64,000 bases of DNA, from assembly GCF_009863025.1 (NCBI RefSeq), contig NZ_WWIR01000680.1:1-64000 (forward strand), read 5' to 3'. Below are positions 1-64,000 of the stretch, one piece after another. The position numbers were made by a program, and so were the translations under genes. Under the pieces are notes generated by a model. That model was given only the letters and a program-made list of their open reading frames with translations, did not search any database and was not told the DNA's origin. Origin of the DNA: Streptomyces sp. SID4985. GTDB taxonomy: Bacteria > Actinomycetota > Actinomycetes > Streptomycetales > Streptomycetaceae. The stretch's first letter is position 1; each line of letters begins with the position of its first letter.

Positions 1-1103
1 GTCGGCCGGGCCGGGCACATCCGCTCGGCGAAGGAGCGCTTGACCCGGCGGGGCAGACCGGGGCCGAGGCCGACGTACTCCAGGCGGTGACCGTCGGGCA
101 GGGCGGCGAGCAGGGTCTTGGCTCCCCGGCCGGTGATGCCGGTGTGGCGCAGTTCGAGTCGGCGCAGCGCGCTGCCGGGCAGGGCGTCGGCGAGGGCCTG
201 GGCGCCTTCGTCGCCGGTCGCGTTGCCGGGGGCGCCGAGGCTGCGCTCGGACATGGCGCGTCCGAGGTCGAGGTGTTCGATGCCGTCGAGGGCGTCGGCG
301 AGGGCGCGGGCGCCGCCGGGTCCGATGCCGTTGCCGCCGAGGCCCAGGCGCAGGGGGTGGGCGGGGTCTGCCGCGCGGGCGAGGACGGCGGTGCCCTCGT
401 CGCCGAGGTGGTTGGCCGTCAGGTACAGCTCGCGCACGCCCGCGTCCCGGACGAGGGCAGCGAGCAGCGGGGCCTCGGCGGCGGTCAGACCGTTGCCCCC
501 GAGGAAGAGCCGCTCCAGCGGGGCCGGGCGGTCCAGCAGGGCGTCCACGAGGAGGCGTACGCCTTCGGCGCCGATGCCGGAGTTGACCAGGTCGAGGGTG
601 CGCAGCGTGGTGTTGCGGCGCAGGAGTGCGGCGAGGGTGCGGGCGCCGTCCGTCATGACGGGGTTGCGCTTGAGCCAGAGGGCGCGCAGGGCGGTGTCGT
701 CGGCGAGGGCTCCGGCGAGGGCGGTCACGCCGTCCGGGCCGATGCGGTTGCAGCCGAGGTAGAGGGTGTGCACACCGTGGGCGGCGGTGTCGCTCAGGGC
801 GGCGGCGACGGAGCGGGCACCTTGGTCGCCGAGGGCGTTGGTGCCAAGCAGCAGGTGGGCGGCGTGCGGGGAGGCGGCGGCCACGGGCAGCAGCCGGGCG
901 GCGCCGTCGGGCCCGAGGCCCTGCTTGCACAGGTCCACCCGACCGTCGGCGCGCAGGGTGCCGAGCGGGAACGTCTCGTCGGCGACCGGGGAAACCGGGT
1001 CCGCGAGGCGGTCGAGCAGCGGGCCGAGCGCCGCGGGGTCGGCCAGTGGCAGGTCGGGGTGCTCGATCGCCGGGCAGCGTACGGGCGTCGTCGGCTGGGT
1101 CAT
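1..1103 (-). CDS. Leucine-rich-repeat protein, ribonuclease-inhibitor type (3' end off the window)
   Basis: The reverse strand is open from an ATG at 1103 to the window edge, giving at least 367 residues starting MTQPTTPVRCPAIEHPDLP. From about residue 50 it is a run of roughly 28-residue leucine-rich repeats with the pattern L-x-L-x-x-N-x-hydrophobic-G-x-x-G (for example LYLGCNRIGPDG and LWLKRNPVMTDG). This is the ribonuclease-inhibitor/NLR subclass, which forms a curved protein-binding scaffold. No signal peptide or catalytic motif is visible, so a cytoplasmic binding role is inferred and the ligand is unknown. A GTG lies immediately upstream of the ATG and could be the true start. The C-terminus is missing. 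Confidence 0.8.
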   Translation of the reverse strand, partial: MTQPTTPVRCPAIEHPDLPLADPAALGPLLDRLADPVSPVADETFPLGTLRADGRVDLCKQGLGPDGAARLLPVAAASPHAAHLLLGTNALGDQGARSVAAALSDTAAHGVHTLYLGCNRIGPDGVTALAGALADDTALRALWLKRNPVMTDGARTLAALLRRNTTLRTLDLVNSGIGAEGVRLLVDALLDRPAPLERLFLGGNGLTAAEAPLLAALVRDAGVRELYLTANHLGDEGTAVLARAADPAHPLRLGLGGNGIGPGGARALADALDGIEHLDLGRAMSERSLGAPGNATGDEGAQALADALPGSALRRLELRHTGITGRGAKTLLAALPDGHRLEYVGLGPGLPRRVKRSFAERMCPARP

Positions 1104-1176
1104 CACACTCCACCGGTCCTTCGCCGGGGACCGGCGGTCCGCGTCGGCACCAGGCCGACATGAGAAGAAGTAGGTG

Positions 1177-1249
1177 CAAGACCGGTCGGATTCGAACCGA
1201 CGTCCTCCAGCTTGATGCGTGGGCGCGACGACCTCTGCGCTACGGCCTT
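1177..1249 (-). tRNA. tRNA-like element with a poorly paired anticodon arm (possible pseudo-tRNA)
   Basis: Read on the reverse strand, this 73-nt element has a 7-bp acceptor stem (AAGGCCG with CGGTCTT), a GCGC/GCGC D-stem and a perfect T-arm (GTCGG TTCGAAT CCGAC). The acceptor pairing continues outward to an 11-bp helix (GTGCAAGGCCG with CGGTCTTGCAC). The middle section, CACGCATCAAGCTGGAG, does not fold into a normal 5-bp anticodon stem with a 7-nt loop. The best U33-like position gives CAA as the anticodon, but the flanking stem is mismatched. No CCA is encoded. It is either a degenerate tRNA or a non-canonical tRNA-like RNA; I do not assign an isotype. Confidence 0.55.
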
Positions 1250-1311
1250 GCACGAGCGATCTTAGCCGTGCGAGAACAGATTTTCGATCACTGGTTCGAG
1301 TGAATCCCGCC

Positions 1312-2220
1312 TCAATCCGGCTTGCTCAGCAGCCGCGTCACACTGTCGCCCACCTCCGCCGTGATCCGCCCCTCGCACTCCAACCCGACCGCCGTCGCCA
1401 GATCCCTCCCGTGCAAGTCCGCCAGGGCTTCCGCGAGTTCCGCGAAGGACGCGGCGGCGGTGCGGCTACGGGACAGGCCCGTCAGGGCGCTCGCCACTCC
1501 GACGAACGCGGCGGGCCACCACCAGACGGCGAGCAGCAGGTAGGCCACGCCCCAGGCGCTCAGCCGGGCCGCCGTGCTCAACGCGCCTCGCGCGGTGCCG
1601 AGTTCCGTACGGGTGCTGTCGGGCGCGAGAAGCCACAGGTGCGGCCAGGCGGTCGAGAGGTCGAGGCGGTAGGCGCGCCAGACGCGCTGGTCGGGGGCCG
1701 CGACCCGGTCCCCCGTCCAGAACGGGTGGCGGGGCCGGACCAGGGCGATCCGGTTGCGTTCGGCGTAGCGCGCTTCCGCCTCGTCGGTCAGAGCATCGGC
1801 GTCGCCGCGGCCGCTCAGCCTGGCGCGTCCGGCGGCGACCAGCGCCGTACGGTAGTCGGCGTCGGCGGTGCGCCACTGGCGCAACCGGCGTGCGGCCAAC
1901 AGGCGGGTCAGCGGGCCCCGGGGCGCCATGAGCCAGGTCCGCTCGATCAGAGCGCCGAGCCCCTGCGCGGCCGTGCCGGTCAGCGCGGCCCCGGCGAGAA
2001 CGGCGACCGCCGCGACCGCGAGGGCGCCCGGACTGTGGGCGCCGGGAGCCTCCGCCAGGGAGTCCAGTCGGGTCCGCAGCCGCCCGGTGTCGTACCAGTG
2101 GCGCTGGCCCAGGGTCACCGCCGTGGCCAGCGCCACCAGGTACACCAGTCCGGGGATGGCCAGCAGGGCGAGCCAGCGTTCGGCCATCTTGCCGCTCAGC
2201 GCGCCGAGGAACGCGTTCAC
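1312..2220 (-). CDS. Membrane protein of unknown function, next to the CHAT protease locus
   Basis: This 302-aa protein is not recognised. It has a hydrophobic N-terminal segment (ALLAIPGLVYLVALATAV), a second around residues 55-75, and a C-terminal hydrophobic stretch rich in Trp and Ala (LLLAVWWWPAAFVGVA). The soluble part between them is Arg-rich. The start is a GTG at 2220 that overlaps the stop of the upstream gene (GTGA), so the two genes should be translationally coupled. They are transcribed away from the TPR-CHAT gene, with 143 bases between the divergent starts. A membrane partner or effector for the CHAT protein is a guess from position only. Confidence 0.72.
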   Translation of the reverse strand: MNAFLGALSGKMAERWLALLAIPGLVYLVALATAVTLGQRHWYDTGRLRTRLDSLAEAPGAHSPGALAVAAVAVLAGAALTGTAAQGLGALIERTWLMAPRGPLTRLLAARRLRQWRTADADYRTALVAAGRARLSGRGDADALTDEAEARYAERNRIALVRPRHPFWTGDRVAAPDQRVWRAYRLDLSTAWPHLWLLAPDSTRTELGTARGALSTAARLSAWGVAYLLLAVWWWPAAFVGVASALTGLSRSRTAAASFAELAEALADLHGRDLATAVGLECEGRITAEVGDSVTRLLSKPD

Positions 2221-2696
2221 GGACGGCGCACCCTGAACTCGCGCAGCGTCTCGCCGAAGATCCGGCAGGCCGGACGACCGTCGCCCTCGGACGGCGGTAC
2301 CTCGACCCGGGCGCAGTGGCCGCGCGGACAGACGAGTGCGTGGAGCAGCGGGTGTCCGGGGCCGCTGCCGGGGAAACTCCGGTACGGGGGCGGGGCGTCG
2401 GTGCGGTAGGAACCAAGTCCGGAGCTGAGCCCGGAGACGAGGAGCAGATCCTCCAACTCGTCGAAGTCTTCTTCCAGTTCCTCGGGCGGACGGCCGCCGC
2501 GCACCTCCGAGGTGATGTACTCCGTCAGAAGGCGCACCGGCGGATCGAGGTCCTCCGTCCCCGGGGAGGTGGCCAGCCAATGGCACAGGGCCGCCAGCCG
2601 CTCGTGCCCGAACCCGTCCGCTCCCCCGTCCATACCGTCACCGAACACGCCCGCGTCGGCGCCGAGTCCACCCGCGCCGTCGCCGAGTCCGCCCAT
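2217..2696 (-). CDS. Hypothetical acidic protein coupled to the membrane-protein gene
   Basis: This is a 159-aa protein with no recognised family. The first 28 residues are Gly/Asp-rich low complexity (MGGLGDGAGGLGADAG). The middle is strongly acidic (EELEEDFDELEDLLL), and the C-terminal third has a Cys-Pro-Arg-Gly-His-Cys stretch and a lone Cys near the end. Its stop overlaps the GTG start of the downstream membrane protein by 4 nt, so they form a two-gene unit. It reads divergently from the TPR-CHAT gene. A later start within the Gly-rich leader is possible. Confidence 0.6.
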   Translation of the reverse strand: MGGLGDGAGGLGADAGVFGDGMDGGADGFGHERLAALCHWLATSPGTEDLDPPVRLLTEYITSEVRGGRPPEELEEDFDELEDLLLVSGLSSGLGSYRTDAPPPYRSFPGSGPGHPLLHALVCPRGHCARVEVPPSEGDGRPACRIFGETLREFRVRRP

Positions 2697-2839
2697 CGCC
2701 GCACCTCCATGGATCAGCCGGTCGTCGCAAGCTCACCACAACGAGCGTGACAGCGGGGCTTCGTGGGTAAAATCGGGCTTCGGAGTTCCCGCCGCGCACT
2801 ACGGTCGAGAGCCCACAGTCAGCCGCACGGGGGCGGGCG

Positions 2840-5800
2840 ATGCCAGACGTCATGGGACCGGACAGGGAGTCCCTCGAACGGGTCGTCGCGCTGGTCGGAC
2901 AGTTCCAGCGCACCGGTGACCGCCGTCCCCTGGACAGCGGTACCGAGATCTGCCGGGCGGTGCTGAGCACCGAGCCCGCGGCCCCGCACGTGCGGACCAC
3001 CTGGGAGTCGACCCTGCGGCTGACCCTGGTCCTGCGCTGGGCGGCCTTCCGCGACCGGCGCGACCTGGACGAGTCGATCGAGCTGGGCCGCCGGCTGGTG
3101 GTGCGCCAGACCGTACGCGAACAGGATCTGCGACTGCTGGGCCGTATGCTCGCGGACCGCTTCGAACTCGACCGGGACCAGGCCGACATGGAGTCCGCGA
3201 TCGAGGTATTACGGCGTGCAGCCGATATGCCCGAGGACGGGACGAACCAGCTCTCGGCGACGCTCGACACCCTGTCGTCCTTACTGCGCGAACGCGCCAG
3301 GATCACCGGCAGCACGGCCGATCTGGCCGAGGCGGAACGGTTGCAGCGCCATGCCCTCAATCTGCTGGCCGATGTTCCCGAGAACGCGCAGGACATCGAG
3401 ACACATCGCAACAACCTGGCGGCCACGCTCCAACTCGCCCTCAAGTTCGACCCCTCCCCCGCCGTCGCGCATGAGGCGGTGCACCTGCTGCGGGCAGTCC
3501 TCGCGGCGATGCCCGCAGACGCTCCCCGGCACACGGCGGCCCTGTTCAATCTCGCCACGGCATCCTTCGTACGGGCCGAACTCACTGGTGACGCCGCCGA
3601 CATCGAGGAGATGATCACGGCGTGCCGGGCCGCCCGCGCCGCCACGCCCCGAGGTCATCCGTCGCACGCGCGCGGCCTGGCCGAATTCGGCGTCGCCCTG
3701 CGCCTCGCGTCCGAACACACCGAGGACACCGAACTGCTGGAAGAGGCCGTGACGTTGTTGCGTGAGGCGGTCGCGGGCACCGTTCCGGGCAGCCCGTCAC
3801 ACCCGCAACGGCTGAACAGCCTCGGCAACGCCCTGCAACGACTGGGTGAACGCAGAGGCGACGCACTGCTGTTGGACCAGGCGGTGAAGACCCTGCGGGA
3901 AGCCGTCGGGGGGCCGTCCCCGGAACTCCCGGACCACTTCGGCCGCTTGACCAACCTGGCCGTCGCCCTGCGCGAGCGCCACCACCAGACCGGCGACCTC
4001 GCCGCCCTGCGCGAAGCGGCCCAACTGGCCCGGCTCGCCCCGAGCTTCCCCCACTTCCCGCGCGAGTCCGCCCAGCAGTTGGCCAACCTCGGTGTCGTCC
4101 TCCAGACCTGGCACGACCGTACGGCGGACCCCGGTGCCGCCGTCGAGGCCGTCGAAGTGGCCCGGCAGGCCCTCGCCCTCACCCACGAGGACTCCCCCGA
4201 GCACGCCTCGCGGCTGAACCATCTCGGCAACGCCCTGCACCAGCGGTTCCGGAGCGGCGGCGACCCGGCCGACCTGGACGAGTCCGTCGACGCGCTGAAC
4301 CTCGCGGTGGCGGGCACGGCGTACGGCAGCCCGGAGCACGCGAGTTATCTGCACAACCTGGGCCTCACCCTGCTCACCGCGGCCCGTCTGGCCGAGGACC
4401 CGGCGCTCTTGGACCGGGCGGTTTCCACGCTCGGCCGTGCGGTATGGGCATCCGCCACCGGCACGGCCCACACCGCCGGATATCTCCAGTCCTACGCCTC
4501 GGGGTTGCGCACCCTGCACCTCGTGACCGAGAACCCCGCCATCCTGCGCGCGGCCGAGGACGCCTACCGACAGGTGGCCCGGATCGAGGCGCTTCCGGCC
4601 GCGCGGCGCGTCCTGGCCGCCTGCGACTGGGGTGCCGCAGCGGCCGACGGCAGCCGGTGGCAGGAGGCGCTCGAAGGGTTCGAACTCGCCCTCTCACTGC
4701 TGCCGTTCAGCATCACCCGGCGGCTCGCCCGCGACGATCAGGAGCACGAGCTCGTCAGTGTGCAGGGGCTCGCCGCCGACGCCGCCGCCTGCGCCGTACG
4801 GCTCGGCAGGCTCGACCACGCCGTACTGCTCCTGGAGCAGGGGCGCGGGGTACTGCTCGGCCAGGCGATCGCCGAGCGCGCCGAGTTGGAGCGGCTACGC
4901 GCCGAACACCCCCTGACCGCCGAGCGGTTCGTGCATCTGCGCCAGCTCATCGAGTCGACCGATTCCGACGCGCCCGACGACGGAAGCATCGCCGATCTGC
5001 GGCACACCCTCGCGGCCCGCTGGGAGCAACTGGTCACCGAGATCCGCACGCTGCCCGGCTTCGCGGGTTTCCTCGGGGCGCCCACGTACGCCGAGGTCCT
5101 GGCCTGCTCGGAGGACGGTCCCGTCGTGGTCGTGTACTCCAGCGTCTACCGGAGCGACGCCCTGATCGTGCGGCCGGACGGTGTGACACCGGTGCCGCTG
5201 CCCGGGGTGACTCCCGAGGTGCTGGAGAGGCAAGTGGCGCTGCTGCATGGCGCGTTGGCCGCCGCCGCGATGCCTGGACAGGAGCGGGAAGCTCAGGGCG
5301 CGGTCGCGGAGGTGCTGGGCTGGACGTGGGACCGTGTCGCGGAGCCGGTGCTCCGCGAGCTGGGCCTGCTCGACCCGCCCGCCGACGACGCGTGGCCCCG
5401 GCTGTGGTGGTCGTCGGGCGGCGCGCTCGCCGCGCTTCCGCTGCACGCGGCGGGCCACCACGAGGAGCCGCCGGACCCCCAGCCCCGGACGGCCCCCCGT
5501 TCTCAGGCGGACCCCCGGCCGCAGGCGGTGCTCGACCTCGTCGTCTCGTCCTACACGCCGACCATCCGCGCCCTGTCCTACGCCCGCGCCCGCGCGGCCG
5601 GCCGCACCCCGGCGGGCGGCCTGCTCGCGGTGGTCGTGCCCGACGCGCCCGGCACCCGGCCCCTCGGCGGCGTCCGCCGGGAGATGCGGGAGTTGCGCGC
5701 GCTGCTCCCGGTCCCCGGCGTGCTCGCGGGCCCGCGTGCGACGCGCGGCAACGTGCTGGGCGTCCTGTCCGCGCACCCGTATGTGCACTTCGCCTGCCAC

Positions 5801-6226
5801 GGGGTGAGCGACCCGGAGAATCCGTCGCGGGCCCGGCTGCTCGTGCACGACCACCGGGAGCATCCCTTGACGGTGCGTCACATCTCGCGTCTCGACCTGC
5901 CGTACGCCCGGCTCGCGGTGCTGTCCGCGTGCGACACGGCGCGGGGTTCGGACCTGCTGGCGGACGAGGCGATCCACATCACCTCGGCCTTCCAGATCGC
6001 CGGATATCCGCACGCGATCGGCACGTTGTGGCCCGTGCACGACGCGGTGGCGGTGCGCATGACCAGAAGCCTCTACCGCCATCTGCGGACCGGCATACCG
6101 GCCGCGTCCCTCGCCCTCGACACGGACCGGGCCGCGCTCGCGCTGCACCACGCCGTACGACAGTGCCGTACCGCCTTCCGCAACAGCCCGAGCCTCTGGG
6201 CGGCCCATGTGCACTCCGGGGCGTGA
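2840..6226 (+). CDS. TPR-CHAT protein (caspase/separase-like protease with tetratricopeptide repeats)
   Basis: This 1128-aa protein is built mostly of helical tetratricopeptide-like repeats from about residue 60 to 640 (recurring patterns such as LNSLGNALQRLGERRGD and LNHLGNALHQRF). A CHAT domain occupies about residues 830-1128. The CHAT catalytic pair is present: His987 in HFACHG and Cys1031 in VLSACDTARG. CHAT proteases are relatives of caspases; in bacteria some are activated through their TPRs and cleave partner proteins in defence or cell death. The target here is unknown. Codons 124 and 148 (3209-3211 and 3281-3283) are TTA, the rare codon read by the bldA tRNA, so translation is probably tied to development. 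Start choice: ATG after a GGGGGCGGGCG stretch, with only a weak ribosome site. Confidence 0.9.
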   Translation: MPDVMGPDRESLERVVALVGQFQRTGDRRPLDSGTEICRAVLSTEPAAPHVRTTWESTLRLTLVLRWAAFRDRRDLDESIELGRRLVVRQTVREQDLRLLGRMLADRFELDRDQADMESAIEVLRRAADMPEDGTNQLSATLDTLSSLLRERARITGSTADLAEAERLQRHALNLLADVPENAQDIETHRNNLAATLQLALKFDPSPAVAHEAVHLLRAVLAAMPADAPRHTAALFNLATASFVRAELTGDAADIEEMITACRAARAATPRGHPSHARGLAEFGVALRLASEHTEDTELLEEAVTLLREAVAGTVPGSPSHPQRLNSLGNALQRLGERRGDALLLDQAVKTLREAVGGPSPELPDHFGRLTNLAVALRERHHQTGDLAALREAAQLARLAPSFPHFPRESAQQLANLGVVLQTWHDRTADPGAAVEAVEVARQALALTHEDSPEHASRLNHLGNALHQRFRSGGDPADLDESVDALNLAVAGTAYGSPEHASYLHNLGLTLLTAARLAEDPALLDRAVSTLGRAVWASATGTAHTAGYLQSYASGLRTLHLVTENPAILRAAEDAYRQVARIEALPAARRVLAACDWGAAAADGSRWQEALEGFELALSLLPFSITRRLARDDQEHELVSVQGLAADAAACAVRLGRLDHAVLLLEQGRGVLLGQAIAERAELERLRAEHPLTAERFVHLRQLIESTDSDAPDDGSIADLRHTLAARWEQLVTEIRTLPGFAGFLGAPTYAEVLACSEDGPVVVVYSSVYRSDALIVRPDGVTPVPLPGVTPEVLERQVALLHGALAAAAMPGQEREAQGAVAEVLGWTWDRVAEPVLRELGLLDPPADDAWPRLWWSSGGALAALPLHAAGHHEEPPDPQPRTAPRSQADPRPQAVLDLVVSSYTPTIRALSYARARAAGRTPAGGLLAVVVPDAPGTRPLGGVRREMRELRALLPVPGVLAGPRATRGNVLGVLSAHPYVHFACHGVSDPENPSRARLLVHDHREHPLTVRHISRLDLPYARLAVLSACDTARGSDLLADEAIHITSAFQIAGYPHAIGTLWPVHDAVAVRMTRSLYRHLRTGIPAASLALDTDRAALALHHAVRQCRTAFRNSPSLWAAHVHSGA

Positions 6227-6317
6227 CCCGGCGGAAGAGCCCGAAGCCCGGCGGAAGAACCCGAACCCCGGCCGAAGATCCCGAAGAGGAAGCCGACGAG
6301 AAGGAGTTGGTCGCGAC

Positions 6318-7475
6318 ATGGCCCCCCTGTGGCGCAGGAAGCGCGACGACGAACCACCGCAGCGGCCACCCACGGCTCCCGCCGATCCGGACCAGCCCCG
6401 GGCGGCCGACCTGGTGGTGACGATGCTGAACGACGACGGCGGGGAGGAGGAGATCGTCCGGGTCGGCCTTCCCCCGCACGAGTTCTACGGCATGAAGGCC
6501 AACGCCGCCTACGAACGGCTCGGCCCCGAACACCCCGACACACTACTGGCGTTCCGCGACTACGCCCGCGCACTGGCGGGAATGGAAGGCCGCCGTGAGG
6601 AGGCTCTCGAACGCCTCATGGATCTGGTGCGCCTCCAGACGCAACTGCTCGGCTTCGTGCACGCGGACACCTTGACCACCGCCGCCGACATCGCCGATCT
6701 GCTGCAGAGCATGGGTGATCCCGGAAAGGCGGAGGAGGTCTGGCGCAGCGTCTGGACGGCCCGGTCCGAACTGCTCGGCCGCGACCACCCCGACACCCTG
6801 AGCAGTGCGAGCGGCCTGGCACGCGCACTGGAGCAACTCCGGCGCGAACCCGAGGCGGTGGGGCTCCGCCGGGACGTACTGGAACGCCGCAAGCGGCAGC
6901 TCGGGATTGACCATCCCACGGTGCTGCACGACACCGGGCAGCACGCGGCCGCGCTGATCAGATGCGGCCGCTGGGCCGAGGGGGAGGCGGAACTGCGCGC
7001 TCTTCTGGCCCTGTTGGAGCGGCGTGGCGAGCGCGACGGTGAGATCGGTCTCTCCGCCCAGGCCAACCTCGGGGCCGCGCTGTGCCGGCTGGAACGGCTC
7101 GACGAGGCCGAGGCGGTGATGCGTACCGTGCTCGCCACCCAGCAACGGACCAACGGCTCCGCGCACTCGGACACGCAGTCCACCCGGAACAACCTCGCGG
7201 CCGTCCTGCACGCCCGGGAACGGTACGGGGAGGCAGTCGTGATCCTCCGCGAGGTGCTGTCCGAGGCCGCCGCGAGGAAGGGGGACGGCCACCCCGACAC
7301 CGTCCATGCCCGCGACAACCTGGCCAACGTCCTGATCGACGCGGGCGAACGCATCGAGGCCGCCGCACTACTGCGCCGCTGCCAGTCCGACTACACCCGC
7401 GTCTACGGCCAGGATCACCCCCTGACCCGGACGGCGGCCGAACGTCTGGCGTGGCTTCGGGACAACCCCACTTAG
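6318..7475 (+). CDS. TPR protein, kinesin-light-chain-like repeats
   Basis: This 385-aa soluble protein has tandem repeats of about 42 residues bearing the H-P-D-T signature (GPEHPDTLLAF, GRDHPDTLSSA, GDGHPDTVHAR). These are typical of kinesin-light-chain/NPHP3-type TPRs, which act as protein-interaction solenoids. The start at 6318 is preferred over in-frame upstream codons because AAGGAG lies 11 nt before it. It follows the TPR-CHAT gene by 91 nt on the same strand, so the two are likely co-transcribed. No enzymatic domain is visible. A role as adaptor or sensor for the CHAT protein is inferred from position. Confidence 0.82.
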   Translation: MAPLWRRKRDDEPPQRPPTAPADPDQPRAADLVVTMLNDDGGEEEIVRVGLPPHEFYGMKANAAYERLGPEHPDTLLAFRDYARALAGMEGRREEALERLMDLVRLQTQLLGFVHADTLTTAADIADLLQSMGDPGKAEEVWRSVWTARSELLGRDHPDTLSSASGLARALEQLRREPEAVGLRRDVLERRKRQLGIDHPTVLHDTGQHAAALIRCGRWAEGEAELRALLALLERRGERDGEIGLSAQANLGAALCRLERLDEAEAVMRTVLATQQRTNGSAHSDTQSTRNNLAAVLHARERYGEAVVILREVLSEAAARKGDGHPDTVHARDNLANVLIDAGERIEAAALLRRCQSDYTRVYGQDHPLTRTAAERLAWLRDNPT

Positions 7476-7494
7476 AGAAAACCCAGTTGGACAT

Positions 7495-7512
7495 CCGAGG
7501 CGCAACCCTCGG
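7495..7512. terminator. Possible short hairpin between convergent genes
   Basis: CCGAGG-CGCAAC-CCTCGG forms a 6-bp stem in the 43-bp gap between the TPR gene and the oppositely oriented MFS gene. It is short and lacks a T-run, so it is only a weak bidirectional terminator candidate. Confidence 0.35.
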
Positions 7513-7518
7513 GCGGAT

Positions 7519-8988
7519 TCAGCGGGAGGCGCTCTCCGCGACCGGCTTCTCCTCGACCGCCGCACTACGTCGAGCCGTGCCACCCGATCGCGACAGACCG
7601 ACGGCGAGGAGCAGGGCGACGGCGACGAGGCACGCGCCGATACGGAAGGCGAGCTGGTAACCGCCCGTGAGAGCCGAGGCGTTGCTCGCGCCGTCGTCCA
7701 ACAGGGCATCCGTGTGCGCGATGGCGAGCGTGCTGAGGGCCGCGAGGCCGAAGGCGCTGCCGATCTGCTGCATCGTGTTGAACATGCCGGAGGCGATCCC
7801 GGAGTCCTGGGGCGTGGCCGCCGACATGGCGAGCGTGGCCAGGGACGGCATCGCGAGGCCGAAGCCGATACCGAGGGGCAGCAGCGCGGGGAGGACGTCC
7901 ACGGCGTAGCTCCCGTCCACCGGTACGCGGCCGAGCGCGGCGAGACCTCCGGCGATGAGCGCGAGTCCGGGGAGGAGTACGAGACGGGGGCCGAAGCGCG
8001 CGATCAGCCGGGGCGCGAGGCCGAGGGACAGCGCGCCGATCGAGACGGAGACCGGGAAGATGCCGAGGCCGGTGCGCAGTTCGTCGAAGCCGAGCACCTT
8101 CTGCAGGTAGAGCACGCACAGGAACTGGAAGCTGAACATCCCGGCCACCATGAGGGCCTGGATGACCATCGCTCCCGAGACGTCACGCGAGCGGAACACC
8201 CGCAGCGGCAGGAGCGGGTGGGGTGCCTTCGCCTGGCGGGCGACGAAGGCCAGGAGCAGGGCGAGTGCGGCGGCGCCGAAGCTCAGGGTGTGGGCCGAGG
8301 TCCAGCCGTGGCCGGGGATCTCGACGATCGTGCAGACGCCGAGCATCAGCGCGGCGGTGACCAGGAGCGCGCCCGCGGCGTCGGTCCCCTTGCCGAGGCC
8401 GATTCCGGGCTCGGGTGCGAGCACACGTCCGGCCGCCAGCGCGGCCACGATGCCGATCGGGACGTTGACGAAGAAGATCCAGTGCCAGCCGACGGTCTGG
8501 GTCAGGGCGCCCCCGGCGAGGAGGCCCAGCGAGCCACCGGCGGACTGGACGAAGCTGTAGACGCCGATGGCCTTGGCCCGCTCCTTCGGCCGTGGGAACA
8601 GGGTCACGACCATGCCGAGCGTGACGGCGGAGGTCACCGCGCCGCCGATGCCCTGGACGAACCGGGCGGCGAACAGCGTCGCCGGGTCCTGGGCCAGACC
8701 GCACAGCAGCGAGGCGGCCGTGAAGACGCTCAGGCCGGTGACGAAGACGCGCTTGCGTCCGACGAGGTCGCCGAGCCGTCCGGAGAGCAGGAGCAGCCCG
8801 CCGAAGGGGACCAGGTAGGCGTTGACCACCCAGGCCAGGCCGGACGAGGAGTAGCCGAGGTCTTGCTGGATGGCGGGGAGTGCCACGCTCACGACGGTGC
8901 CGTCGAGGATGACCATCAGCTGTCCGGCGCAGAGCACGGCCAGGGCCGACCACTGTGATGTCCGTGCGGATGTGTGGGTTCGCCACAT
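7519..8988 (-). CDS. MFS drug-efflux transporter, EmrB/QacA (DHA2, 14-TM) family
   Basis: This 489-aa inner-membrane proton-driven exporter has the DHA2 signature LDGTVVSVALPAI in the first helix and motif A (GRLGDLVGRKR) after the second. The hydrophobicity pattern fits 14 membrane segments. The start at 8988 is chosen because GGAAGGAA sits just upstream; a longer form from 9030 would overlap the operator. It is divergent from an HxlR regulator gene with 81 bp between the starts, and that region holds a perfect GTTACAG-N10-CTGTAAC repeat. Repression by the HxlR protein is therefore likely. The substrate is unknown; DHA2 exporters often move lipophilic drugs or dyes. Confidence 0.9.
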   Translation of the reverse strand: MWRTHTSARTSQWSALAVLCAGQLMVILDGTVVSVALPAIQQDLGYSSSGLAWVVNAYLVPFGGLLLLSGRLGDLVGRKRVFVTGLSVFTAASLLCGLAQDPATLFAARFVQGIGGAVTSAVTLGMVVTLFPRPKERAKAIGVYSFVQSAGGSLGLLAGGALTQTVGWHWIFFVNVPIGIVAALAAGRVLAPEPGIGLGKGTDAAGALLVTAALMLGVCTIVEIPGHGWTSAHTLSFGAAALALLLAFVARQAKAPHPLLPLRVFRSRDVSGAMVIQALMVAGMFSFQFLCVLYLQKVLGFDELRTGLGIFPVSVSIGALSLGLAPRLIARFGPRLVLLPGLALIAGGLAALGRVPVDGSYAVDVLPALLPLGIGFGLAMPSLATLAMSAATPQDSGIASGMFNTMQQIGSAFGLAALSTLAIAHTDALLDDGASNASALTGGYQLAFRIGACLVAVALLLAVGLSRSGGTARRSAAVEEKPVAESASR

Positions 8989-9016
8989 GGGGGTTCCTTC
9001 CAATGGTGCACGTCTT

Positions 9017-9040
9017 GTTACAGCGGTCATCGTCTGTAAC
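9017..9040. promoter_or_regulatory. Inverted-repeat operator between hxlR-type and MFS genes
   Basis: GTTACAG (9017-9023) and CTGTAAC (9034-9040) are perfect inverted arms separated by 10 bp, a centre-to-centre spacing of 17 bp. The element sits between two divergent starts (8988 and 9070), the usual place for an HxlR dimer to bind and control both promoters. Binding is inferred. Confidence 0.65.
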
Positions 9041-9069
9041 CATGGCGCGCGGCGGAAGGAGGCACTTTC

Positions 9070-9447
9070 ATGTCACGCAGTCACACCGATGTGTCCGACC
9101 AGGTCAGCAACGAGGCGTGCCCGCTCACCGAGGTAATCGACCACGTCGCGGGCAAGTGGAGCATCGGCATCCTCGTCGCCGCCGCGCACGGGCCGGTCCG
9201 GTTCACGGAGCTGGAGCGCGCCATCGCGGGCATCAGCCGACGGATGCTCACCCTGAACCTGCGCAAGCTGGAACGCGACGGCCTCCTCGTCCGGACCGTC
9301 TACCCCACCGTGCCGCCGAAGGTGGAGTACACCCTCACCCCCATGGCCCGCGAACTCCACGCGACGCTCACCGGTCTCGTCGGCTGGGCGGAACGGCACC
9401 GGGCGGACATCACCGCCGCGCGGGCCGCGTACGACGCCGGTTCCTAG
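9070..9447 (+). CDS. HxlR-family winged-helix transcriptional regulator
   Basis: This 125-aa protein has the HxlR layout: an early conserved Cys (NEACPLTEV), then a winged helix-turn-helix with the typical KWSIGIL and RFTELERAI...ISRRMLT segments, and the wing VYPTVPPKVEY. HxlR proteins are dimeric repressors or activators that often sense reactive electrophiles or redox state through the N-terminal Cys. The ATG at 9070 follows GGAAGGAGG. It is divergent from the MFS exporter it presumably controls. The last codons overlap the first of three 26-bp tandem repeats. Confidence 0.92.
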   Translation: MSRSHTDVSDQVSNEACPLTEVIDHVAGKWSIGILVAAAHGPVRFTELERAIAGISRRMLTLNLRKLERDGLLVRTVYPTVPPKVEYTLTPMARELHATLTGLVGWAERHRADITAARAAYDAGS

Positions 9448-9505
9448 CCGGGCCGTACGACGCCGGATCCCAGCCGGGCCGTACGACGCCGGTTCCAGCC
9501 GGACC
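9429..9505. repeat. Three tandem copies of a 26-bp repeat
   Basis: The unit GTACGACGCCGGTTCC...AGCCGGGCC occurs at 9429-9454, 9455-9480 and 9481-9505, with single-base differences and a 1-nt shorter third copy. The first copy encodes the C-terminal Tyr-Asp-Ala-Gly-Ser and stop of the HxlR protein; the others are non-coding. This looks like slippage-driven duplication of a gene end. Confidence 0.85.
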
Positions 9506-9612
9506 GTCCCGCTCGGCGCGGGCATTCCCACCCCGAAGGCCGGGCCTTTGCGGCACGGAAGGCGGCCCCGGATACCGTGGCCCCTTCAGCGAACAGACCC
9601 GGGAGTATCCCC

Positions 9613-10014
9613 ATGCCCGTCCCCCTCGGCCAGGACCTGGTGGCGCTGCTGCGCCGCCCCAGCACCTGTTACATCGCCACCACGATGCCCGACGGCTCGC
9701 CCCAGCTCACCCAGACCTGGGTGGACACCGACGGCGAGTACGTCCTGATCAACAGCGTCGAGTCGCACCAGAAGACCCGCAACATCGAGCGCGACCCCCG
9801 GGTGGCCGTCGCGGTCTCCGACCCCTCGGACCCGTCCAGCTACGTCCAGATCCGCGGCCGGGTCGTGAAGGTGACCAAGGAGGGCGCGGTCGACCACATC
9901 GAGGCGCTGTCCCAGAAGTACCTCGGCGGCCCGTACCCGTGGTTCGGCGGCCGCGACCAGGTCCGGGTGATCTACGTGATCCAGCCGGAGCGGATCAGCA
10001 GCCCGCGCGGCTGA
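9613..10014 (+). CDS. PPOX-class flavin/F420-dependent oxidoreductase
   Basis: This 133-aa small split-beta-barrel protein of the pyridoxamine-phosphate-oxidase fold resembles the actinobacterial F420-binding group. Features include an N-terminal helix with Leu-Leu-Arg-Arg-Pro, the strand segment CYIATTMPDGSPQLTQTWVD, a Lys-Thr-Arg-Asn-Ile motif that contacts the cofactor phosphate, and VQIRGRVVKV. The expected reaction is F420H2-dependent reduction of an unknown substrate. The ATG at 9613 follows GGGAG. It stands alone and is followed by a good hairpin. Confidence 0.85.
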   Translation: MPVPLGQDLVALLRRPSTCYIATTMPDGSPQLTQTWVDTDGEYVLINSVESHQKTRNIERDPRVAVAVSDPSDPSSYVQIRGRVVKVTKEGAVDHIEALSQKYLGGPYPWFGGRDQVRVIYVIQPERISSPRG

Positions 10015-10025
10015 CACCACTGGGC

Positions 10026-10053
10026 CCCGCAGCCTGCCGCACGAGGCTGCGGG
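10026..10053 (+). terminator. Hairpin terminator after the PPOX gene
   Basis: CCCGCAGCCT and AGGCTGCGGG form a perfect 10-bp stem with an 8-nt loop, 12 bases after the PPOX stop codon. There is no U-tract, which is common for Streptomyces terminators. Confidence 0.65.
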
Positions 10054-10129
10054 ACGCCCGGCTCGCTGCGGGACGCTCGGCTCAGAGTCTGCTCAAGTCG
10101 CTTGGCCCCCGGCCCGGTTGCCCAGCACC

Positions 10130-10483
10130 ATGATCCGTATGACGGGAATCAAGCACCTCAAGTACCTCACCGGCAAAGGTGAGTTCGCCCTGATGGTCCG
10201 GGACACGGACCTGGTGTCGGCGGCACTCCGGCAGGCGCTCGCCGACGCCGGTCCCAACGAACGACCGGGCCTGGAGCGGGCGTTGGAGGTCCTCGCGACG
10301 GTCGAGACCGCCGACGACGACCAGCTGTGCGCCCGCTGGTACCGGGACCGGCTGGCGGCCACCGGATTCACGGGAGACATCGGCTCGGTCTCGGCACTGA
10401 AGGCGCTGCGCCAGTCGGAGCGGGGTCTGAGTCTGCTGACCGCGGTACAGCTGCAGAAGGCGGCCGTGGCTCACCCCGAGTGA
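10130..10483 (+). CDS. Hypothetical small protein
   Basis: This 117-aa soluble protein is not recognised. It is mixed helical (GIKHLKYLTGKGEFALMVRD, then an Ala/Leu-rich region), with a single Cys in a Cys-Ala-Arg-Trp-Tyr segment. Three possible starts lie close together (TTG 10118, ATG 10130, ATG 10139) and none has a clear ribosome site. Coding bias supports this frame. The roadblock gene follows 200 bp downstream, but nothing links the two. Confidence 0.55.
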   Translation: MIRMTGIKHLKYLTGKGEFALMVRDTDLVSAALRQALADAGPNERPGLERALEVLATVETADDDQLCARWYRDRLAATGFTGDIGSVSALKALRQSERGLSLLTAVQLQKAAVAHPE

Positions 10484-10512
10484 CCGTCGAGTCTCCGCCA
10501 CACGTTCAACAT

Positions 10513-10525
10513 CTGTCACTGACAG
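10513..10525. promoter_or_regulatory. 13-bp palindrome upstream of the roadblock gene
   Basis: CTGTCA-C-TGACAG is a perfect palindrome in the 202-bp intergenic region before 10686. It could be an operator; the regulator is unknown. Confidence 0.35.
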
Positions 10526-10685
10526 CTCGATTGCGGTCGATGAGCGATCGACATTCGACTTCTCTCGGTCAACAACTCTCACTCCCGAAGACCTTCGTAC
10601 CGGCGCCGGTGCGGCTCGCCTAGCGTGCGGGCACCGGGCGGATCAAGTCGCGCCGGTTCGGACGACGTTCAAGGGGAGGATCACC

Positions 10686-11060
10686 ATGGCGAGTGTGGAA
10701 GTTTCGCTCAAGGAGATGATGGCCGGGGTCGAGGGTGCCATGGGAGCGGCGGTGGTCGACTACACCAGCGGCATGGCCCTGGGCACGCTGGGCGGGGGCA
10801 AGGATCTGGACCTGAACATCGCGGCGGCGGGGAACACGGACGTGATCCGCGCCAAGGTCCGCACGATGGAGGAGCTGGGCCTCAAGAGCCAGATCGAGGA
10901 CGTGCTGATCACGCTCGGTGCGCAGTACCACCTGATGCGGCTGGTCACCGGGCGCAACGGCAACGGGCTCTTCCTCTACCTGGTGCTGGACAAGTCGCGT
11001 TCCAATCTCGCGATGGCCCGCCACCAGCTCAAGCGCGTCGAAGAGCAGCTTGAGGTCTGA
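10686..11060 (+). CDS. Roadblock/LC7-like domain protein
   Basis: This 124-aa protein covers one roadblock/LC7 fold: an N-terminal helix (SLKEMMAGVEGAMGAAVVDY), a Ser-Gly-Met strand, a second helix (DVIRAKVRTMEEL) and terminal strands LYLVLDKSRSNLAMARHQL. In Streptomyces such proteins regulate small Ras-like GTPases, usually inside conservon clusters with a kinase, DUF742 and GTPase genes. Here it stands alone. GGGGAGGA precedes the ATG. The partner GTPase is not in this window. Confidence 0.78.
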   Translation: MASVEVSLKEMMAGVEGAMGAAVVDYTSGMALGTLGGGKDLDLNIAAAGNTDVIRAKVRTMEELGLKSQIEDVLITLGAQYHLMRLVTGRNGNGLFLYLVLDKSRSNLAMARHQLKRVEEQLEV

Positions 11061-11098
11061 CGCCTTCTCAGGTGCCGGGCCGACGCATGCCCATGATG

Positions 11099-11112
11099 TG
11101 AAGACTTCTTCA
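11099..11112. promoter_or_regulatory. Inverted repeat upstream of the ArsR-type gene
   Basis: TGAAGA-CT-TCTTCA is a perfect 6-bp inverted repeat. It lies 150 bp before the ArsR-family start and 38 bp after the roadblock stop. It is a candidate operator, not a proven one. Confidence 0.35.
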
Positions 11113-11264
11113 AGTCGCGACATCAGCATGATCCCAACTCGCGGTTGCGCGCGGCCCGGGACGAGAAGGATCGCCCGTACAGGGCGTATGGCACGCGGCG
11201 GCGCCCTCGGGCCGCCGCCGCGTCCTGGACCGACCGTCCCCGACGCGGCAGGGAGCGAGCCCCG

Positions 11265-11639
11265 ATGCAAGTCCCCCTCTATCAGGCCAAGGCGGAGTTC
11301 TTCCGGATGCTCGGGCACCCCGTGCGCATCAGGGTCCTCGAACTGCTCCAGCACGGCCCCGTGCCGGTGCGGGACCTGCTGGCGGACATAGAGATCGAGC
11401 CGTCCAGCCTCTCCCAACAGCTGGGTGTGCTGCGGCGGTCCGGGATCGTCGTGTCCATCCGCGAGGGATCGACGGTGAGTTACGCGCTCGCCGGTGGCGA
11501 TGTGGCCGAACTGCTGCGCGCGGCCCGCCGCATCCTCACCGAACTCCTGGCCGGACAGAACGAACTCCTCGCGGAGCTGCGGCAGTCGGACGAGGCCGCC
11601 GCCGACCGGCCCGCGATGTCCTCGCGCACCGCGCACTAG
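11265..11639 (+). CDS. ArsR/SmtB-family winged-helix regulator
   Basis: This 124-aa protein has the classic ArsR fold: a Met-Leu-Gly-His-Pro-Val-Arg motif, then helix-turn-helix with PSSLSQQLGVLRRSGIV and wing IREGSTVSYAL. The ArsR metal-site motif ELCVCDL is replaced by VRDLLADIE, so a metal-sensing role by that site is unlikely. A longer upstream extension is in frame, but the ATG at 11265 matches family length. It ends 54 bp before an iron box and the remains of siderophore genes; whether it ever controlled them is unknown. Confidence 0.85.
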   Translation: MQVPLYQAKAEFFRMLGHPVRIRVLELLQHGPVPVRDLLADIEIEPSSLSQQLGVLRRSGIVVSIREGSTVSYALAGGDVAELLRAARRILTELLAGQNELLAELRQSDEAAADRPAMSSRTAH

Positions 11640-11692
11640 CCCCGGCCCGGCGCCCACCACCCTGCCGAAAGCATTGACGCGACCACTCTTAC

Positions 11693-11711
11693 TTAGAGTA
11701 GCCTTGCCTAA
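11693..11711. promoter_or_regulatory. Iron box (DmdR1/IdeR-type operator)
   Basis: TTAGAGTAGCCTTGCCTAA, read on the reverse strand as TTAGGCAAGGCTACTCTAA, matches 15 of 19 positions of the DtxR/IdeR consensus TTAGGTTAGGCTAACCTAA. TTGACG at 11674-11679 could be a -35 element. The site lies 23 bp before the remnant of a siderophore-type ABC transporter, the expected position for iron repression. Confidence 0.75.
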
Positions 11712-11734
11712 GTTGACCGGTTCCGGAGGGTGGG

Positions 11735-12918
11735 CTGGCGGGAACAGGCAAGCCGTCGGGGCGGGACGTCCTGACACACGCCGTCCGGAGCCAGGGGCGC
11801 CGCCTCACTCTCGCCGTCCTGCTCGGCGCGGGCCATCAGCTGGGCGAAGTGGCGGCGCCGGTGCTCATCGGTGTCGTCGTGGACCGCGCCGTGGCCCGGT
11901 CGGACGAGCGCCTGCTGCTCCTCTGGCTCGGCGTCCTCGCCGTGGTCTACGTGGCCCTGTCCTGGAGTTTCCGGCTGGGCGCCCGCGCCGGTGAACGTGC
12001 CGCCGAGGAGGCCGCGCACGATCTCCGGGTGGCCCTCGTACGCCGGGTCCTGGACTCCCGGGGCGGAGCGGAGACGGGACGGCTGCCCGGCGAGCTGGTC
12101 AGCATCGCCACCGAGGACGCCAAGCGGGTCGGTGCGGTCAACATGGCGATGATGAGCGGGATTTGGGCCTTCGTCGGAGTGACGGCGGGCGCGGTGGCGC
12201 TGCTGTTCGTGTCCGTGCCGAGTCCTGGCAGACCGGCCTCGTCCTCACCCTCACCGGTGTCTTCATCGCGCTCATCGCCCTGGCGGGCGGCCGACTGGCC
12301 CTGAGCGGCGCCATCTCACTGGGCCAGTTGGTCTCCGCCGTGGGTCTGGCCCTCTTTCTTCTGGAGCCACTTGAGGTGTTCGCCTGGGTCAACGCCGAAC
12401 TCGCCCAGGGCCGCGCCTCCGCCAACCGCGTCGCCGGCGTCCTCGCGGCCGAGCCCGACGTGCCCTCGGGTGACGCCGCCCTGCCGCGCCCACTGCGCGG
12501 CGGCCTCCGGCTGCGGGACGTACGGCTCAGCAGTCTCGCCGGGATGGACCTCGACCTGCGCCCCGGCGAACTGACCGGCGTCGCCGTCACGGACCCCGCC
12601 GACGCCCAGGCCCTGCTCCACTGCCTCGCCCGCGAAACCGACCCCGAGTCGGGCACTGTCGAGCTGGACGGCGTACCGCCCACCTCCCTGGACCCGGCGC
12701 TGCTGCGCACGGCGGTGCTGGTCGCGGCCCACGACGCGGCCCTGTTCGAGGGCACGTTGGCGGAGAACCTGGGCTCCTGGGCGGACGCCGACCAGAGCGA
12801 CTCGGAACACCACACCACCCGCGTCCCCACCGCCTCCCGCGCCGACGAAGTCATCCGCTCCCTCCCCCACGGCCCCGCCACCCTCGTCGGCGAAGGCGGC
12901 CGCTCCCTCTCCGGCGGC
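11735..12918 (+). pseudogene. Remnant of a siderophore-type ABC exporter (TM domain plus partial ATPase)
   Basis: A GGAGG site and a CTG codon at 11735 lead into an ABC-exporter membrane domain (LLGAGHQLGEVAAPVLIG, ARAGERAAEEAAHDLRVAL). Near 12220 the reading frame changes, and about 80 expected residues are missing before the last membrane segments (GVFIALIALAGGRLALSG, QLVSAVGLALFLL). An ATPase domain of the degenerate-Walker-A subtype follows (VAVTDPADAQALLHCL), ending at the ABC signature LSGG. From there it runs without a stop into a piece of a second transporter. Intact relatives are fused half-transporters of about 600 residues in Streptomyces siderophore clusters. This copy cannot be functional. 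Confidence 0.8.
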
Positions 12919-13179
12919 GCGCTGGTCACCCAGGAGGTGCACGTCTTCGCCGGGCCGCTCGCGGACGACCTGCGCCTGGCCCGCCCGGACGCGACCGACG
13001 GGGAGCTTCTTGAGGCACTGGCCGCCGTGGGCACGCTGGACCGGGCCGAGGCGCTGCCGGAGGGGCTCGCCACGGTGGTGGGCGACGGCGGGCACCGGCT
13101 GACCCCCGACCGCGCCCAGCAACTGGCGTTGGCCCGCCTGTGGTTGGCCGATCCACCGGTCGCCGTGCCGGACGAGGCG
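12919..13179 (+). pseudogene. Fragment of a second ABC-exporter ATPase domain
   Basis: Directly after the LSGG of the first transporter, in the same open frame, comes a stretch typical of the Q-loop-to-Walker-B part of another ATPase: ALVTQEVHVFAGPLADDLRL, then GEGGHRLT-like GDGGHRLTPDRAQQLALAR and LADPPVAVPDEA (Walker B). Its membrane domain and Walker A are absent. The join is best explained by a deletion between two adjacent ABC genes at their LSGG/Q-loop regions. The sequence ends mid-motif at 13179, where a third gene begins. Confidence 0.75.
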
Positions 13180-13476
13180 AAGCAGCTGGTCAAGGGCGTG
13201 CAGGACAAGTTCAGCGCGGCCAAGAAGGCGCACCCGGACTTCGCCGGGAAGACGGCCGTCATGGCGACTCCGTACCAGGGCGTCTTCGTCTTCGGCAGCC
13301 AGGACCCGCGCTCCCGCCTCCTCGCGGACCTCGGCTTCTCGCTGCCGAAGGACCTGGACAAGCTGATCGGCGACCAGTTCGGCGCGAACATCAGCAAGGA
13401 GCGGTACGACCTGCTCGACCAGGACGTGGCGGTGTGGATCGCGCTCCTGAAGTCGGAACAGCTCACCATTATTTGA
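13180..13476 (+). pseudogene. Fragment of a FecB/FepB-type siderophore-binding lipoprotein
   Basis: The same open frame continues with about 90 residues that look like the middle of an iron-siderophore substrate-binding protein: VKGVQDKFSAAKKAHPDFAG, VFVFGSQDPRSRLLADLGF and a DLLDQDVAVWI segment. The signal peptide, the lipobox, the first lobe and the C-terminus are missing. The last residues (ALLKSEQLTII) appear to be random sequence up to a TGA. This makes three gene fragments fused in one 437-codon frame. Confidence 0.75.
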
Positions 13477-13490
13477 CCGATCGTTCTAGA
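13472..13490. promoter_or_regulatory. Operator-like element upstream of the TetR gene
   Basis: TTTGACCGATCGTTCTAGA lies 19-37 bp before the TetR start. The core TTTGACYGATCG-TTC recurs in inverted orientation at 14141-14157, before the MFS gene. This suggests the TetR protein binds both its own promoter and that of the exporter. Confidence 0.5.
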
Positions 13491-13508
13491 TATGGTTCTG
13501 TCTTCGAC

Positions 13509-14093
13509 ATGGCCAGAACCAAGGAATTCGATCCGGACGCCGCGCTGCAGTCGGCCCTTGAGCTGTTCTGGCAGCGCGGCTACGAAGCGACGTCGCTGAC
13601 GGATCTGGTCGAGCACCTCGGCATCGGCCGCGCCAGCATCTACGCGACCTTCGGCAGCAAGCACGAGCTGTATCTGAAGGCCATGGACCGGTACGCCGAG
13701 ACGCGCGACCCGGTTCTCCTCACCGAACTGTCCCAGCCGGGCCCCGCGCTGCCCGCGGTGCGGGCGGTGGTACGCCGGTTCGCCGCGGAGGCCACCGCCC
13801 CCGAGGGCCGACTGAACGGCTGTTTCGTCACCAACACCGCGGCCGAGCTGGCCCCCCACGACCCCGCGGCGGCCCGCCGGGTCGAGATCAGCTGGGAGCA
13901 CGTCGAGACCCTGCTGCACTCCGCGCTCGTACGGGCGCGGGCCCAGGGCGAGCTGTCCGAGGACCGCGACCCGCGCGCCCTGGCCCGCATGCTGCTCGTC
14001 CTGCTCCAGGGGGTACGGATCGTCGGCAAGGCGTCGGACGATCCCGCCCGGGTGCGGGACGCGGCCGAGCAGGCCCTGGCCCTGCTGGACTGA
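13509..14093 (+). CDS. TetR/AcrR-family transcriptional regulator
   Basis: This 194-aa protein has an N-terminal TetR helix-turn-helix (ALELFWQRGYEATSLTDLVE then GRASIYATFGSKHELYLKAM) and an all-helical ligand domain with Cys in LNGCFVTNTAAEL, typical of the NemR/YcdC-like subgroup. The ATG at 13509 fits the family. It precedes an MFS exporter and an SDR enzyme on the same strand, with matching operator-like elements at both promoters. It is likely the local repressor, released by the exporter substrate or a metabolite. Confidence 0.92.
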   Translation: MARTKEFDPDAALQSALELFWQRGYEATSLTDLVEHLGIGRASIYATFGSKHELYLKAMDRYAETRDPVLLTELSQPGPALPAVRAVVRRFAAEATAPEGRLNGCFVTNTAAELAPHDPAAARRVEISWEHVETLLHSALVRARAQGELSEDRDPRALARMLLVLLQGVRIVGKASDDPARVRDAAEQALALLD

Positions 14094-14140
14094 CGCGCAT
14101 CCGTCGAACCCACCGGGCGCCCTGCCGCATGCCCGAATAA

Positions 14141-14157
14141 TGAACCGATCAGTCAAA
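14141..14157. promoter_or_regulatory. Operator-like element upstream of the MFS gene
   Basis: TGAACCGATCAGTCAAA is the inverted counterpart of TTTGACCGATCGTTC at 13472. It lies 16 bp before the MFS start, overlapping the expected promoter or leader. Confidence 0.5.
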
Positions 14158-14172
14158 TATCAAGGGGATGGC

Positions 14173-15519
14173 ATGACCGCCACGGGCACCGCCGGCGTCG
14201 CCACTGTGCGGCAACGATGTGCCTTCGTCCTCCTTGGTGGCGTCCAGGCCACTCTGATTTTCACGCTCGCCGCTCTCGCCATACCGCTGCCCCTCATCGG
14301 GCGCGAGTTCGGCCTGGACCGCGCCCACTTGATCCTGCTCAGCGCTGCCTACGGGCTGACCTTCGCCGGGCTGCTGCTCTTCGGCGGACGCCTCGCGGAC
14401 CGCTGTGGCGGGCGGCGTGCCTTCACCGCGGGTCTGGTTCTCTTCGCCGCCGCCTCCGCGGCCGCCCCGCTCGCCCACGGCATGGCGACACTGCTCGTAG
14501 CGCGCTTCGCGCAGGGGGCGGGGGCGGCGCTGATCGCGCCCGCTGCCATGGCGGTGCTGCGCGCCGTCTTCCCCTCCCCCACCATGTACGGCAGGGAGAT
14601 GGCCACCTGGGGCGGGCTCTCGGTACTCGGCGCGACCGCGGGCAATCTGCTCTCCGGCGTCATCTCGGCACTGTTGTCCTGGCGTTGGACCTTTGCCGTA
14701 CCGCTCGTGGTGGCCCTCGCGGCCCTCGCCCTCGCACCCCGGCTGCTGCCGGACACCACACCGAGCCGGAGCAGGACGCTCGACCTGCCGGGTGCTCTGC
14801 TCGCCACCGCCGGGATCACCCTCGCCAGTTACGGGTTCATCGTCACCGACACCCGCCCCTGGTCGTCGGCCGGTGTGCTCGCGCCACTGCTCAGCGGGGC
14901 CGCGCTGCTGGCCGCGTTCTGGTACGCCGAGCGCCACGCTCCCGACCCGTTGCTGCCGCCCGGCTTCCTACTCGACCGGCAGCGGGCCGTCGCTCTCGCG
15001 GCCATCGCACTGAGCGCCTGCGGAACCGCGATGACCTTCGTGCTCCTCTCGCTCCAACTCCAGCAAACGCGCGACTGGTCACAGCTGCGGACCTCGGCGG
15101 CGTTCGTACCGTTCGCCGTCGTGCTGATGGCCTCCAGCCGGGCAGCGGGACCGCTCATCGGCCGGTACGGGGCCCGAACCGTCACCGCCGCCGGGCTCGG
15201 TACCGGCGCGGCCGGGCTCACCGTCCTCGCGCTCACCGGGATCGACGCACATATCCCCTACGGGTACGGCCTGTTGCCAGGCCTCGTGCTGCTGCCGGCC
15301 GGTGCGGCGGCCTCCTTCGCGGGAGCCACCGTGCTCGCCACCGAAGGCGTACCGCAGCCGCAGACCGGGCTGGCGGGCGGCGTGCTGAACACCGCGATGG
15401 AATTCGGCCCGACCCTCCTGCTCGCGGTCCTGCTCGCACTCGGCGGCGACGCCTCGTCCCTGGCCGCGACAGGGGCCGCTCTCGGCGCCGTCGCCCTTCT
15501 GAACCACCGCACCAGGTAA
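14173..15519 (+). CDS. MFS transporter, DHA2-like
   Basis: This 448-aa inner-membrane protein has motif A after the second helix (GGRLADRCGGRR) and a repeated hydrophobic pattern compatible with 12-14 membrane segments. It ends in short basic residues (NHRTR). The ATG at 14173 follows AAGGGG; an in-frame ATG at 14140 would start inside the operator. It sits between the TetR gene and an SDR gene (24 bp gap), and the three look like one detoxification or export unit. The substrate is unknown. Confidence 0.88.
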   Translation: MTATGTAGVATVRQRCAFVLLGGVQATLIFTLAALAIPLPLIGREFGLDRAHLILLSAAYGLTFAGLLLFGGRLADRCGGRRAFTAGLVLFAAASAAAPLAHGMATLLVARFAQGAGAALIAPAAMAVLRAVFPSPTMYGREMATWGGLSVLGATAGNLLSGVISALLSWRWTFAVPLVVALAALALAPRLLPDTTPSRSRTLDLPGALLATAGITLASYGFIVTDTRPWSSAGVLAPLLSGAALLAAFWYAERHAPDPLLPPGFLLDRQRAVALAAIALSACGTAMTFVLLSLQLQQTRDWSQLRTSAAFVPFAVVLMASSRAAGPLIGRYGARTVTAAGLGTGAAGLTVLALTGIDAHIPYGYGLLPGLVLLPAGAAASFAGATVLATEGVPQPQTGLAGGVLNTAMEFGPTLLLAVLLALGGDASSLAATGAALGAVALLNHRTR

Positions 15520-15543
15520 TCCGTCACTCAAGGGAGCCACCGC

Positions 15544-16302
15544 ATGAACCGCTTCACCGGCAAGACCGTCCTCGTCACCGGCGCGGGCTCCGGCCTCGGC
15601 CGCGCGATCGCACGCGCCTTCGCCGCCGAGGGCGCGTCCGTGGTCGCCGCAGGACGCACCGCTGCCTCCCTGGACGAGACGGTCGCTCTCATCGAGGCCA
15701 CCGGCGGCACGGCCACCGCCGTCACCGCCGATGTCACGGACTCCGGACAGCTTCAGAGCCTCGTACGCGAGAGTGTCGCCCGCTTCGGCGGACTGGACAT
15801 CGCGGTCAACAACGCCGGGATACTCCGCGGCGTCGGAGCCGTCGGTGACGTGAGCGAGGAGGACTGGGACGCGGTGCTGCGCACCAATGTCACCGGTGTC
15901 TGGCTGGCCATGAAGCACGAGATCGCGTACATGAAGGCCAACGGTGGCGGCGTCATCGTCAACATCTCCTCCAACCTGGGCGCACACCTCCGCATCCCGA
16001 ACCTCGCCGCGTACATCACCTCGAAGGCGGCGGTCTCCGCACTGACCCGCGCCGCCGCTCTCGACCACATCCACCAGGGCATCCGCATCAACGCCGTCAG
16101 CCCCGGCGCCTCCGCCGCTCCCATGTCGCTGCGGCCCGGCGAGACCGAGGCCGACCGTGCCGAGCGGGTGAAGGCGGAAAACCCGCTCGGCCGGGTCGCG
16201 GAAGCCGAGGAAGTGGCGGCCTCGGTGCTCTATCTCGCCTCGCCCGCAGCCGGTTCAGTGGTCGGCGCCGACCTGGTCGTCGACTGTGGGTCCTCGGCCT
16301 GA
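15544..16302 (+). CDS. Short-chain dehydrogenase/reductase
   Basis: This 252-aa classical SDR has the cofactor motif TGAGSGLG, the NNAG segment, catalytic Ser in NISSNLG and Tyr-x-x-x-Lys in [10 protein letters not shown]. The C-terminal PGASAAPM region is normal. It is an NAD(P)-dependent alcohol/ketone oxidoreductase of unknown substrate. AAGGGAG lies 9 nt before the ATG. It is last in the TetR-MFS-SDR group and ends 47 bp from the broken MbtH gene on the other strand. Confidence 0.9.
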
Positions 16303-16349
16303 CGGTTCGCAGGCTTCGCCCCCCCCTTCCCCGACAAGAGACTTGACCC

Positions 16350-16552
16350 TCAGGACCGCTCGACCAGACTCTTGGGCCGCATGTCCGCCCAGTGGGTCTC
16401 CACGTAGTCCAGGCACTCCTGGCGTCCGGCCGGACCGTGCGCGACCGCCAGCCGGCCGGTACGTCGGCGAAGTCGGGCCAAAGGCTGTGCTGGCCCTCGT
16501 CGTTGACGAGGACGGTGTAGACGCCGTCGGGGTTCTCGAACGGGTTGGTCAT
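16350..16552 (-). pseudogene. MbtH-like NRPS helper protein, frameshifted
   Basis: The reverse strand begins [20 protein letters not shown] and continues to [13 protein letters not shown], which is unmistakably MbtH. At about 16446 one nucleotide is missing from a C-run (plus strand). The rest of the family pattern ([19 protein letters not shown], then [12 protein letters not shown] and TGA) continues in the next frame. With the base restored the product is 67 aa, the normal size. MbtH proteins bind and activate NRPS adenylation domains. The intact one would have served a siderophore synthetase, a scrap of which lies just upstream. Confidence 0.88.
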
Positions 16553-16574
16553 GGGATGCCTTTCCGGGTCCGGG

Positions 16575-16680
16575 TCAGGGGGTCTCGGTGCGGGCCTCGG
16601 CCCGTCGTGCGAGGGCTTCCAGGGCGCGGAACCAGGTCCGGGCGAGGTCGTCCACCGCCTCTTCGACAGGGCGGTACGGG
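16575..16680 (-). pseudogene. C-terminal scrap of a non-ribosomal peptide synthetase
   Basis: About 30 codons read [20 protein letters not shown] and end [11 protein letters not shown] plus stop. This pattern (V-D-D-L-A-x-x-W-F-x-A-L-E-A-L) is typical of the end of condensation/epimerisation domains in NRPS proteins. It is joined upstream, out of frame, to a truncated amidohydrolase, and is followed 22 bp later by the MbtH pseudogene, the normal neighbour of an NRPS gene. The rest of the synthetase is deleted. Confidence 0.6.
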
Positions 16681-17527
16681 TGTTGAGCGAGCCGTCCGTG
16701 AACAGCTTGAGCGGGCCGACGCGCACGATTCCGGCGCCCCCGTCGACGGCGGAACCGGTGTGCAGCCCGCGCTCGATCGCCGCGTCGAGGTACGACGGGT
16801 AGACGGCGGCCGCCACCCGGACGAGCGGCCGCCCGGCCTCGCTCCGCCGCGCCCACTCCGCGACCGTGTCGCCGGACTGGAAGTCGATGATCCCGGTGAC
16901 CCCGCGCGCGGCGGCCGCCCGGCAGGCCTCCTCGATCCGGCGGTCCTCGGTCTCGACGGGCGCCTTGGGCAGCACGGCGAGGGCCTCCAGACACTCGTGC
17001 TCGCGCAGCAGGCCGCTGAGATGCTCCGCACGGCCGATCAGCGCGAGGCAGGCCGAGTTGAGCCACGCGGTGTGCAAGTCCTGGCTGACCAGCGCCACGG
17101 GGACATGCGGGACGACCGCGTCGAGCACATCCTTGTGCGGGGCGTCGGGCCAGAGCCCGTCCCGGAAACCGAATCCGGTCAACACCCCGTCGTCCAGCGG
17201 TGCTTGAGCACGCTCGCGTACGGCCTCGGCGACCGCGCGGGCCGAGTCGAGCCCGGACACGTCGAGCCGGGTGCGGGCGACGGCCCACTCCCCCAGGTGC
17301 ACATGGGCGTCCCACAGGCCGGGCAGCACGGTCCGCCCGGCCAGGTCGAACACGGGCTCGCCGGAACCGAGTTGGATGTCCTTCCCGGCCCGGATCCCGG
17401 TGATCCGGCCGCCCGCCACCCGGATGTGCGCGAGCGGTCCCCCGGCGCCGAGCCGTACCCGGGCGAGCCACAGCGGCGCCGCCCCCGTGCCGTCTGTCGC
17501 GGTGGACACGGCGGCAGTGCTCGTCAT
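16681..17527 (-). pseudogene. Truncated amidohydrolase (YtcJ-like)
   Basis: From ATG 17527 the frame encodes the first roughly 280 residues of a metal-dependent amidohydrolase: an N-terminal beta-sandwich, then the metal motif in [14 protein letters not shown], and later LYFxDGSL-like [14 protein letters not shown]. Family members are about 500 residues; the C-terminal half with the remaining metal ligands is absent. The sequence breaks after NTRTA and continues as NRPS sequence in another frame. A palindromic iron-box-like element sits 47 bp before the start, so it was probably part of the iron-regulated siderophore locus. Confidence 0.75.
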
Positions 17528-17573
17528 GGCGGGCTCCAGCGGAGAGACGGGGCGTCCGGCCACCGCACTCTAC

Positions 17574-17587
17574 TTAGGCATACCTAA
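17574..17587. promoter_or_regulatory. Iron-box-like palindrome (DmdR/IdeR type)
   Basis: TTAGG-CATA-CCTAA has the TTAGG/CCTAA arms of the DtxR-family box, but with a 4-bp rather than 9-bp spacer. Aligned to the 19-bp consensus it matches about 13 positions. It lies upstream of the truncated amidohydrolase on the reverse strand. It is weaker than the box at 11693. Confidence 0.55.
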
Positions 17588-17588
17588 C

Positions 17589-18353
17589 TCACGCCAGGGC
17601 GGCGGCCGTCTCGCGCACGAACGCCTCGGGGTTGTCGAGCATGATGTTGTGCCCGCAGTCGGGTACGGCGACGACCCGCACCCCTGCCTTCTCCAGCGCC
17701 TCCGTACCCGGGAACGGCCCGTCCGCCTCGGGGAACAGGAAGGTGCGCGGAATCGGCAGCTTCAGCAGCAGCTCGCGCATCGTGGGCGTCGTACCGCGCG
17801 TGAGCCGGACCGCGCTGCGGTGCAGGGCGGTGCGGTCGGCCAGGCGCATGGTGGACCACCAGTGCGGGCCCGCCGAGTCGCGGACCTTCTCCCAGCCGCC
17901 GTCCAGGAACTCCTGCTCCGAGAACGCGGTGATGCCCGAGCTTCCGGGGGCGCCGGGGACGGGTGTGATCGGATCCAGGTTGGCGTCGATCAGGACGAGC
18001 CGGGAGACCAGCCCGGGGTGGCGGGCGGCCAGGACGATCGCCACGGAGCCGCCCATACTGTGCGCGATCAGCTCGGCGCCGCTCACCCCGGCGGAGGTCA
18101 GCGCGGCGGCCAGGGTGTCGGCGTGGGACTCCAGGCTGTAGTCGAAGTCCGCCGGGCGGTCGCTGATGCCGTGGCCCAACAGGTCGATCAGCAGCGAGCG
18201 GTGACCGGCGAGCAGGGGGTGTACGGCGCTCTCGGTGAAGTACGCGGGCGAGGTGGCGCCGAGGCCGTGGACGTAGACGCGCGGGGCGTCCCGGCCGGGC
18301 AGCTCGACCCAGCGCATGAGGTCCCCTCGGGGCGTGACGGCGGCCTTGCGCAT
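17589..18353 (-). CDS. Alpha/beta hydrolase
   Basis: This 254-aa alpha/beta-hydrolase-fold enzyme has the oxyanion motif HGLG, the nucleophile elbow AHSMGGS, an acid after LVLIDAN and the catalytic His in PDCGHNI. The start at 18353 is chosen because AAGGAG lies 6 nt upstream; longer in-frame starts have none. It ends directly beside the iron-box-like element, upstream of the decayed amidohydrolase. It could be a type II thioesterase-like or siderophore-hydrolase remnant of that cluster, or unrelated. The substrate is unknown. Confidence 0.85.
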   Translation of the reverse strand: MRKAAVTPRGDLMRWVELPGRDAPRVYVHGLGATSPAYFTESAVHPLLAGHRSLLIDLLGHGISDRPADFDYSLESHADTLAAALTSAGVSGAELIAHSMGGSVAIVLAARHPGLVSRLVLIDANLDPITPVPGAPGSSGITAFSEQEFLDGGWEKVRDSAGPHWWSTMRLADRTALHRSAVRLTRGTTPTMRELLLKLPIPRTFLFPEADGPFPGTEALEKAGVRVVAVPDCGHNIMLDNPEAFVRETAAALA

Positions 18354-18430
18354 GTTCTGCTCCTTGATCACGACGAGCGGCCGAGTGTATCCGCCCGTGT
18401 GCGTCGGGTGCGCGGCGAGGAACGGCGCTC

Positions 18431-18877
18431 TCAAGCCTGCCGCGGCAGCCGCACCACCTGCACGAAGAAGTCGTCGATCTGGCGCACCGCCGCGATGAAC
18501 TGGTCCAGGTCCACCGGCTTGGTGACGTACGCGTTGGCGTGCAGCTTGTAGCTGCGCAGGATGTCCTCTTCCGCGGCCGAGGTGGTGAGGACGACGACGG
18601 GGATGTGGGACAGCTCCGGGTCGGACTTGATCCGCTCCAGGACCTGACGGCCGTCGTACTTGGGGAGGTTGAGGTCGAGCAGGATCAGGTCGGGGCGGGG
18701 GGCGTCCGCGTGCTCGCCCTGCCGGTAGAGGAAGTGCAGCGCCTCCTCGCCGTCCCGGACGACATGGAGGGTGTTGCCGATCTTGTTGTCCTCGAACGCC
18801 TCCCGGGTCATCAGCTCGTCTCCGGGGTCGTCCTCGACCAGGAGTACGTCGATGGGGGTGGCGGCGGGGGTCGTCAT
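18431..18877 (-). CDS. Single-domain response regulator, Rcp1-like
   Basis: This 148-aa protein is one receiver domain: acidic pocket LLVEDDPGD, phospho-acceptor Asp in LILLDLNLPKYDG, the Thr switch in VVLTTSA and the Lys in YVTKPVDLDQF. It has no output domain, as in Rcp1 regulators that pair with CHASE/HAMP or phytochrome-type kinases. Its ATG overlaps the kinase stop (ATGA), so the two are coupled. It likely takes phosphate from the upstream kinase and passes the signal by protein contact. Confidence 0.92.
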   Translation of the reverse strand: MTTPAATPIDVLLVEDDPGDELMTREAFEDNKIGNTLHVVRDGEEALHFLYRQGEHADAPRPDLILLDLNLPKYDGRQVLERIKSDPELSHIPVVVLTTSAAEEDILRSYKLHANAYVTKPVDLDQFIAAVRQIDDFFVQVVRLPRQA

Positions 18878-20490
18878 GTCAGGGCCTTTTCCTGGAAGTC
18901 GGCGCCGGTCTCGTCCGGTACGGGGGCGGCCGGGGGAAGGGTGAGACAGAAGCGGGTGCCGTCCGTGCACGTGGTGTCCAGCCAGATCCTGCCCCCGTGA
19001 TGTTCCACGATCTTCTTGCAGAGCGCCAGTCCGATGCCCGTACCGCCGTAGGCGTCCCGGCTGTGCAGCCGCTGGAAGATGACGAAGACCTTCTCCGCGA
19101 ACTGCCCCGGAATGCCTATGCCGTTGTCCTTGACGCAGACCCTGACCATGCCGGGCTCGTCGGGATCGGGTTCACAGGTGACGGTGATGTGCGGGGCGCG
19201 TTCGGCGTGGCGGAACTTCAGGGCGTTGCCCACCAGGTTCTGCCAGAGCATGGTCAGCAGGGTCGGGTCGCCGACGACCTCGGGGAGCGTGTCCGGGCGG
19301 TCGATGCGGGCGCCGGACTCCTCAAGGGCCGTACCCAGGTTGGTCAGCGCCTTGTCCAGCGCCCGGTCGAGGCCCACCGGCACGCGGGCGTCGTTGAGGC
19401 GGCCGACGCGGGAGAAGGTGAGCAGGTCGTTGATGAGGACCTGCATCCGCTTGGCGCCGTCCACGGCGAAGTCGATGTACTGCCGTGCCCGGTCGTCGAG
19501 TTCGTCGCCGTAGCGCTTCTCGAGGAGCTGGCAGAAGGAGGCGACCTTGCGCAGGGGTTCCTGGAGGTCGTGGGAGGCGACGTAGGCGAACTGCTCCAAC
19601 TCGACGTTGGACCGGCGAAGTTCGACCGCCTGAGCGTCCAGGTCGGCGGCCTGCCGGGCCAGGGTGCGCTCCTGCTCGCGGGAGGCGTCGAGTTCGGCGA
19701 CGATGCGCCTGCGCATCCCCTCCACGTCGTCGGCGAGCGCGACCAGGTCGGCGGGGCCGCCGCCGGTGATGACGTGCGCGAAGTCGCCGCCCGCCACCCG
19801 GCGGGAGGCGGTGCCGAGGATACCGAGGGGGCGGGCGACCAGCATGCGCACGAGGAAGGCGAGGGCGATCCCGGTGAGCAGGAAGGCGGCCACCATGCCG
19901 CCCAGCACCGAGTTGCGCACGGTGCGCTCGTGGGCGATGCGGGCGTGGCCCTCGCGGACGGTCCGGGCGAGGTCGGCGTTCTGCTTGGCCCAAGTGGTGC
20001 GCAGACGGTCGAAGTTCCGCCGGCCGTGTTCGGCGGTGGTCTTGTCGACGGGCTTCGGGGCGCCGGGTGTGACGGAGGCGGCCATCGGCTCGGCGTAGGC
20101 GCGGCGCCAGCCGGCGGCCTGTCGCTCGACGGCGTCCAGGTCGGCGAGCAGGTCGGGGCGGTCCCCGATGAGGGTGCGCAGCCGGGCGGCCGAGTGGGCC
20201 TCGTCCTCCTTGCCTCGGGTGTAGGGGGTGAGGAACTGCCGGTCGGCGGCGATCGCGTAACCGCGAATGCCGGTCTCCTGGTTGACCAGGGCGGCCTGGA
20301 GCCGGTACGCCTCGGTCTGGGCGGGCTGGACGTGCTGGAGCAGCTCGTCGGTGGCGACGGCCGTGCGGCCCAGCAGGTCGGCTCCGATCACGGTACCGAC
20401 CACCACGAGGAGGGCCATGAGTGCCAGCACCAGCTGGAACCAGCCCTGCACCGTCAGGCTGCTCCGGTGCGCGCCCTTGTCGTTCGTCAC
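18874..20490 (-). CDS. CHASE3-HAMP sensor histidine kinase
   Basis: This 538-aa membrane kinase has, in order, an N-terminal membrane helix (LVLALMALLVVVGTVIG), an extracytoplasmic CHASE3 sensor domain (about residues 45-180, LVNQETGIRGYAIA), a second helix (VAAFLLTGIALAFLV), HAMP, a coiled linker, HisKA with His307 in ASHDLQEPLRK, and HATPase with an N-box (NLVGNALKFR) and G-boxes (DNGIGI, GTGIGLAL). GTG at 20490 has GGAG 6 nt upstream; GTG 20517 is an alternative. It lies between the receiver-phosphatase gene and the response regulator in one operon. The sensed signal is unknown. Confidence 0.93.
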   Translation of the reverse strand: MTNDKGAHRSSLTVQGWFQLVLALMALLVVVGTVIGADLLGRTAVATDELLQHVQPAQTEAYRLQAALVNQETGIRGYAIAADRQFLTPYTRGKEDEAHSAARLRTLIGDRPDLLADLDAVERQAAGWRRAYAEPMAASVTPGAPKPVDKTTAEHGRRNFDRLRTTWAKQNADLARTVREGHARIAHERTVRNSVLGGMVAAFLLTGIALAFLVRMLVARPLGILGTASRRVAGGDFAHVITGGGPADLVALADDVEGMRRRIVAELDASREQERTLARQAADLDAQAVELRRSNVELEQFAYVASHDLQEPLRKVASFCQLLEKRYGDELDDRARQYIDFAVDGAKRMQVLINDLLTFSRVGRLNDARVPVGLDRALDKALTNLGTALEESGARIDRPDTLPEVVGDPTLLTMLWQNLVGNALKFRHAERAPHITVTCEPDPDEPGMVRVCVKDNGIGIPGQFAEKVFVIFQRLHSRDAYGGTGIGLALCKKIVEHHGGRIWLDTTCTDGTRFCLTLPPAAPVPDETGADFQEKALT

Positions 20491-20519
20491 CGTGCGCTCC
20501 GACTCCGTTGGTTTCACTT

Positions 20520-21737
20520 CTAGTTCCAGCTCACATGGACGACGGCCACGTCGTCGGCGAGTCCGCCGCGTTCCTCGGCCAGCCCTTCGGCGCGGCCGAT
20601 CAGGGTGTCCACGAAGTCCTCGGCGGGCAGCGTGGCCGACTCCCGGGCGAGGGCCAGCAGTCCGTCCTCGCCGAGGCGTTCGGGACCGCTGCTCACATGC
20701 CCCTCGAACAGGCCGTCGGTGAAGAGGACCACGGACGCGCCCGGCGGTACCGGCAGTTCGGAGGTCGGCCACCCGGCCACGCCGGGGACCACACCGAGCG
20801 CGGGTCCGCCGGGCACCTCCACCCAGTCCACCTCGGCGCCGGTGCGGCGCAGCAGACCGGGGTGTCCGGCCCGTACGACGCTGGCGCTGTGGGAGCCGGG
20901 TACGGCGGCGAGGCTCACCAGCGTCGCGAAGACCTCGTCCCGGGCGCGCTCGGCGACCAGCAACTCCTCCAGTCGGCCGACCTGTTCGGCGCCGGTGATG
21001 CCGCTGAGGACGAGGGTGCGCCAGGCGATGCGCAGGGCGACGCCGAGGGCGGCCTCGTCGGGGCCGTGCCCGGAGACGTCCCCGACCAGGGCGTGGACGG
21101 CGCCGTCGGCGCTCTGCACGATGTCGTAGAAGTCGCCGCCGAGGAGGGCCTGGGCGCGGCCGGGGCGGTAGCGGGCCACCACGTCGACGCCCTCGGCGCG
21201 CAGCAACGGCCTCGGCAGCAGCCCGCGTTCGAGGCGGGCGTTCTCCCTGGCCTGCATCTGACTGGCCTGGAGGGCGACGGCCGCCTGCTCCGCCTGCTTG
21301 CGCTGGATCGCGTAGCGCACGGCGCGGCCGAAGAGTTCGGGTTCGACGCGGCCCTTGACGAGGTAGTCCTGCGCGCCCGCCGCGACGGCGGCGAGGCCGG
21401 TCTGTTCCTCGGCGAGTCCGGTGAGGACGACGACGGCCACCTGGTCGGCGTGCGCCTGGACCATGGACAGGGCTTCCAGGCCCCGGGCGTCCGGCAGGTT
21501 CAGGTCGAGCAGGACGCAGTCGGGCAGCTCGGCGGCGAGCACGTCCGCGGCCTCGGTCATCGAACGCACCCAGCGCAGGCTCATCTTGAGGGCGCTGTCG
21601 GTGACCAGTTCCTCCACGAGGAGGGCGTCCCCGGGGTCGTCCTCGACGAGGAGCACCGACGGCTCCCGGCCGTCCCACTCCGACTCGTCCCGTGCCGTCG
21701 GCACGAGCCGTGCGGCACCCGTCCGCGACGTCACCAT
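20520..21737 (-). CDS. Receiver-PP2C (SpoIIE/RsbU-type) phosphatase
   Basis: This 405-aa soluble protein has an N-terminal receiver domain (LLVEDDPGDALL, phospho-Asp in VLLDLNLPDARG, Lys in DYLVKG), a helical linker, and a PP2C/SpoIIE phosphatase domain with metal motifs GGDFYD, VGDVSGHGPDEA and DDVAVV. RsbU-like enzymes dephosphorylate anti-anti-sigma factors and so release a sigma factor; here the receiver probably gates that activity. It is first in a three-gene operon with the CHASE3 kinase and response regulator. No anti-sigma or STAS gene is in the window. Confidence 0.93.
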   Translation of the reverse strand: MVTSRTGAARLVPTARDESEWDGREPSVLLVEDDPGDALLVEELVTDSALKMSLRWVRSMTEAADVLAAELPDCVLLDLNLPDARGLEALSMVQAHADQVAVVVLTGLAEEQTGLAAVAAGAQDYLVKGRVEPELFGRAVRYAIQRKQAEQAAVALQASQMQARENARLERGLLPRPLLRAEGVDVVARYRPGRAQALLGGDFYDIVQSADGAVHALVGDVSGHGPDEAALGVALRIAWRTLVLSGITGAEQVGRLEELLVAERARDEVFATLVSLAAVPGSHSASVVRAGHPGLLRRTGAEVDWVEVPGGPALGVVPGVAGWPTSELPVPPGASVVLFTDGLFEGHVSSGPERLGEDGLLALARESATLPAEDFVDTLIGRAEGLAEERGGLADDVAVVHVSWN

Positions 21738-21874
21738 GGCCCCGCCCCTCCCACCACTATCCGTCGCCTACGCTCAGTGGACGCCGACCGCCAGGGGCCG
21801 AGCATACTCATCGCACCCATTGGATGGTCACCAGTCCCCTATGCCCAGGGAGCGGGGAAAACGATCCGGGCATC

Positions 21875-22201
21875 ATGGATGTCATGGAGACACCGGGTGC
21901 TGAGTGGATCACCGTCGCGGCGTACGAGAACCTGCCGGGCGCCGTCCGGCCGATGGCGGCCGCGCGCGGTTGACTGCGCGACCGCGGCATCGACTGGATG
22001 CCCTTCGCCCCTGACGAGATCGGCTGGCACCATGCCTGCGGGATCGGCGCCGACGGTCACTGGCACGGCTGGTTCGACGTCCGTGTCGCCCCTGACGCGC
22101 TGCGGCGGCTCGGGCTGCATCCCGATCAGCGCACCGCCGGGGTCGACGGGGCGTCCCCGCCGGGGTGGTGGCACGCGGCGGCGGAGCGGCGCGCTCGATG
22201 A
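21875..22201 (+). pseudogene. Small gene interrupted by an in-frame TGA
   Basis: From ATG 21875 (MDVMETPGAEWITVAAYENL) the frame meets TGA at 21971 and continues in the same frame with coherent, G/C-biased coding sequence (LRDRGIDWMPFAPDEIGWHH, GADGHWHGWFDVRV) to a stop at 22201. With the stop read through, the product would be about 108 aa and Trp/His-rich. The family is not recognised. An internal ATG at 21998 could still give a 67-aa C-terminal piece. A nonsense mutation is the simplest reading. Confidence 0.6.
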
Positions 22202-22250
22202 GCACGCCGCTCCGCCGGGCCGGGCCGGGCAACGTCCCGGGCCGCGCGGG

Positions 22251-22958
22251 TCAGTGCCGCGCCGCCTCCTCCCGCAGCGCCACGTTCAACTCCAGGACGT
22301 TCACCCGGGGTTCGCCGATGAAGCCGAGCGTCCGCCGCTCCGTGTGCGCGTCGACCAGTCGGCGCACCTCGGCCACGGACAGGCCGTTGTGCTCGGCCAC
22401 GCGGCGGACCTGGAGCAGGGCATAGGCCGGTGAGATGTCGGGGTCGAGGCCGGAGCCGGTGGAGGTCACCGCGTCCGGCGGGATGTCGGCCGGGGTGACG
22501 GGGTGGCCGGGCACCGAGTTGTCGCGGGCGACTGCGGCGCGGGCGGCGAGGACCTGGGCGCAGAGCGTGCCCTCGGCGGGTGCGGCGGGGCAACGGCCGC
22601 GCACCGCACCGCTGTCGGCGGCGAGGTTGGTCGCACCGGACAGCAGCAGGTGGTACTGCGTGTTGACGCTGTTGGTGCCGAGCCCGTTCGCCGGGCGCCC
22701 CTGGAACCACTTCAGGTCGGGGCGCGGTGCGTCCTCCCCCTTCTTGAGCGGCAGGTCGTACGACTGCCCGATGAGGGAGGAGCCGACGGTACGGCCGTCC
22801 GCCCGGACCTCGGAGCCGTTCGCCGCACCGCGGAACAGTGACTGGGCGACGCCGGTGACCGCGAGCGGGTACAGCACACCCGTGAGCACGCTGAGCACCA
22901 GCAGCGCCCGCAGGCCCGCCCCGAACAACCGGGCTGTGTTGACAAGGGAGTTGTTCAT
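22251..22958 (-). CDS. kdpC: Potassium-transporting ATPase subunit C
   Basis: KdpC, 235 aa, has a single N-terminal membrane helix (LLVLSVLTGVLYPLAVTGVA) and an extracytoplasmic domain with the family markers SxLIGQSY, FQGRP, DPDISPAYALLQVRRVA and LNVALRE. It stabilises the KdpFABC complex and promotes ATP binding by KdpB. It has extra Ala-rich sequence in the middle compared with the E. coli protein (about 190 aa), which is usual in actinobacteria. It starts 4 nt after kdpB. Confidence 0.97.
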   Translation of the reverse strand: MNNSLVNTARLFGAGLRALLVLSVLTGVLYPLAVTGVAQSLFRGAANGSEVRADGRTVGSSLIGQSYDLPLKKGEDAPRPDLKWFQGRPANGLGTNSVNTQYHLLLSGATNLAADSGAVRGRCPAAPAEGTLCAQVLAARAAVARDNSVPGHPVTPADIPPDAVTSTGSGLDPDISPAYALLQVRRVAEHNGLSVAEVRRLVDAHTERRTLGFIGEPRVNVLELNVALREEAARH

Positions 22959-22962
22959 GTCG

Positions 22963-25095
22963 TCACCCGATCCCGGGGATCAGCGAGAGAAGCAGGTCGA
23001 TGAGCTTGATGCCGACGAAGGGCGCGACGAGGCCGCCGAAGCCGTAGACCGTGAGGTTGCGCCGCAGCATCCGGTCCGCGCCGACGGGCCGGTAGCGCAC
23101 ACCGCGCAGGGCGAGCGGCACCAGGGCGACGATGACCAGCGCGTTGAAGATCACGGCCGAGAGGATGGCGGAGTCCGGCGAGGTCAGCCGCATCACGTTG
23201 AGCGCTTCGAGGCCGGGGTACACCGACGCGAAGAGCGCCGGGATGATCGCGAAGTACTTCGCGACGTCGTTGGCGATGGAGAACGTCGTCAACGCGCCCC
23301 GGGTGATGAGGAGTTGCTTGCCGATCTGGACGACCTCGATCAGCTTGGTCGGGTCGGAGTCGAGGTCGACCATGTTGCCGGCCTCCTTGGCGGCCGACGT
23401 ACCGGTGTTCATCGCCACGCCCACGTCCGCCTGGGCCAGCGCGGGGGCGTCGTTGGTGCCGTCACCGGTCATCGCGACGAGCTTGCCGCCCGCCTGCTCC
23501 CGTTTGATCAGGGCCATCTTGTCCTCGGGGGTGGCCTCCGCGAGGAAGTCGTCCACGCCCGCCTCCTCCGCGATGGCCTTCGCGGTCAGCGGGTTGTCCC
23601 CGGTGATCATGACCGTGCGGATGCCCATGCGACGCAGCTCCGCGAACCGCTCCCGCATCCCGTCCTTCACCACGTCCTTGAGGTGCACGACACCGAGGAC
23701 GCGCGCCCCCTTCGCGTCGCGCACGGCGACGAGCAGCGGGGTGCCTCCGGCGCGGGAGATGCGGTCCACGACCGCCTCCGCGTCGTCGGCGACCGAGCCG
23801 CCGCGCTCGCGCACCCAGGCCACGACCGAACCGGCCGCGCCCTTGCGGACCTCGCGCCCCTCCACGTCGACCCCGGACATCCGGGTCCGGGCGGAGAAGG
23901 CGACCCACTCGGCGCCCGTCAGCTCGCCCTGGTGCCGCTCGCGCAGCCCGTACCGCTCCTTGGCGAGGATGACGACGGAGCGGCCCTCGGGCGTCTCGTC
24001 GGCGAGCGAGGAGAGCTGGGCGGCGTCCGCGAGTTCGGCCTCGGTGGTGCCGCGCACGGGGACGAACTCGGCGGCCCTGCGGTTGCCGAGGGTGATGGTG
24101 CCGGTCTTGTCCAGCAGCAGCGTGGAGACGTCACCGGCCGCCTCGACGGCCCGCCCGGACATGGCCAGTACGTTGCGCTGGACCAGCCGGTCCATGCCCG
24201 CGATGCCGATCGCGGAGAGCAGCGCGCCGATGGTGGTCGGGATCAGACAGACCAGCAGGGCGATCAGGACGACCATGGTGAGGTGGGTGCCCGCGTAGTC
24301 CGCGAAGGGCGGCAGCGTCGCGCAGGCCAGCAGGAACACGATGGTCAGCGAGGCGAGCAGGATGTCGAGCGCGATCTCGTTGGGCGTCTTCTGCCGGGCG
24401 GCGCCCTCGACCAGGCCGATCATCCGGTCGACGAAGGTCTCGCCGGGCCGGGTGGTGATCCGGACGACCACGCGGTCGGAGAGCACGCGGGTGCCGCCGG
24501 TGACGGCGCTGCGGTCACCGCCGGACTCACGGATGACCGGCGCCGACTCGCCCGTGATCGCGGACTCGTCCACGGAGGCGACCCCCTCGACCACGTCACC
24601 GTCGCCGGGCACGATGTCCCCGGCCTCGCAGACCACCAGGTCGCCGACGCCGAGCGCGGTGCCGGGCACCCGCTCCTCGCGCCCTTCGACCAGCCGGCGG
24701 GCCACCGCGTCCGTCCTGGCCCGGCGCAGACTGTCGGCCTGCGCCTTGCCCCGGCCCTCCGCGACCGCCTCCGCCAGGTTGGCGAAGAGCACGGTCAGCC
24801 ACAGCCACGCGCTGATCGCCCAGCCGAACCAGTCGGTGGGGTCGGTGAGGGAGAACGCGGTGGTCAGGACCGAGCCGATCCAGACGACGAACATCACCGG
24901 CGACTTGACCATCACGCGTGGATCGAGCTTGCGGGCGGCGTCCGGCAGCGACCTGACCAGCTGCCGGGGGTCGAACAGGCCCGCACCGACCCGGTGTTGA
25001 GGGTCCCGTCTCGGGGTCGGCGGCTCTTGGGAGGCGGTGGGGGCGGAGGTGAGTGCGGACATCGAGGCCTCTTGCCTGTCCATACGAGTGGTCAT
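22963..25095 (-). CDS. kdpB: Potassium-transporting P-type ATPase subunit B
   Basis: KdpB, 710 aa, is the ATP-hydrolysing subunit. The phosphorylated Asp329 is in [16 protein letters not shown] is in [13 protein letters not shown]; the hinge is [14 protein letters not shown]. It has a membrane region typical of class IA P-type ATPases. It powers K+ uptake through KdpA. The ATG at 25095 shares its A with the kdpA stop (TGATG). Later Met codons (residues 5 and 12) could also be used; the first 45 residues are poorly conserved linker. Confidence 0.97.
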
Positions 25096-26756
25096 CACGC
25101 CAGCCCTTCGGCGAGCGGACCCAGCGCGAGCGCCGGGAAGTAGGTCAGCCCGGTGACGATCAGGATCGCCCCGACCAGCAGTCCGGTGAACAGCGGCTTC
25201 TCGGTGCGCAGGGTGCCCGCGGTGACCGGCACCGGGCGCTGCGCGGCGAGCGAACCGGCGAGCGCGAGCACGAACACCATCGGCAGGAACCGGCCGAGCA
25301 TCATCGCGAACCCGGTGGTGACGTTGAACCAGTCGGTGTTCGCGTTCAGCCCGGCGAACGCCGAACCGTTGTTGTTCGCCGCCGAGGTGAAGGCGTACAG
25401 CACCTCGGAGAAGCCGTGCGCCCCGGAGTTGAGCATCGAGTGGGGCGGGGTCGGCAGCGCCATGGAGGCGGCGGTGAAGACCAGCACCAGGGCCGGGGTG
25501 ACCAGGATGTAGCAGGCGGCGAGCTTCATCTCGCGCGCCCCGATCTTCTTGCCCAGGTACTCGGGGGTGCGGCCGACCATCAGACCGGCCAGGAACACCG
25601 CGATCACCGCCATGACCAGCATGCCGTAGAGACCGGAGCCGGTGCCGCCGGGCGCGATCTCGCCCAGCATCATGCCGAGCATCGTCAGGCCGCCGCCGAG
25701 CCCGGTGAACGAGGAGTGGAAGGAGTCCACCGCGCCGGTCGAGGTGAGCGTGGTCGAGGCCGCGAAGATCGACGAGGCGCCGACCCCGAAGCGGACCTCC
25801 TTGCCCTCCATCGCCCCGCCCGCGGCCTGGAGCGCCGGGCCGTGGTGGGCGAACTCGATGGCCGTCATCAGAGCGGTGAAGCCGAGCCAGATGGCGCCCA
25901 TGGCGGCGAGGATCGCGTACCCCTGCCGCACCGAGCCGACCATCACTCCGAAGGTGCGGGTCAGCGAGAACGGGATGACCAGGATCAGGAAGATCTCGAA
26001 GAGGTTGGTGAAGGGCGTCGGGTTCTCGAAGGGGTGGGCACTGTTGGCGTTGAAGTAGCCGCCGCCGTTGGTGCCCAGCTCCTTGATGGCCTCCTGGGAG
26101 GCGACGGCACCGCCGTTCCACTGCTGGGTGCCCCCCATGAACTGACCGACTTCATGGATGCCGGAGAAGTTCTGGATCACCCCGCAGGCGACCAGCACGA
26201 GCGCGGCCAGCACGGCGAGCGGCAGCAGGATCCGCACCGTACCGCGCACCAAGTCGGCCCAGAAGTTGCCCAGTTCGCCGGTACGGGACCGGGCGAAGCC
26301 GCGTACCAGGGCCACCGCGACGGCCATGCCCACGGCGGCGGAGACGAAGTTCTGCACCGCGAGACCGGCGGTCTGCACGACGTGCCCCATGGTCTGTTCG
26401 CCGTAGTACGACTGCCAGTTGGTGTTCGTCACGAAGGAGACGGCCGTGTTGAACGACTGCGTCGGCGAAACCGAGGCGAAGCCGAGCGAGCCGGGCAGTA
26501 CGCCCTGGAGTCGCTGGAGCAGATAGAGGAAGAGGACACCGGCGGCCGAGAAGGCGAGGACCGCGCGCAGATAGGCGGGCCAGGTCATGCCGGTGCCGGG
26601 GTCGGCACCTATGGCCTTGTAGGCCCACCGCTCCACGCGCAGATGTCTGCGGGAGTCATAGACCCGGGCCATATAGGTGCCGAGGGGGACGTGGACGAGC
26701 GCGAGGGCGCCCGTCAGGGCGAGCAGCTGGAGCACGCCCGCGAGTACGGGACTCAT
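25095..26756 (-). CDS. kdpA: Potassium-transporting ATPase subunit A
   Basis: KdpA, 553 aa, is the channel-like K+-binding subunit related to Trk/Ktr transporters. It is hydrophobic throughout with ten or so membrane helices, and shows family segments [28 protein letters not shown] (selectivity loop) and [13 protein letters not shown]. The start is the ATG at 26756, 8 nt after kdpF. It is the third ORF of the kdp operon (27-aa ORF, kdpF, kdpA, kdpB, kdpC). kdpD/kdpE are not in the window. Confidence 0.97.
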
Positions 26757-26764
26757 GGCCGCGC

Positions 26765-26854
26765 TCAGAACCTCTCCGGGAAGATCAGGGCGAGGACGAG
26801 ATAGCCCAGCAGGGCGACGGCCACGACAAGACCGACGACGTTCTCGGTGGTCAC
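26765..26854 (-). CDS. kdpF: Potassium-transporting ATPase subunit F
   Basis: This 29-aa single-helix membrane peptide starts at a GTG ([20 protein letters not shown]) and ends LIFPERF, the typical KdpF length and ending. KdpF sits at the KdpA interface and stabilises the pump. It overlaps the stop of the 27-aa ORF upstream by 3 nt within GTGA and is followed closely by kdpA. Confidence 0.9.
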
Positions 26855-26934
26855 AGCTTCGTCACCCCCTTGGCGACGAGGGCCACCAGCGCGAAACCCG
26901 CGATGACGGCGAGTACGAGGGCCGTATCGGCCAT
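26851..26934 (-). CDS. 27-aa membrane peptide upstream of kdpF
   Basis: ATG at 26934 has a strong AGGAG 6 nt upstream and opens a 27-codon frame, [20 protein letters not shown] plus AKGVTKL, whose stop overlaps the kdpF start. It is one hydrophobic helix followed by a basic tail, the same architecture as KdpF. It may be a second small Kdp subunit or a leader that couples translation into kdpF. The strong ribosome site and tight overlap make it a convincing gene. Confidence 0.75.
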
Positions 26935-27010
26935 CTTGGACTCCTGAAGGGCGAGGATTGATCGCTTGCCCTTCGAGCAAACCCCTCCCCCGACCGGTTC
27001 GGACCCCGCG

Positions 27011-27058
27011 TTGACAGCCCTCTTACGCCACCGGGCCCTGCCTTGACGAGGCTCTTAC
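27011..27058. promoter_or_regulatory. 16-bp direct repeats upstream of the kdp operon
   Basis: TTGACAGCCCTCTTAC (27011-27026) and TTGACGAGGCTCTTAC (27043-27058) share 12 of 16 bases with a 32-bp period, about three helical turns. They lie 77-124 bp before the first kdp-operon ORF. The spacing suggests cooperative binding of a response regulator such as KdpE. The second copy overlaps the 3' end of the nitrilase gene by 4 bases. Confidence 0.6.
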
Positions 27059-27939
27059 GGCGACGGCTCCGCAGGTCGGGCGGCGGTGTCGCCGGAGCCG
27101 CCTGAGCCGCCGCTGTCGTCGCCCGGCGTGGGCGCGGCCTTCCGCGCCGCGCGCAGCACCTCCGGGTCGAGGTCGACGACGACCAGCTCCCGCCGGTCGG
27201 GGCCCGCCTCGGCCAGGGCGCGCCCGTCCGGCCCCCACACGGCGCTGAAGCCGCAGGTGTGCCAGCCGCCCGTGGTGCCGATGTGGTTGGACAGGACGGT
27301 GTAGCAGGCGTTCTCGCGGGCGCGGGCCGGGAACCAGGTGCGCGACTCCTGGTAGCCGTTGCCGACACTGAACAGTGCGCCGACCACATAGGCGTGGCAC
27401 CCGTCGAGGGCCGCCGCGCGGGCGTGCTCGGGGAAGCCGGAGTCGTAGCAGATGCCGAGTCCCAGCCGCCAGCCGTCGAGTTCGAGGGTGCGTCCGGCAG
27501 TGCCCGCGCGGTAGATCGGGGTTTCCGTCGGGAAGAGGTGCTGCTTGTCGTAGCGCGTGACGTGCTCGCCGTCCGCGCCGATGACGAACGCGGAGACGTA
27601 CAGGTCGCCGTCCTCGTGGAACGCGGCGCCGACGACGGCGACGGCGCCGGTCTCCCGGCAGGCCGCGGCGACGGGGGCCAGGCGCGGATCCCGTGGCTGT
27701 ACGGCGTGGCGGCGGGGGTCGGCGCGGATCAGCTCGGGCTCGTAGCCGCTGAGGAACTTCTCGGGGAAGACGACGAGGCGGGCCCCTGCGGCGGCCGCCT
27801 CGCGGATCATGGCCGCGACGGTGACGACGTTGGCCTCGATGTCACCGGCGACGGCCTGGGCCTGCGCGGTGGCGATGCGGAGCGGGTGCGCGGGGAGGGT
27901 GAGGGCGGTGCCAGGAGTCTGACCTGCGGATTCTTTCAT
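27055..27939 (-). CDS. Carbon-nitrogen hydrolase (nitrilase superfamily amidase)
   Basis: This 294-aa enzyme has the nitrilase catalytic triad: Glu60 in VVFPEKFLSG, Lys in TRYDKQHLFPTE and Cys164 in GICYDSGFPE. The superfamily hydrolyses amides, nitriles or carbamoyl groups through a thioester at the Cys. Its sequence places it with aliphatic or carbamoyl amidases, with the substrate not determinable. The ATG at 27939 is chosen for family length. The tail after about residue 270 is Gly/Ser/Pro-rich. Confidence 0.9.
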   Translation of the reverse strand: MKESAGQTPGTALTLPAHPLRIATAQAQAVAGDIEANVVTVAAMIREAAAAGARLVVFPEKFLSGYEPELIRADPRRHAVQPRDPRLAPVAAACRETGAVAVVGAAFHEDGDLYVSAFVIGADGEHVTRYDKQHLFPTETPIYRAGTAGRTLELDGWRLGLGICYDSGFPEHARAAALDGCHAYVVGALFSVGNGYQESRTWFPARARENACYTVLSNHIGTTGGWHTCGFSAVWGPDGRALAEAGPDRRELVVVDLDPEVLRAARKAAPTPGDDSGGSGGSGDTAARPAEPSP

Positions 27940-27950
27940 GGATCTTGAGC

Positions 27951-28508
27951 TTATCCGCATGTCGGGAGCACATATGGTCCGCCCACATGTCCTCCGACTA
28001 CGTATGCGAGTCGAACCACTCGATCGCGACCTCCGGTGTCCATGGCGGCCGTGTCCGGGCGGGACTTGGCGTAGCGCACCGAGCCGACCACGTCCCGGTA
28101 CTCCAGCAGTCCGATGCCCACGGTGTCGCCGTTGGCCGCGCCGCTCAGGCCGAAGTTGCGGAGGTCGTAGGCGAGGATGTTGTAGCCCGCGTCGTGCAGG
28201 GCCTTGAACTCCGGGAGGAAGTTCACCTCGAAGCCGCCCAGTCCGCCGAACTGCGGCAACTGGCCCGGATATCCGCACCGGTTGCCCGGCAGGAAGTGGT
28301 TGTGGACGACCAGCCTGTCCGAGTCGGCCGGGATGAACCAGCCGTCGAGCGGCACGCCGTCCATGGACGGGAAGGACACGTCCTCGTACGGGAGCCCGAC
28401 CTCACCCGGCCGGTGCAGCAGGGGGGCGCGGAGCCCTGCCGTCGTGCCGGTCACCCACATGTCGAGGAAACCGCTGAGCGCTTCCTGCGCCTGCTCGGTG
28501 TTCGGCAT
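27951..28508 (-). pseudogene. Alpha/beta hydrolase with internal deletion
   Basis: ATG 28508 begins a hydrolase N-terminus (EALSGFLDMWVTGTTAGLRA, then DGWFIPADSDRLVVHNH and YDLRNFGLSG) that breaks off after SRPDTAAMDT, before the nucleophile and catalytic His. In the next frame the following bases read TPEVAIEWFDSHT and stop at 27998, a plausible natural C-terminus. This suggests a deletion of the core plus a frameshift. The annotated frame runs on to 27951 with unlike sequence (GGHVGGPYVLPTCG). It is not functional as an enzyme. Confidence 0.7.
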
Positions 28509-28520
28509 ATCCGCACCCTC

Positions 28521-29834
28521 CTAAGTCCGAAGATGGGCGCATTCCTTATCAATCGCGTCACAGGCGACATCCTGGTCGCACGGGCACGGACGGCCACCGT
28601 CGGGGGGCGCAGGGGTACGGCGCAGCTCGGCCGTCGCGGCACCCACGGCGACCACCGCGAGCACACACAGCAGACCGCCGCTGACGAGCGCCGTCGTGCC
28701 GGTGGTGGCGGACGCGACGAGTCCGCCGCGCACGTTGCCGAGGTCGGGCCCGGCCCGGCCCACGATCTGCTCGGCCGCCCCGACCCGTCCGAGCAGCGCG
28801 GGTGGGGTGTGCGCCTGGACGACGGTGCCCCGGGCCACGACGGACACCGTGTCGGCGGCGCCCGCGACGACGAGGAAGGCCAGGCCGAGCCAGGGTTCGG
28901 TCGACAGCCCGAAGAGGATCAGCGCGGCTCCCCACCCGGCGGAGCCGACGAGCATGATCAGTCCGGGGCGCGGGCTCCGGGTGAAGGTCCCGGAGAACAG
29001 GGAGGCGGCCACGCCACCGGCGGCGATGGCGGCCAGGAACAGCCCGAGCGTGCGCGGGTCTCCGTCGAACCGTTCGGCGTTGACCAGCGGGAACAGGCTG
29101 ATCGGCATGGACAGCACGGTCGCGGCCAGGTCGGTGAGCAGGGCCCCGCGCACGACGGGGGTGCGCACCAGGAAGGCCAGACCGTCCCCCACACCGCGCA
29201 GTCCGGGCCGGGCCGGCTCGGCGTCGCCGTCCGGGCTCATCGGGGGCAGGCCGAAGGCGCCGAAGAGCGCGGCGAGGAAGGTGACGGAGTCGATCAGATA
29301 GCACCCGCCGACCCCCACCCCGCCCACGAGCAGGCCGCCCAGCGCGGGTCCGGCCAGCATGGCGGCCTGGAAGGCGATGCGCCGCAGCGCGAGCCCGGCC
29401 GCGCGCTGCGGCTCGGGCAGCAACTGCGGGACGAACGTCCGCGAGGCCGGGGCCCCTCCGGCGACGAAGCAGGACTGGAGGGCGACCAGGCCCAGGACAC
29501 CGGCGGGCGGCAGCTGCCCGAAGAACCCCTGGACCGCGAGGAGCAGCGCGCAGACGGCCTGGCCCGCGGTCGTCCACAGATAGAAGCGGCGGCGGTCCAC
29601 CCGGTCGACCAGCGCGCCCGCGAAGAGCCCGAGCCCGATGAGCGGCACCGCCTGTGCCAGCCCGACGGCACCGGTCCACGCGGTGCTCCCGGTCATCTCC
29701 CAGATCTGGAACATCACGGCGACGACGGTCATCTGGCCGCCGAATCCGGACAGGGTCTGCCCCAGCCACAGCCGCCGGAAGACGGGTGAGGACCGCAGCG
29801 GGGTCACATCGAGCAACACGCGTTCCAGGCCCAT
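28521..29834 (-). CDS. MFS exporter, EntS/enterobactin-exporter-like
   Basis: This 437-aa inner-membrane protein has about 12 membrane segments and motif A variant GALVDRVDRRR after helix 2. Residues FRRLWLGQTLSGFGGQMTVV at the N-terminus and the SRTFVPQLLP region are typical of the MFS_3/EntS subgroup that exports siderophores or macrolides. ATG 29834 is chosen because the longer upstream frame is proline-rich and non-coding in character. It ends 12 bp from the decayed hydrolase. The substrate is unknown. Confidence 0.85.
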   Translation of the reverse strand: MGLERVLLDVTPLRSSPVFRRLWLGQTLSGFGGQMTVVAVMFQIWEMTGSTAWTGAVGLAQAVPLIGLGLFAGALVDRVDRRRFYLWTTAGQAVCALLLAVQGFFGQLPPAGVLGLVALQSCFVAGGAPASRTFVPQLLPEPQRAAGLALRRIAFQAAMLAGPALGGLLVGGVGVGGCYLIDSVTFLAALFGAFGLPPMSPDGDAEPARPGLRGVGDGLAFLVRTPVVRGALLTDLAATVLSMPISLFPLVNAERFDGDPRTLGLFLAAIAAGGVAASLFSGTFTRSPRPGLIMLVGSAGWGAALILFGLSTEPWLGLAFLVVAGAADTVSVVARGTVVQAHTPPALLGRVGAAEQIVGRAGPDLGNVRGGLVASATTGTTALVSGGLLCVLAVVAVGAATAELRRTPAPPDGGRPCPCDQDVACDAIDKECAHLRT

Positions 29835-29973
29835 GACCGGCCAGTCTGCCCCAACGGCAGCCGAGTTCGCGCCACCCGCCCCGAACCGGTCATCCCCTCG
29901 GCCGCCCGGCATGACCCCGCCCATGCCGGGGCAGTCTGAGCAAGCCCGCCGTATCCACCCGAGAGGTGCCGAA

Positions 29974-30450
29974 ATGCCCGCCGACGCAGCCGACTTCGTA
30001 CCAGCGACGGGCGGCCGGACCCTGAACGTCATCGGGGTCCACCTCTACGCGGAGGACCCGGAGGGACGCGTACTGCTCGGCCTGCGCCATCCCGACTCCG
30101 CCTACGAGGGCGGGAGTTGGCACTTCCTGGCCGGACACTGCGAGCAGGAGTCGGCCGTGGCGTGCCTGGTGCGGGAGGCGTACGAGGAGGGCGGGCTGGT
30201 GATCGACCCCGCCGATGTGGACTTCGCGCACGTGGTGCATCTGCTGGACGCCCCGGGGAGACGGCCGCGCATGCAACTGGTCTTCCGAGTGCGGGGGTTG
30301 AAGGGTGTCCCCGAGGTGCGGGAGCCGGACAAGTGCCTGGCCTGGCGCTGGTGGCCCCCGGACGGCCTCCCGGACCCGGTCGTCCCCTACGCCCGTGCGG
30401 CGATCGAGGGCATCCGCGCCGGACGCGCGTACACCGAGATGGGCTGGTGA
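29974..30450 (+). CDS. Nudix hydrolase 1 of a tandem trio
   Basis: This 158-aa protein has a complete Nudix box, GHCEQESAVACLVREAYEEG, following WHFLAGH. Nudix enzymes cleave nucleoside diphosphates linked to other groups, using Mg2+ held by the box glutamates. It ends ARAAIEGIRAGRAYTEMGW. GAGAGG lies before ATG 29974. It is the first gene of a five-gene unit (three Nudix, a D-Ala-D-Ala-type dipeptidase, a PIG-L deacetylase) on one strand. Substrate unknown. Confidence 0.88.
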   Translation: MPADAADFVPATGGRTLNVIGVHLYAEDPEGRVLLGLRHPDSAYEGGSWHFLAGHCEQESAVACLVREAYEEGGLVIDPADVDFAHVVHLLDAPGRRPRMQLVFRVRGLKGVPEVREPDKCLAWRWWPPDGLPDPVVPYARAAIEGIRAGRAYTEMGW

Positions 30451-30487
30451 ACCGGATGAACACCAAGTCACACGCACGGAGCCGCCG

Positions 30488-31057
30488 TTGAGCACCGGCC
30501 GCCGTCACACCGAGCCCGTCGACGTCCATCTGATCCTGCGCCGCGAGGGCACCCGCGGCACCGAGGTGCTGATGTCGCGGCGAGCCGGGCGGGTCTACGC
30601 GGCCGGGCTGTGGCACCTGCCGTCCGGGCATCTGGACGGCCCGCACGAGGACGTGGTGACGGCGCTGATCCGGGAGGCGCGGGAGGAGACCGGGGTGCTC
30701 ATCGCGGCCACTGACGTGCGGGCCGCCCTCACCGTGCACCATCGCGGCCCCGGCGGCGACGCGCGTATGGGGCTGTTCTTCGAGGTCCGCCGCTGGTCGG
30801 GCGAGCCGAGGGTCATGGAGCCCGAGGTGTGCGACGCGATGACCTGGGCCCCCGTCGACGCGCTGCCCGCCCCGGTCGTGGCGTACTGCCACGCGGGTCT
30901 CACCGCCTACCGCGCCGGTGCCCAACTGGCCCTGCACTTCCAGGAGCCGGGCGACACCGTCGCCCACGATCCGGCGGCGGAGCGGCTCCGCGTCGTGCCT
31001 TCGCGGTTCGACGGTGCCGTCAACGAATCGAATTCCCCTCTCACGGAGGCTCGTTGA
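30488..31057 (+). CDS. Nudix hydrolase 2 of a tandem trio
   Basis: This 189-aa protein starts at TTG 30488 (preceded by ACGGAG) with LSTGRRHTEPVDVHLILRRE. The Nudix box is GHLDGPHEDVVTALIREARE, continuing ETGV. It resembles Nudix 1 in fold and in length up to about residue 150 and has an extra C-terminal tail. Its TGA overlaps the TTG start of the third Nudix gene (TTGA), so the two are coupled. Duplication from a common ancestor with Nudix 1 is likely, with substantial divergence. Confidence 0.85.
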   Translation: MSTGRRHTEPVDVHLILRREGTRGTEVLMSRRAGRVYAAGLWHLPSGHLDGPHEDVVTALIREAREETGVLIAATDVRAALTVHHRGPGGDARMGLFFEVRRWSGEPRVMEPEVCDAMTWAPVDALPAPVVAYCHAGLTAYRAGAQLALHFQEPGDTVAHDPAAERLRVVPSRFDGAVNESNSPLTEAR

Positions 31058-31578
31058 AACAGATGCCCGCCCGCAAGAAAGTCTGGCTGCCGCCGGAGGA
31101 GTACGCCGAGACGGTCATGAAGGCCACCGGTTTCGCCTGCGTCTTCTTCACCGACGAGCACGACCGCCCGCTGCAACTGCACGGTGTCCACAACACCACG
31201 CACCCCTGGCAGTTCCCCGGCGGCACGATGGAGCCCGGGGAGCGGCCGTGGGAGACGGCGGTCCGGGAGTGCGAGGAGGAGACCGGTATCCGGGTGGCGG
31301 GGCCGCCCCGGCTGCTGGCGACGGTGTTCGGGCTGCCGGGCTCCCCGTGGCCGTACAGCACCATGGGGCTCGTCTTCGACGGCGGTCGGCTCGGCGCGGC
31401 GGAGATCCGGGGGCTCGTGCTGGACCCGGAGGAGCACGACGAGGCGCGGGTGTTGCCGCTCACCTCCTGGCAAACGATCATGCCGGCAAGGGATTTCGCG
31501 CGGCTGAGCGCGGTGATGGAGGCCCGTTCCACCGGTGTGGCGGCCTACTTCGACTCATGGGACTGGGAGACCGAGTGA
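31054..31578 (+). CDS. Nudix hydrolase 3 of a tandem trio
   Basis: This 174-aa protein has a canonical Nudix box in FPGGTMEPGERPWETAVREC, continuing EEETGI. ACGGAGG lies 5 nt before TTG 31054; an ATG at 31063 is the alternative but is too far from the site. It carries a conserved-looking WLPPEEY N-terminus and ends AYFDSWDWETE. Its stop overlaps the GTG of the dipeptidase gene (GTGA). It is the most distinct of the three and may act on a different nucleotide. Confidence 0.87.
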   Translation: MKQMPARKKVWLPPEEYAETVMKATGFACVFFTDEHDRPLQLHGVHNTTHPWQFPGGTMEPGERPWETAVRECEEETGIRVAGPPRLLATVFGLPGSPWPYSTMGLVFDGGRLGAAEIRGLVLDPEEHDEARVLPLTSWQTIMPARDFARLSAVMEARSTGVAAYFDSWDWETE

Positions 31579-32243
31579 GCATCGTGCTGATGTCCGACGA
31601 CCGGGTGGCGCGGATACCCGTCAGGGAGTGCGGGGAGCGGCTGGTCGACGTGCGCGTCGGCGACACGCTCCGCGTGGACGCCCGGCGGTGGGACGCGCCC
31701 GGCGCCTTCGCGCATCTGCGGGAGGGGGTCGTGGAGCGGCTGGTGCACGCGGGGTCGCTGCTGCCGGACGGGCTCGGGCTGCTGCTCGTGGAGGGGTACC
31801 GGCCACCGGCCCTGCAGCGGCGTTACTTCGCGGACTACGCGGGCGAACTCGCCCGGGACAACCCCGACTGGCCGGCGGACCGCCTCCGCGATGCCGCCAG
31901 CCGCTATGTCTCGCCGCCGGAGATCGCCCCGCACAGCGCGGGCGCGGCCGTCGACCTCACCCTGGTCGACAGCGACGGCGTCGAACTCGACATGGGCACC
32001 CGCATGAACGCCACCCCGGAGGAGAGCGGGGGCGCCTGCTACACCGACGCCGCCAACATCGGCGACCGGGCCCGCGAGCACCGCACCCTCCTCTCGACCG
32101 CCCTGACCTCGGCGGGCCTGGTCAACTACGGCACCGAGTGGTGGCATTGGAGCTGGGGCGACCGCTACTGGGCCTTCCGGACGGACCAGCCCGCCGCGCT
32201 GTACGGCCCGATAGAACACCAGCAACTCGCCCCGGAGCACTGA
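31575..32243 (+). CDS. M15D D-Ala-D-Ala dipeptidase (VanX-like)
   Basis: This 222-aa zinc peptidase of family M15D has the substrate-binding Arg in EGYRPP, zinc ligands His and Asp in PHSAGAAVDLTL and the EWWHW motif with Glu and His near the C-terminus. VanX-type enzymes split D-Ala-D-Ala or related dipeptides in the cytoplasm; there is no signal peptide here. No vanH/vanA/vanS genes are nearby, so glycopeptide resistance is not supported. It is coupled to Nudix 3 by GTGA and lies 4 nt before the deacetylase. Confidence 0.9.
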   Translation: MSIVLMSDDRVARIPVRECGERLVDVRVGDTLRVDARRWDAPGAFAHLREGVVERLVHAGSLLPDGLGLLLVEGYRPPALQRRYFADYAGELARDNPDWPADRLRDAASRYVSPPEIAPHSAGAAVDLTLVDSDGVELDMGTRMNATPEESGGACYTDAANIGDRAREHRTLLSTALTSAGLVNYGTEWWHWSWGDRYWAFRTDQPAALYGPIEHQQLAPEH

Positions 32244-32247
32244 GCCC

Positions 32248-33012
32248 ATGACACCGCCCAGCCTCCTCGCCGTATTCGCCCACCCCGACGACGAGTCCCT
32301 GGTCTCCGGCGGTGTCATCGCCCGGCACGCGGCGGCGGGCGCCCGGACGACGGTCGTGACCGCCACCTGGGCCCCCGGCACCTACCGCACCCGTGAACTC
32401 GCGGACGCCGTACGGGCCTTGGGCGCCGAGCCGCCCCAACTGCTCGGCTACGCCGACGACCGCGTCCCCGACTCGGCGCCGGGACAGCCGCGTTGGTGCG
32501 ACGTGCCGCTGGACGAGGCGGTCGCCCATGTGGTGGCCGCCATCCGCGCGGTCCGCCCGGACATCGTGCTCACGCACGACGCGTACGGCGGCCTCACCGG
32601 CCATCCGGACCACCGCCGCACCCACCAGGTCACCCTGCTCGCGGCCGCCGCCTCCGGGCTCGGGGACCTCCACCCCGAGGCGGGCGAGCCGTGGCAGCCG
32701 GGCGCCGTGTACCTGGCCACCCATCCGGACACGGCGGTGGCCGACCTCGGCCCCCTGATGACCCGGGCCCGCAAGTCCGTCCTGGCGGTGCCGCACCGCC
32801 AGGTGAGCGCGGTGGTGGACGTACGCCCGTGGCTGGACCGGAAGTGGGCGGCGATCCTGTCCCACCGCAGCCAGGTGGAACGCGAACGCCCCCTCCCCGG
32901 CATCCTCGCCCGCCTCCCCGCCGAGGCACGGCACCGCATCATCGGCACGGAGTACTACATGCGGGTGGGTCTGACCTCGGCCGCACCGCCCCTGACCCAG
33001 CTGACGGTCTGA
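32248..33012 (+). CDS. PIG-L-family zinc deacetylase
   Basis: This 254-aa LmbE/PIG-L enzyme has the metal motif AHPDDE near the start and the second ligand region in HDAYGGLTGHPDH. The family removes acetyl groups from N-acetylglucosaminyl compounds (MshB, Mca-type amidase, antibiotic-sugar deacetylases). It is the last gene of the Nudix-dipeptidase group. Together the five suggest processing of a nucleotide-linked amino sugar or peptide, but the pathway is not known. Confidence 0.9.
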   Translation: MTPPSLLAVFAHPDDESLVSGGVIARHAAAGARTTVVTATWAPGTYRTRELADAVRALGAEPPQLLGYADDRVPDSAPGQPRWCDVPLDEAVAHVVAAIRAVRPDIVLTHDAYGGLTGHPDHRRTHQVTLLAAAASGLGDLHPEAGEPWQPGAVYLATHPDTAVADLGPLMTRARKSVLAVPHRQVSAVVDVRPWLDRKWAAILSHRSQVERERPLPGILARLPAEARHRIIGTEYYMRVGLTSAAPPLTQLTV

Positions 33013-33052
33013 ACCGCCGGACGCTCTGAACCCCCGTGCCCCGCAAGGCGTT

Positions 33053-33772
33053 TCACCCGAGCGTGACCAGCCGCGCCCCGCCGTCCGCCTCCAGCACCGT
33101 CCCCGTGAGGTTGCCGTTCGTCGCCGCGAGGGCCACCACCTCGGCCACCTCCTCGGCCGTGGCGACGTGCCGTACCGGCAGGGCGGCGGCCGCCTGGGCG
33201 AAGTAGCCCTGCCGTGCCTCCTCCGGGAGCCCGTCCCACCAGGGGGTGTCCACCAGCCCCGGAGAGACGGCGTTCACTCGGATCGGGGCGAGTTCCACGG
33301 CGAGGGGCCGGACGAGCGCCTCGACCGCGCCGTTGACGGCGGCGAGTCCGGCGGTGCCCGGCATTCCGGTGCGGGCGCTGACGGCGCCGAGCAGGGTGAC
33401 CGAGCCGTTCGGGGTCAGGTGGGGCAGGACCGCCTGGAGCGTGGCGAGGTGCGCCCAGAGCTTGGCGTCGAACGCCCGGCGCAGGACGGTGAGGTTCAAC
33501 TCGGCCAGCGGGCCCGCGCCTTCGCCGCCACTGGCCGCGAGGACCAGCCAGTCGATCTTGCCGATGCCCTCGGCGACGGCACGGATCGCGTCGCCGTCGA
33601 CGGCGTCGGCCTGGTGGCCGACGAGGGCGGGGTCGGTGGCGGCGACGGCGTCGAGCCGTTCCTTGCCGCGGCCGACGATGTGCACGGCCACACCGCGCGC
33701 CGCGAGCAGGCGCGCCGTGGCGAGCCCGATCCCGGACGTGCCGCCGACCACCAGAGCTGTGTGTGGGGACAT
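33053..33772 (-). CDS. SDR-family protein lacking the catalytic Tyr and Lys
   Basis: This 239-aa Rossmann-fold protein has a cofactor motif variant VVGGTSGIG and the usual segments up to VSARTGMPGTAGLAAVNGAV. At the position of the Tyr-x-x-x-Lys pair it has Ala and Asn (GLAAVNGAV), so classical SDR chemistry is unlikely unless other residues substitute. The end GLVDTPWW and LEADGGARLV are normal. It is divergent from a TetR gene (77 bp between starts), which probably controls it. Confidence 0.85.
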   Translation of the reverse strand: MSPHTALVVGGTSGIGLATARLLAARGVAVHIVGRGKERLDAVAATDPALVGHQADAVDGDAIRAVAEGIGKIDWLVLAASGGEGAGPLAELNLTVLRRAFDAKLWAHLATLQAVLPHLTPNGSVTLLGAVSARTGMPGTAGLAAVNGAVEALVRPLAVELAPIRVNAVSPGLVDTPWWDGLPEEARQGYFAQAAAALPVRHVATAEEVAEVVALAATNGNLTGTVLEADGGARLVTLG

Positions 33773-33849
33773 GAGCAGATCTCCTCAACGCGAGCCGTCA
33801 TCGCGGCCCGCAAATTTCGAACCGTCGCGTCTCGATTAAGCTAGCCTCC

Positions 33850-34437
33850 ATGGTCATGGACAGGCAACCCCCACCCCGACGAGGCCGCAGACGCAGCGAG
33901 GAGAGCCGGACCGCGATCCTGGCCGCGGCCTACGAACTCGTCGCCGAGGCCGGGTACGCCGACCTCACGATCGAGGGCATCGCAAGTCGCGCCGGCTGCG
34001 GCAAGCAGACGATCTACCGCTGGTGGCCGTCGAAGGCGCACGTTCTGCTGGAGGCGCTCGCGGCGAAGGCAGGCCTGTTCGTGTCCAACGCGGACCACGG
34101 CTCCTACGCGGCGGACCTGCGAGAGTTCCTCACGGACACCTTCACGCTCAGCCGCCGGCGCCCGGTCGCCGACATCCTGCGCGTGCTGATGGCACAGGCC
34201 CAGATCGACCCGGAGTTCGGCCAGGTCTTCCGCACCGACCTGCTCCAGCGCAGACGGGAGGCGCTCCAGGTCGTCCTGGACCGTGCCCGCACCCGGGGTG
34301 ATCTGCCGTCCTCCCCCACGCCGGAGACGGTCCTCGACCTGGTCTTCGGCGCCCTGTGGTACCGCCTGCTGGCCACCGGCCGCCCGGTGGACGACGCCCT
34401 CGCGGACGACCTGGTGGCCACACTCACCCGACCCTGA
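33850..34437 (+). CDS. TetR/AcrR-family regulator
   Basis: This 195-aa protein has a TetR HTH (AAYELVAEAGYADLTIEGIA, then GCGKQTIYRWWPSKAHVLLE) and a TetR_C_11-like ligand domain (DILRVLMAQAQIDPEFGQVF). It is divergent from the atypical SDR gene and likely represses it and itself. The short intergenic region has two TCGA-centred half-sites but no clear palindrome. It ends 9 bp from the convergent galU stop, so transcription may collide there. Confidence 0.92.
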   Translation: MVMDRQPPPRRGRRRSEESRTAILAAAYELVAEAGYADLTIEGIASRAGCGKQTIYRWWPSKAHVLLEALAAKAGLFVSNADHGSYAADLREFLTDTFTLSRRRPVADILRVLMAQAQIDPEFGQVFRTDLLQRRREALQVVLDRARTRGDLPSSPTPETVLDLVFGALWYRLLATGRPVDDALADDLVATLTRP

Positions 34438-34446
34438 GACCGGCGG

Positions 34447-35355
34447 TCAGCCGTCGATCCTGCGCACCAACTCCCGCAGCACCGGCCCGTACTCCGGGTG
34501 GGCCAGGGCGTGGGCCATCTGGGCCACCAGGTAGTCGGCGGGGTTTCCGGTGTCGTACCACTCGCCCCGGATGACCTGGCCGTAGACCGCGTGGTGGGCG
34601 GCGTAGGCGTTGAGGGCGTCGGTGAGGTAGACCTCGCCGGCCGGGCCGCCCCGCCGTTCGGCCTCGTACCAGAGGCGCGTCTGTTCGCGGAGCTCGTCGA
34701 CGATGCCGGGGGTGACGACATAGCCGCCGATGGCCGCGTACGCGGAGGGCGCCGCCTCCGGCTCCGGTTTCTCCACCAGGCCGGTGATGCGCAGCATGCC
34801 GTCGCCGAGGTCCTCCTTGACGACCGGGACGCCGTAACGGCGGGAGTCGGCCGGGTCCATGGGGAGGAGGGCGAGGACGGGACAGCCGGTCTGTTCGTAG
34901 GCGCGGATGAGCTGCTGGGCGCGGGGTACCTCGGCCACGAACACGTCGTCGGGCCACAGGACCAGGACGGGTTCGTCGCCGAAGCTGCGGGCGGCGTTGA
35001 GGACGGGGGTGCCGTTGCCGTACGGGCCGTGCTGGTCGAGGTAGGTGATGTGGCCCCGGCGGGCCAGCTCGGCGACCTCCTCCACGGCGTCGGCGTAGGC
35101 GACCTTGCCGTCCTCCCTGAGCTGCCGTACGAGAGCCGGGTTGGGGCGGAAGTGATCCTGGATCAGGGACTTGCCGCCGGAGACGACGATGGTGATGTCG
35201 GTGATGCCGGAGTCCACCAGCTCGCGCACGGTGTGCTCCACGACGGGTTTGTCACCGACCGGCAGCATCTCCTTGGGCGTGGCCTTGGTCAGCGGCAGCA
35301 GCCGCGATCCGAGCCCGGCGGCGGGGATCACGGCCCGGCGGATGGTGGGGGGCAT
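34447..35355 (-). CDS. galU: UTP--glucose-1-phosphate uridylyltransferase
   Basis: This 302-aa GalU has the nucleotidyltransferase signature AVIPAAGLGSRLLPLTKATP followed by KEMLPVGDKP. Catalytic Asp and sugar-binding regions are visible (LVLWPDDVF, GLVEKP, EYGxVY-like segments). It makes UDP-glucose from UTP and glucose-1-phosphate for trehalose, glycogen-related and cell-wall glycan synthesis. It is a single gene with its own promoter in the 208-bp gap upstream. Confidence 0.96.
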   Translation of the reverse strand: MPPTIRRAVIPAAGLGSRLLPLTKATPKEMLPVGDKPVVEHTVRELVDSGITDITIVVSGGKSLIQDHFRPNPALVRQLREDGKVAYADAVEEVAELARRGHITYLDQHGPYGNGTPVLNAARSFGDEPVLVLWPDDVFVAEVPRAQQLIRAYEQTGCPVLALLPMDPADSRRYGVPVVKEDLGDGMLRITGLVEKPEPEAAPSAYAAIGGYVVTPGIVDELREQTRLWYEAERRGGPAGEVYLTDALNAYAAHHAVYGQVIRGEWYDTGNPADYLVAQMAHALAHPEYGPVLRELVRRIDG

Positions 35356-35563
35356 CAGCGCTCCAGGGGTTGTTCCGAGGGAGTGTCACAACAGGCACCG
35401 ACGCTAACGACGAAGACTGTGCGGGGTTGACATCTCCCGCACAGGCCGGGGACAGGAGAGTTCCGCGCGGGCAGCACACGGGAAGGCCGCAGGCATCAGG
35501 GAAACCCCCACCGAACCACCACCAAAACCCCCATATCGCCCCTCACCCTGACATAGTGCCGCC

Positions 35564-37096
35564 ATGCCTCTCCCCCGCCGCACTCTCCCCCTCCTCGCCC
35601 TGACCGGTACCGCCGTCGCCCTCACCGCCACCGCCTTCCTCGTCCTCGAACCGCGCTCCAGGACACCGGGCCCCCACCCGGCCGCCCCCGGAACGACCAG
35701 CACCACCACGCGGCAGGCCGCCCAGGCGCCCGCTCCCGGCGCGCCCGGCATCGGTGACCCGCTCGTGCCGCTCGACGGCAACGGCGGGTACACCGTCGAC
35801 CGCTACACCCTCGACTTCGACTGGCGGGCGCCCCGCACCCCCTTCCCCGCCACCGCGACCCTCGCCGCGACCGCCACCCAGGCCCTGTCCCGGTTCGACC
35901 TGGACTTCGCCGGGAACACGCTCCGCTCCGTCACCGTGGACGGCGCCCCGGCGAGGACCGAGCGGAAGGGGGACGAGCTGGTCGTGACACCGGGGCGGCC
36001 CCTCGCGCGCGGGCACCGGTTCACCGTGCGGGTGGCGTACACCGCCGACCCGACCCAGCGGCGCCATCGCGACGACGCGATCCAGGACTACGGCTGGGTG
36101 CCCACCGACGACGGCACACTGCTGTCGCCCCAGCCCGACGGCGCCAGGATGATCTTCCCGGCGAACGACCACCCCAGCCTGCGCGCGCCGTACACCTTCC
36201 ACGTCACCACCCCGCCGGGCATCACGGCCGTCGCCAACGGACGGCTCGTCAAGCGCGAGGCCCGCCCGGACGGGCGGACCCGGTGGACCTACGACTCGGA
36301 GCAGCCGCTCGCCGCCCAGCTGGTCCAGCTCGCGATCGGCAGGCTGACCGTGATCGACGGCAAGGGCCCGAACGGGCTCCCGGTGCGGGACGTGGTGCCG
36401 GACTCCCTGGTGGCCGACACCAAGGCGTACCGCTCCCTGACGCCGGACCATCTGGCCTGGCTGGAGCAGCGGCTCGGCCCGTACCCGTTCCGCCGCTACG
36501 GCGTCCTCGTCGGCACCGGCGATCTGCCCGTGGCGCTGGAGACCCAGTCGCTGTCGACCGTGCCGAGCGCCGATCTGCTGGGGGATCAGGTGACCGCCGA
36601 GCGCAACCTCGTCCACGAACTCACCCACCACTGGACCGGCGACAGCGTGGCGATCCGCCGCTGGTCGGACCTGTGGCTGAGCGAGGGTCACGCCCGCTTC
36701 TACGAGCTGCTCTACGCCGACACCCACGGCGGCCGGAGCATGGCGGACATGATGCGTTCGGCCTACGAGCAGCACGACCAGTGGCGCCACGACGACGGCG
36801 CCCCGGCGGAACCGACGGAGCCGACGCTGTTCCGGCAGATCCGCTACGACGGCTCCGCGCTGGTGCTGTACGCCCTGCGGGAGAAGGTCGGCGCGGACAC
36901 CTTCGGGCGGATCGAGCGCTCCTGGGTGACGGAGTACCAGGGGCGGACGGCCGGTACCCGAGACTTCGTCAGGCTCGCCTCGAAGGTCGCGGGCGAGGAC
37001 CTGACACCGTTTCTGGAGCCCTGGCTGTACGGCGCGCACACCCCGCCGATGCCGGGTCACCCGGACTGGCACACCGACCCCGTGGAGGACGACTGA
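35564..37096 (+). CDS. Secreted M1-family zinc aminopeptidase-like protein
   Basis: This 510-aa protein has an N-terminal signal peptide or anchor (LPLLALTGTAVALTATAFLV) followed by a Pro/Thr-rich linker. The zinc site is His351-Glu-Leu-Thr-His355 with Glu374 18 residues later (WLSEGHARF). The exopeptidase GxMEN motif appears as ALETQ, as in bacterial M1 proteins with altered N-terminal specificity. It acts outside the membrane or attached to it. It is short compared with PepN (about 850 aa) but matches Streptomyces secreted M1 homologues. TTGACA at 35425 may be its -35. Confidence 0.9.
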   Translation: MPLPRRTLPLLALTGTAVALTATAFLVLEPRSRTPGPHPAAPGTTSTTTRQAAQAPAPGAPGIGDPLVPLDGNGGYTVDRYTLDFDWRAPRTPFPATATLAATATQALSRFDLDFAGNTLRSVTVDGAPARTERKGDELVVTPGRPLARGHRFTVRVAYTADPTQRRHRDDAIQDYGWVPTDDGTLLSPQPDGARMIFPANDHPSLRAPYTFHVTTPPGITAVANGRLVKREARPDGRTRWTYDSEQPLAAQLVQLAIGRLTVIDGKGPNGLPVRDVVPDSLVADTKAYRSLTPDHLAWLEQRLGPYPFRRYGVLVGTGDLPVALETQSLSTVPSADLLGDQVTAERNLVHELTHHWTGDSVAIRRWSDLWLSEGHARFYELLYADTHGGRSMADMMRSAYEQHDQWRHDDGAPAEPTEPTLFRQIRYDGSALVLYALREKVGADTFGRIERSWVTEYQGRTAGTRDFVRLASKVAGEDLTPFLEPWLYGAHTPPMPGHPDWHTDPVEDD

Positions 37097-37286
37097 GCCC
37101 TCCCCCGCCGGGCGGGACGCGCTGCCGCCGACCGGGTGGCCTCGGCGCGGGTGATGGTCCACGCGGTTGACGCTCGGCGCGACGTGGCGCGCGAGGCAAG
37201 GAAACGTACGAGGGGTGACGTACAGGGCGAACCCCTGTGCCCTGGTCGCATTCTCTGGCCACGCCGACCTCGTTGGAGCTCCCCGT

Positions 37287-39278
37287 ATGAGAAAACGCGT
37301 CGCCCCCCGCGTCTCCGGTTATGTGCGCGGACACCGGCGAATCGTCTGTGTGAGCGCTTCGGCAGCACTGCTGCTGCCACTGCTCCTGCTCGACCAGTCG
37401 GACGACGGCGGCGGCCCGTCCGACAATCGCCTCCAGGACGACTACACCGCCGCCGCGGCCGAGTACCACGTGCCCCGCAGCGTCCTGATGGGCGTGTCCT
37501 ACCTCCAGTCGCGGTGGGACTCGCACCCCGGCGTCGCGAGTGTCGTCGGCGGCTACGGCCCGATGCACCTGGTGGACTCCGCGGGGCTCCCGGCCCAGCA
37601 ACTGCCGCACCATGTGACACCCCGGCCGCAGACGCTGACGCCGAGTCCGGCCGTCTCCCACGGGACCGCCTCCCGGAACGCAGTCGGGCAGGCGGACCTG
37701 CGGCGGGCCGCCGGACTCCTCAGGCTTCCGCCGGAGCGGCTCCAGAAGGACGACGCCGCGAACGTGCGCGGTGGCGCCGCCCTGCTCGCCGAGACCCAGC
37801 GGAAGCTCGGCAAGCCGCTCAGCGCCGACCCGGCCCAGTGGTGGGAGGCGGTGGCGAAGTTCGCCGGGACGGCCGACACGGCCCAGGCCGAGGCGTACGC
37901 CAACGATGTCTTCGACGTCATCCGCAAGGGCGCCGACCGTGTCACCGACGCCGGTCAGCACGTGGTCCTGGCCGGGAGCCCCCAGGTGCGCCCGCGTGCC
38001 GCCACCGCACAGGGCGCGCAGCGCTCGAAGAACGTCGAGTGCCCGCCGGAGCTGAACTGCTCCTGGCTGAGCGCGCCGTACGTGCGGATCAACGAGGACG
38101 CCTACGGCAATCACGACCTGGCGAACCGCCCCAAGGACCAGCGGATCGAGTACATCGTCATCCACGACACCGAGGCACCGCTGGCCTCGATGCTCGCGAC
38201 CATCCAGGACCCGGAGGAGGCGTCCTGGCACTACTCCATCCGCTCCAGCGACGGCCATGTCACCCAGCACGTGAAGACCAAGGACGCGGCCTGGCACTCG
38301 GGCAACCAGTTCGTCAACGGCCGCTCGATCGGCATCGAGCACGAGGGCTTCCTGCGCCAGCCGGACGCCTGGTACACCGAGCAGATGTACCGGTCCTCGG
38401 CCCGCCTCGTGAAATATCTGGCGAAACGTTACTCCATCCCGCTGGACCGGCAGCACGTCTTCGGCCACGACAACGTTCCCTCGCCGACCGAGGGCACCAT
38501 CCCGGACATGCACGACGACCCGGGCCCCTTCTGGGACTGGCGGCACTACTTCGACCTGCTCGGCGCCCCGCTGAAGGCCACGGCCGGGCCGGACAGCGAC
38601 ATCGTGATGATCCTTCCGGACTACGGCAAGCACAAGCCCGTCTTCACGGGCTGCACCGAGAGCGGCGAGACCTGCGCCCCGCACGGTTCGAGCGCCGTCC
38701 GGCTGCACACCGAGCCCTCCGAGGACGCGCCGCTGATCCAGGACCCGGGACGGCGCCCCGACGGCGAGGACACCACGGTCGACGTGGACGACCTGGGGTC
38801 GCGGGTCTCGGCGGGCCAGGACTTCGCGGTCGCGGAGCGCAGGGGCGACTGGACGGCGATCTGGTTCCAGGGCCACAAGGCGTGGTTCAAGAACTCCAAG
38901 GACCGGCCGACGGCGGTCGGCGCGCGCGGCCACATGATCACCCCCAAGGCGGGCCAGAGCGAGATCCCCGTCTTCGGCCGCGCGCTCCCGGAGCAGGCCG
39001 CCTACCCGGACGGCGTGGACGAGGCGCAGGAGGCCCCGCTGCCGTACACCATCAAGGCGGGCCAGCGGTACGTGACCGGGGCCCGGGTCTTCGGCTCGTA
39101 CGTGGACCGCTCCTCCTTCCAGGACATCCCGGCGCCGGTGATCAAGGGCCAGGTGCCGTACTACGAGATCCAGTTGGACCACCGGCTCGCCTACGTCCGG
39201 GCGAGCGACGTGGACGTGCTCTCGACGCCCGGCGCGGCGGGCGCCCCCGCGCACGCGGGCCCGACACCCCAGCGCTGA
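37287..39278 (+). CDS. Secreted N-acetylmuramoyl-L-alanine amidase (Amidase_2)
   Basis: This 663-aa protein has a membrane anchor or signal (IVCVSASAALLLPLLLLDQS), a lysozyme/transglycosylase-like segment (VPRSVLMGVSYLQSRWDSHP, residues about 60-200), and an Amidase_2 domain at about 285-440 with zinc-binding His in YIVIHDTEA and HVFGHDNVP and the conserved WHYSIR. The C-terminal 200 residues are SH3-like repeats. It cleaves peptidoglycan stem peptides from MurNAc during wall remodelling. ATG 37287 follows GGAGCT; upstream in-frame codons lack a signal peptide. Confidence 0.88.
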   Translation: MRKRVAPRVSGYVRGHRRIVCVSASAALLLPLLLLDQSDDGGGPSDNRLQDDYTAAAAEYHVPRSVLMGVSYLQSRWDSHPGVASVVGGYGPMHLVDSAGLPAQQLPHHVTPRPQTLTPSPAVSHGTASRNAVGQADLRRAAGLLRLPPERLQKDDAANVRGGAALLAETQRKLGKPLSADPAQWWEAVAKFAGTADTAQAEAYANDVFDVIRKGADRVTDAGQHVVLAGSPQVRPRAATAQGAQRSKNVECPPELNCSWLSAPYVRINEDAYGNHDLANRPKDQRIEYIVIHDTEAPLASMLATIQDPEEASWHYSIRSSDGHVTQHVKTKDAAWHSGNQFVNGRSIGIEHEGFLRQPDAWYTEQMYRSSARLVKYLAKRYSIPLDRQHVFGHDNVPSPTEGTIPDMHDDPGPFWDWRHYFDLLGAPLKATAGPDSDIVMILPDYGKHKPVFTGCTESGETCAPHGSSAVRLHTEPSEDAPLIQDPGRRPDGEDTTVDVDDLGSRVSAGQDFAVAERRGDWTAIWFQGHKAWFKNSKDRPTAVGARGHMITPKAGQSEIPVFGRALPEQAAYPDGVDEAQEAPLPYTIKAGQRYVTGARVFGSYVDRSSFQDIPAPVIKGQVPYYEIQLDHRLAYVRASDVDVLSTPGAAGAPAHAGPTPQR

Positions 39279-39286
39279 CCGCGCCT

Positions 39287-39321
39287 TGAGGGCCGATCCC
39301 CCCGACCGGGGTCGGCCCTCA
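39287..39321 (+). terminator. Hairpin terminator after the amidase
   Basis: TGAGGGCCGA and TCGGCCCTCA form a perfect 10-bp stem around a 15-nt C/G-rich loop, starting 8 bases after the amidase stop. Confidence 0.7.
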
Positions 39322-39387
39322 CCCGTGAAGTACGCGTGCTGGACGTGCTGTTGGGGAGCCCGCAGACTGAAGTCATTGGAGGAAGCG

Positions 39388-39750
39388 ATGGCAGACGAAG
39401 AGGTCCCCCGCGTCCGGCTCACACCGCAGGCGGCCGAGCTGGTGCGCAAGCTGCGGGCCGCGCACGGTCCGCTGATGTTCCACCAGTCCGGCGGCTGCTG
39501 CGACGGCAGCGCGCCCATGTGCTACCCGGCCGGCGAGTTCCGCACCGGCGGCTCCGACGTCCTCCTGGCCGAACTCGCCGTGGAGGACGTCCCGGAGCCG
39601 GTGCCGTTCTGGATGTCCAGGTCCCAGTTCGAGGTCTGGAGCCATACGCGCCTGACCGTGGACGTGGTGCCGGGGCGCGGCAGCGGCTTCTCCCTTGAGG
39701 CACCCGAAGGGGTGCGGTTCCTGATCCGCTCGCACGTGGTCGAGGGCTAG
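39388..39750 (+). CDS. DUF779 protein
   Basis: This 120-aa protein matches DUF779: VRLTPQAAELVRKLRAAHGP, the Cys cluster QSGGCCDGSAPMCYP, and the RFLIRSH end. DUF779 genes usually sit beside acetaldehyde or other aldehyde dehydrogenase genes, and the protein is thought to aid that enzyme. No such gene is adjacent here. GGAGGAAG precedes ATG 39388. The stop codon TAG lies inside the first CTAG end of the palindromic element, so the element inserted exactly at the gene's end. Confidence 0.88.
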   Translation: MADEEVPRVRLTPQAAELVRKLRAAHGPLMFHQSGGCCDGSAPMCYPAGEFRTGGSDVLLAELAVEDVPEPVPFWMSRSQFEVWSHTRLTVDVVPGRGSGFSLEAPEGVRFLIRSHVVEG

Positions 39751-39912
39751 GGTCTTTCGTTTGGATCAGGCTGGATCAGGGAGCGGGGTCTGGTGCCGTG
39801 CATCGCAAGGCGGAGGAGGGCGTCATGGCGGAGCCATGGCAACCGACGACAACGCGGCGAGGCATGGTGCCAGACCCCGCGAGCCCGGCCTGATCCAAAC
39901 GAGAGGCCCTAG
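39747..39912. mobile_element. 166-bp palindromic MITE-like element
   Basis: The ends CTAGGGTCTTTCGTTTGGATC and its inverted partner GATCCAAACGAGAGGCCCTAG match over about 25 bp with two mismatches; both termini are CTAG. A second arm pair (GCGGGGTCTGGTGCC with GGTGCCAGACCCCGC) and a central CATGGC-GGA-GCCATG make almost the whole element one long hairpin. There is no transposase ORF. This is the structure of a MITE moved by an IS5-type transposase with a CTAG target; that assignment is inferred from the ends. Confidence 0.75.
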
Positions 39913-39919
39913 CTCCGCC

Positions 39920-41116
39920 GTGAACCGCCGGTCGGCGGTGGTCGCCTCGTGCGGGGCGGTGCTCGCGCTGCTCACCGTGTTCGTGGCCCCCGCGGGGGCC
40001 GCGCCGGACGACGGCTCGGTCGTACGCGGCGTGCGGTACCGGCAGTTCGACGTGGCCGGGGCGGCCGGGACCGCGCGGGTGCATCTGCTCACCGTCGACC
40101 TGGGCGACCGGCATGTCCGGGTCCGGCTGCTGCAGCCGGGCGCGGTGGCCGCGCGCGAGACCGTCTCGCGGCTCGCCGACGCGGCGGGGGCGGTCGCGGG
40201 GATCAACGGGGACTTCTTCGACATCACCGAGACCCAGCACCCGGGCATCGAGGCCACGGGCGCGAGCGTGGGACCGGCGGTCGCGGACGGACGGCCCCTG
40301 AAGGCGGCGGTCCCGCTGGGCCAGCGGTTCGGGCCCACGCCGCCGCCCGGCACGACAGGGCGCGAGGTGTTCGGCGTGGGCATCGACCGCAGGGCCCGGC
40401 CGGGACGGCTGCGGCTGATCGGCTCGGTCCGCACGGCGGCGGGCACGTTTCCGCTCGGCGGCCTCAACCAGTACGCGCTCCCCCAGAACTCCATAGGCGC
40501 CTTCACCATGTGGTGGGGCACCACCTCCCGGGCGCGCGCCGTATGCGGCACCGACACCAACCGGGCGGCCGGCTGCGACACCGACGCCCGGGAGGTGGCG
40601 GTGCGCGGCGGCCGGGTGGTGACCGTGTCCGAGGGGACCGGCGGCGGACCGATCGACCGGGGCACGACGGTACTGCTCGGGCGCGGCAGCGGCGCGCGGC
40701 AGCTGGGCGGGCTGTCCGTGGGCGACCGGGTGCGGGTCCGGTACGGCCTGGCGGCGGGCTCGGTGCCGTACGCCTTCGCGCTCGGCGGCTTCCCCGTCCT
40801 CAGCCGGGGCGAGCCGCTGCCCGGACTGGACGACACCGTCTCGGCCGTGCGCACGGCGGTGGGCGTCACCCCAGACGGGCGCGGACTCCTGCTGCTCGCG
40901 CTGGACGGCTCCCCCGCCTACCGGAGCGGGCTGACCGTCGCCGAGGAGGCCGCGACGCTGCGGAAGCTGGGCGCGGCGGAGGGGTTCAACCTGGACGGCG
41001 GCGGATCGACCGAACTGGTCACACGGGACCAGGACGGCATCGTGATCCGCAACCATCCGAGCGGCGGCGCGGAACGGCCCGTGCCGAACGGGATCGGGGT
41101 GTTCGCGGCGCCGTGA
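39920..41116 (+). CDS. Secreted phosphodiester-glycosidase-like protein (NAGPA/DUF2233 fold)
   Basis: From GTG 39920 the product is 398 aa with a signal peptide (VVASCGAVLALLTVFVAPAG, cut near AGA-AP). The mature part has markers of the NAGPA family: AGINGDFFDI, GTTVLLGRG and EGFNLDGGGSTELV near the C-terminus. Relatives cleave GlcNAc from phosphodiesters or process exopolysaccharide. The GTG lies 8 bp after the MITE-like element and has no ribosome site; an in-frame ATG inside the element (39836) would add a 28-residue extension ahead of the signal peptide. The insertion may have replaced the native leader. Confidence 0.82.
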   Translation: MNRRSAVVASCGAVLALLTVFVAPAGAAPDDGSVVRGVRYRQFDVAGAAGTARVHLLTVDLGDRHVRVRLLQPGAVAARETVSRLADAAGAVAGINGDFFDITETQHPGIEATGASVGPAVADGRPLKAAVPLGQRFGPTPPPGTTGREVFGVGIDRRARPGRLRLIGSVRTAAGTFPLGGLNQYALPQNSIGAFTMWWGTTSRARAVCGTDTNRAAGCDTDAREVAVRGGRVVTVSEGTGGGPIDRGTTVLLGRGSGARQLGGLSVGDRVRVRYGLAAGSVPYAFALGGFPVLSRGEPLPGLDDTVSAVRTAVGVTPDGRGLLLLALDGSPAYRSGLTVAEEAATLRKLGAAEGFNLDGGGSTELVTRDQDGIVIRNHPSGGAERPVPNGIGVFAAP

Positions 41117-41149
41117 GCCGGTGAGGTGCGCGCCGCCCGTGCCCGAGCG

Positions 41150-41344
41150 TCAGGGCCGCAGCCCGCTCACCAGCTCCGCCGTCGCCGTGAGCCCGCTGGA
41201 GATGCTCGGACCCATGCTCGTACCCGCCAGGCAGAAGCCGAGCAGGACACAGGTCAGGGCGTGGGAGATCTTCAGTGCGCCGTTGCGCAGGAAGACCACC
41301 GCCAGGATCAGGAGCAGCAACATCACCGAGATGGAAACGGCCAT
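41150..41344 (-). CDS. Small membrane protein
   Basis: This 64-aa protein has two hydrophobic segments, VSISVMLLLLILAVVFL and ISHALTCVLLGFCLAGTS, then a short polar tail (ELVSGLRP). Coding bias, a good GAGGAGG ribosome site at 41350 and the membrane pattern support a real gene. I recall similar proteins in Streptomyces integrative-element regions, but no such genes are nearby. Function unknown. Confidence 0.72.
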   Translation of the reverse strand: MAVSISVMLLLLILAVVFLRNGALKISHALTCVLLGFCLAGTSMGPSISSGLTATAELVSGLRP

Positions 41345-41479
41345 CGGAAACCTCCTCCGCGCGCGCCCGTTGGGCGGCGTTCGGCCGCAAGTGTGGCGTA
41401 GCGGAGGGTTCGTCCGGGCAGCTGACGTGTCCCCCGTCCGGGTGATGTCGCGCGGACGGGGGTTGTCACGGGTGCGGTG

Positions 41480-42592
41480 TCAGGGCGCCTGAAGATCGAC
41501 CAGCGCCGCCAGGTTCTCGCGATGGGCGCCCGCCGTGCCGTGGGCGAGCGAGTCGGCCTTGGCGCGCTTGAGGGACAGATGCGCGGGGTGCTCCCAGGTC
41601 ATGCCGATGCCGCCGTGGAGCTGGACCGCCTCCTCGGTGGCGTGCACGGCGACCGGAGAGGCGTACGCCTGGGCGACGGCCACGGCGACCTCGGTGTCCA
41701 CGCCCGTGGCCAGCGCGTCGGCGGCGGCACGGGCGGCGGCACGGAGGTTGACGACCTCCAGCCAGAGCTGGGCGAGCCGGTGCTTGACCGCCTGGAACCC
41801 GCCGACGGGCCGGTTGAACTGCCTGCGCTCCTTGAGATAGCGCACCGTCTCGGTCAACGCCCAGTCGGCGACGCCCAGTTGCTCGGAAGCCAGCAGCCCC
41901 GCGGCGGCGGTCAGAGCGCGTCGTACGGCGGGTTCGGCGGCGCCGACACGGCGGCCCGGCGCACCGGCGAGGGTGACGGTGGCGAGCGGGCGCGTCAGGT
42001 CGAGCGAGATCTGGGGGGCGACGGTCACCGCGTCGGCGTTCACCGCGTAGAGGCCGCCGTCGTCGGCCGGGACGAGCAGTACGTCGGCGGCGGCCGCGTC
42101 CGCGATGCCGGTGAACTCGCCGTGCAGCACGCCCTCTTCGAGGCGGGCGACGGGGAACGCGGCACCGGGGGCGTGGTGCAGGCCGACGGCGAGGGCGGCG
42201 ACGACGCGCCCGGAGGCGAGGCCGCGCAGCAACTCGGCGTCCGCACAGGCGAGCAGCGCCTCGGTGGCGGTGACCGCGCTGGTGAGGTACGGCACGGGCG
42301 CCACGGAGCGGCCCAACTCCTCCAGGACCACGGCGACTTCGCGGTGCGTGGCACCCTGGCCGCCGAGTTCCTCCGGGATCAGCAGCCCGGCCAGGCCCAT
42401 GCCGTCGGCCAGCAGCTTCCAGAGGGCAAGGTCGTGCGGGGTGTCCGACTCGATGCGGGCGAGCACGGACTCCGGCGCGCAGTGGTCGCCGAGCAGGTCG
42501 CGGACGGCGGCGCGGAGCGCCTCCTCCTCTTCGGAGTAGAGCAGATCGGGTTCGGTGGCGGGCGTCCGCTCACCGGTGTTCGTCGTGCTCAT
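41480..42592 (-). CDS. Acyl-CoA dehydrogenase (second of a coupled pair)
   Basis: This 370-aa FAD protein of the acyl-CoA dehydrogenase fold includes GLLIPEELGGQGATHREVAV, RQFNRPVGGFQAVKHRLA and a QLHGGIGMTWEHPAHL C-terminal helix. The N-terminal domain is Ala-rich and the catalytic Glu region is degenerate, as in the small subunits of heteromeric dehydrogenases that act on steroid side chains or large acyl-CoAs. Its ATG overlaps the stop of the first dehydrogenase (ATGA), so an alpha2-beta2 complex is likely. Confidence 0.88.
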   Translation of the reverse strand: MSTTNTGERTPATEPDLLYSEEEEALRAAVRDLLGDHCAPESVLARIESDTPHDLALWKLLADGMGLAGLLIPEELGGQGATHREVAVVLEELGRSVAPVPYLTSAVTATEALLACADAELLRGLASGRVVAALAVGLHHAPGAAFPVARLEEGVLHGEFTGIADAAAADVLLVPADDGGLYAVNADAVTVAPQISLDLTRPLATVTLAGAPGRRVGAAEPAVRRALTAAAGLLASEQLGVADWALTETVRYLKERRQFNRPVGGFQAVKHRLAQLWLEVVNLRAAARAAADALATGVDTEVAVAVAQAYASPVAVHATEEAVQLHGGIGMTWEHPAHLSLKRAKADSLAHGTAGAHRENLAALVDLQAP

Positions 42593-43770
42593 CGGGCGAG
42601 GTCCTTCCAGGCGACGTCCTTGTCGGTGCGCGGTTCGGCGGGCAGGCCGAGGACGCGTTCGGCGACGATGTTCAGCAGGACCTCGCTGGTCCCGCCCTCG
42701 ATGCTGTTGCCCTTGGCGCGCAGATAGCGGTACCCGGCGTCGCGGCCGGTGAAGTCGACCAGCTCGGGGCGGCGCATGGTCCACTCGTCGTACAACAGCC
42801 CCTCTTCGCCTCGGAGTTCGACCTCCAGGCCGCTGATCTCCTGGTTCAGGCGGGCGAAGGCGAGCTTCATGCCGGAGCCCTCGTAGCCGGGCTGTCCGGC
42901 GACGAGTTGCTGGCGCAGGCGTTCGGCGGTGAGGCGGGAGACCTCGGCCTCGACCCAGAGCCCCAGCAGGCGCTGGTGGAGGTCGTGGGTGCGCAGTTCG
43001 GGGCGTTCGCGCCAGGTCTTCGCGACCGGGCCGATCATGCCGCCCTCGCGGGGCAGCCGCATACCGCCGATGGAGACGCGCTCGTTCATGAGCGTGGTCT
43101 GCGCGACCCGCCAGCCGTCGCCGACCTCGCCGAGGCGGCGGGAGTCGGGTATGCGCACGTCGGTGAGGAAGACCTCGTTGAACTCGGCCTCGCCGGTGAT
43201 CTGGCGCAGCGGCCGGACCTCGACACCGGGGTCGCTCATGTCGCAGATGAAGTACGTGATGCCCGCGTGCTTGGGCACGTCCGGGTCGGTGCGGGCGATG
43301 AGGATGGCCCAGCGGGCGAGATGGGCGCTGGAGGTCCACACCTTCTGCCCGTTGACGACCCAGCCGTCGCCTTCACGCACGGCGCGGGTGCCGAGCGCGG
43401 CCAGGTCGGACCCGGCGCCGGGCTCGCTGAAGAGCTGGCACCACACCTCCTCGCCGGTCCACAGCGGGCGCAGGAAGCGGGACTTCTGCTCGTCGGTGCC
43501 GTAGCGCAGGATCGTCGGCGCGGCCATGCCGAGGCCGATGCCGATGCGCCGGGGGTCGTTGTCGGGAGCGCCCGCGGCCTCCAACTCGGCGTCCACGACG
43601 GCCTGGAGGGCGCGCGGGACACCGAGTCCGCCGAGGCCCTCGGGGTAGTGCACCCAGGCGAGTCCGGCGTCGAAGCGGGCGCGCAGGAAGTCGAGGCGGT
43701 CGGTGGCGGCGGGCGGGTGCGCGGCCAGCAACTCGGCTGTGCGGCGGCGCAGTTCCTCGGCGTCGGTCAT
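42589..43770 (-). CDS. Acyl-CoA dehydrogenase (first of a coupled pair)
   Basis: This 393-aa protein has GLGGLGVPRALQAVVDAELE at the N-terminus, the FAD/substrate region CQLFSEPGAGSDLAALGTRA and WVVNGQKVWTSSAH, and KGNSIEGGTSEVLLNIVAER at the end. It oxidises an acyl-CoA to the enoyl form, probably together with the downstream partner. It overlaps both neighbours by ATGA (oxidoreductase upstream, partner downstream), forming a tight three-gene operon. The substrate is unknown; cyclic or branched acyl-CoA is likely from the paired arrangement. Confidence 0.9.
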   Translation of the reverse strand: MTDAEELRRRTAELLAAHPPAATDRLDFLRARFDAGLAWVHYPEGLGGLGVPRALQAVVDAELEAAGAPDNDPRRIGIGLGMAAPTILRYGTDEQKSRFLRPLWTGEEVWCQLFSEPGAGSDLAALGTRAVREGDGWVVNGQKVWTSSAHLARWAILIARTDPDVPKHAGITYFICDMSDPGVEVRPLRQITGEAEFNEVFLTDVRIPDSRRLGEVGDGWRVAQTTLMNERVSIGGMRLPREGGMIGPVAKTWRERPELRTHDLHQRLLGLWVEAEVSRLTAERLRQQLVAGQPGYEGSGMKLAFARLNQEISGLEVELRGEEGLLYDEWTMRRPELVDFTGRDAGYRYLRAKGNSIEGGTSEVLLNIVAERVLGLPAEPRTDKDVAWKDLAR

Positions 43771-44738
43771 GCGGCGGCTCCGTTCTCCAGGACCACGGCG
43801 ATACGGCCCGTGGTCGTACCGTCGGCGACCCGCTGCACGGCGTCCGCCGCGCCGCTCAGGGGCACGCGCTCGCTGATCAGCGGCTTGATGGCGCCGCGCG
43901 CGGCGAGTTCGGTCAGTTCCTCGTGGCAGCGCAGGACCAGCTTGGGGTCCTTGGTGTTGTACAGGCCCCAATGCAGGCCCACGATCGAGTAGTTCTTCAC
44001 CAGGGCGTGGTTGAGGGCGGGGCTCGGGATGGTGCCGCTGGCGAAGCCGACGACGACGATCCGGCCCTCGAAGGCGACCAGCTTGGCGGACTGCGCGTAG
44101 GCGGCGCCGCCCACGGGGTCGTAGATCACGTCGGCACCCCGGCCGCCGGTGGCCTCCTTGACGGCGGCAACCACGTCCTCGCTGCGCCGGTCCACGACCA
44201 CGTCGCAGCCCAACTCGCGTGCCACAGCGGCCTTTTCGGCGCCGCCGACGACGCCGATGACCCGCGCCCCGGCCGCCTTGCCGAGCTGGACGGCCGCGCT
44301 GCCGACACCTCCGGCGGCGGCGTGCACGAGCAGGGTCTCGCCCGCCTCCAGGTGCGCCCTGCGGTGCAGCCCGAACCAGCCGGTCTGGTAGCCGATGTGC
44401 AGGGCGGCGGCCTCGGCATCGTCCAGCGAGTCGGGGGCGGGCAGCAGCGCGCGGGCGTCGGCGAGCGCGTACTCGGCGAAACCGCCGTACGGCAGCGCGG
44501 GGTTGGCGATCACGCGGCGCCCGTCCTCGGTCTCGCCGCAGATCTCGACGCCGGGCGTGAAGGGCAGCGGGGGCCGGATCTGGTACTGGCCCCGGCACAG
44601 CAGCGCGTCCGGGAAGTTGACGTTGGCGGCGCGCACCCGGAGCAGTACCTGCCCCTCGCCGGGCACCGGCCGGTCCACTTCCGCGAGGCGCATCACCTCA
44701 CCCGGCTCGCCGTTCTCGTGCACCTGCCATGCCTGCAT
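43767..44738 (-). CDS. NADPH:quinone oxidoreductase, zinc-independent MDR family
   Basis: This 323-aa medium-chain dehydrogenase/reductase has a GroES-like N-terminus (VRAANVNFPDALLCRGQYQI), the NADPH motif HAAAGGVGSAAVQLGKA and ENG at the end. The structural and catalytic zinc ligands are absent, which fits quinone oxidoreductases and enoyl reductases. It heads the dehydrogenase operon; GGAGG lies 7 nt before ATG 44738. It could supply the enoyl-reduction or redox step of the same pathway. Confidence 0.9.
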   Translation of the reverse strand: MQAWQVHENGEPGEVMRLAEVDRPVPGEGQVLLRVRAANVNFPDALLCRGQYQIRPPLPFTPGVEICGETEDGRRVIANPALPYGGFAEYALADARALLPAPDSLDDAEAAALHIGYQTGWFGLHRRAHLEAGETLLVHAAAGGVGSAAVQLGKAAGARVIGVVGGAEKAAVARELGCDVVVDRRSEDVVAAVKEATGGRGADVIYDPVGGAAYAQSAKLVAFEGRIVVVGFASGTIPSPALNHALVKNYSIVGLHWGLYNTKDPKLVLRCHEELTELAARGAIKPLISERVPLSGAADAVQRVADGTTTGRIAVVLENGAAA

Positions 44739-44866
44739 GTGAAGCCTCCACGGGACTGCCTCGTGCGACCGGGGTCCTCGGCATACTAAGCGGTCGCTTG
44801 CCGGTGAGGGAAGGGCGGTCGCGCGCCGCTCGCCACCGATCACGCGGACCCCGGGCCGCCCCCGGC

Positions 44867-45499
44867 TCACTCCTTCTCGCCCTGCCGCCCCGTCCGTGCC
44901 CGAACATGCATCCGTTCGCCCTGCGGTCCGAACAGGCTCAGGAACTCCACCGGCCCCTCCCCCGTGGACCCGAACCAGTGCGGCACCCGGGTGTCGAACT
45001 CGGCCGCCTCCCCCGGCCCGAGCACCACGTCATGGTCGCCCAGCACCAGCCGCAGCCTGCCGGAGAGGACGTACATCCACTCGTAGCCCTCGTGGGTGCG
45101 CGGGTCGGGCTCGCGGACGCGCTGCGGTTCGAGCACCTTGAACGCCTGGAGGCCGCCGGGGCGCCGGTTCAGCGGCAGAAAGGTGCGCCCGTCCCGCATC
45201 AGTGGCTTCGCCCGCACCCGGGGATCACCGACCGGTGGCGCGCCGACCAGCTCGTCCAGCGGGACCTGGTGCGCCTGCGCGATGGGCAGCAGCAGTTCCA
45301 GGCTGGGGCGGCGCAGCCCCGACTCCAGCCGGGACAGGGTGCTGACGGAGATGCCGGTGCGCTCGGAGAGGGCGGCGAGGGTGACGTCCCGCTGCTTGCG
45401 GATGCGGCGCAGGCGTGGCCCGACCCCCGCGAGCACCTCCTCCGTGCTCTCCTCGGTGCTTTCCCCGGTCCCCTGGTGGCTGTGGTCCATGTCCTTCAT
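44867..45499 (-). CDS. XRE-cupin transcriptional regulator
   Basis: This 210-aa protein has an XRE helix-turn-helix (VGPRLRRIRKQRDVTLAALS, then GISVSTLSRLESGLRRPSLE) and a C-terminal cupin (EGYEWMYVLSGRLRLVLGDH, HWFGSTGEGPVEFL) that binds a small ligand. The start is uncertain: ATG 45499 or 45490, neither with ideal ribosome spacing, so a leaderless message is possible. It is divergent from the flavoprotein gene. The gap contains CAAA-CAGA-TTTG, a small palindrome that could be its site. Confidence 0.9.
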   Translation of the reverse strand: MKDMDHSHQGTGESTEESTEEVLAGVGPRLRRIRKQRDVTLAALSERTGISVSTLSRLESGLRRPSLELLLPIAQAHQVPLDELVGAPPVGDPRVRAKPLMRDGRTFLPLNRRPGGLQAFKVLEPQRVREPDPRTHEGYEWMYVLSGRLRLVLGDHDVVLGPGEAAEFDTRVPHWFGSTGEGPVEFLSLFGPQGERMHVRARTGRQGEKE

Positions 45500-45569
45500 T
45501 GCAGAATCGGCAAACAGATTTGTCAACACGGCAGGGAGCGCGCGACCGTCGGACTCGGAGGTGGTCACC

Positions 45570-46586
45570 TTGACCGAGAGTTTCGGGAACGAGTACGGCA
45601 ACCGGGACGGTTACGACGTGATCGTCGTCGGAGGCGGCGCGGCCGGGCTGTCCGCGGCCTTGGTGCTGGGCCGGGCCAGGCGGCGCACGCTGGTGGTGGA
45701 CGCGGGCGAGCCGCGCAACGCGCCCTCGGCCCATATGCACGGCTATCTGTCGCGCGACGGCATGGCACCGGCGGACTTCCTGGCCGTGGGCCGCGAGGAG
45801 ATCGCCCGGTACGGCGTGGAGCTGGTGCGGGACCGGGCGGTGACGGCGAGCCGTGCCGCAGACCTGACATTTGACGGCCGCGCGCCCGGCGGCTTCACCC
45901 TCACCCTCGCGAGCGGCCGGACCGTCCACGCCCGGCACCTGGTCGTCGCCACCGGCCTCAGGGACGAACTCCCGCCCGTCCCCGGTCTGGCCGAGCGCTT
46001 CGGCCGGGACGTGATCCACTGCCCGTACTGCCACGGCTGGGAGGCCCGCGACCTGCCCACCGGCGTGCTCGCCACCAGCCCGCTCAGCGCGCACCAGGCG
46101 CTGATGGTGACGCAGTGGTCCGACGACGTACGGCTCTTCCTCAACGAGGTGCCGGAGTCGGACCTGGCGGCCGAGGACCGGCGCAGGCTGGCCGCCGCCG
46201 GGGTCGAGGTCGTACCCGGCGAGGTGACCGGCCTGGTGGTGACGGACGACCGGCTCACCGGGGTCCGGCTCGGTGACGGCACGGTCCACGACCGCGCGGT
46301 CCTGTACGTCGCCCCGCGCGCCGTACCCCGCGACGAGCTGCTGACCGCGCTGGGCGCCGAGATGCGCGAGACGCCGTTCGGCCGGTACCCGGTGATCGAC
46401 GAACGGGGTCTGACGAGCGTGCCGGGGCTCTGGGCGGCGGGCAACGCGAGCGGTTTCGCGGAACAGGTGGTGAACGCGGCGAGCCGGGGCTACCGCGCGG
46501 GCGCCACCATCAACGGCGAACTCCTCTTCGCCGACCTGGACGCGAAGGCGGCGGACCTGGACGCGAAGGCGGCCGAACCCGCGTAA
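45570..46586 (+). CDS. Thioredoxin-reductase-like FAD/NAD(P) oxidoreductase
   Basis: This 338-aa protein has an FAD motif (VIVVGGGAAGLSAALVLGRA), Cys151-Pro-Tyr-Cys154 in IHCPYCHGWE, and a terminal FAD segment (GLWAAGNASGFAEQVVNAAS). The Cys pair matches the thioredoxin-reductase-like group, whose partners include holothin-type disulfide formation and unknown dithiols. The TTG at 45570 has GGAGGTGG at ideal spacing. The C-terminus carries a short duplication (ADLDAKA twice). It is controlled, probably, by the divergent XRE-cupin protein. Confidence 0.9.
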   Translation: MTESFGNEYGNRDGYDVIVVGGGAAGLSAALVLGRARRRTLVVDAGEPRNAPSAHMHGYLSRDGMAPADFLAVGREEIARYGVELVRDRAVTASRAADLTFDGRAPGGFTLTLASGRTVHARHLVVATGLRDELPPVPGLAERFGRDVIHCPYCHGWEARDLPTGVLATSPLSAHQALMVTQWSDDVRLFLNEVPESDLAAEDRRRLAAAGVEVVPGEVTGLVVTDDRLTGVRLGDGTVHDRAVLYVAPRAVPRDELLTALGAEMRETPFGRYPVIDERGLTSVPGLWAAGNASGFAEQVVNAASRGYRAGATINGELLFADLDAKAADLDAKAAEPA

Positions 46587-46644
46587 CCCACGAGCCATCC
46601 GCACACCGGGTGTGGCGCGGCCTCCCCCGATGCACCATGGCTGC

Positions 46645-48183
46645 ATGCTGCTGACCCGCCTCGCGGAGGTCTCCCGGGAGGTCGCCGCCACGGCGTCCCG
46701 CAACCGCAAGACCGCCCTGCTCGCGGAGCTGTTCCGGGAGGCGGAGCCGGCGGACGTGCCCGTCGTCATCCCGTATCTGGCGGGGCGGCTGCCGCAGGGG
46801 CGGATCGGTGTCGGCTGGAAGGTGCTGGGCGAGCCGGTGCCGCCCGCCGCAGCGCCCTCGCTCACCGTGCGGGAGGTCGACGCCCGGCTGACCGAGCTGG
46901 GCGCGGTCTCCGGCGCGGGCTCGCAGAAGGAACGGTCCCGGATTCTCGGCGAGCTGATGGGCGCGGCCACGGAGGTCGAGCAGCGCTTCCTGCGGGCCCT
47001 GCTCACCGGCGAGGTACGGCAGGGCGCCTTGGACGCGGCCGCCGTGGAGGGGCTGGCCGCCGCGACCGGCGCGGACCCGGCGGAGGTGCGCCGGGCGGTG
47101 ATGCTGGCCGGGTCGCTCCAGCCGGTGGCCGGGGAGCTGCTCGCCGAGGGTCCTGCGGCGCTGGAGCGGTTCCGGCTCACGGTGGGGCGGCCGGTGCTGC
47201 CGATGCTGGCGCGCAGCGCGTCCTCGGTGGCGGAGGCGGTGGAGAAGCTGGGGGCGTGCGCGGTCGAGGAGAAGCTGGACGGCATCCGGGTCCAGGTGCA
47301 CCGTGACGGCGACGCGGTGGGCGTCCACACCCGCACCCTGGACGACATCACCGACCGGCTGCCGGAGGTGGTGGCGGCCGCGCTGGCGCTGCCGGGCGAG
47401 CGGTTCGTGCTGGACGGCGAGGTGATCTCGTTCGGCCCGGACGGGCGGCCGCGCTCCTTCCAGGAGACGGCGGGCCGGGTGGGCTCCCGGGTGGACGTGG
47501 CGCGGGCGGCCGAGGAGGTGCCGGTCTCCCCCGTCTTCTTCGACGCGCTGTCCGTCGACGGCCACGATCTGCTGGACCTGCCCTTCGCCGAGCGGCACGC
47601 GGAGCTGTCCCGGCTGGTGCCGGAACCCATGCGGGTGCGCCGGGCGCTGGTGGCGGGTCCCGAGGAGACCGGCGAGGCGGAGGCGTTCCTCGCGGCGACG
47701 CTGGCGCGCGGCCACGAGGGCGTGGTGGCCAAGGGGCTGGACGCGCCGTACAGCGCGGGGCGGCGCGGGGCGTCCTGGCTGAAGGTGAAGCCGGTGCACA
47801 CCCTGGACCTGGTGGTGCTGGCCGCCGAGTGGGGGCACGGCAGGCGCACCGGCAAGCTCTCCAACCTGCACCTGGGCGCCCGCACCGCCGACGGCGGTTT
47901 CGTGATGCTCGGCAAGACCTTCAAGGGCATGACCGACGCGATGCTCGCCTGGCAGACCGAACGCCTCGGGGAGCTGGCCGTCGAGGACAATGGCTGGGGG
48001 GTGACCGTGCGGCCCGAACTCGTCGTGGAGATCGCCTACGACGGTCTCCAGCGCTCCACCCGTTACCCGGGCGGTGTCACCCTGCGCTTCGCGCGCGTGG
48101 TCCGCTATCGCGAGGACAAGCGGCCCGAGGAGGCCGATACGGTGGAGGACCTGCTCGCGGCCCACCCGGAGGTCATGGCGTGA
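46645..48183 (+). CDS. ATP-dependent DNA ligase
   Basis: This 512-aa protein has an N-terminal DNA-binding domain, adenylation domain with Lys210 in VEEKLDGIRV (motif I KxDG), VLDGEVISFG (motif III), GHEGVVAKG (IV) and WLKVKP (V), then an OB-fold domain. It seals nicks using ATP; the full-length layout is LigB/LigC-like without a polymerase or nuclease domain. ATG 46645 is preferred over an upstream Met because it matches the family. Its stop overlaps the Nudix start by GTGA, so the two are co-translated. Confidence 0.95.
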   Translation: MLLTRLAEVSREVAATASRNRKTALLAELFREAEPADVPVVIPYLAGRLPQGRIGVGWKVLGEPVPPAAAPSLTVREVDARLTELGAVSGAGSQKERSRILGELMGAATEVEQRFLRALLTGEVRQGALDAAAVEGLAAATGADPAEVRRAVMLAGSLQPVAGELLAEGPAALERFRLTVGRPVLPMLARSASSVAEAVEKLGACAVEEKLDGIRVQVHRDGDAVGVHTRTLDDITDRLPEVVAAALALPGERFVLDGEVISFGPDGRPRSFQETAGRVGSRVDVARAAEEVPVSPVFFDALSVDGHDLLDLPFAERHAELSRLVPEPMRVRRALVAGPEETGEAEAFLAATLARGHEGVVAKGLDAPYSAGRRGASWLKVKPVHTLDLVVLAAEWGHGRRTGKLSNLHLGARTADGGFVMLGKTFKGMTDAMLAWQTERLGELAVEDNGWGVTVRPELVVEIAYDGLQRSTRYPGGVTLRFARVVRYREDKRPEEADTVEDLLAAHPEVMA

Positions 48184-48653
48184 CAGTACGTGCGACGAAG
48201 CGCAGCGCGGGACTGCTGGTGTTCCGCCACACAACTGACGGACTCGAAGTATTGCTGGGCCATATGGGCGGCCCCTTCTACGCGAAAAAGGACGCGGGCG
48301 CCTGGACGGTCCCCAAGGGCGAGTACGAGCCGGACGAGCCCGCGTGGGAGGCGGCCCGGCGGGAGTTCCGCGAGGAGCTGGGTCTTGAGCCGCCGGACGG
48401 CGAGGCCCTGCCGCTGGGCGAGATCGCGCAGCGCAACGGCAAGATCGTCACCGCCTGGGCGGTCGAGGGCGACCTCGATCCCGGGACCATCTCCCCCGGC
48501 ACCTTCACGATGGAGTGGCCGCCGCGCTCGGGACGTACCCAGGAGTTCCCCGAGCTGGACCGGGTGGCCTGGTTCACCCCCGGGCGGGCGCGGGAACTGC
48601 TCGTCGCCGGACAGGGGGCGTTTCTCGACCGGTTGGCGGAGCACTCGGGCTGA
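48180..48653 (+). CDS. Nudix hydrolase coupled to DNA ligase
   Basis: This 157-aa protein has a Nudix box in WTVPKGEYEPDEPAWEAARR, continuing EFREELGL. GTG 48180 overlaps the ligase stop by 4 nt. Its residues AGLLVFRHTTDGLEVLLGHM fit the RppH/MutT-like group. Coupling to a ligase suggests hydrolysis of AMP-linked or damaged nucleotides related to ligation, for instance cleaning adenylylated products, but this is inference. Confidence 0.9.
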   Translation: MTVRATKRSAGLLVFRHTTDGLEVLLGHMGGPFYAKKDAGAWTVPKGEYEPDEPAWEAARREFREELGLEPPDGEALPLGEIAQRNGKIVTAWAVEGDLDPGTISPGTFTMEWPPRSGRTQEFPELDRVAWFTPGRARELLVAGQGAFLDRLAEHSG

Positions 48654-48727
48654 GACGGACGACCACGCGTTGCGCTGCCCCGCGCCGCGCGCGAAGGTCG
48701 AGGAAAAACCGCTCAGGGAGGCCAGCC

Positions 48728-50113
48728 ATGCCCATCGCGACGGTGAACCCGGCGAACGGCGAGACGCTCAAGACGTACGAGCCGATGGACGACGCCGAGG
48801 TGGAGCGCAGGCTCCAGCTCGCGGAGGCCACCTTCCGTACTTATCGCACGAGCCCGTTCGCCGAGCGCTCCCGGCTGCTCAACCGGGCCGCCGACCTGCT
48901 CGACGAGGACCGCGACGAGGTCGCTCGGGTCATGACCCTGGAGATGGGCAAGCCGATCGGCCAGGCCCGCGCCGAGGCCGCCAAGTGCGCCAAGGCGATG
49001 CGCTGGTACGCCGCCCGCGCCGCGGAACTCCTCGCGGACGAGGTCCCGGACCCGGCGGACGTACGGGACTCCGGCGCCCTCGGGGTCCGGGTCGTCTACC
49101 GTCCGCTGGGCCCGGTCCTCGCGGTGATGCCGTGGAACTTCCCGCTCTGGCAGGTGATCCGCTTCGCCGCGCCCGCGCTGATGGCGGGCAACGTCGGCCT
49201 CCTCAAGCACGCCTCGAACGTCCCCCAGACCGCCCTGTACCTGGAGGACCTCTTCCACCGTGCGGGCTTCCCAGAGGGCTGTTTCCAGACCCTGCTGATC
49301 GGCTCCTCGGCCGTCGACGCGATCCTGCGCGACGACCGCGTGAAGGCCGCGACGCTCACCGGCAGCGAACCGGCCGGCCGCGCGGTCGCCTCCACCGCCG
49401 GCGAGATGATCAAAAAGACGGTCCTTGAGCTGGGCGGCAGCGACCCCTTCCTCGTCCTCCCCTCCGCCGACCTCGACCGCGCCGCGCGCACGGCGGTGCT
49501 CGCGCGGACGCAGAACAACGGCCAGTCCTGCATCGCCGCCAAGCGGTTCATCATCCACCGGGACGTCTACGACGCGTTCGTGGCGGAGTTCGTCGCCCGC
49601 ATGAAGGACCTCACCGTCGGCGACCCGCTGGACGAGAACGTGAACATCGGCCCGCTCGCCACCGAGCAGGGCCGCAACGACGTGGAGGAACTGGTCGACG
49701 ACGCGCGCCGGAGCGGGGCCGAGGTGCTGTGCGGGGGCGAGCCGCCCGAGGGTGCGGGCTGGTTCTACCCGCCGACCGTCCTCGGCGGGATCACCCGCGA
49801 GATGCGCATCCACCGCGAGGAGGCGTTCGGGCCGGTGGCCACGCTGTACCGCGCCGACGACCTGGAGGAGGCGATCCTGATCGCCAACGACTCCCCGTTC
49901 GGCCTCAGTTCGAGCGTGTGGACCCACGACCCGGACGAGATGGCGCACTGCGCGCGGGACATCGAGGCGGGGGGCGTCTTCATCAACGGGATGACGGCCT
50001 CTCACGCGGCGTTCCCCTTCGGCGGTGTGAAGCGCTCGGGGTACGGACGTGAGCTGTCCGGGCAGGGAATCCGGGAGTTCTGCAACATCACGACGGTTTG
50101 GCAGGGTGCGTGA
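48728..50113 (+). CDS. gabD: NADP-dependent succinic-semialdehyde-type dehydrogenase
   Basis: This 461-aa aldehyde dehydrogenase has the fold markers MPWNFPLWQVIRFAAPAL, Glu in VLELGGSDPFLVLP and catalytic Cys in NNGQSCIAAKRF. Its length and the MPIATVNPANGETLKTYEPM start match the SSADH group that turns succinic semialdehyde to succinate in GABA degradation. GGGAGG precedes ATG 48728. No gabT or transporter is adjacent. The exact substrate could be another semialdehyde. Confidence 0.85.
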   Translation: MPIATVNPANGETLKTYEPMDDAEVERRLQLAEATFRTYRTSPFAERSRLLNRAADLLDEDRDEVARVMTLEMGKPIGQARAEAAKCAKAMRWYAARAAELLADEVPDPADVRDSGALGVRVVYRPLGPVLAVMPWNFPLWQVIRFAAPALMAGNVGLLKHASNVPQTALYLEDLFHRAGFPEGCFQTLLIGSSAVDAILRDDRVKAATLTGSEPAGRAVASTAGEMIKKTVLELGGSDPFLVLPSADLDRAARTAVLARTQNNGQSCIAAKRFIIHRDVYDAFVAEFVARMKDLTVGDPLDENVNIGPLATEQGRNDVEELVDDARRSGAEVLCGGEPPEGAGWFYPPTVLGGITREMRIHREEAFGPVATLYRADDLEEAILIANDSPFGLSSSVWTHDPDEMAHCARDIEAGGVFINGMTASHAAFPFGGVKRSGYGRELSGQGIREFCNITTVWQGA

Positions 50114-50138
50114 GGGTAGCCGGACTACGATCCGGACT

Positions 50139-50369
50139 GTGACCCGCGAAGTGACGTTGCCCTTGATCGTGGACGACCGTGGCGCGCTGTCGGTTTCAGC
50201 GGCCGATGTGAGTGCGTTGCTGCGCAGTGTGGGGGCGCGGTGGGTGCATCTCGTCGAGGCGGGGGAGAGGCTGGACGAGGATACGGTTGCCGCGTTGACC
50301 ATTGAGTTGGCGAAATTGGCGGACCGGATTGATGTGGCGTGCATTGCGCATAGCAGTGGGGCGCCGTAG
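50139..50369 (+). CDS. Small conserved protein, DUF6213-like
   Basis: This 76-aa protein starts at GTG 50139: VTREVTLPLIVDDRGALSVS, then a VSALLRSVGARWVHLVEAG helix and a C-terminal CIAHSSGAP. From memory it fits the Streptomyces family DUF6213, whose function is unknown. The gene is notably lower in G/C at third positions than its neighbours (runs such as GTTGCCGCGTTGACCATTGAG). No ribosome site is obvious. Confidence 0.7.
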   Translation: MTREVTLPLIVDDRGALSVSAADVSALLRSVGARWVHLVEAGERLDEDTVAALTIELAKLADRIDVACIAHSSGAP

Positions 50370-50409
50370 GGGTTCTGTCGTCGTTTGGGTGCGGGCCGTC
50401 GGGGGCTGA

Positions 50410-50431
50410 TCGCGCAGTTCCCCGCGCCCCT
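50410..50431 (+). repeat. 22-bp repeat, copy 1 (left of the pigment cluster)
   Basis: TCGCGCAGTTCCCCGCGCCCC followed by T. An inverted identical copy lies at 53416-53437, so the two flank rppA-P450-cupin. From memory this GC-rich motif is scattered through Streptomyces intergenic regions. Confidence 0.8.
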
Positions 50432-50595
50432 AAGGAAGTTGTCCCTGGCCTGCGATTATGGGCTCTCGTTACTCTCTGTTCTCGCCGGTTCGGCGTAACA
50501 CCGCGCGAGTTCGTCGCTCTCTCGGGTGAGTGTGGGTGGACCACCTTCTGACCGGCGGACGAAGGCCCGCCGGACGGCGAAAGCAGGGACCGCTC

Positions 50596-51648
50596 ATGGC
50601 GACTTTGTGCAGACCCTCGGTGTCCGTGCCGGAGCATGTGATCACGATGGAGGAGACGCTGGAGCTGGCGCGTACGCACCACGCGGACAACCCCCAGCTC
50701 CCGCTGGCCCTCCGGTTGATCGAGAACACCGGAGTGCGCACCCGGCACATCGTGCAGCCCATCGAGGAGACCCTGAAGCACCCGGGGTTCGAGCAGCGCA
50801 ACAAGCTCTACGAGTCGGAGGCCAAGGCCCGTGTCCCCGCGGTGATCCGCGAGGCGCTCGACGACGCGGAGCTCCTCACCTCTGACATCGATGTCATCAT
50901 CTACGTGTCGTGCACGGGTTTCATGATGCCCTCGCTCACCGCGTGGCTGATCAACGAGATGGACTTCTCCAGCACCACCCGGCAGCTGCCCATCGCCCAG
51001 CTGGGCTGTGCGGCGGGCGGTGCGGCCATCAACCGGGCGCACGACTTCTGTTCGGCCTACCCCGACGCCAACGCCCTCATCGTGGCCTGCGAGTTCTGCT
51101 CGCTGTGCTACCAGCCCACCGACCTCGGCGTCGGATCGCTGCTGTCCAACGGCCTGTTCGGCGACGGCATCGCGGCCGCCGTCGTACGCGGAGTGGGCGG
51201 CCGGGGTGTCCAGCTGGAGCGCAACGGTTCGTACCTGATCCCCAAGACCGAGGACTGGATCTCGTACGACGTGCGGGACACCGGGTTCCACTTCCTGCTG
51301 GACAAGCGGGTGCCGACCACGATGGAGCCGCTGGCCCCGGCGCTCCAGGACCTCGCGGGCACCCACGGCTGGAACGCCTCCGACCTGGACTTCTACATCA
51401 TCCACGCGGGCGGCCCCCGAATACTCGACGACCTCAGCAAGTTCCTGAACGTCGAGCCGCACGCGTTCCGGTTCAGCCGGTCCACGCTCACCGACTACGG
51501 GAACATCGCGAGCGCCGTCGTCCTGGACGCGCTGCGCCGGCTGTTCGACGACGGCGGTCCCGAGCACGGGGCGCGGGGGCTGATGGCCGGGTTCGGGCCC
51601 GGGATCACCGCCGAGATGACCGTCGGCCGCTGGTCCGAGGGCAGTTGA
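50596..51648 (+). CDS. rppA: Type III polyketide synthase, 1,3,6,8-tetrahydroxynaphthalene synthase
   Basis: RppA, 350 aa, condenses five malonyl-CoA to 1,3,6,8-tetrahydroxynaphthalene (THN). The type III PKS triad is present at the standard positions: Cys138 (AQLGCAAGGAAI), His270 (YIIHAGGPRI) and Asn303 (LTDYGNIASA). The RppA-specific tract CEFCSLCYQP is present. Start ATG 50596 gives the normal 350-residue length. It is followed within 11 nt by a CYP158-like P450 and then a cupin gene, the classic flaviolin pigment operon. Confidence 0.97.
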   Translation: MATLCRPSVSVPEHVITMEETLELARTHHADNPQLPLALRLIENTGVRTRHIVQPIEETLKHPGFEQRNKLYESEAKARVPAVIREALDDAELLTSDIDVIIYVSCTGFMMPSLTAWLINEMDFSSTTRQLPIAQLGCAAGGAAINRAHDFCSAYPDANALIVACEFCSLCYQPTDLGVGSLLSNGLFGDGIAAAVVRGVGGRGVQLERNGSYLIPKTEDWISYDVRDTGFHFLLDKRVPTTMEPLAPALQDLAGTHGWNASDLDFYIIHAGGPRILDDLSKFLNVEPHAFRFSRSTLTDYGNIASAVVLDALRRLFDDGGPEHGARGLMAGFGPGITAEMTVGRWSEGS

Positions 51649-51659
51649 GAGGAGGCGCC

Positions 51660-52874
51660 ATGTCCGAGGAGACACTCACCGAGACCCAGCCTCCCGTCCG
51701 GCAGTGGCCCGCGCTCGACCTGGCCGGGACGGACTTCGACCCGGTGCTCACCGAGTTGATGCGCGAGGGCCCGGTCACCCGCATCCAACTGCCCAACGGC
51801 GAGGGCTGGGCGTGGCTGGTCACCCGGCACGACGATGTGCGCCTGGTGACCAACGACCCCCGGTTCGGCCGGGAGGCGGTCATGGACAAGCCGGTCACCC
51901 GGCTCGCCCCGCACTTCATCCCGGACCGGGGAGCGGTCGGCTTCCTGGACCCGCCCGACCACACCCGGCTGCGCCGCTCGGTCGCCGCCGCGTTCACCGC
52001 GAAGGGCGTGGAGCGGGTCCGGGAGAAGTCCCGGCACATGCTGGAGGAGCTGGTCGACGAACTCCTACAGGACGGCCCGCCCGCCGACCTCACCCGGTCG
52101 GTGCTGAGCCCCTTCCCCATCGGGGTCATCTGCGAGCTGATGGGCGTCCCGGCCGCCGACCGGCACTCGATGCACGAGTGGACCCAGCTCATCCTGTCCT
52201 CGGCGCACGGCAAGGAGGTCAGCGAGCAGGCCAAGCGCGAGATGGGCGCCTACTTCTCCGACCTGATCGCCCTGCGCGAGGGCAGCACCGGCGAGGACGT
52301 GACCTCGCTGCTGGGCACGGCCGTGGGCCGGGCCGAGGTCACCCTGGAGGAGGCCGTCGGGCTCGCCGTACTGCTCCAGATCGGCGGCGAGGCGGTCACC
52401 AACAACAGCGGGCAGATGTTCTATCTGCTGCTGACCCGGCCGGAGTTGGCGGACCGGCTGCGCCGGGACCCGGCGATCCGCCCGAAGGCCATCGACGAGC
52501 TGCTGCGCTACATCCCGCACCGCAACGCCGTCGGCCTGTCCCGGATCGCCCTGGAGGACGTGGACATCAGGGGTGTGCGCGTGCGGGCGGGCGACGCGAT
52601 CTACGTCTCCTACCTGGCCGCCAACCGCGACCCGGAGGTCTTCCCGGACCCGGAGACGATCGACTTCGAGCGCAGCCCCAATCCGCACGTGGCCTTCGGC
52701 TTCGGCCCGCACTACTGCCCCGGCGGAATGCTGGCCCGGCTGGAGTCCGAACTCCTGGTGGACACGCTCCTCGACCAGGTGCCCGGCCTCAGGCTCGCGG
52801 TGCCGCCGGACCAAGTGCCCTTCCGCAAGGGTGCGTTGATCCGGGGTCCCGAGGCGCTTCCGGTGACCTGGTGA
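51660..52874 (+). CDS. Cytochrome P450, CYP158A-like (flaviolin coupling)
   Basis: This 404-aa soluble P450 has the heme Cys353 in FGFGPHYCPGG and ExxR in DELLRYIPHR. The I-helix, IGGEAVTNNSGQM, lacks the usual acid-alcohol pair, as in CYP158A2 where water networks replace it. CYP158A enzymes join flaviolin units into dark dimers and trimers. GAGAGGAGG lies 9 nt before ATG 51660. It is translated right after rppA, and the cupin gene begins 7 nt after it. Confidence 0.93.
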   Translation: MSEETLTETQPPVRQWPALDLAGTDFDPVLTELMREGPVTRIQLPNGEGWAWLVTRHDDVRLVTNDPRFGREAVMDKPVTRLAPHFIPDRGAVGFLDPPDHTRLRRSVAAAFTAKGVERVREKSRHMLEELVDELLQDGPPADLTRSVLSPFPIGVICELMGVPAADRHSMHEWTQLILSSAHGKEVSEQAKREMGAYFSDLIALREGSTGEDVTSLLGTAVGRAEVTLEEAVGLAVLLQIGGEAVTNNSGQMFYLLLTRPELADRLRRDPAIRPKAIDELLRYIPHRNAVGLSRIALEDVDIRGVRVRAGDAIYVSYLAANRDPEVFPDPETIDFERSPNPHVAFGFGPHYCPGGMLARLESELLVDTLLDQVPGLRLAVPPDQVPFRKGALIRGPEALPVTW

Positions 52875-52881
52875 GCGCCCC

Positions 52882-53400
52882 ATGACCACCGAGGGACTGC
52901 TGGTGCCGCCGGGCCAGGGCCGGGTCGTGGAAACGGCCGCCCAGCGGGTCACGTTCAAGGTCACCGGCACCCACTCGCGGACGGCCTCCACCTTCGAGGT
53001 GGAGGTCCCGCCCGGGTTCGACGTCGGCGCCCATGTCCACACGCGCAGCGAGGAGTTGTTCTACGTCCTGGACGGCGAACTGGACGTCCTCGCCTTCGAG
53101 CCGCGCGTCCGCACCCCCGACAACTGGCAGAAATGGGAGTCGACTTCGGGCACGAGAGTGGTACGAGCCACCCCGGGCACCCTCATCGTCGTACCCCCCG
53201 GCTGCCCCCACGCCTTCGCCAACCCCACGGACACCCCGGCGAAGATGTTCTTCCAGGCCTCTCCCCCACCGGACCACGAACGCTATTTCGAGGAACTCCT
53301 GGAGATCCTGGACAGCGGAGGTCCGCCGGATCACGAGGCGATAGAAGCGCTGAGAAGGCGCTACGACATAACCCAACTCACACCCTTGAAACACCGGTGA
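52882..53400 (+). CDS. Cupin monooxygenase-like protein of the flaviolin operon
   Basis: This 172-aa protein has a single cupin barrel with metal ligands GAHVHTRSEELFYVLDGELD and the second His in PPGCPHAFANPTD. In related clusters this third gene (SCO1208 in S. coelicolor, MomA in others) oxidises THN to flaviolin. ATG 52882 lies 7 nt after the P450 stop. The last 30 codons use more A/T-ending codons than the rest. Confidence 0.88.
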   Translation: MTTEGLLVPPGQGRVVETAAQRVTFKVTGTHSRTASTFEVEVPPGFDVGAHVHTRSEELFYVLDGELDVLAFEPRVRTPDNWQKWESTSGTRVVRATPGTLIVVPPGCPHAFANPTDTPAKMFFQASPPPDHERYFEELLEILDSGGPPDHEAIEALRRRYDITQLTPLKHR

Positions 53401-53415
53401 GTTGACCAACCTCAA

Positions 53416-53437
53416 AGGGGCGCGGGGAACTGCGCGA
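53416..53437 (-). repeat. 22-bp repeat, copy 2 (right of the pigment cluster)
   Basis: AGGGGCGCGGGGAACTGCGCG followed by A is the exact inverse of 50410-50431. It lies 15 bp after the cupin stop and could act as a transcript end or recombination target. Confidence 0.8.
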
Positions 53438-53486
53438 CAAGCCACAGACGACCGGCACTCCGCAACGCACCCGCGCCCCCACGGCG

Positions 53487-54713
53487 CTACCGAATCGGCA
53501 CCCCCGCGAGCGTCCGCGCAATAACGAGCCGCTGAATCTCGCTCGTCCCCTCAAAGATCGTGTAGATCGCCGCATCCCGATGCATCCGCTCAACGGGATA
53601 CTCCCGGGTGTACCCATTCCCCCCAAGAATCTGAATCGCCTGCCCAGTGACCTTCTTGGCCGTCTCGGAGGCGAACAACTTCGACATGGACCCCTCCGCC
53701 GCAGTGAACGGCTTCCCATTGACGGCCATCCAGGAAGCCCGCCACACGAGCAACCGAGCCGCGTCGATGGAAGTCCGCATGTCGGCCAACTGGAACGCAA
53801 CCCCCTGGTTGTCCACGATGGCCCGCCCGAACTGCTCCCGAGTGACGGCGTAATCGAGAGCCACCTCGTAGGCAGCCCGAGCCGTACCGACAGCCATGGC
53901 CCCGACGGCAGGTCGAGACGCCTCGAACGTGGCCATCGCCGCGTTCTTCACGCGCTCGCCCCCGCTACGGGCCCGCTCCCGCGCCCGAGCCAGCCGCTCG
54001 TCCAGCTTCTCCTTGCCCCCGAGCAGGCAGGACCCGGGAACACGGACATTGTCGAGCACGACCTCGGCCGTATGCGAGGCACGAATCCCGTGCTTCTTGA
54101 ACTTCTGCCCCTGGGACAGCCCCGCCGTGCCGGGCGGGACGATGAAGGAGGCGTGGCCCTTGGAGCCGAGGTCCGGGTCGACCACCGCGACGACGACGTG
54201 GACGTTGGCGATGCCGCCGTTGGTGGCCCAGGTCTTGGTGCCGTTCAGCACCCACTCGTCCTTGGCCTCGTCGTATACGGCACGGGTCCGCATCGAGGCG
54301 ACGTCGGAGCCCGCGTCGGGCTCGGAGGAGCAGAAGGCGGCGACCTTCACGTCACTGGCGTCGCCGTACATCTGGGGGATCCAGGTGCCGATCTGTTCCT
54401 CGGTGCCGTTGGCGAGGACGCCGACGGCGGCGAGGCCGGTGCCGACGATGGAGAGGGCGATGCCCGCGTCACCCCAGAACAGCTCCTCCATGGCCATGGG
54501 TATGCCGAGGCCGGTGGGGTCGAAGTACTGCTGGGCGTAGAAGTCGAGGGAGTAGATGCCGACCTTGGCGGCCTCCTGGATGACCGGCCAGGGAGTCTCC
54601 TCACGCTCATCCCATTCGGCGGCCGCGGGGCGGATGACGTCGGCGGCGAAACCGTGCAGCCAGTCCCGGACCTCCTTCTGTTCGTCGTTGAGCTCCATGG
54701 TGAACTCGGCCAT
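53487..54713 (-). CDS. Acyl-CoA dehydrogenase
   Basis: This 408-aa protein is a typical acyl-CoA dehydrogenase: [40 protein letters not shown], the Glu-bearing [15 protein letters not shown] region near the end, and [20 protein letters not shown]. It performs the first FAD step of fatty-acid beta-oxidation. It is divergent from a TetR gene, with two operator-like repeats between, so FadR-like control is likely. The 3' half is less G/C-biased at third positions than the 5' half. Confidence 0.95.
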
Positions 54714-54741
54714 GTCCCCTCCAGCGGCGGCGCGTACTACT

Positions 54742-54779
54742 GTTACTAGCGGTAACCAGAGTCTGTTACCGACCGGTAG
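54742..54779. promoter_or_regulatory. Two copies of a 15-bp TetR-type operator
   Basis: GTTACTAGCGGTAAC (54742-54756) is a palindrome; GTTACCGACCGGTAG (54765-54779) is an imperfect copy, 23 bp away centre to centre. Between them GGTAAC-N8-GTTACC also reads as an inverted repeat. They lie 29-66 bp before the acyl-CoA dehydrogenase start. Confidence 0.65.
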
Positions 54780-54885
54780 AGGAAGTCAACTCCGTATGGC
54801 CTCTCGGTATCCCGTTCGATGTCAGGGGGCCTTTCAGTGTTACTTTGCGCAGGCGTCACCGAATCAGCACAGGTGGGGAGAGCAC

Positions 54886-55530
54886 ATGGACACCACGCAG
54901 CGGACCGATCAGCAGCGGTCCGCCGACCGCCGACGGCGCGAGTTGCTGGAGGCCGCCGACCGGGTGGTGCTGCGCGACGGCCCGCAGGCGTCGATGAACG
55001 CCATCGCCGCGGAGGCGGGCATCACCAAGCCGATCCTCTACCGCCACTTCGGCGACAAGGGCGGCCTCTACGCCGCGCTCGCCAAACGGCACACCGACGC
55101 CCTGCTCGCCTCGCTGCGGGCGGCCCTGGACGCGCCCTCGGACCGGCGCGAGCGGGTGGAGAACACTCTCGACACCTACCTCGCCGCCATCGAGGCCCGG
55201 CCGCAGGTCTACCGCTTCCTGATGCACCCCGCCGAGGGCACCCCGTCCGGCGACCCGGGCTTCGACGTGGGCAAGCACAGCGTGCCGCTGCTGCGGCGGA
55301 TGGGCGAGGAGCTGGCCCAGGTCATCGAGGAGCGGGTGGACCTCGGTCCGGGCAGCGAGCAGCTGGCCCGGGTGTGGGGGCACGGGATCGTCGGCATGAT
55401 GCACGCGGCCGGCGACTGGTGGCTCGGCGAGCGGCCCTGCTCGCGCACCGAACTGGTGCGTTCCCTCGCGGACTTGCTGTGGGGCCGCCTCGCGGCCGCC
55501 GGGGACCGGGTCGGCGGCCCGGGCTTCTGA
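54886..55530 (+). CDS. TetR-family regulator of the acyl-CoA dehydrogenase
   Basis: This 214-aa protein has an N-terminal HTH (LLEAADRVVLRDGPQASMNA, then GITKPILYRHFGDKGGLYAA) and a ligand domain with WGHGIVGMMHAAGDWWLGER. This pattern resembles actinobacterial FasR/KstR-like lipid-sensing repressors. It is divergent from the acyl-CoA dehydrogenase, with paired operators between. It likely binds acyl-CoA and relieves repression. Confidence 0.9.
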   Translation: MDTTQRTDQQRSADRRRRELLEAADRVVLRDGPQASMNAIAAEAGITKPILYRHFGDKGGLYAALAKRHTDALLASLRAALDAPSDRRERVENTLDTYLAAIEARPQVYRFLMHPAEGTPSGDPGFDVGKHSVPLLRRMGEELAQVIEERVDLGPGSEQLARVWGHGIVGMMHAAGDWWLGERPCSRTELVRSLADLLWGRLAAAGDRVGGPGF

Positions 55531-55563
55531 GCCGACCCGGGCCTCCGGCGCGTCCGCAGGCCC

Positions 55564-56103
55564 TCAGCGGCTCCAGTCGGCCCGCTTCACCTGCCGGTCG
55601 AGCCGCCGCTTTCGCCAGCCGGTGACCCGGTCCGCGTAGACCGTGCCGTCCAGGTGGTCGCACTCGTGCTGGAGGCAGCGGGCGAAGAAGCCCGTGCCGT
55701 GCACGGTCACCGGTTCGCCGTCCATCGTGAAGCCCTCGACCACCGCGTGGTCGTACCGTTCCGTGCCCGCCTCCAGGCCGGGCAGGGAGAGGCAGCCCTC
55801 GGGTCCGCGCAGCTCGATGCCGTCCGCCGTCACCAGGCGCGGGTTCACCACGTGGCCGAGGTGGCGGACCTCCTCGTCGTCGGGACAGTCGTACACGAAC
55901 ACCCGCGAAGGGACGCCGATCTGGTTGGCGGCGAGGCCGACTCCCTCGGCCGCGTACATGGTCGCGAACAAGTCCGCGACGAGCTGTGCGAGTTCCGGAC
56001 CAAAGTCGGTGACCTCCGCGCAGGGGGCGTGCAGCACGGGGTCGCCGAGGAGGGAAAGGGGCCTGACGCGCCCTCGGGCGCCCGGGATGGAGCGTTGTCG
56101 CAT
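55564..56103 (-). CDS. def: Peptide deformylase
   Basis: This 179-aa metalloenzyme removes the N-terminal formyl group from new proteins. All three motifs are present: GVGLAANQIGVP, EGCLSLPG (Cys ligand) and QHECDHLDG (two His ligands and catalytic Glu). The start at 56103 is uncertain; in-frame ATG 56133 would add ten residues. It stands alone, convergent with the TetR gene. It is probably one of several deformylases in the genome. Confidence 0.95.
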   Translation of the reverse strand: MRQRSIPGARGRVRPLSLLGDPVLHAPCAEVTDFGPELAQLVADLFATMYAAEGVGLAANQIGVPSRVFVYDCPDDEEVRHLGHVVNPRLVTADGIELRGPEGCLSLPGLEAGTERYDHAVVEGFTMDGEPVTVHGTGFFARCLQHECDHLDGTVYADRVTGWRKRRLDRQVKRADWSR

Positions 56104-56253
56104 GGCGGCAAGGGTACGGTTCGTTCGGCCCATGACCACCGCGCGGTGTGGGCCGGGATTCGGGTGTGCGAACGGTTCTCGATAGGCTGAGGCCCCCACC
56201 ACGTTGCCGGATGGCCTGAGGCGCGGCGCGTACGCAAGGAGGATCGAGGACTG

Positions 56254-57492
56254 ATGGCAGGCAACTCGGACCCGCTCTCGCCGCGGGCCAAGCTGGCCGT
56301 GACCGCGGGCAAGGCGGTCGCGGCGGCATCACGCGCCGCCGGACGCGGCAGCGGGTCGGTGATCGGCGGGAAGGTCGCCCTGCGGCTCGACCCCGACCTG
56401 CTGGCCCGGCTCGCCACGCACCTGGACGTCGTCCTGGTGTCGGCGACCAACGGCAAGACCACCACGACCCGGCTCATCGCGGAGGCGCTGCGCGCCGCCG
56501 GACCGGTCGTGTCCAACGCGCTCGGCGCCAACATGCCGGCCGGTATCACCTCCGCCCTCGCGGGCGGCTCGGACGCCAAGTTCGGCGTCATAGAGGTGGA
56601 CGAGAAGTACCTGGCCGGTGTGGCGCGGGACACCAGCCCGAAGTGCATCGCGCTGCTGAACCTCTCGCGCGACCAGCTGGACCGCGCGGCCGAGACCCGG
56701 ATGCTCGCCGAGAACTGGCGCGAGGGTCTGTCGGACTCCAAGGCCGTGATCGTCGCCAACTGCGACGACCCGCTGGTGGTGTGGGCGGCCTCGTCCTCCC
56801 CCAACGTGGTCTGGGTCGCGGCCGGACAGATGTGGAAGGACGACGCCTGGTCCTGCCCGTCGTGCGGTGGCGTCATGCAGCGCCCCGGCGACGACTGGTT
56901 CTGCGGCGAGTGCGGCTTCCGCCGTCCGACCCCGAGCTGGGCGCTCTCCGGCGACCACGTGCTCGACCCGCACGGCTCGGCCTGGCCGATCCACCTCCAG
57001 CTGCCGGGCCGCGCCAACAAGGCGAACGCGGCCAGCTCCGCGGCCGTCGCCGCCGTCTTCGGGGTGCCCCCGCAGGTGGCCCTGGAGCGGATGTACCAGG
57101 TGCAGGCGGTCGCCGGACGCTACGACGTGGTCCAGTTCCAGAACCGCGATCTGCGGCTGCTGCTGGCGAAGAACCCGGCCGGCTGGCTGGAGACCTTCTC
57201 CCTGATCGACCCGCCGCCGACCCCGGTGATCCTGTCCGTGAACGCGCGCGGCGCGGACGGCACCGACACCTCGTGGCTGTGGGACGTGGACTACACACGG
57301 CTGACCGGCCACCCGATCTTCGTGATCGGTGACCGCAAGCTGGACCTCGCCGTCCGCCTGGAGGTCGCGAACCAGGACTTCCAGGTGTGCGAGAACCTCG
57401 ACCAGGCCGTGCAGCTCGCGCCGCCGGGCCGTATCGAGGTCATCGCGAACTACACCGCGTTCCAGGACCTGCGCCGCCGGGTCGGCAACTGA
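56254..57492 (+). CDS. murT: Lipid II isoglutaminyl synthase, MurT subunit
   Basis: This 412-aa Mur-ligase-family protein has the P-loop SATNGKTTTTR, Mur-type central domain, a Cys4 zinc ribbon (CPSCGGVM, CGECGF) typical of MurT and the DUF1727 C-terminal domain. It activates the D-Glu alpha-carboxylate of lipid II for amidation to D-isoglutamine. GGAGG precedes ATG 56254. GatD follows 20 bp later and supplies ammonia. Confidence 0.97.
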   Translation: MAGNSDPLSPRAKLAVTAGKAVAAASRAAGRGSGSVIGGKVALRLDPDLLARLATHLDVVLVSATNGKTTTTRLIAEALRAAGPVVSNALGANMPAGITSALAGGSDAKFGVIEVDEKYLAGVARDTSPKCIALLNLSRDQLDRAAETRMLAENWREGLSDSKAVIVANCDDPLVVWAASSSPNVVWVAAGQMWKDDAWSCPSCGGVMQRPGDDWFCGECGFRRPTPSWALSGDHVLDPHGSAWPIHLQLPGRANKANAASSAAVAAVFGVPPQVALERMYQVQAVAGRYDVVQFQNRDLRLLLAKNPAGWLETFSLIDPPPTPVILSVNARGADGTDTSWLWDVDYTRLTGHPIFVIGDRKLDLAVRLEVANQDFQVCENLDQAVQLAPPGRIEVIANYTAFQDLRRRVGN

Positions 57493-57512
57493 TCAGGAAG
57501 GGCGATCACCTC

Positions 57513-58241
57513 ATGAGCGACAACCAACTGCGGCTGGTGTGGATCTATCCCGACCTGCTGAGCACCTACGGCGACCAGGGCAACGCGCTCGTCGTGGAGC
57601 GCCGGGCGCGGCAGCGCGGCCTGGACGTGGCCCGGCTGGACGTGCGCAGCGACCAGCCGATCCCGACCTCGGGAGACATCTACCTGATCGGTGGCGGCGA
57701 GGACCGGCCCCAGCGGCTGGCGGCCGAGCGGCTGCGCCGCGACGGTCACCTCCAGCGGGCGGTGGAGAACGGCGCGATCGTGTTCTCCGTCTGCGCGGGC
57801 TACCAGATCCTGGGCCACGAGTTCATCAACGACCTCGGCCAGCGCGAGCCGGGCCTCGGTCTGCTCGACGTGGTCTCGGTGCGCGGCGAGGGCGAGCGGT
57901 GTGTCGGCGACGTGCTCGGCGACATCGACCCTCAGCTCGGTCTGCCCCCGCTGACCGGCTTCGAGAACCACCAGGGCGTCACCCATCTGGGCCCGACCGC
58001 CCGCGCCTTCGCCCAGGTCCGCCTGGGCCGGGGCAACGGCACCGGGGACGGCACGGAGGGCGCGTACAACGGGACCGTGTTCGGTACGTACATGCACGGG
58101 CCCGTGCTGGCCCGTAACCCGCAGATCGCGGACCTGCTGCTGAAGCTGGCGCTGGACGTGAACGCGCTGCCGCCCATCGACGACCGGTGGTACGAGGCGC
58201 TGCGCGAGGAGCGGATCGCGGCGGCGAAGCAGCCCGCGTAG
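57513..58241 (+). CDS. gatD: Lipid II isoglutaminyl synthase, GatD glutaminase subunit
   Basis: This 242-aa class I glutamine amidotransferase has the nucleophile Cys in VFSVCAGYQILG and the His in TYMHGPVLARN. The N-terminal IYPDLLSTYGDQGNALV is a GatD hallmark. It hydrolyses glutamine and passes ammonia to MurT. AGGAAGGG lies 8 nt before ATG 57513. The hairpin at 58301 probably ends the murT-gatD transcript. Confidence 0.97.
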   Translation: MSDNQLRLVWIYPDLLSTYGDQGNALVVERRARQRGLDVARLDVRSDQPIPTSGDIYLIGGGEDRPQRLAAERLRRDGHLQRAVENGAIVFSVCAGYQILGHEFINDLGQREPGLGLLDVVSVRGEGERCVGDVLGDIDPQLGLPPLTGFENHQGVTHLGPTARAFAQVRLGRGNGTGDGTEGAYNGTVFGTYMHGPVLARNPQIADLLLKLALDVNALPPIDDRWYEALREERIAAAKQPA

Positions 58242-58300
58242 GGGCGAACCCCCGACCCGCGCAAGGGCGAACCCCTAAAAGGGTCAAAGCAGTACATTCC

Positions 58301-58333
58301 AGGCGGGCCTGTGACGGTGTCACGGGCCCGCCT
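58301..58333 (+). terminator. Strong hairpin terminator after gatD
   Basis: AGGCGGGCCTGTGAC and GTCACGGGCCCGCCT pair over 15 bp with one T-G wobble around a GGT loop. It lies 60 bases after gatD. Two copies of GGGCGAACCCC precede it (58242 onward). Confidence 0.85.
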
Positions 58334-58479
58334 GACTGTGTGTCCGCTCACCTGTGCGGGCGCGTCCATCAGGCGGACGCCCGGTGGGACGGTGGCCGAT
58401 CGCGCCGTACTCTGACCGGGAAAGCCGCCGGACAACGTGGTCCGGCCTCCCGGTACTCGTCGAGAAGGTATCTCGGGCT

Positions 58480-59505
58480 ATGCGCATTGGTGTCCTCACC
58501 TCCGGTGGCGACTGCCCCGGTCTGAACGCCGTCATCCGGTCCGTCGTACACCGCGCCCTCGTCGACCACGGCGACGAGGTGCTCGGCTTCCGGGACGGCT
58601 GGAAGGGCCTCCTGGAGTGCGACTACACGAAGCTCGACCTCGACGCCGTGAGCGGCATCCTGGCGCTCGGCGGCACCGTCCTCGGTTCGTCCCGGGTGCG
58701 CCCGGAGCGGCTGCGCGGCGGGGTGGAGCGGGTGCGGGGCCATGTCGAGGAACTGGGCCTGGACGCGATCATCCCGATCGGCGGCGAGGGCACGCTCAAG
58801 GCGGCCCGGCTGCTCTCCGACAGCGGTCTGCCCATCGTGGGCGTGCCGAAGACCATCGACAACGACATCGCCGCGACGGACGTCACCTTCGGCTTCGACA
58901 CGGCGGTCGGTGTCGCCACCGACGCGCTCGACCGGCTGAAGACGACCGCCGAGTCCCATCAGCGGGTGCTCATCGTGGAGGTCATGGGGCGCCACACCGG
59001 CTGGATAGCGCTGCACTCGGGCATGGCGGCGGGCGCCCACGCCGTCCTCGTCCCGGAACGGCCCTTCGACGTCGAGGAGTTGGCGCAGCGGGTCGGCGCG
59101 CGGTTCGCGGCGGGCAAGCGGTCCGCCATCGTGGTGGCGGCCGAGGGCGCCGAGCCGCGCGCGGGCTCCATGGAGTTCGACGAGGGCGGCACGGACGTGT
59201 ACGGCCACCGGCGCTTCGCCGGGGTCGCCCGGCAGCTCGCGGTGGAACTGGAGCGGCGGCTCGGCAAGGAGGCCCGCCCGGTGATCCTCGGGCACGTCCA
59301 GCGCGGGGGTACCCCGACGGCGTACGACCGGGTGCTGGCGACCCGGTTCGGCTGGCACGCGGTGGAGGCGGTGCACCGCGGGGAGTTCGGGATGATGACC
59401 GCGCTGCGCGGCACCGAGATCGTGACGGTGCCGCTCGCGGAGGCGGTGAGCAGCCTGAAGACGGTCCCGGCGGAGCGGTACGCCGAGGCGGAGTGCGTGG
59501 TCTGA
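58480..59505 (+). CDS. pfkA: 6-phosphofructokinase
   Basis: PfkA, 341 aa, phosphorylates fructose-6-phosphate. It shows GVLTSGGDCPGLNAVIRSVV at the start, IIPIGGEGTLKAA (nucleotide site), the catalytic PKTIDNDI region and EVMGRHTGWIAL. The Gly at the ATP/PPi-deciding position (GGEGT) suits an ATP-dependent enzyme. GAGAAGG lies upstream of ATG 58480. It is a single gene. Confidence 0.96.
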   Translation: MRIGVLTSGGDCPGLNAVIRSVVHRALVDHGDEVLGFRDGWKGLLECDYTKLDLDAVSGILALGGTVLGSSRVRPERLRGGVERVRGHVEELGLDAIIPIGGEGTLKAARLLSDSGLPIVGVPKTIDNDIAATDVTFGFDTAVGVATDALDRLKTTAESHQRVLIVEVMGRHTGWIALHSGMAAGAHAVLVPERPFDVEELAQRVGARFAAGKRSAIVVAAEGAEPRAGSMEFDEGGTDVYGHRRFAGVARQLAVELERRLGKEARPVILGHVQRGGTPTAYDRVLATRFGWHAVEAVHRGEFGMMTALRGTEIVTVPLAEAVSSLKTVPAERYAEAECVV

Positions 59506-59510
59506 GGGGC

Positions 59511-59566
59511 CTCAGGGTACGGGCGACCCCGCTCACGGGCGGTCACGGCGGCGCCCGTACCCTGAG
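59511..59566. terminator. 15-bp perfect inverted repeat between pfkA and ctaG-type genes
   Basis: CTCAGGGTACGGGCG (59511-59525) and CGCCCGTACCCTGAG (59552-59566) pair perfectly around a 26-nt loop, starting 5 bp after pfkA. It may terminate pfkA or structure the leader of the next gene. Confidence 0.65.
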
Positions 59567-59610
59567 TGCGGACAGAATCCGCACAACCCCCACGAACCAG
59601 GAGCCGCCGG

Positions 59611-60561
59611 ATGGACCACAGCGGGCACGGCATGATGCCGGATCTGCCGCCGTTCACGCTGGGACGGGGGCTGGAGTGGTCGGCGGACCCGTTCTTCCTG
59701 ATCGCCTGTCTGGCCGGGCTCGGGCTGTACGGCTGGAGCGTGGTGCGGCTGCGGCGGCGCGGGGACCAGTGGTCGACGGCGCGGACGGTGTCGTTCGCGG
59801 TGGGTGTGCTGACCATCGGCCTGACGATGTGCACCAAGTTGAACGACTACGGCATGGTCATGTTCAGCGTGCACATGGTGCAGCACATGATCATCAGCAT
59901 GCTGTCGCCGATCCTGCTCCTGCTCGGCGCCCCGATGACGCTGGCGCTGCGCGCGCTGCCGACGGCGGGCAAGGGGCGCAGGGGACCGCGCGAGCTGCTC
60001 CTCGCGCTGCTGCACAGCCGGTACATGCGGGTGATCACGCATCCGGCGTTCACGATCCCGATGTTCATCGCGAGCCTGTACGCGCTCTACTTCACCCCGC
60101 TGTTCGACTTCCTGATGGGCTCGCAACTCGGGCACATCGCGATGATGGTGCACTTCCTCATGGTGGGCGTGGTGTTCTTCTGGCCGATCATCGGCGTGGA
60201 CCCGGGCCCGCACCGCCCCGGCTATCTGATGCGGATGCTGGAGCTGTTCGCGGGGATGCCGTTCCACGCGTTCTTCGGCATCGCGTTGATGATGGCGTCC
60301 GAGCCGATGGTGAAGACCTTCCAGCACCCGGCGGCCTCTCTCGGCATCGACGCGCTGAGCGACCAGGGCGCGGCGGGCGGCATCGCCTGGGGCTTCAGCG
60401 AGGTCCCCTCGGTGCTGGTGCTGATCGCCCTGCTCTTCCAGTGGTACGGCTCCGAACAGCGGCAGGCCCGCCGCAAGGACCGCGCGGCGGACCGGGACGG
60501 TGACAAGGAGCTGGAGGCGTACAACGCCTATCTGGCCTCGCTGAGCGGGCGCCAGGGCTGA
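59611..60561 (+). CDS. Cytochrome c oxidase assembly-like membrane protein (CtaG/caa3 type)
   Basis: This 316-aa protein begins with the metal-binding MDHSGHGMM and has seven or so membrane segments of the caa3_CtaG family, including HMVQHMIISMLSPILLLLGA and the HFLMVGVVFFWPIIGVDPG segment. CtaG proteins help insert copper into cytochrome oxidase. AGGAG is 9 nt before ATG 59611. Oxidase genes are not in the window, and the DUF305 protein at the window end is another possible copper-site protein. Confidence 0.9.
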   Translation: MDHSGHGMMPDLPPFTLGRGLEWSADPFFLIACLAGLGLYGWSVVRLRRRGDQWSTARTVSFAVGVLTIGLTMCTKLNDYGMVMFSVHMVQHMIISMLSPILLLLGAPMTLALRALPTAGKGRRGPRELLLALLHSRYMRVITHPAFTIPMFIASLYALYFTPLFDFLMGSQLGHIAMMVHFLMVGVVFFWPIIGVDPGPHRPGYLMRMLELFAGMPFHAFFGIALMMASEPMVKTFQHPAASLGIDALSDQGAAGGIAWGFSEVPSVLVLIALLFQWYGSEQRQARRKDRAADRDGDKELEAYNAYLASLSGRQG

Positions 60562-60683
60562 CACTGCCGGGGACAACGAGTCGTACGGGGCCGGTCGCGG
60601 AGAACGCGGCCGGCCCCGAGTCGTGCCACGGACGGCGGATGCGGGGCACCATGGGGGTGGACCACCACGAGGAGGGTGCCGCG

Positions 60684-60869
60684 ATGCCCGGTTCCACGAA
60701 CGGTTCCACCCGGCCCAACGGCTCCACGAGAGTGATGGGTGCCCTGACGGTCGGCGGCCTCGTCGTCGTCACCGCGTACACGGTCGTCCTGGGCGGCAAC
60801 GGCTGGCTCTGGTTCGGCTGGATCGTCCTGGTGCTGCTGACGCTGGCCCTGGTCCTCACCAAGTCGTAG
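60684..60869 (+). CDS. Small membrane protein
   Basis: This 61-aa protein has a Thr/Asn/Gly-rich tail (MPGSTNGSTRPNGSTRVMGA, with NGSTR repeated) and two hydrophobic segments (LVVVTAYTVVLG, WIVLVLLTLALVLTKS). The ATG at 60684 is preferred because GAGGAGG lies 9 nt upstream; an earlier in-frame start at 60639 lacks a site. Function unknown. Confidence 0.7.
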   Translation: MPGSTNGSTRPNGSTRVMGALTVGGLVVVTAYTVVLGGNGWLWFGWIVLVLLTLALVLTKS

Positions 60870-60903
60870 GGCGCCCTCTGGCCAGGCTGATTACAGTGCC
60901 CGC

Positions 60904-61389
60904 ATGAACAGCAGGGCCACGTCCTTCGACGACCTCGACCGGAAGATCATCACCGCGCTGATGGCGAACGCGCGGAGCAGTTTCGCCGAGATCGGGGCGA
61001 TGGTCGGGCTGTCGGCCACGGCGGTGAAGCGGCGGGTGGACCGGCTGCGGGAGAGCGGTGTGATCACCGGGTTCACGGCCACCGTGCAGCCCTCGGCGCT
61101 GGGCTGGCGCACCGAGGCGTATGTGGAGGTCTACTGCGAGGGGGCGGCGCCGCCCAGGCGGCTGGCCGAGGTCGTGCGGGGGCATCCGGAGATCGCGGCG
61201 GCCATGACGGTGACCGGCGGCGCGGACGCGCTGCTGCATGTGCGGGCGCGGGACGTGGAGCACTTCGAGGACGTCCTGGAGCGCATTCGCGCCGAGCCCT
61301 TCATCCGGAAGACGATCAGTGTCATGGTCCTGTCCCACCTTCTCCCGGACAGTCCGGAAGCGGGCGCCACCCAGGCCGCACCGGAGTGA
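60904..61389 (+). CDS. Lrp/AsnC-family regulator
   Basis: This 161-aa protein has an HTH (LDRKIITALMANARSSFAEI, then GLSATAVKRRVDRLRESGVI) and an RAM ligand domain (VTGGADALLHVRARDVEHFE). Lrp proteins often respond to amino acids. It precedes the dimethylargininase and ornithine aminotransferase genes on the same strand by 165 bp and probably controls arginine/ornithine breakdown. Confidence 0.94.
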   Translation: MNSRATSFDDLDRKIITALMANARSSFAEIGAMVGLSATAVKRRVDRLRESGVITGFTATVQPSALGWRTEAYVEVYCEGAAPPRRLAEVVRGHPEIAAAMTVTGGADALLHVRARDVEHFEDVLERIRAEPFIRKTISVMVLSHLLPDSPEAGATQAAPE

Positions 61390-61554
61390 TCGTCCGGTAA
61401 ACCTCGAACGGACGCAGGTGTCGTGCGTTCTCCCTGGTGGAGACGCAGCGATACTGCGCGGACACGCAGCTTTTGTTTCTTGTCCGCCGTCGGCGGGTGT
61501 TCTTACCGTGGTGACATCCCCGAGTGACACACCGGAAAGCGGAGGAAACCCTCT

Positions 61555-62367
61555 GTGGCCGAAACCCGTGTGCGGCGCCCCCGGCGCTTCCTGGTCTGCG
61601 AACCCAGACACTTCGAAGTGCGGTACGCCATCAACCCCTGGATGCGTCCCGACGCCCCCGTGGACGTGGATCTGGCGCGGACCCAGTGGCGCACGCTGAT
61701 CAGCGTCTACCGCGACCACGGACACACCGTGGAGGAGATCGACCCGGTCCCCGGCCTGCCCGACATGGTGTTCGCCGCCAACTCGGCGTTCGTGGTCGGC
61801 GGCCGTGTCTTCGGCTCGCTGTTCCACTCGGTGGAGCGGCGCCCGGAGTCCGAGCACTACGACGCGTGGTTCAAGACGGCGGGCTACGACGTCTACCGCC
61901 CGCTGTCGGTGACCGAGGGCGAGGGCGACCTGGTGTGGACCGGCCGGTACGTGCTGGCCGGCACCGGCTTCCGCACCTCCCGCGAGGCCCACCGCGAGGC
62001 CCAGGAGTTCTTCGGGCACCCGGTGATCGCGCTGACCCTGGTGGACCCGTACTTCTACCACCTGGACACGGCCCTGTTCGTGCTGGACGACGACAACATC
62101 GTCTACTACCCGGAGGCCTTCTCCACGGGCAGCCAGGAGGTGCTGCGGCGGCTGTACCCGGACGCCGTGCTCGCCACCCGGGACGACGCGCTGGCCTTCG
62201 GTCTGAACTCGGTGTCCGACGGCCGTCACGTCTTCATCGCCCCCCAGGCCGAGGCACTCGCCGCGCGTCTGGACGACCATGGATACACCCCCGTTCCCGT
62301 CGACCTGTCCGAGCTGCACAAGGCGGGCGGCGGCATCAAGTGCTGCACCCAGGAGATCCGCTCATGA
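61555..62367 (+). CDS. ddaH: N(G),N(G)-dimethylarginine dimethylaminohydrolase
   Basis: This 270-aa DDAH converts dimethylarginine to citrulline and dimethylamine. It is in the amidinotransferase superfamily: MVFAANSAFVVGGR, HREAQEFFGHPVIALTLVDP with catalytic-region residues DTALFVLDDD, and a C-terminal Cys in GGGIKCCTQEIRS (Cys263/264). GTG 61555 follows GGAGGAAA. Its stop overlaps the rocD start (ATGA). An arginine-deiminase-like role on free arginine is also possible. Confidence 0.9.
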   Translation: MAETRVRRPRRFLVCEPRHFEVRYAINPWMRPDAPVDVDLARTQWRTLISVYRDHGHTVEEIDPVPGLPDMVFAANSAFVVGGRVFGSLFHSVERRPESEHYDAWFKTAGYDVYRPLSVTEGEGDLVWTGRYVLAGTGFRTSREAHREAQEFFGHPVIALTLVDPYFYHLDTALFVLDDDNIVYYPEAFSTGSQEVLRRLYPDAVLATRDDALAFGLNSVSDGRHVFIAPQAEALAARLDDHGYTPVPVDLSELHKAGGGIKCCTQEIRS

Positions 62368-63590
62368 CCGCACCCGCGCACCCGCGCACGTCCGACGACC
62401 TCATCCGGGCGGAGGAGCCGGTCCTCGCGCACAACTACCACCCGCTGCCCGTCGTCGTGGCGCGGGCCGAGGGCGCCTGGGTGGAGGACGTCGAGGGCCA
62501 CCGCTACCTCGACATGCTGGCGGGCTACTCGGCCCTCAACTTCGGCCACCGCCACCCCGCGCTGATCCAGGCCGCCCACGACCAGCTGGACCGCCTCACC
62601 CTGACCTCCCGCGCCTTCCACAACGACCGGCTCGCCGAGTTCGCGGAACGCCTCGCGGCCCTCACCGGGCTCGACATGGTGCTGCCGATGAACACCGGCG
62701 CGGAGGCGGTGGAGAGCGGCATCAAGCTGGCCCGCAAGTGGGCGTACGACGTGAAGGGCGTCCCCGACGGCCAGGCCGACATCGTCGTCGCCGCGGACAA
62801 CTTCCACGGGCGTACGACCACCATCGTCAGCTTCTCCACGGACGAGACGGCGCGTGCGGGCTTCGGCCCCTTCACGCCCGGCTTCAAGGTCGTGCCGTAC
62901 AACGACCTCGCGGCGCTGGAGGAGGCGGTCGACGAGAACACGGCCGCGGTGCTGATCGAGCCCATCCAGGGCGAGGCCGGGGTCATCATCCCGGACGAGG
63001 GCTACCTGACCGGGGTGCGCGAGCTGACCCGGCGCAAGGGGTGCCTGTTCGTCGCGGACGAGATCCAGTCCGGGCTCGGCCGCACCGGGCGCACCCTCGC
63101 CGTCGAGCACGAGAACGTGGTGCCGGACGTGCTGCTGCTCGGCAAGGCGCTCGGCGGCGGGATCGTGCCGGTGTCGGCGGTCGTCGCGCGGCGCGAGGTC
63201 ATGGAGGTGCTGCACCCGGGCGAGCACGGCTCCACCTTCGGCGGCAACCCGCTGGCGGCGGCCGTCGGCACGGCGGTGGTCGAACTCCTGGAGACCGGCG
63301 AGTTCCAGAGCCGGGCCGCCGAGCTGGGCCTCGTCCTGCACGAAGGGCTCACCGCGCTGCTCGGCCACGGCGTGACCGGGTTCCGGGCGCGGGGCCTCTG
63401 GGCGGGCGTGGACGTGGACCCGGCGCTCGGCACCGGGCGCGAGATCAGCGAGCGGCTGATGCGCGAGGGCATCCTCGTCAAGGACACCCACGGCTCGACG
63501 ATCCGGCTGGCGCCGCCGCTGACCATCACGGCGGAGGAGCTGCGCGGGGCGCTGGACACCCTGGCGAAGGTGCTGGGGCAGGCGGGCTGA
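62364..63590 (+). CDS. rocD: Ornithine--oxo-acid transaminase
   Basis: RocD, 408 aa, transfers the delta-amino group of ornithine to 2-oxoglutarate. It has class III transaminase features: NTGAEAVESGIKLARKW, FVADEIQSGLGRTG and PLP-Lys in LLLGKALGGGIVP, with HGSTFGGNPLAAA following. It is coupled by ATGA to ddaH. Together they suggest use of methylated arginine or ornithine as nitrogen source. Confidence 0.96.
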   Translation: MTAPAHPRTSDDLIRAEEPVLAHNYHPLPVVVARAEGAWVEDVEGHRYLDMLAGYSALNFGHRHPALIQAAHDQLDRLTLTSRAFHNDRLAEFAERLAALTGLDMVLPMNTGAEAVESGIKLARKWAYDVKGVPDGQADIVVAADNFHGRTTTIVSFSTDETARAGFGPFTPGFKVVPYNDLAALEEAVDENTAAVLIEPIQGEAGVIIPDEGYLTGVRELTRRKGCLFVADEIQSGLGRTGRTLAVEHENVVPDVLLLGKALGGGIVPVSAVVARREVMEVLHPGEHGSTFGGNPLAAAVGTAVVELLETGEFQSRAAELGLVLHEGLTALLGHGVTGFRARGLWAGVDVDPALGTGREISERLMREGILVKDTHGSTIRLAPPLTITAEELRGALDTLAKVLGQAG

Positions 63591-63597
63591 GTACGGA

Positions 63598-63635
63598 GCC
63601 GGTGGGCCGGGCGCGGGTGCGTCCGGCCCACCGGC
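63598..63635. terminator. Bidirectional hairpin terminator
   Basis: GCCGGTGGGCCGG and CCGGCCCACCGGC form a perfect 13-bp stem with a 12-nt loop between the convergent rocD and DUF305 genes. Confidence 0.85.
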
Positions 63636-63645
63636 GTACCCGGCG

Positions 63646-64000
63646 CTACTTTTCGCCGTCGAGCAGCTTCTTCATCTCCGCGATCTCGGCGCTCTGGCCG
63701 TCGATGACCGCACCGGCCAGCTTCGTGGCGGGGGCGTAGCGGCCCTTGTCCTTCTCCGTGGTGGCCATCTGCACGGCGCCCTGGTGGTGGCGGATCATCA
63801 GGGAGAGGAAGGCGGAGTCGAAGGCGGCGCCCTTCTTCTTCTCCAGGTCCGCCATGTCGTCAGCGCCCATCATTCCGCTCATGCCCGTGTGGGCCGAGTG
63901 GTCCATGCCGGCCATGGGCGCCTGCTCGCCCCAGGACTTCAGCCAGCCGCTCATGGTGCGGATCTCCGGGTCCTGCGCCTTCTCGATGCGCGCGGCGAGG
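63646..64000 (-). CDS. DUF305 protein (5' end off the window)
   Basis: The visible 118 codons end in ...EIAEMKKLLDGEK and include the DUF305 core: a metal-binding Met/His region (MAGMDHSAHTGMSGMM) and MIRHHQGAVQMA. The family is ferritin-like in shape, often secreted and linked to copper or metal handling. The signal peptide or lipobox would lie beyond 64000. Upstream residues LAARIEKAQDPEIRTMSGWL are in frame to the edge. Confidence 0.88.
   Translation of the reverse strand, partial: LAARIEKAQDPEIRTMSGWLKSWGEQAPMAGMDHSAHTGMSGMMGADDMADLEKKKGAAFDSAFLSLMIRHHQGAVQMATTEKDKGRYAPATKLAGAVIDGQSAEIAEMKKLLDGEK

Follow-up and report, generated by a model that had tools for sequence, protein, structure and literature searches.

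The window, as we call the whole stretch of 64,000 nucleotides from Streptomyces sp. SID4985 analyzed here, carries five genes that follow one another on the + strand (29974-33012). The first three encode Nudix proteins: N1 (P0001; 29974..30450, 158 amino acids), N2 (P0002; 30488..31057, 189 amino acids), and N3 (P0003; 31054..31578, 174 amino acids), which score 55.9, 57.1, and 60.6 bits against PF00293, respectively. The fourth encodes an M15 zinc D,D-dipeptidase-like protein (P0004; 31575..32243, 222 amino acids; PF01427, 59.9 bits) and the fifth a PIG-L/MshB-like deacetylase (P0005; 32248..33012, 254 amino acids; PF02585, 87.7 bits). N2 and N3 start with TTG, the former preceded by a GGAG visible by eye, and the M15 gene starts with GTG. 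The families named in the initial annotation (three Nudix proteins, a VanX-like M15 protein, and a PIG-L protein) hold up, all five proteins lying above the Pfam gathering scores of 21.1 for NUDIX, 27 for Peptidase_M15, and 28.2 for PIG-L. So does the tight spacing it described: N2 and N3 overlap by TTGA (31054-31057), N3 and M15 overlap by GTGA (31575-31578), and 4 bases separate M15 from PIG-L. The 37 bases between N1 and N2 had gone unmentioned. Because of the overlaps, the five genes look like one transcription unit that is probably cotranscribed. Scans of 29700-33300 for sigma-70 promoters and terminators returned 0 and 0, such scans being poorly informative in a GC-rich actinomycete. By eye, none of the five proteins has a signal peptide, and the catalytic motifs are intact. 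Compared with relatives at the same genomic site, dN/dS is 0.19 to 0.47 across the five genes, a range consistent with purifying selection.

What surrounds these genes? Pfam matches among the scanned neighbors of the operon comprise Nudix, PIG-L, SDR, TetR, GalU, MFS, and carbon-nitrogen hydrolase families. The only transporter beside the five genes is a divergent MFS pump to their left (28521-29819, - strand), which was left out of the part list because it is just 26 to 30% alike to the MFS proteins of the related islands described below. Next to the five genes there is neither an ABC exporter nor a methyltransferase, nor any gene for a lanthipeptide or small peptide. Across the window, there is likewise no label for LanB or LanC (each modeled on one sequence) or for an FxLD-type or PCMT-type methyltransferase, and the small-peptide model finds a chance-level open reading frame alone (E 0.38). 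The host genome as a whole contains no FxLD methyltransferase over the cut-off and no match to the small-peptide family at E 0.01; its Lant_dehydr_N matches are on another contig (C453). Nudix matches number 34 in this genome of 731 contigs, and the only contig with several is that of the window, which holds the N1-N3 tandem and one more match about 17 kb off, a count that a tandem split by the end of one of the short contigs could escape.

Do the five genes belong together? The initial annotation proposed genome-neighborhood conservation as the check and held that genes scattered independently in other genomes would count against it. In 150 genomes of the genus, among the matches listed, another of the five genes lies within 10 kb for N1 in 19/47 cases, N2 in 15/23, N3 in 8/17, M15 in 9/66, and PIG-L in 11/48. 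The chance expectation per gene pair within 10 kb is 0.01 to 0.06, assuming an 8.5-Mb genome and uniform placement. These rows (47, 23, 17, 66, and 48, respectively) are ortholog level and were chosen by eye; more distant rows, most fragments (including two of PIG-L), and the window's own hits were excluded. Gene order agrees with that of the window in 117 of 119 pairs from 42 distinct loci, a count that includes the window's own 10 pairs and loci from closely related strains, with 9 duplicate loci removed. We use the term Nudix island for two or more of N1, N2, N3, M15, and PIG-L that neighbor one another on a single strand and follow the window's order, as they do in the window. Such islands recur across Streptomyces, with near-fixed gene order and members freely missing: the full set of five was seen in one other genome, and single genes are gained or lost even at one orthologous genomic site. 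They also occupy different genomic places, for which a mobile element would be no more than a candidate carrier; two genomes (G016 and G020) lack an island at the orthologous site and carry N1-N2.APH-N3-PIGL elsewhere. In an M15 tree of 78 rows, whose bootstrap is not fully settled, the island label requires 2 changes; shuffles need about 20, and none of 500 gets as low. The window's M15 protein belongs to a starred clade whose 16 rows all come from islands.

Nudix, M15, and PIG-L families are all common in Streptomyces, so one could regard the five genes as chance neighbors. Co-location, near-fixed order, the M15 tree, and the fact that the search of the genome turned up no second tandem Nudix set contradict that idea, which we consider extremely improbable. 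The genes travel together, and the objection foreseen in the initial annotation therefore falls away. The five genes are one short form of an island that recurs and swaps genes, and for that reason they make up a real team of enzymes and not a random assortment.

The longer islands, such as those of the G025 or S. flavotricini type, are considerably richer. In the same run as the window-type genes, they add an ABC exporter, an MFS pump, aspartyl O-methyltransferases of the FxLD/graspetide type, kinases, HIT proteins, and GNAT proteins. Up to seven Nudix domains occur per island set, and there are several kinds of fusion, namely Nudix.FxLD-methyltransferase, Nudix.APH, kinase.M15, and methyltransferase.Nudix. 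The window's Nudix proteins can be placed within this scheme: N1 corresponds to the third domain of triple-Nudix proteins, the N2 domain usually occurs there as a fusion with an APH-type kinase (e.g., Nudix.APH at L100:11008-12387), and N3 in some relatives has a GNAT domain ahead of it or fused to it (e.g., GNAT.Nudix3 at L211:1-921). PIG-L is rare around N1: of 61 named N1 loci, 2 have it on their own strand at a distance of up to 6 kb. Other island neighbors encode a 5'-3' exonuclease, GFA, HAD, an epimerase, and a cytidylyltransferase. This mix is broad, and general damage control or sugar chemistry would fit it too.

Links to peptides come from several directions. Directly before the ABC exporter there is often a conserved peptide of 40 to 51 amino acids that starts near MxPxP..P.[FI]E and ends near [SA]RPDTRWxA. 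It was counted at 23 loci, with 7 of the 30 returned loci dropped as lacking the peptide by the local model, and one label in the count (L226) rests on a model that mixes MFS and methyltransferase sequences. Some islands sit directly behind an FxLD lanthipeptide cluster (precursor, LanB, LanC, and methyltransferase), and in 7 of 31 genomes, all picked for having islands, FxLD lanthipeptide genes directly adjoin the island. Among these 31 island genomes, the FxLD methyltransferase model TIGR04364 is over its cut-off in 27 and the ATP-grasp peptide maturase model TIGR04187 in 22. None of the listed TIGR04187 matches is near an island, G023 excepted. In that genome, the island is preceded on its own strand by a dehydratase gene and an ATP-grasp gene about 10 to 20 kb away, a distance not counted as contiguous.

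Nudix hydrolases are usually viewed as solitary house-cleaning enzymes. What, then, might three in a row be doing? The REXXEE core of the Nudix box can be seen by eye in P0001 to P0003 and is present in 295 of 303 distinct island Nudix domains scoring at least 60 bits; the strict Nudix box pattern is found in 69 of 72 distinct N1-class domains. The PADLOC and PHROGs searches gave generic Nudix matches and one weak PIG-L match and nothing else, the Nudix component of the anti-phage system PDC-S07 being among the weak, generic matches (19.6 to 31.7 bits). A single-sequence structure prediction for N3 was of low confidence (mean pLDDT 38.6). For P0001 to P0003, zero NCBIfam equivalogs, and hence no substrate-specific subfamily, scored over the cut-off, and MutT-like models matched weakly. 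This speaks for a rival reading in which the set would be a damage-control kit that clears aberrant nucleotides, D-dipeptides, and acylated metabolites with no tie to a peptide product, the long islands being accumulations of such enzymes. The PCMT-kind methyltransferases, kinases, HIT, HAD, and GFA proteins could all be repair or clean-up enzymes, and N1-type islands with no exporter at all do exist. Against this, aspartyl methyltransferases whose C-terminal domain is of the FxLD kind are part of peptide systems (PMC10787088), and lanthipeptide genes are repeatedly tied to the islands. We regard damage control as an unlikely explanation.

The M15 and PIG-L proteins bear on a different proposal, that of the initial annotation, in which a UDP-sugar pyrophosphatase, a D-Ala-D-Ala dipeptidase, and a GlcNAc deacetylase build or break down a nucleotide-linked amino sugar or a precursor of the cell-wall type. 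The predicted structure of P0004 most closely resembles VanX (M15D; 1r44; Z 16.4, rmsd 3.3, 172 residues, 26% identity), followed by VanY (Z 10.6). P0004 keeps the zinc ligands of VanX together with the catalytic Glu and the Arg, and these positions do not vary across 28 aligned M15 sequences. In contrast to VanX, P0004 reaches 40.2 bits against the 320-bit cut-off of the VanX equivalog (NF033115), no vanH or vanA occurs among the scanned operon neighbors, and 23 of 23 island M15 proteins have Asn at the position of VanX Asp142, a residue assigned a role in VanX. Of the 79 M15 homologues, 54 have no Nudix gene within 6 kb; as most stand alone, the M15 protein would have a separate role of its own as well. 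P0005 contains the metal motif (AHPDDE and HPDH) and has MshB structures (1q7t, 4ewl, and 1q74) as its closest PDB relatives by sequence, yet it scores below all four NCBIfam deacetylase cut-offs, MshB and Mca among them: 117.5 bits against 224.35 for MshB (TIGR03445), and 96.7/277, 64.7/182.5, and 44.6/195 for the others. The MshB, Mca, and BshB deacetylases are its closest known counterparts in the PIG-L family.

Further hints of sugar chemistry are the GalU gene 1.4 kb downstream of the operon on the opposite strand and, at two loci (L104 and L117), NAD-epimerase/GDP-mannose-dehydratase-type and cytidylyltransferase genes that shortly precede the ABC gene and share its strand. Arguing the other way, GalU is missing at the orthologous site in two of four relatives (L086 and L088), no glycosyltransferase was found among ten scanned representatives of recurrent island genes, and the recurrent families of the long islands point to peptide modification and export. 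Together with the subthreshold VanX and MshB/Mca scores and the Asn substitution, this leaves the amino-sugar or cell-wall pathway improbable. The interpretation offered in the initial annotation therefore survives in its gene families and their common travel, and its pathway finds little direct support.

A third reading stays closer to the peptide. The Nudix, M15, and PIG-L proteins may be tailoring enzymes that act directly on a ribosomal peptide or on an activated (phosphorylated, nucleotidylated, or acylated) intermediate, the substrate being encoded elsewhere in the strain. The fusions of Nudix domains to FxLD-type aspartyl methyltransferases and APH kinases, the HIT and GNAT proteins of the long islands, and the conserved small peptide ahead of the exporter would all suit it. 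The window, however, has none of the peptide, ABC exporter, and methyltransferases, and the peptide family goes unmatched in this genome, so direct tailoring here is unlikely too.

We tentatively favor, at somewhat less than even confidence, the view that the window holds an orphan, enzyme-only short form of a modular island and that its hydrolases serve an island for a peptide product as the arm for processing or self-protection. Judging by their families, N1 to N3 would hydrolyze a nucleoside-diphosphate-X or another kind of diphosphate linkage, the M15 protein would cleave a short peptide, and the PIG-L protein would break an N-acyl bond. The host genome would have kept that arm alone as an orphan detoxification or immunity set. 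Self-protection is proposed because the biosynthetic parts are absent, the one ground for assigning that role. Several observations count against the favored view: the lack of an ABC exporter, methyltransferase, lanthipeptide gene, and small peptide next to the operon, the absence from the genome of an FxLD methyltransferase over the cut-off, the solitary placement of most M15 homologues, the scarcity of PIG-L around N1, and the breadth of the island neighbors. One may speculate further, with more doubt than attaches to the orphan-arm reading, that the islands constitute an undescribed Streptomyces peptide natural-product system in which the 40- to 51-amino-acid peptide, encoded directly ahead of a dedicated ABC exporter, is modified by aspartyl methyltransferases, kinases, and Nudix sets; the window's five genes would then be a portable processing/immunity arm kept after loss of the peptide genes. 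The recurrence of Nudix domains in tandem, in fusions, and near exporters and lanthipeptide genes connects Nudix chemistry with ribosomal peptides in a way that can be tested. The operon also supplies an enzyme set for substrate finding, including an Asn variant of the VanX fold and an orphan PIG-L protein.

How does this compare with known systems? Literature searches found no paper describing this gene association, in agreement with the initial annotation, which did not recognize the combination as a described system. Single Nudix genes inside Streptomyces product clusters are known, e.g., that for tubercidin (PMC6112128); the available portion of that source does not describe tandem or multidomain Nudix sets accompanied by M15, PIG-L, and aspartyl methyltransferases. 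A closer parallel is provided by pamtides and imiditides, for which PMC10787088 reports short Asp-containing peptides near PAMT-like methyltransferases and leaves 3653 PAMTs unassigned. The islands share this pairing, with the difference that the peptide is mostly found before the ABC exporter and the methyltransferase further down the Nudix-rich operon; the window has neither peptide nor methyltransferase. Finally, a review (PMC13001092) covers class I lanthipeptide clusters of the FxLD type, which carry a PAMT methyltransferase (TIGR04364). The window is without their defining parts, and the review, in its available part, does not describe Nudix, M15, or PIG-L proteins for these clusters. 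The likeness lies with the long islands, some of which adjoin such clusters and which hold further FxLD-type methyltransferases, some of them fused to Nudix domains.

The five-gene set occupies 29974-33012 on the plus strand in the order N1-N2-N3-M15-PIG-L (three Nudix genes, a VanX-fold peptidase gene, and a PIG-L gene), and all five products exceed their Pfam gathering scores. The initial annotation described overlaps and a 4-bp gap, and these hold: N2/N3 and N3/M15 each overlap by 4 bases, and 4 bases separate M15 from PIG-L; N1 and N2 lie 37 bases apart. A short open reading frame seen by eye between N1 and N2 (30456-30491, ATG to TGA, 11 codons plus stop) ends on the TTG start of N2 (TTGA), like the N2/N3 junction, which may be chance. 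By Pfam, the left neighbor is an MFS pump (28521-29819, minus), and to the right lie an SDR (33053-33772, minus), a TetR gene (33850-34437, plus), and GalU (34447-35355, minus). Elsewhere in the window, ARAGORN called a tRNA-Asp (1176-1249, minus) whose unlikely anticodon, ATC, possibly marks a false call.

Do these genes keep each other's company? Their failure to travel together had been named as the refuting outcome; in genomes of the genus they do travel together, loosely. Among 150 genomes, the window's own being excluded from the counts, another of the five lies within 10 kb for 19/47 copies of N1, 15/23 of N2, 8/17 of N3, 9/66 of M15, and 11/48 of PIG-L, with 0.01 to 0.06 in all expected by chance for any single gene pair. 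All five fall within 10 kb in one of the 150, G131, besides the window. Of the 119 gene pairs in 42 distinct loci that each hold two or more of the five classes, 117 follow the window's order (the window itself supplies 10 of the pairs); the exceptions are L206, with PIG-L ahead of M15, and L127, with N2 ahead of N1.

The window (contig G000:C663) belongs to a Streptomyces-like genome, for which our searches gave Streptomyces sp. DSM 110735 (L084) and LaPpAH-108 (L085) as closest named relatives, at about 88 to 94% DNA identity over shared stretches. Four named relatives have the window's site beside the M1 peptidase gene, with kdpABC on the left in three of them, as in the window. DSM 110735 lacks exactly M15, so that PIG-L directly follows N3, as well as SDR and TetR; LaPpAH-108 lacks N2 and kdp. 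S. griseoluteus (L086) and S. bauhiniae (L088) lack PIG-L, SDR, TetR, and GalU; their N1 lies inside a multi-Nudix protein, and their N3 has an additional N-terminal part. In three more distant genomes (G020, G016, and G003), the M1 peptidase orthologue (74 to 80% identity) has no island beside it, and N1, an N2.APH fusion, N3, and PIG-L stand at other places in G016 (L069) and G020 (L066). The island therefore occupies various genomic places and varies by single genes.

The five genes form a tight set under selection in nearly fixed order. Their dN/dS values relative to the relatives at the same site are 0.19 to 0.47; those of the nearby GalU, KdpA, and SDR genes are lower (0.10 to 0.16). All three window Nudix proteins keep the REXXEE core, and across all islands the strict Nudix box is present in 69/72 distinct N1-class, 27/29 N2-class, and 37/38 N3-class domains. 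It is much rarer in the other domain classes (21/39 first and 13/58 second domains of triple proteins, 0/27 second domains of double proteins). Because the REXXEE core alone is found in 295 of 303 Nudix domains of at least 60 bits, we do not call these other classes dead. Nudix matches number 34 in the window's genome, where no contig but the window's carries more than one. None of N1, N2, and N3 reached a specific Nudix subfamily.

M15 is two-faced, some copies standing with islands and some alone. Among 79 copies, a sample that includes loci picked for holding N1, 54 have no Nudix gene within 6 kb, one has a single one, and the other 24 have at least two. The stand-alone protein is widespread in Streptomyces: in a genus search (L145-L204), 53 of 58 M15 loci lack Nudix neighbors and 5 have at least three on the same strand. 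In a phylogeny of 78 M15 proteins, whose bootstrap is not fully settled, the island label changes twice, against about 20 times in shuffles (0/500 as low), and the window's M15 sits in a starred clade of 16 in which every member is from an island; island M15 proteins have thus kept largely to islands. A structure model built on 28 sequences (mean pLDDT, 87) has VanX as its top match (Z, 16.4; rmsd, 3.3; 172 residues) and VanY as the runner-up (10.6). The positions aligned to the VanX zinc ligands, catalytic Glu, and Arg are invariant in the 28 aligned sequences; plain text patterns for them match 63 to 74 of the 78, some partial or divergent. Asn replaces VanX Asp142, which we take to bind the amino end of the substrate, in 23/23 island and 43/50 readable stand-alone copies, so the enzyme may act on something other than free D-Ala-D-Ala. 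The closest match to PIG-L by sequence is MshB, but PIG-L scores under the MshB and Mca cutoffs.

The set belongs to a family of modular islands, among whose genes are those for peptide-type methyltransferases and exporters. Loci were retrieved around N1, N3, M15, islands, and peptide matches; in them the long form has a recurrent order, running from an ABC exporter through an MFS pump and an APH kinase (placed before or after the next member), a triple Nudix protein, a PCMT-type methyltransferase, and a second methyltransferase, MT8, to an N2.APH fusion, GNAT, N3, M15, a Nudix.FxLD-methyltransferase fusion, a 265-amino-acid protein, PIG-L, and a double Nudix protein. Every case lacks some members, HIT occurs at two different places, and M15 comes last in G025. 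Examples are G025 (L205/L206), G015 (L222), G131 (L077/L217), S. flavotricini (L207/L208), and S. bambusae (L215/L216). Assigned families are ABC_tran, NUDIX, PCMT, APH, M15 with an AAA_33 kinase, MFS_3, APH, HIT, and GNAT.NUDIX; a 5'-3' exonuclease, GFA, HAD, and an enolase-like protein occur less regularly. A count over 61 named N1 loci, limited to 6 kb and the same strand, gives an ABC label in 32 (a strong one, above 300 bits, anywhere in 27), M15 in 17, PCMT in 12, the kinase in 12, an FxLD-type methyltransferase in 11, and PIG-L, a rarer partner, in 2 (3 anywhere in the locus); two or more Nudix domains are present in 57. Unusual fusions join a P-loop kinase to M15 (L132:8516-9709), Nudix to APH (L100:11008-12387), Nudix to FxLD methyltransferase (L139:2009-4174), methyltransferase to Nudix (L126:9623-10822), and GNAT to Nudix (L211:1-921). 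The 265-amino-acid protein, with no Pfam match, recurs directly ahead of PIG-L (L206:8777-9574, L222:8158-8955).

L117 and L104 are near copies of each other. Upstream of the ABC gene in both, and on its strand (L117:294-5355; L104:431-4809, the latter by eye), lie genes for APH, an epimerase of the epimerase/GDP-mannose-dehydratase type, an AdoHcyase-like protein, Nudix, and a cytidylyltransferase, with a histidine phosphatase in L117, the one scanned for it. They form a possible sugar-nucleotide pathway. The epimerase and cytidylyltransferase genes would suit such a pathway and make the initial annotation's nucleotide-linked amino sugar or cell-wall precursor pathway slightly more probable, though it is still rather improbable.

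What of a peptide? Comparing small open reading frames upstream of island ABC genes yielded a family of 40 to 51 amino acids, starting near MxPxP..P.[FI]E and ending near [SA]RPDTRWxA, which could serve as a precursor or as a regulatory leader. In many Streptomyces genomes it directly precedes a gene for an ABC exporter, an APH kinase, or a methyltransferase (L225-L246, L248, L142, L111, L090, L100, L122, L217, and others). On fetched loci, its model gave 18 rows with E < 1e-3, of which 4 repeat a locus already counted and ten of the distinct ones are its own seeds; at E 0.01 it matched 37 of the 150 genus genomes, some at chance level. A local model bore out 23 of 30 returned loci (at least four being rows of the model itself), and in all 23 a same-strand match begins 9 to 242 bases downstream (ABC in 18, APH in 3, methyltransferase/MFS type in 2). 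In 20 wider regions around such matches, Nudix lies on the peptide's strand in 11 and not in 9 (one of the nine, L274, surrounds a match not borne out locally); thus, peptide and exporter also occur without Nudix. The peptide was not found in the window (best E, 0.38).

A second peptide link, the tie to LANTHIPEPTIDES, comes from 31 genomes chosen for their islands, that of the window among them. FxLD methyltransferase exceeds the cutoff in 27 and lantibiotic dehydratase is present in 25; in seven (G025, G151, G165, G116, G164, G159, and G152), both immediately precede the ABC/Nudix genes, on their strand; the remaining genomes have them elsewhere, lack them, or have them cut by contig ends. 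FxLD-like precursors, accompanied by genes for LanB, a LanC-like protein, and a methyltransferase, stand directly upstream of Nudix islands; precursors were called in five of the seven (L205:7663-7836, L207:6781-6954, L214:3788-3958, L209:6709-6894, and L210:7149-7334); the core TDD-[NG]-CG-[ST]-TCGACTT ends three of them. Pfam confirms LanC in L207 and dehydratase in L207 and L209. TIGR04364 (FxLD methyltransferase; cutoff, 320) scores 418 bits on the lanthipeptide-side enzyme and 345 on the Nudix fusion. A protein of family F13 (364 to 385 amino acids; L207:13595-14695, L205:14440-15597) separates the FxLD methyltransferase from the ABC or Nudix genes; the F13 relative L129:984-2096 has no match in Pfam or NCBIfam. 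Upstream of the FxLD clusters in L209 (736-4822), L210, L212, and L213 are regulator-like genes and what we take, by eye, to be conservon-like parts (roadblock type, GTPase).

The window's genome has no FxLD methyltransferase above the cutoff, and its dehydratase matches sit on a contig other than that of the five genes. The window keeps the hydrolases only, the peptide parts being absent, and we therefore infer a role in processing or self-protection, the simplest function able to stand alone. Tailoring of a peptide is less likely, and so is general damage control.

How does this compare with known systems? The initial annotation did not recognize the combination as a described system, and no title or abstract opening that we found describes such an island. 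No paper on Nudix together with FxLD was found; those found on Nudix and lanthipeptides are apparently unrelated by title and abstract opening, and by the same parts no such island appears among the matches listed for Nudix with PIG-L, dipeptidase, isoaspartate, biosynthetic gene cluster, or tandem Nudix. Nudix does not occur in the main text of the pamtide paper (PMC10787088) or, by term search, in the graspetide survey (PMC8939145), nor in the sections consulted of the aspartimide review (PMC13001092), three FxLD papers (PMC9303977, PMC12402327, and PMC12710340), and the actinobacterial van gene survey (PMC8698665), which describes van and pdx operons. In the portion consulted of a Streptomyces synteny study, Nudix genes appear only in a list (PMC13118837). 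From partial texts, the pamtide paper leaves 3653 aspartyl methyltransferases unassigned (PMC10787088), and Streptomyces product clusters with single Nudix genes are known, such as that for tubercidin (PMC6112128).
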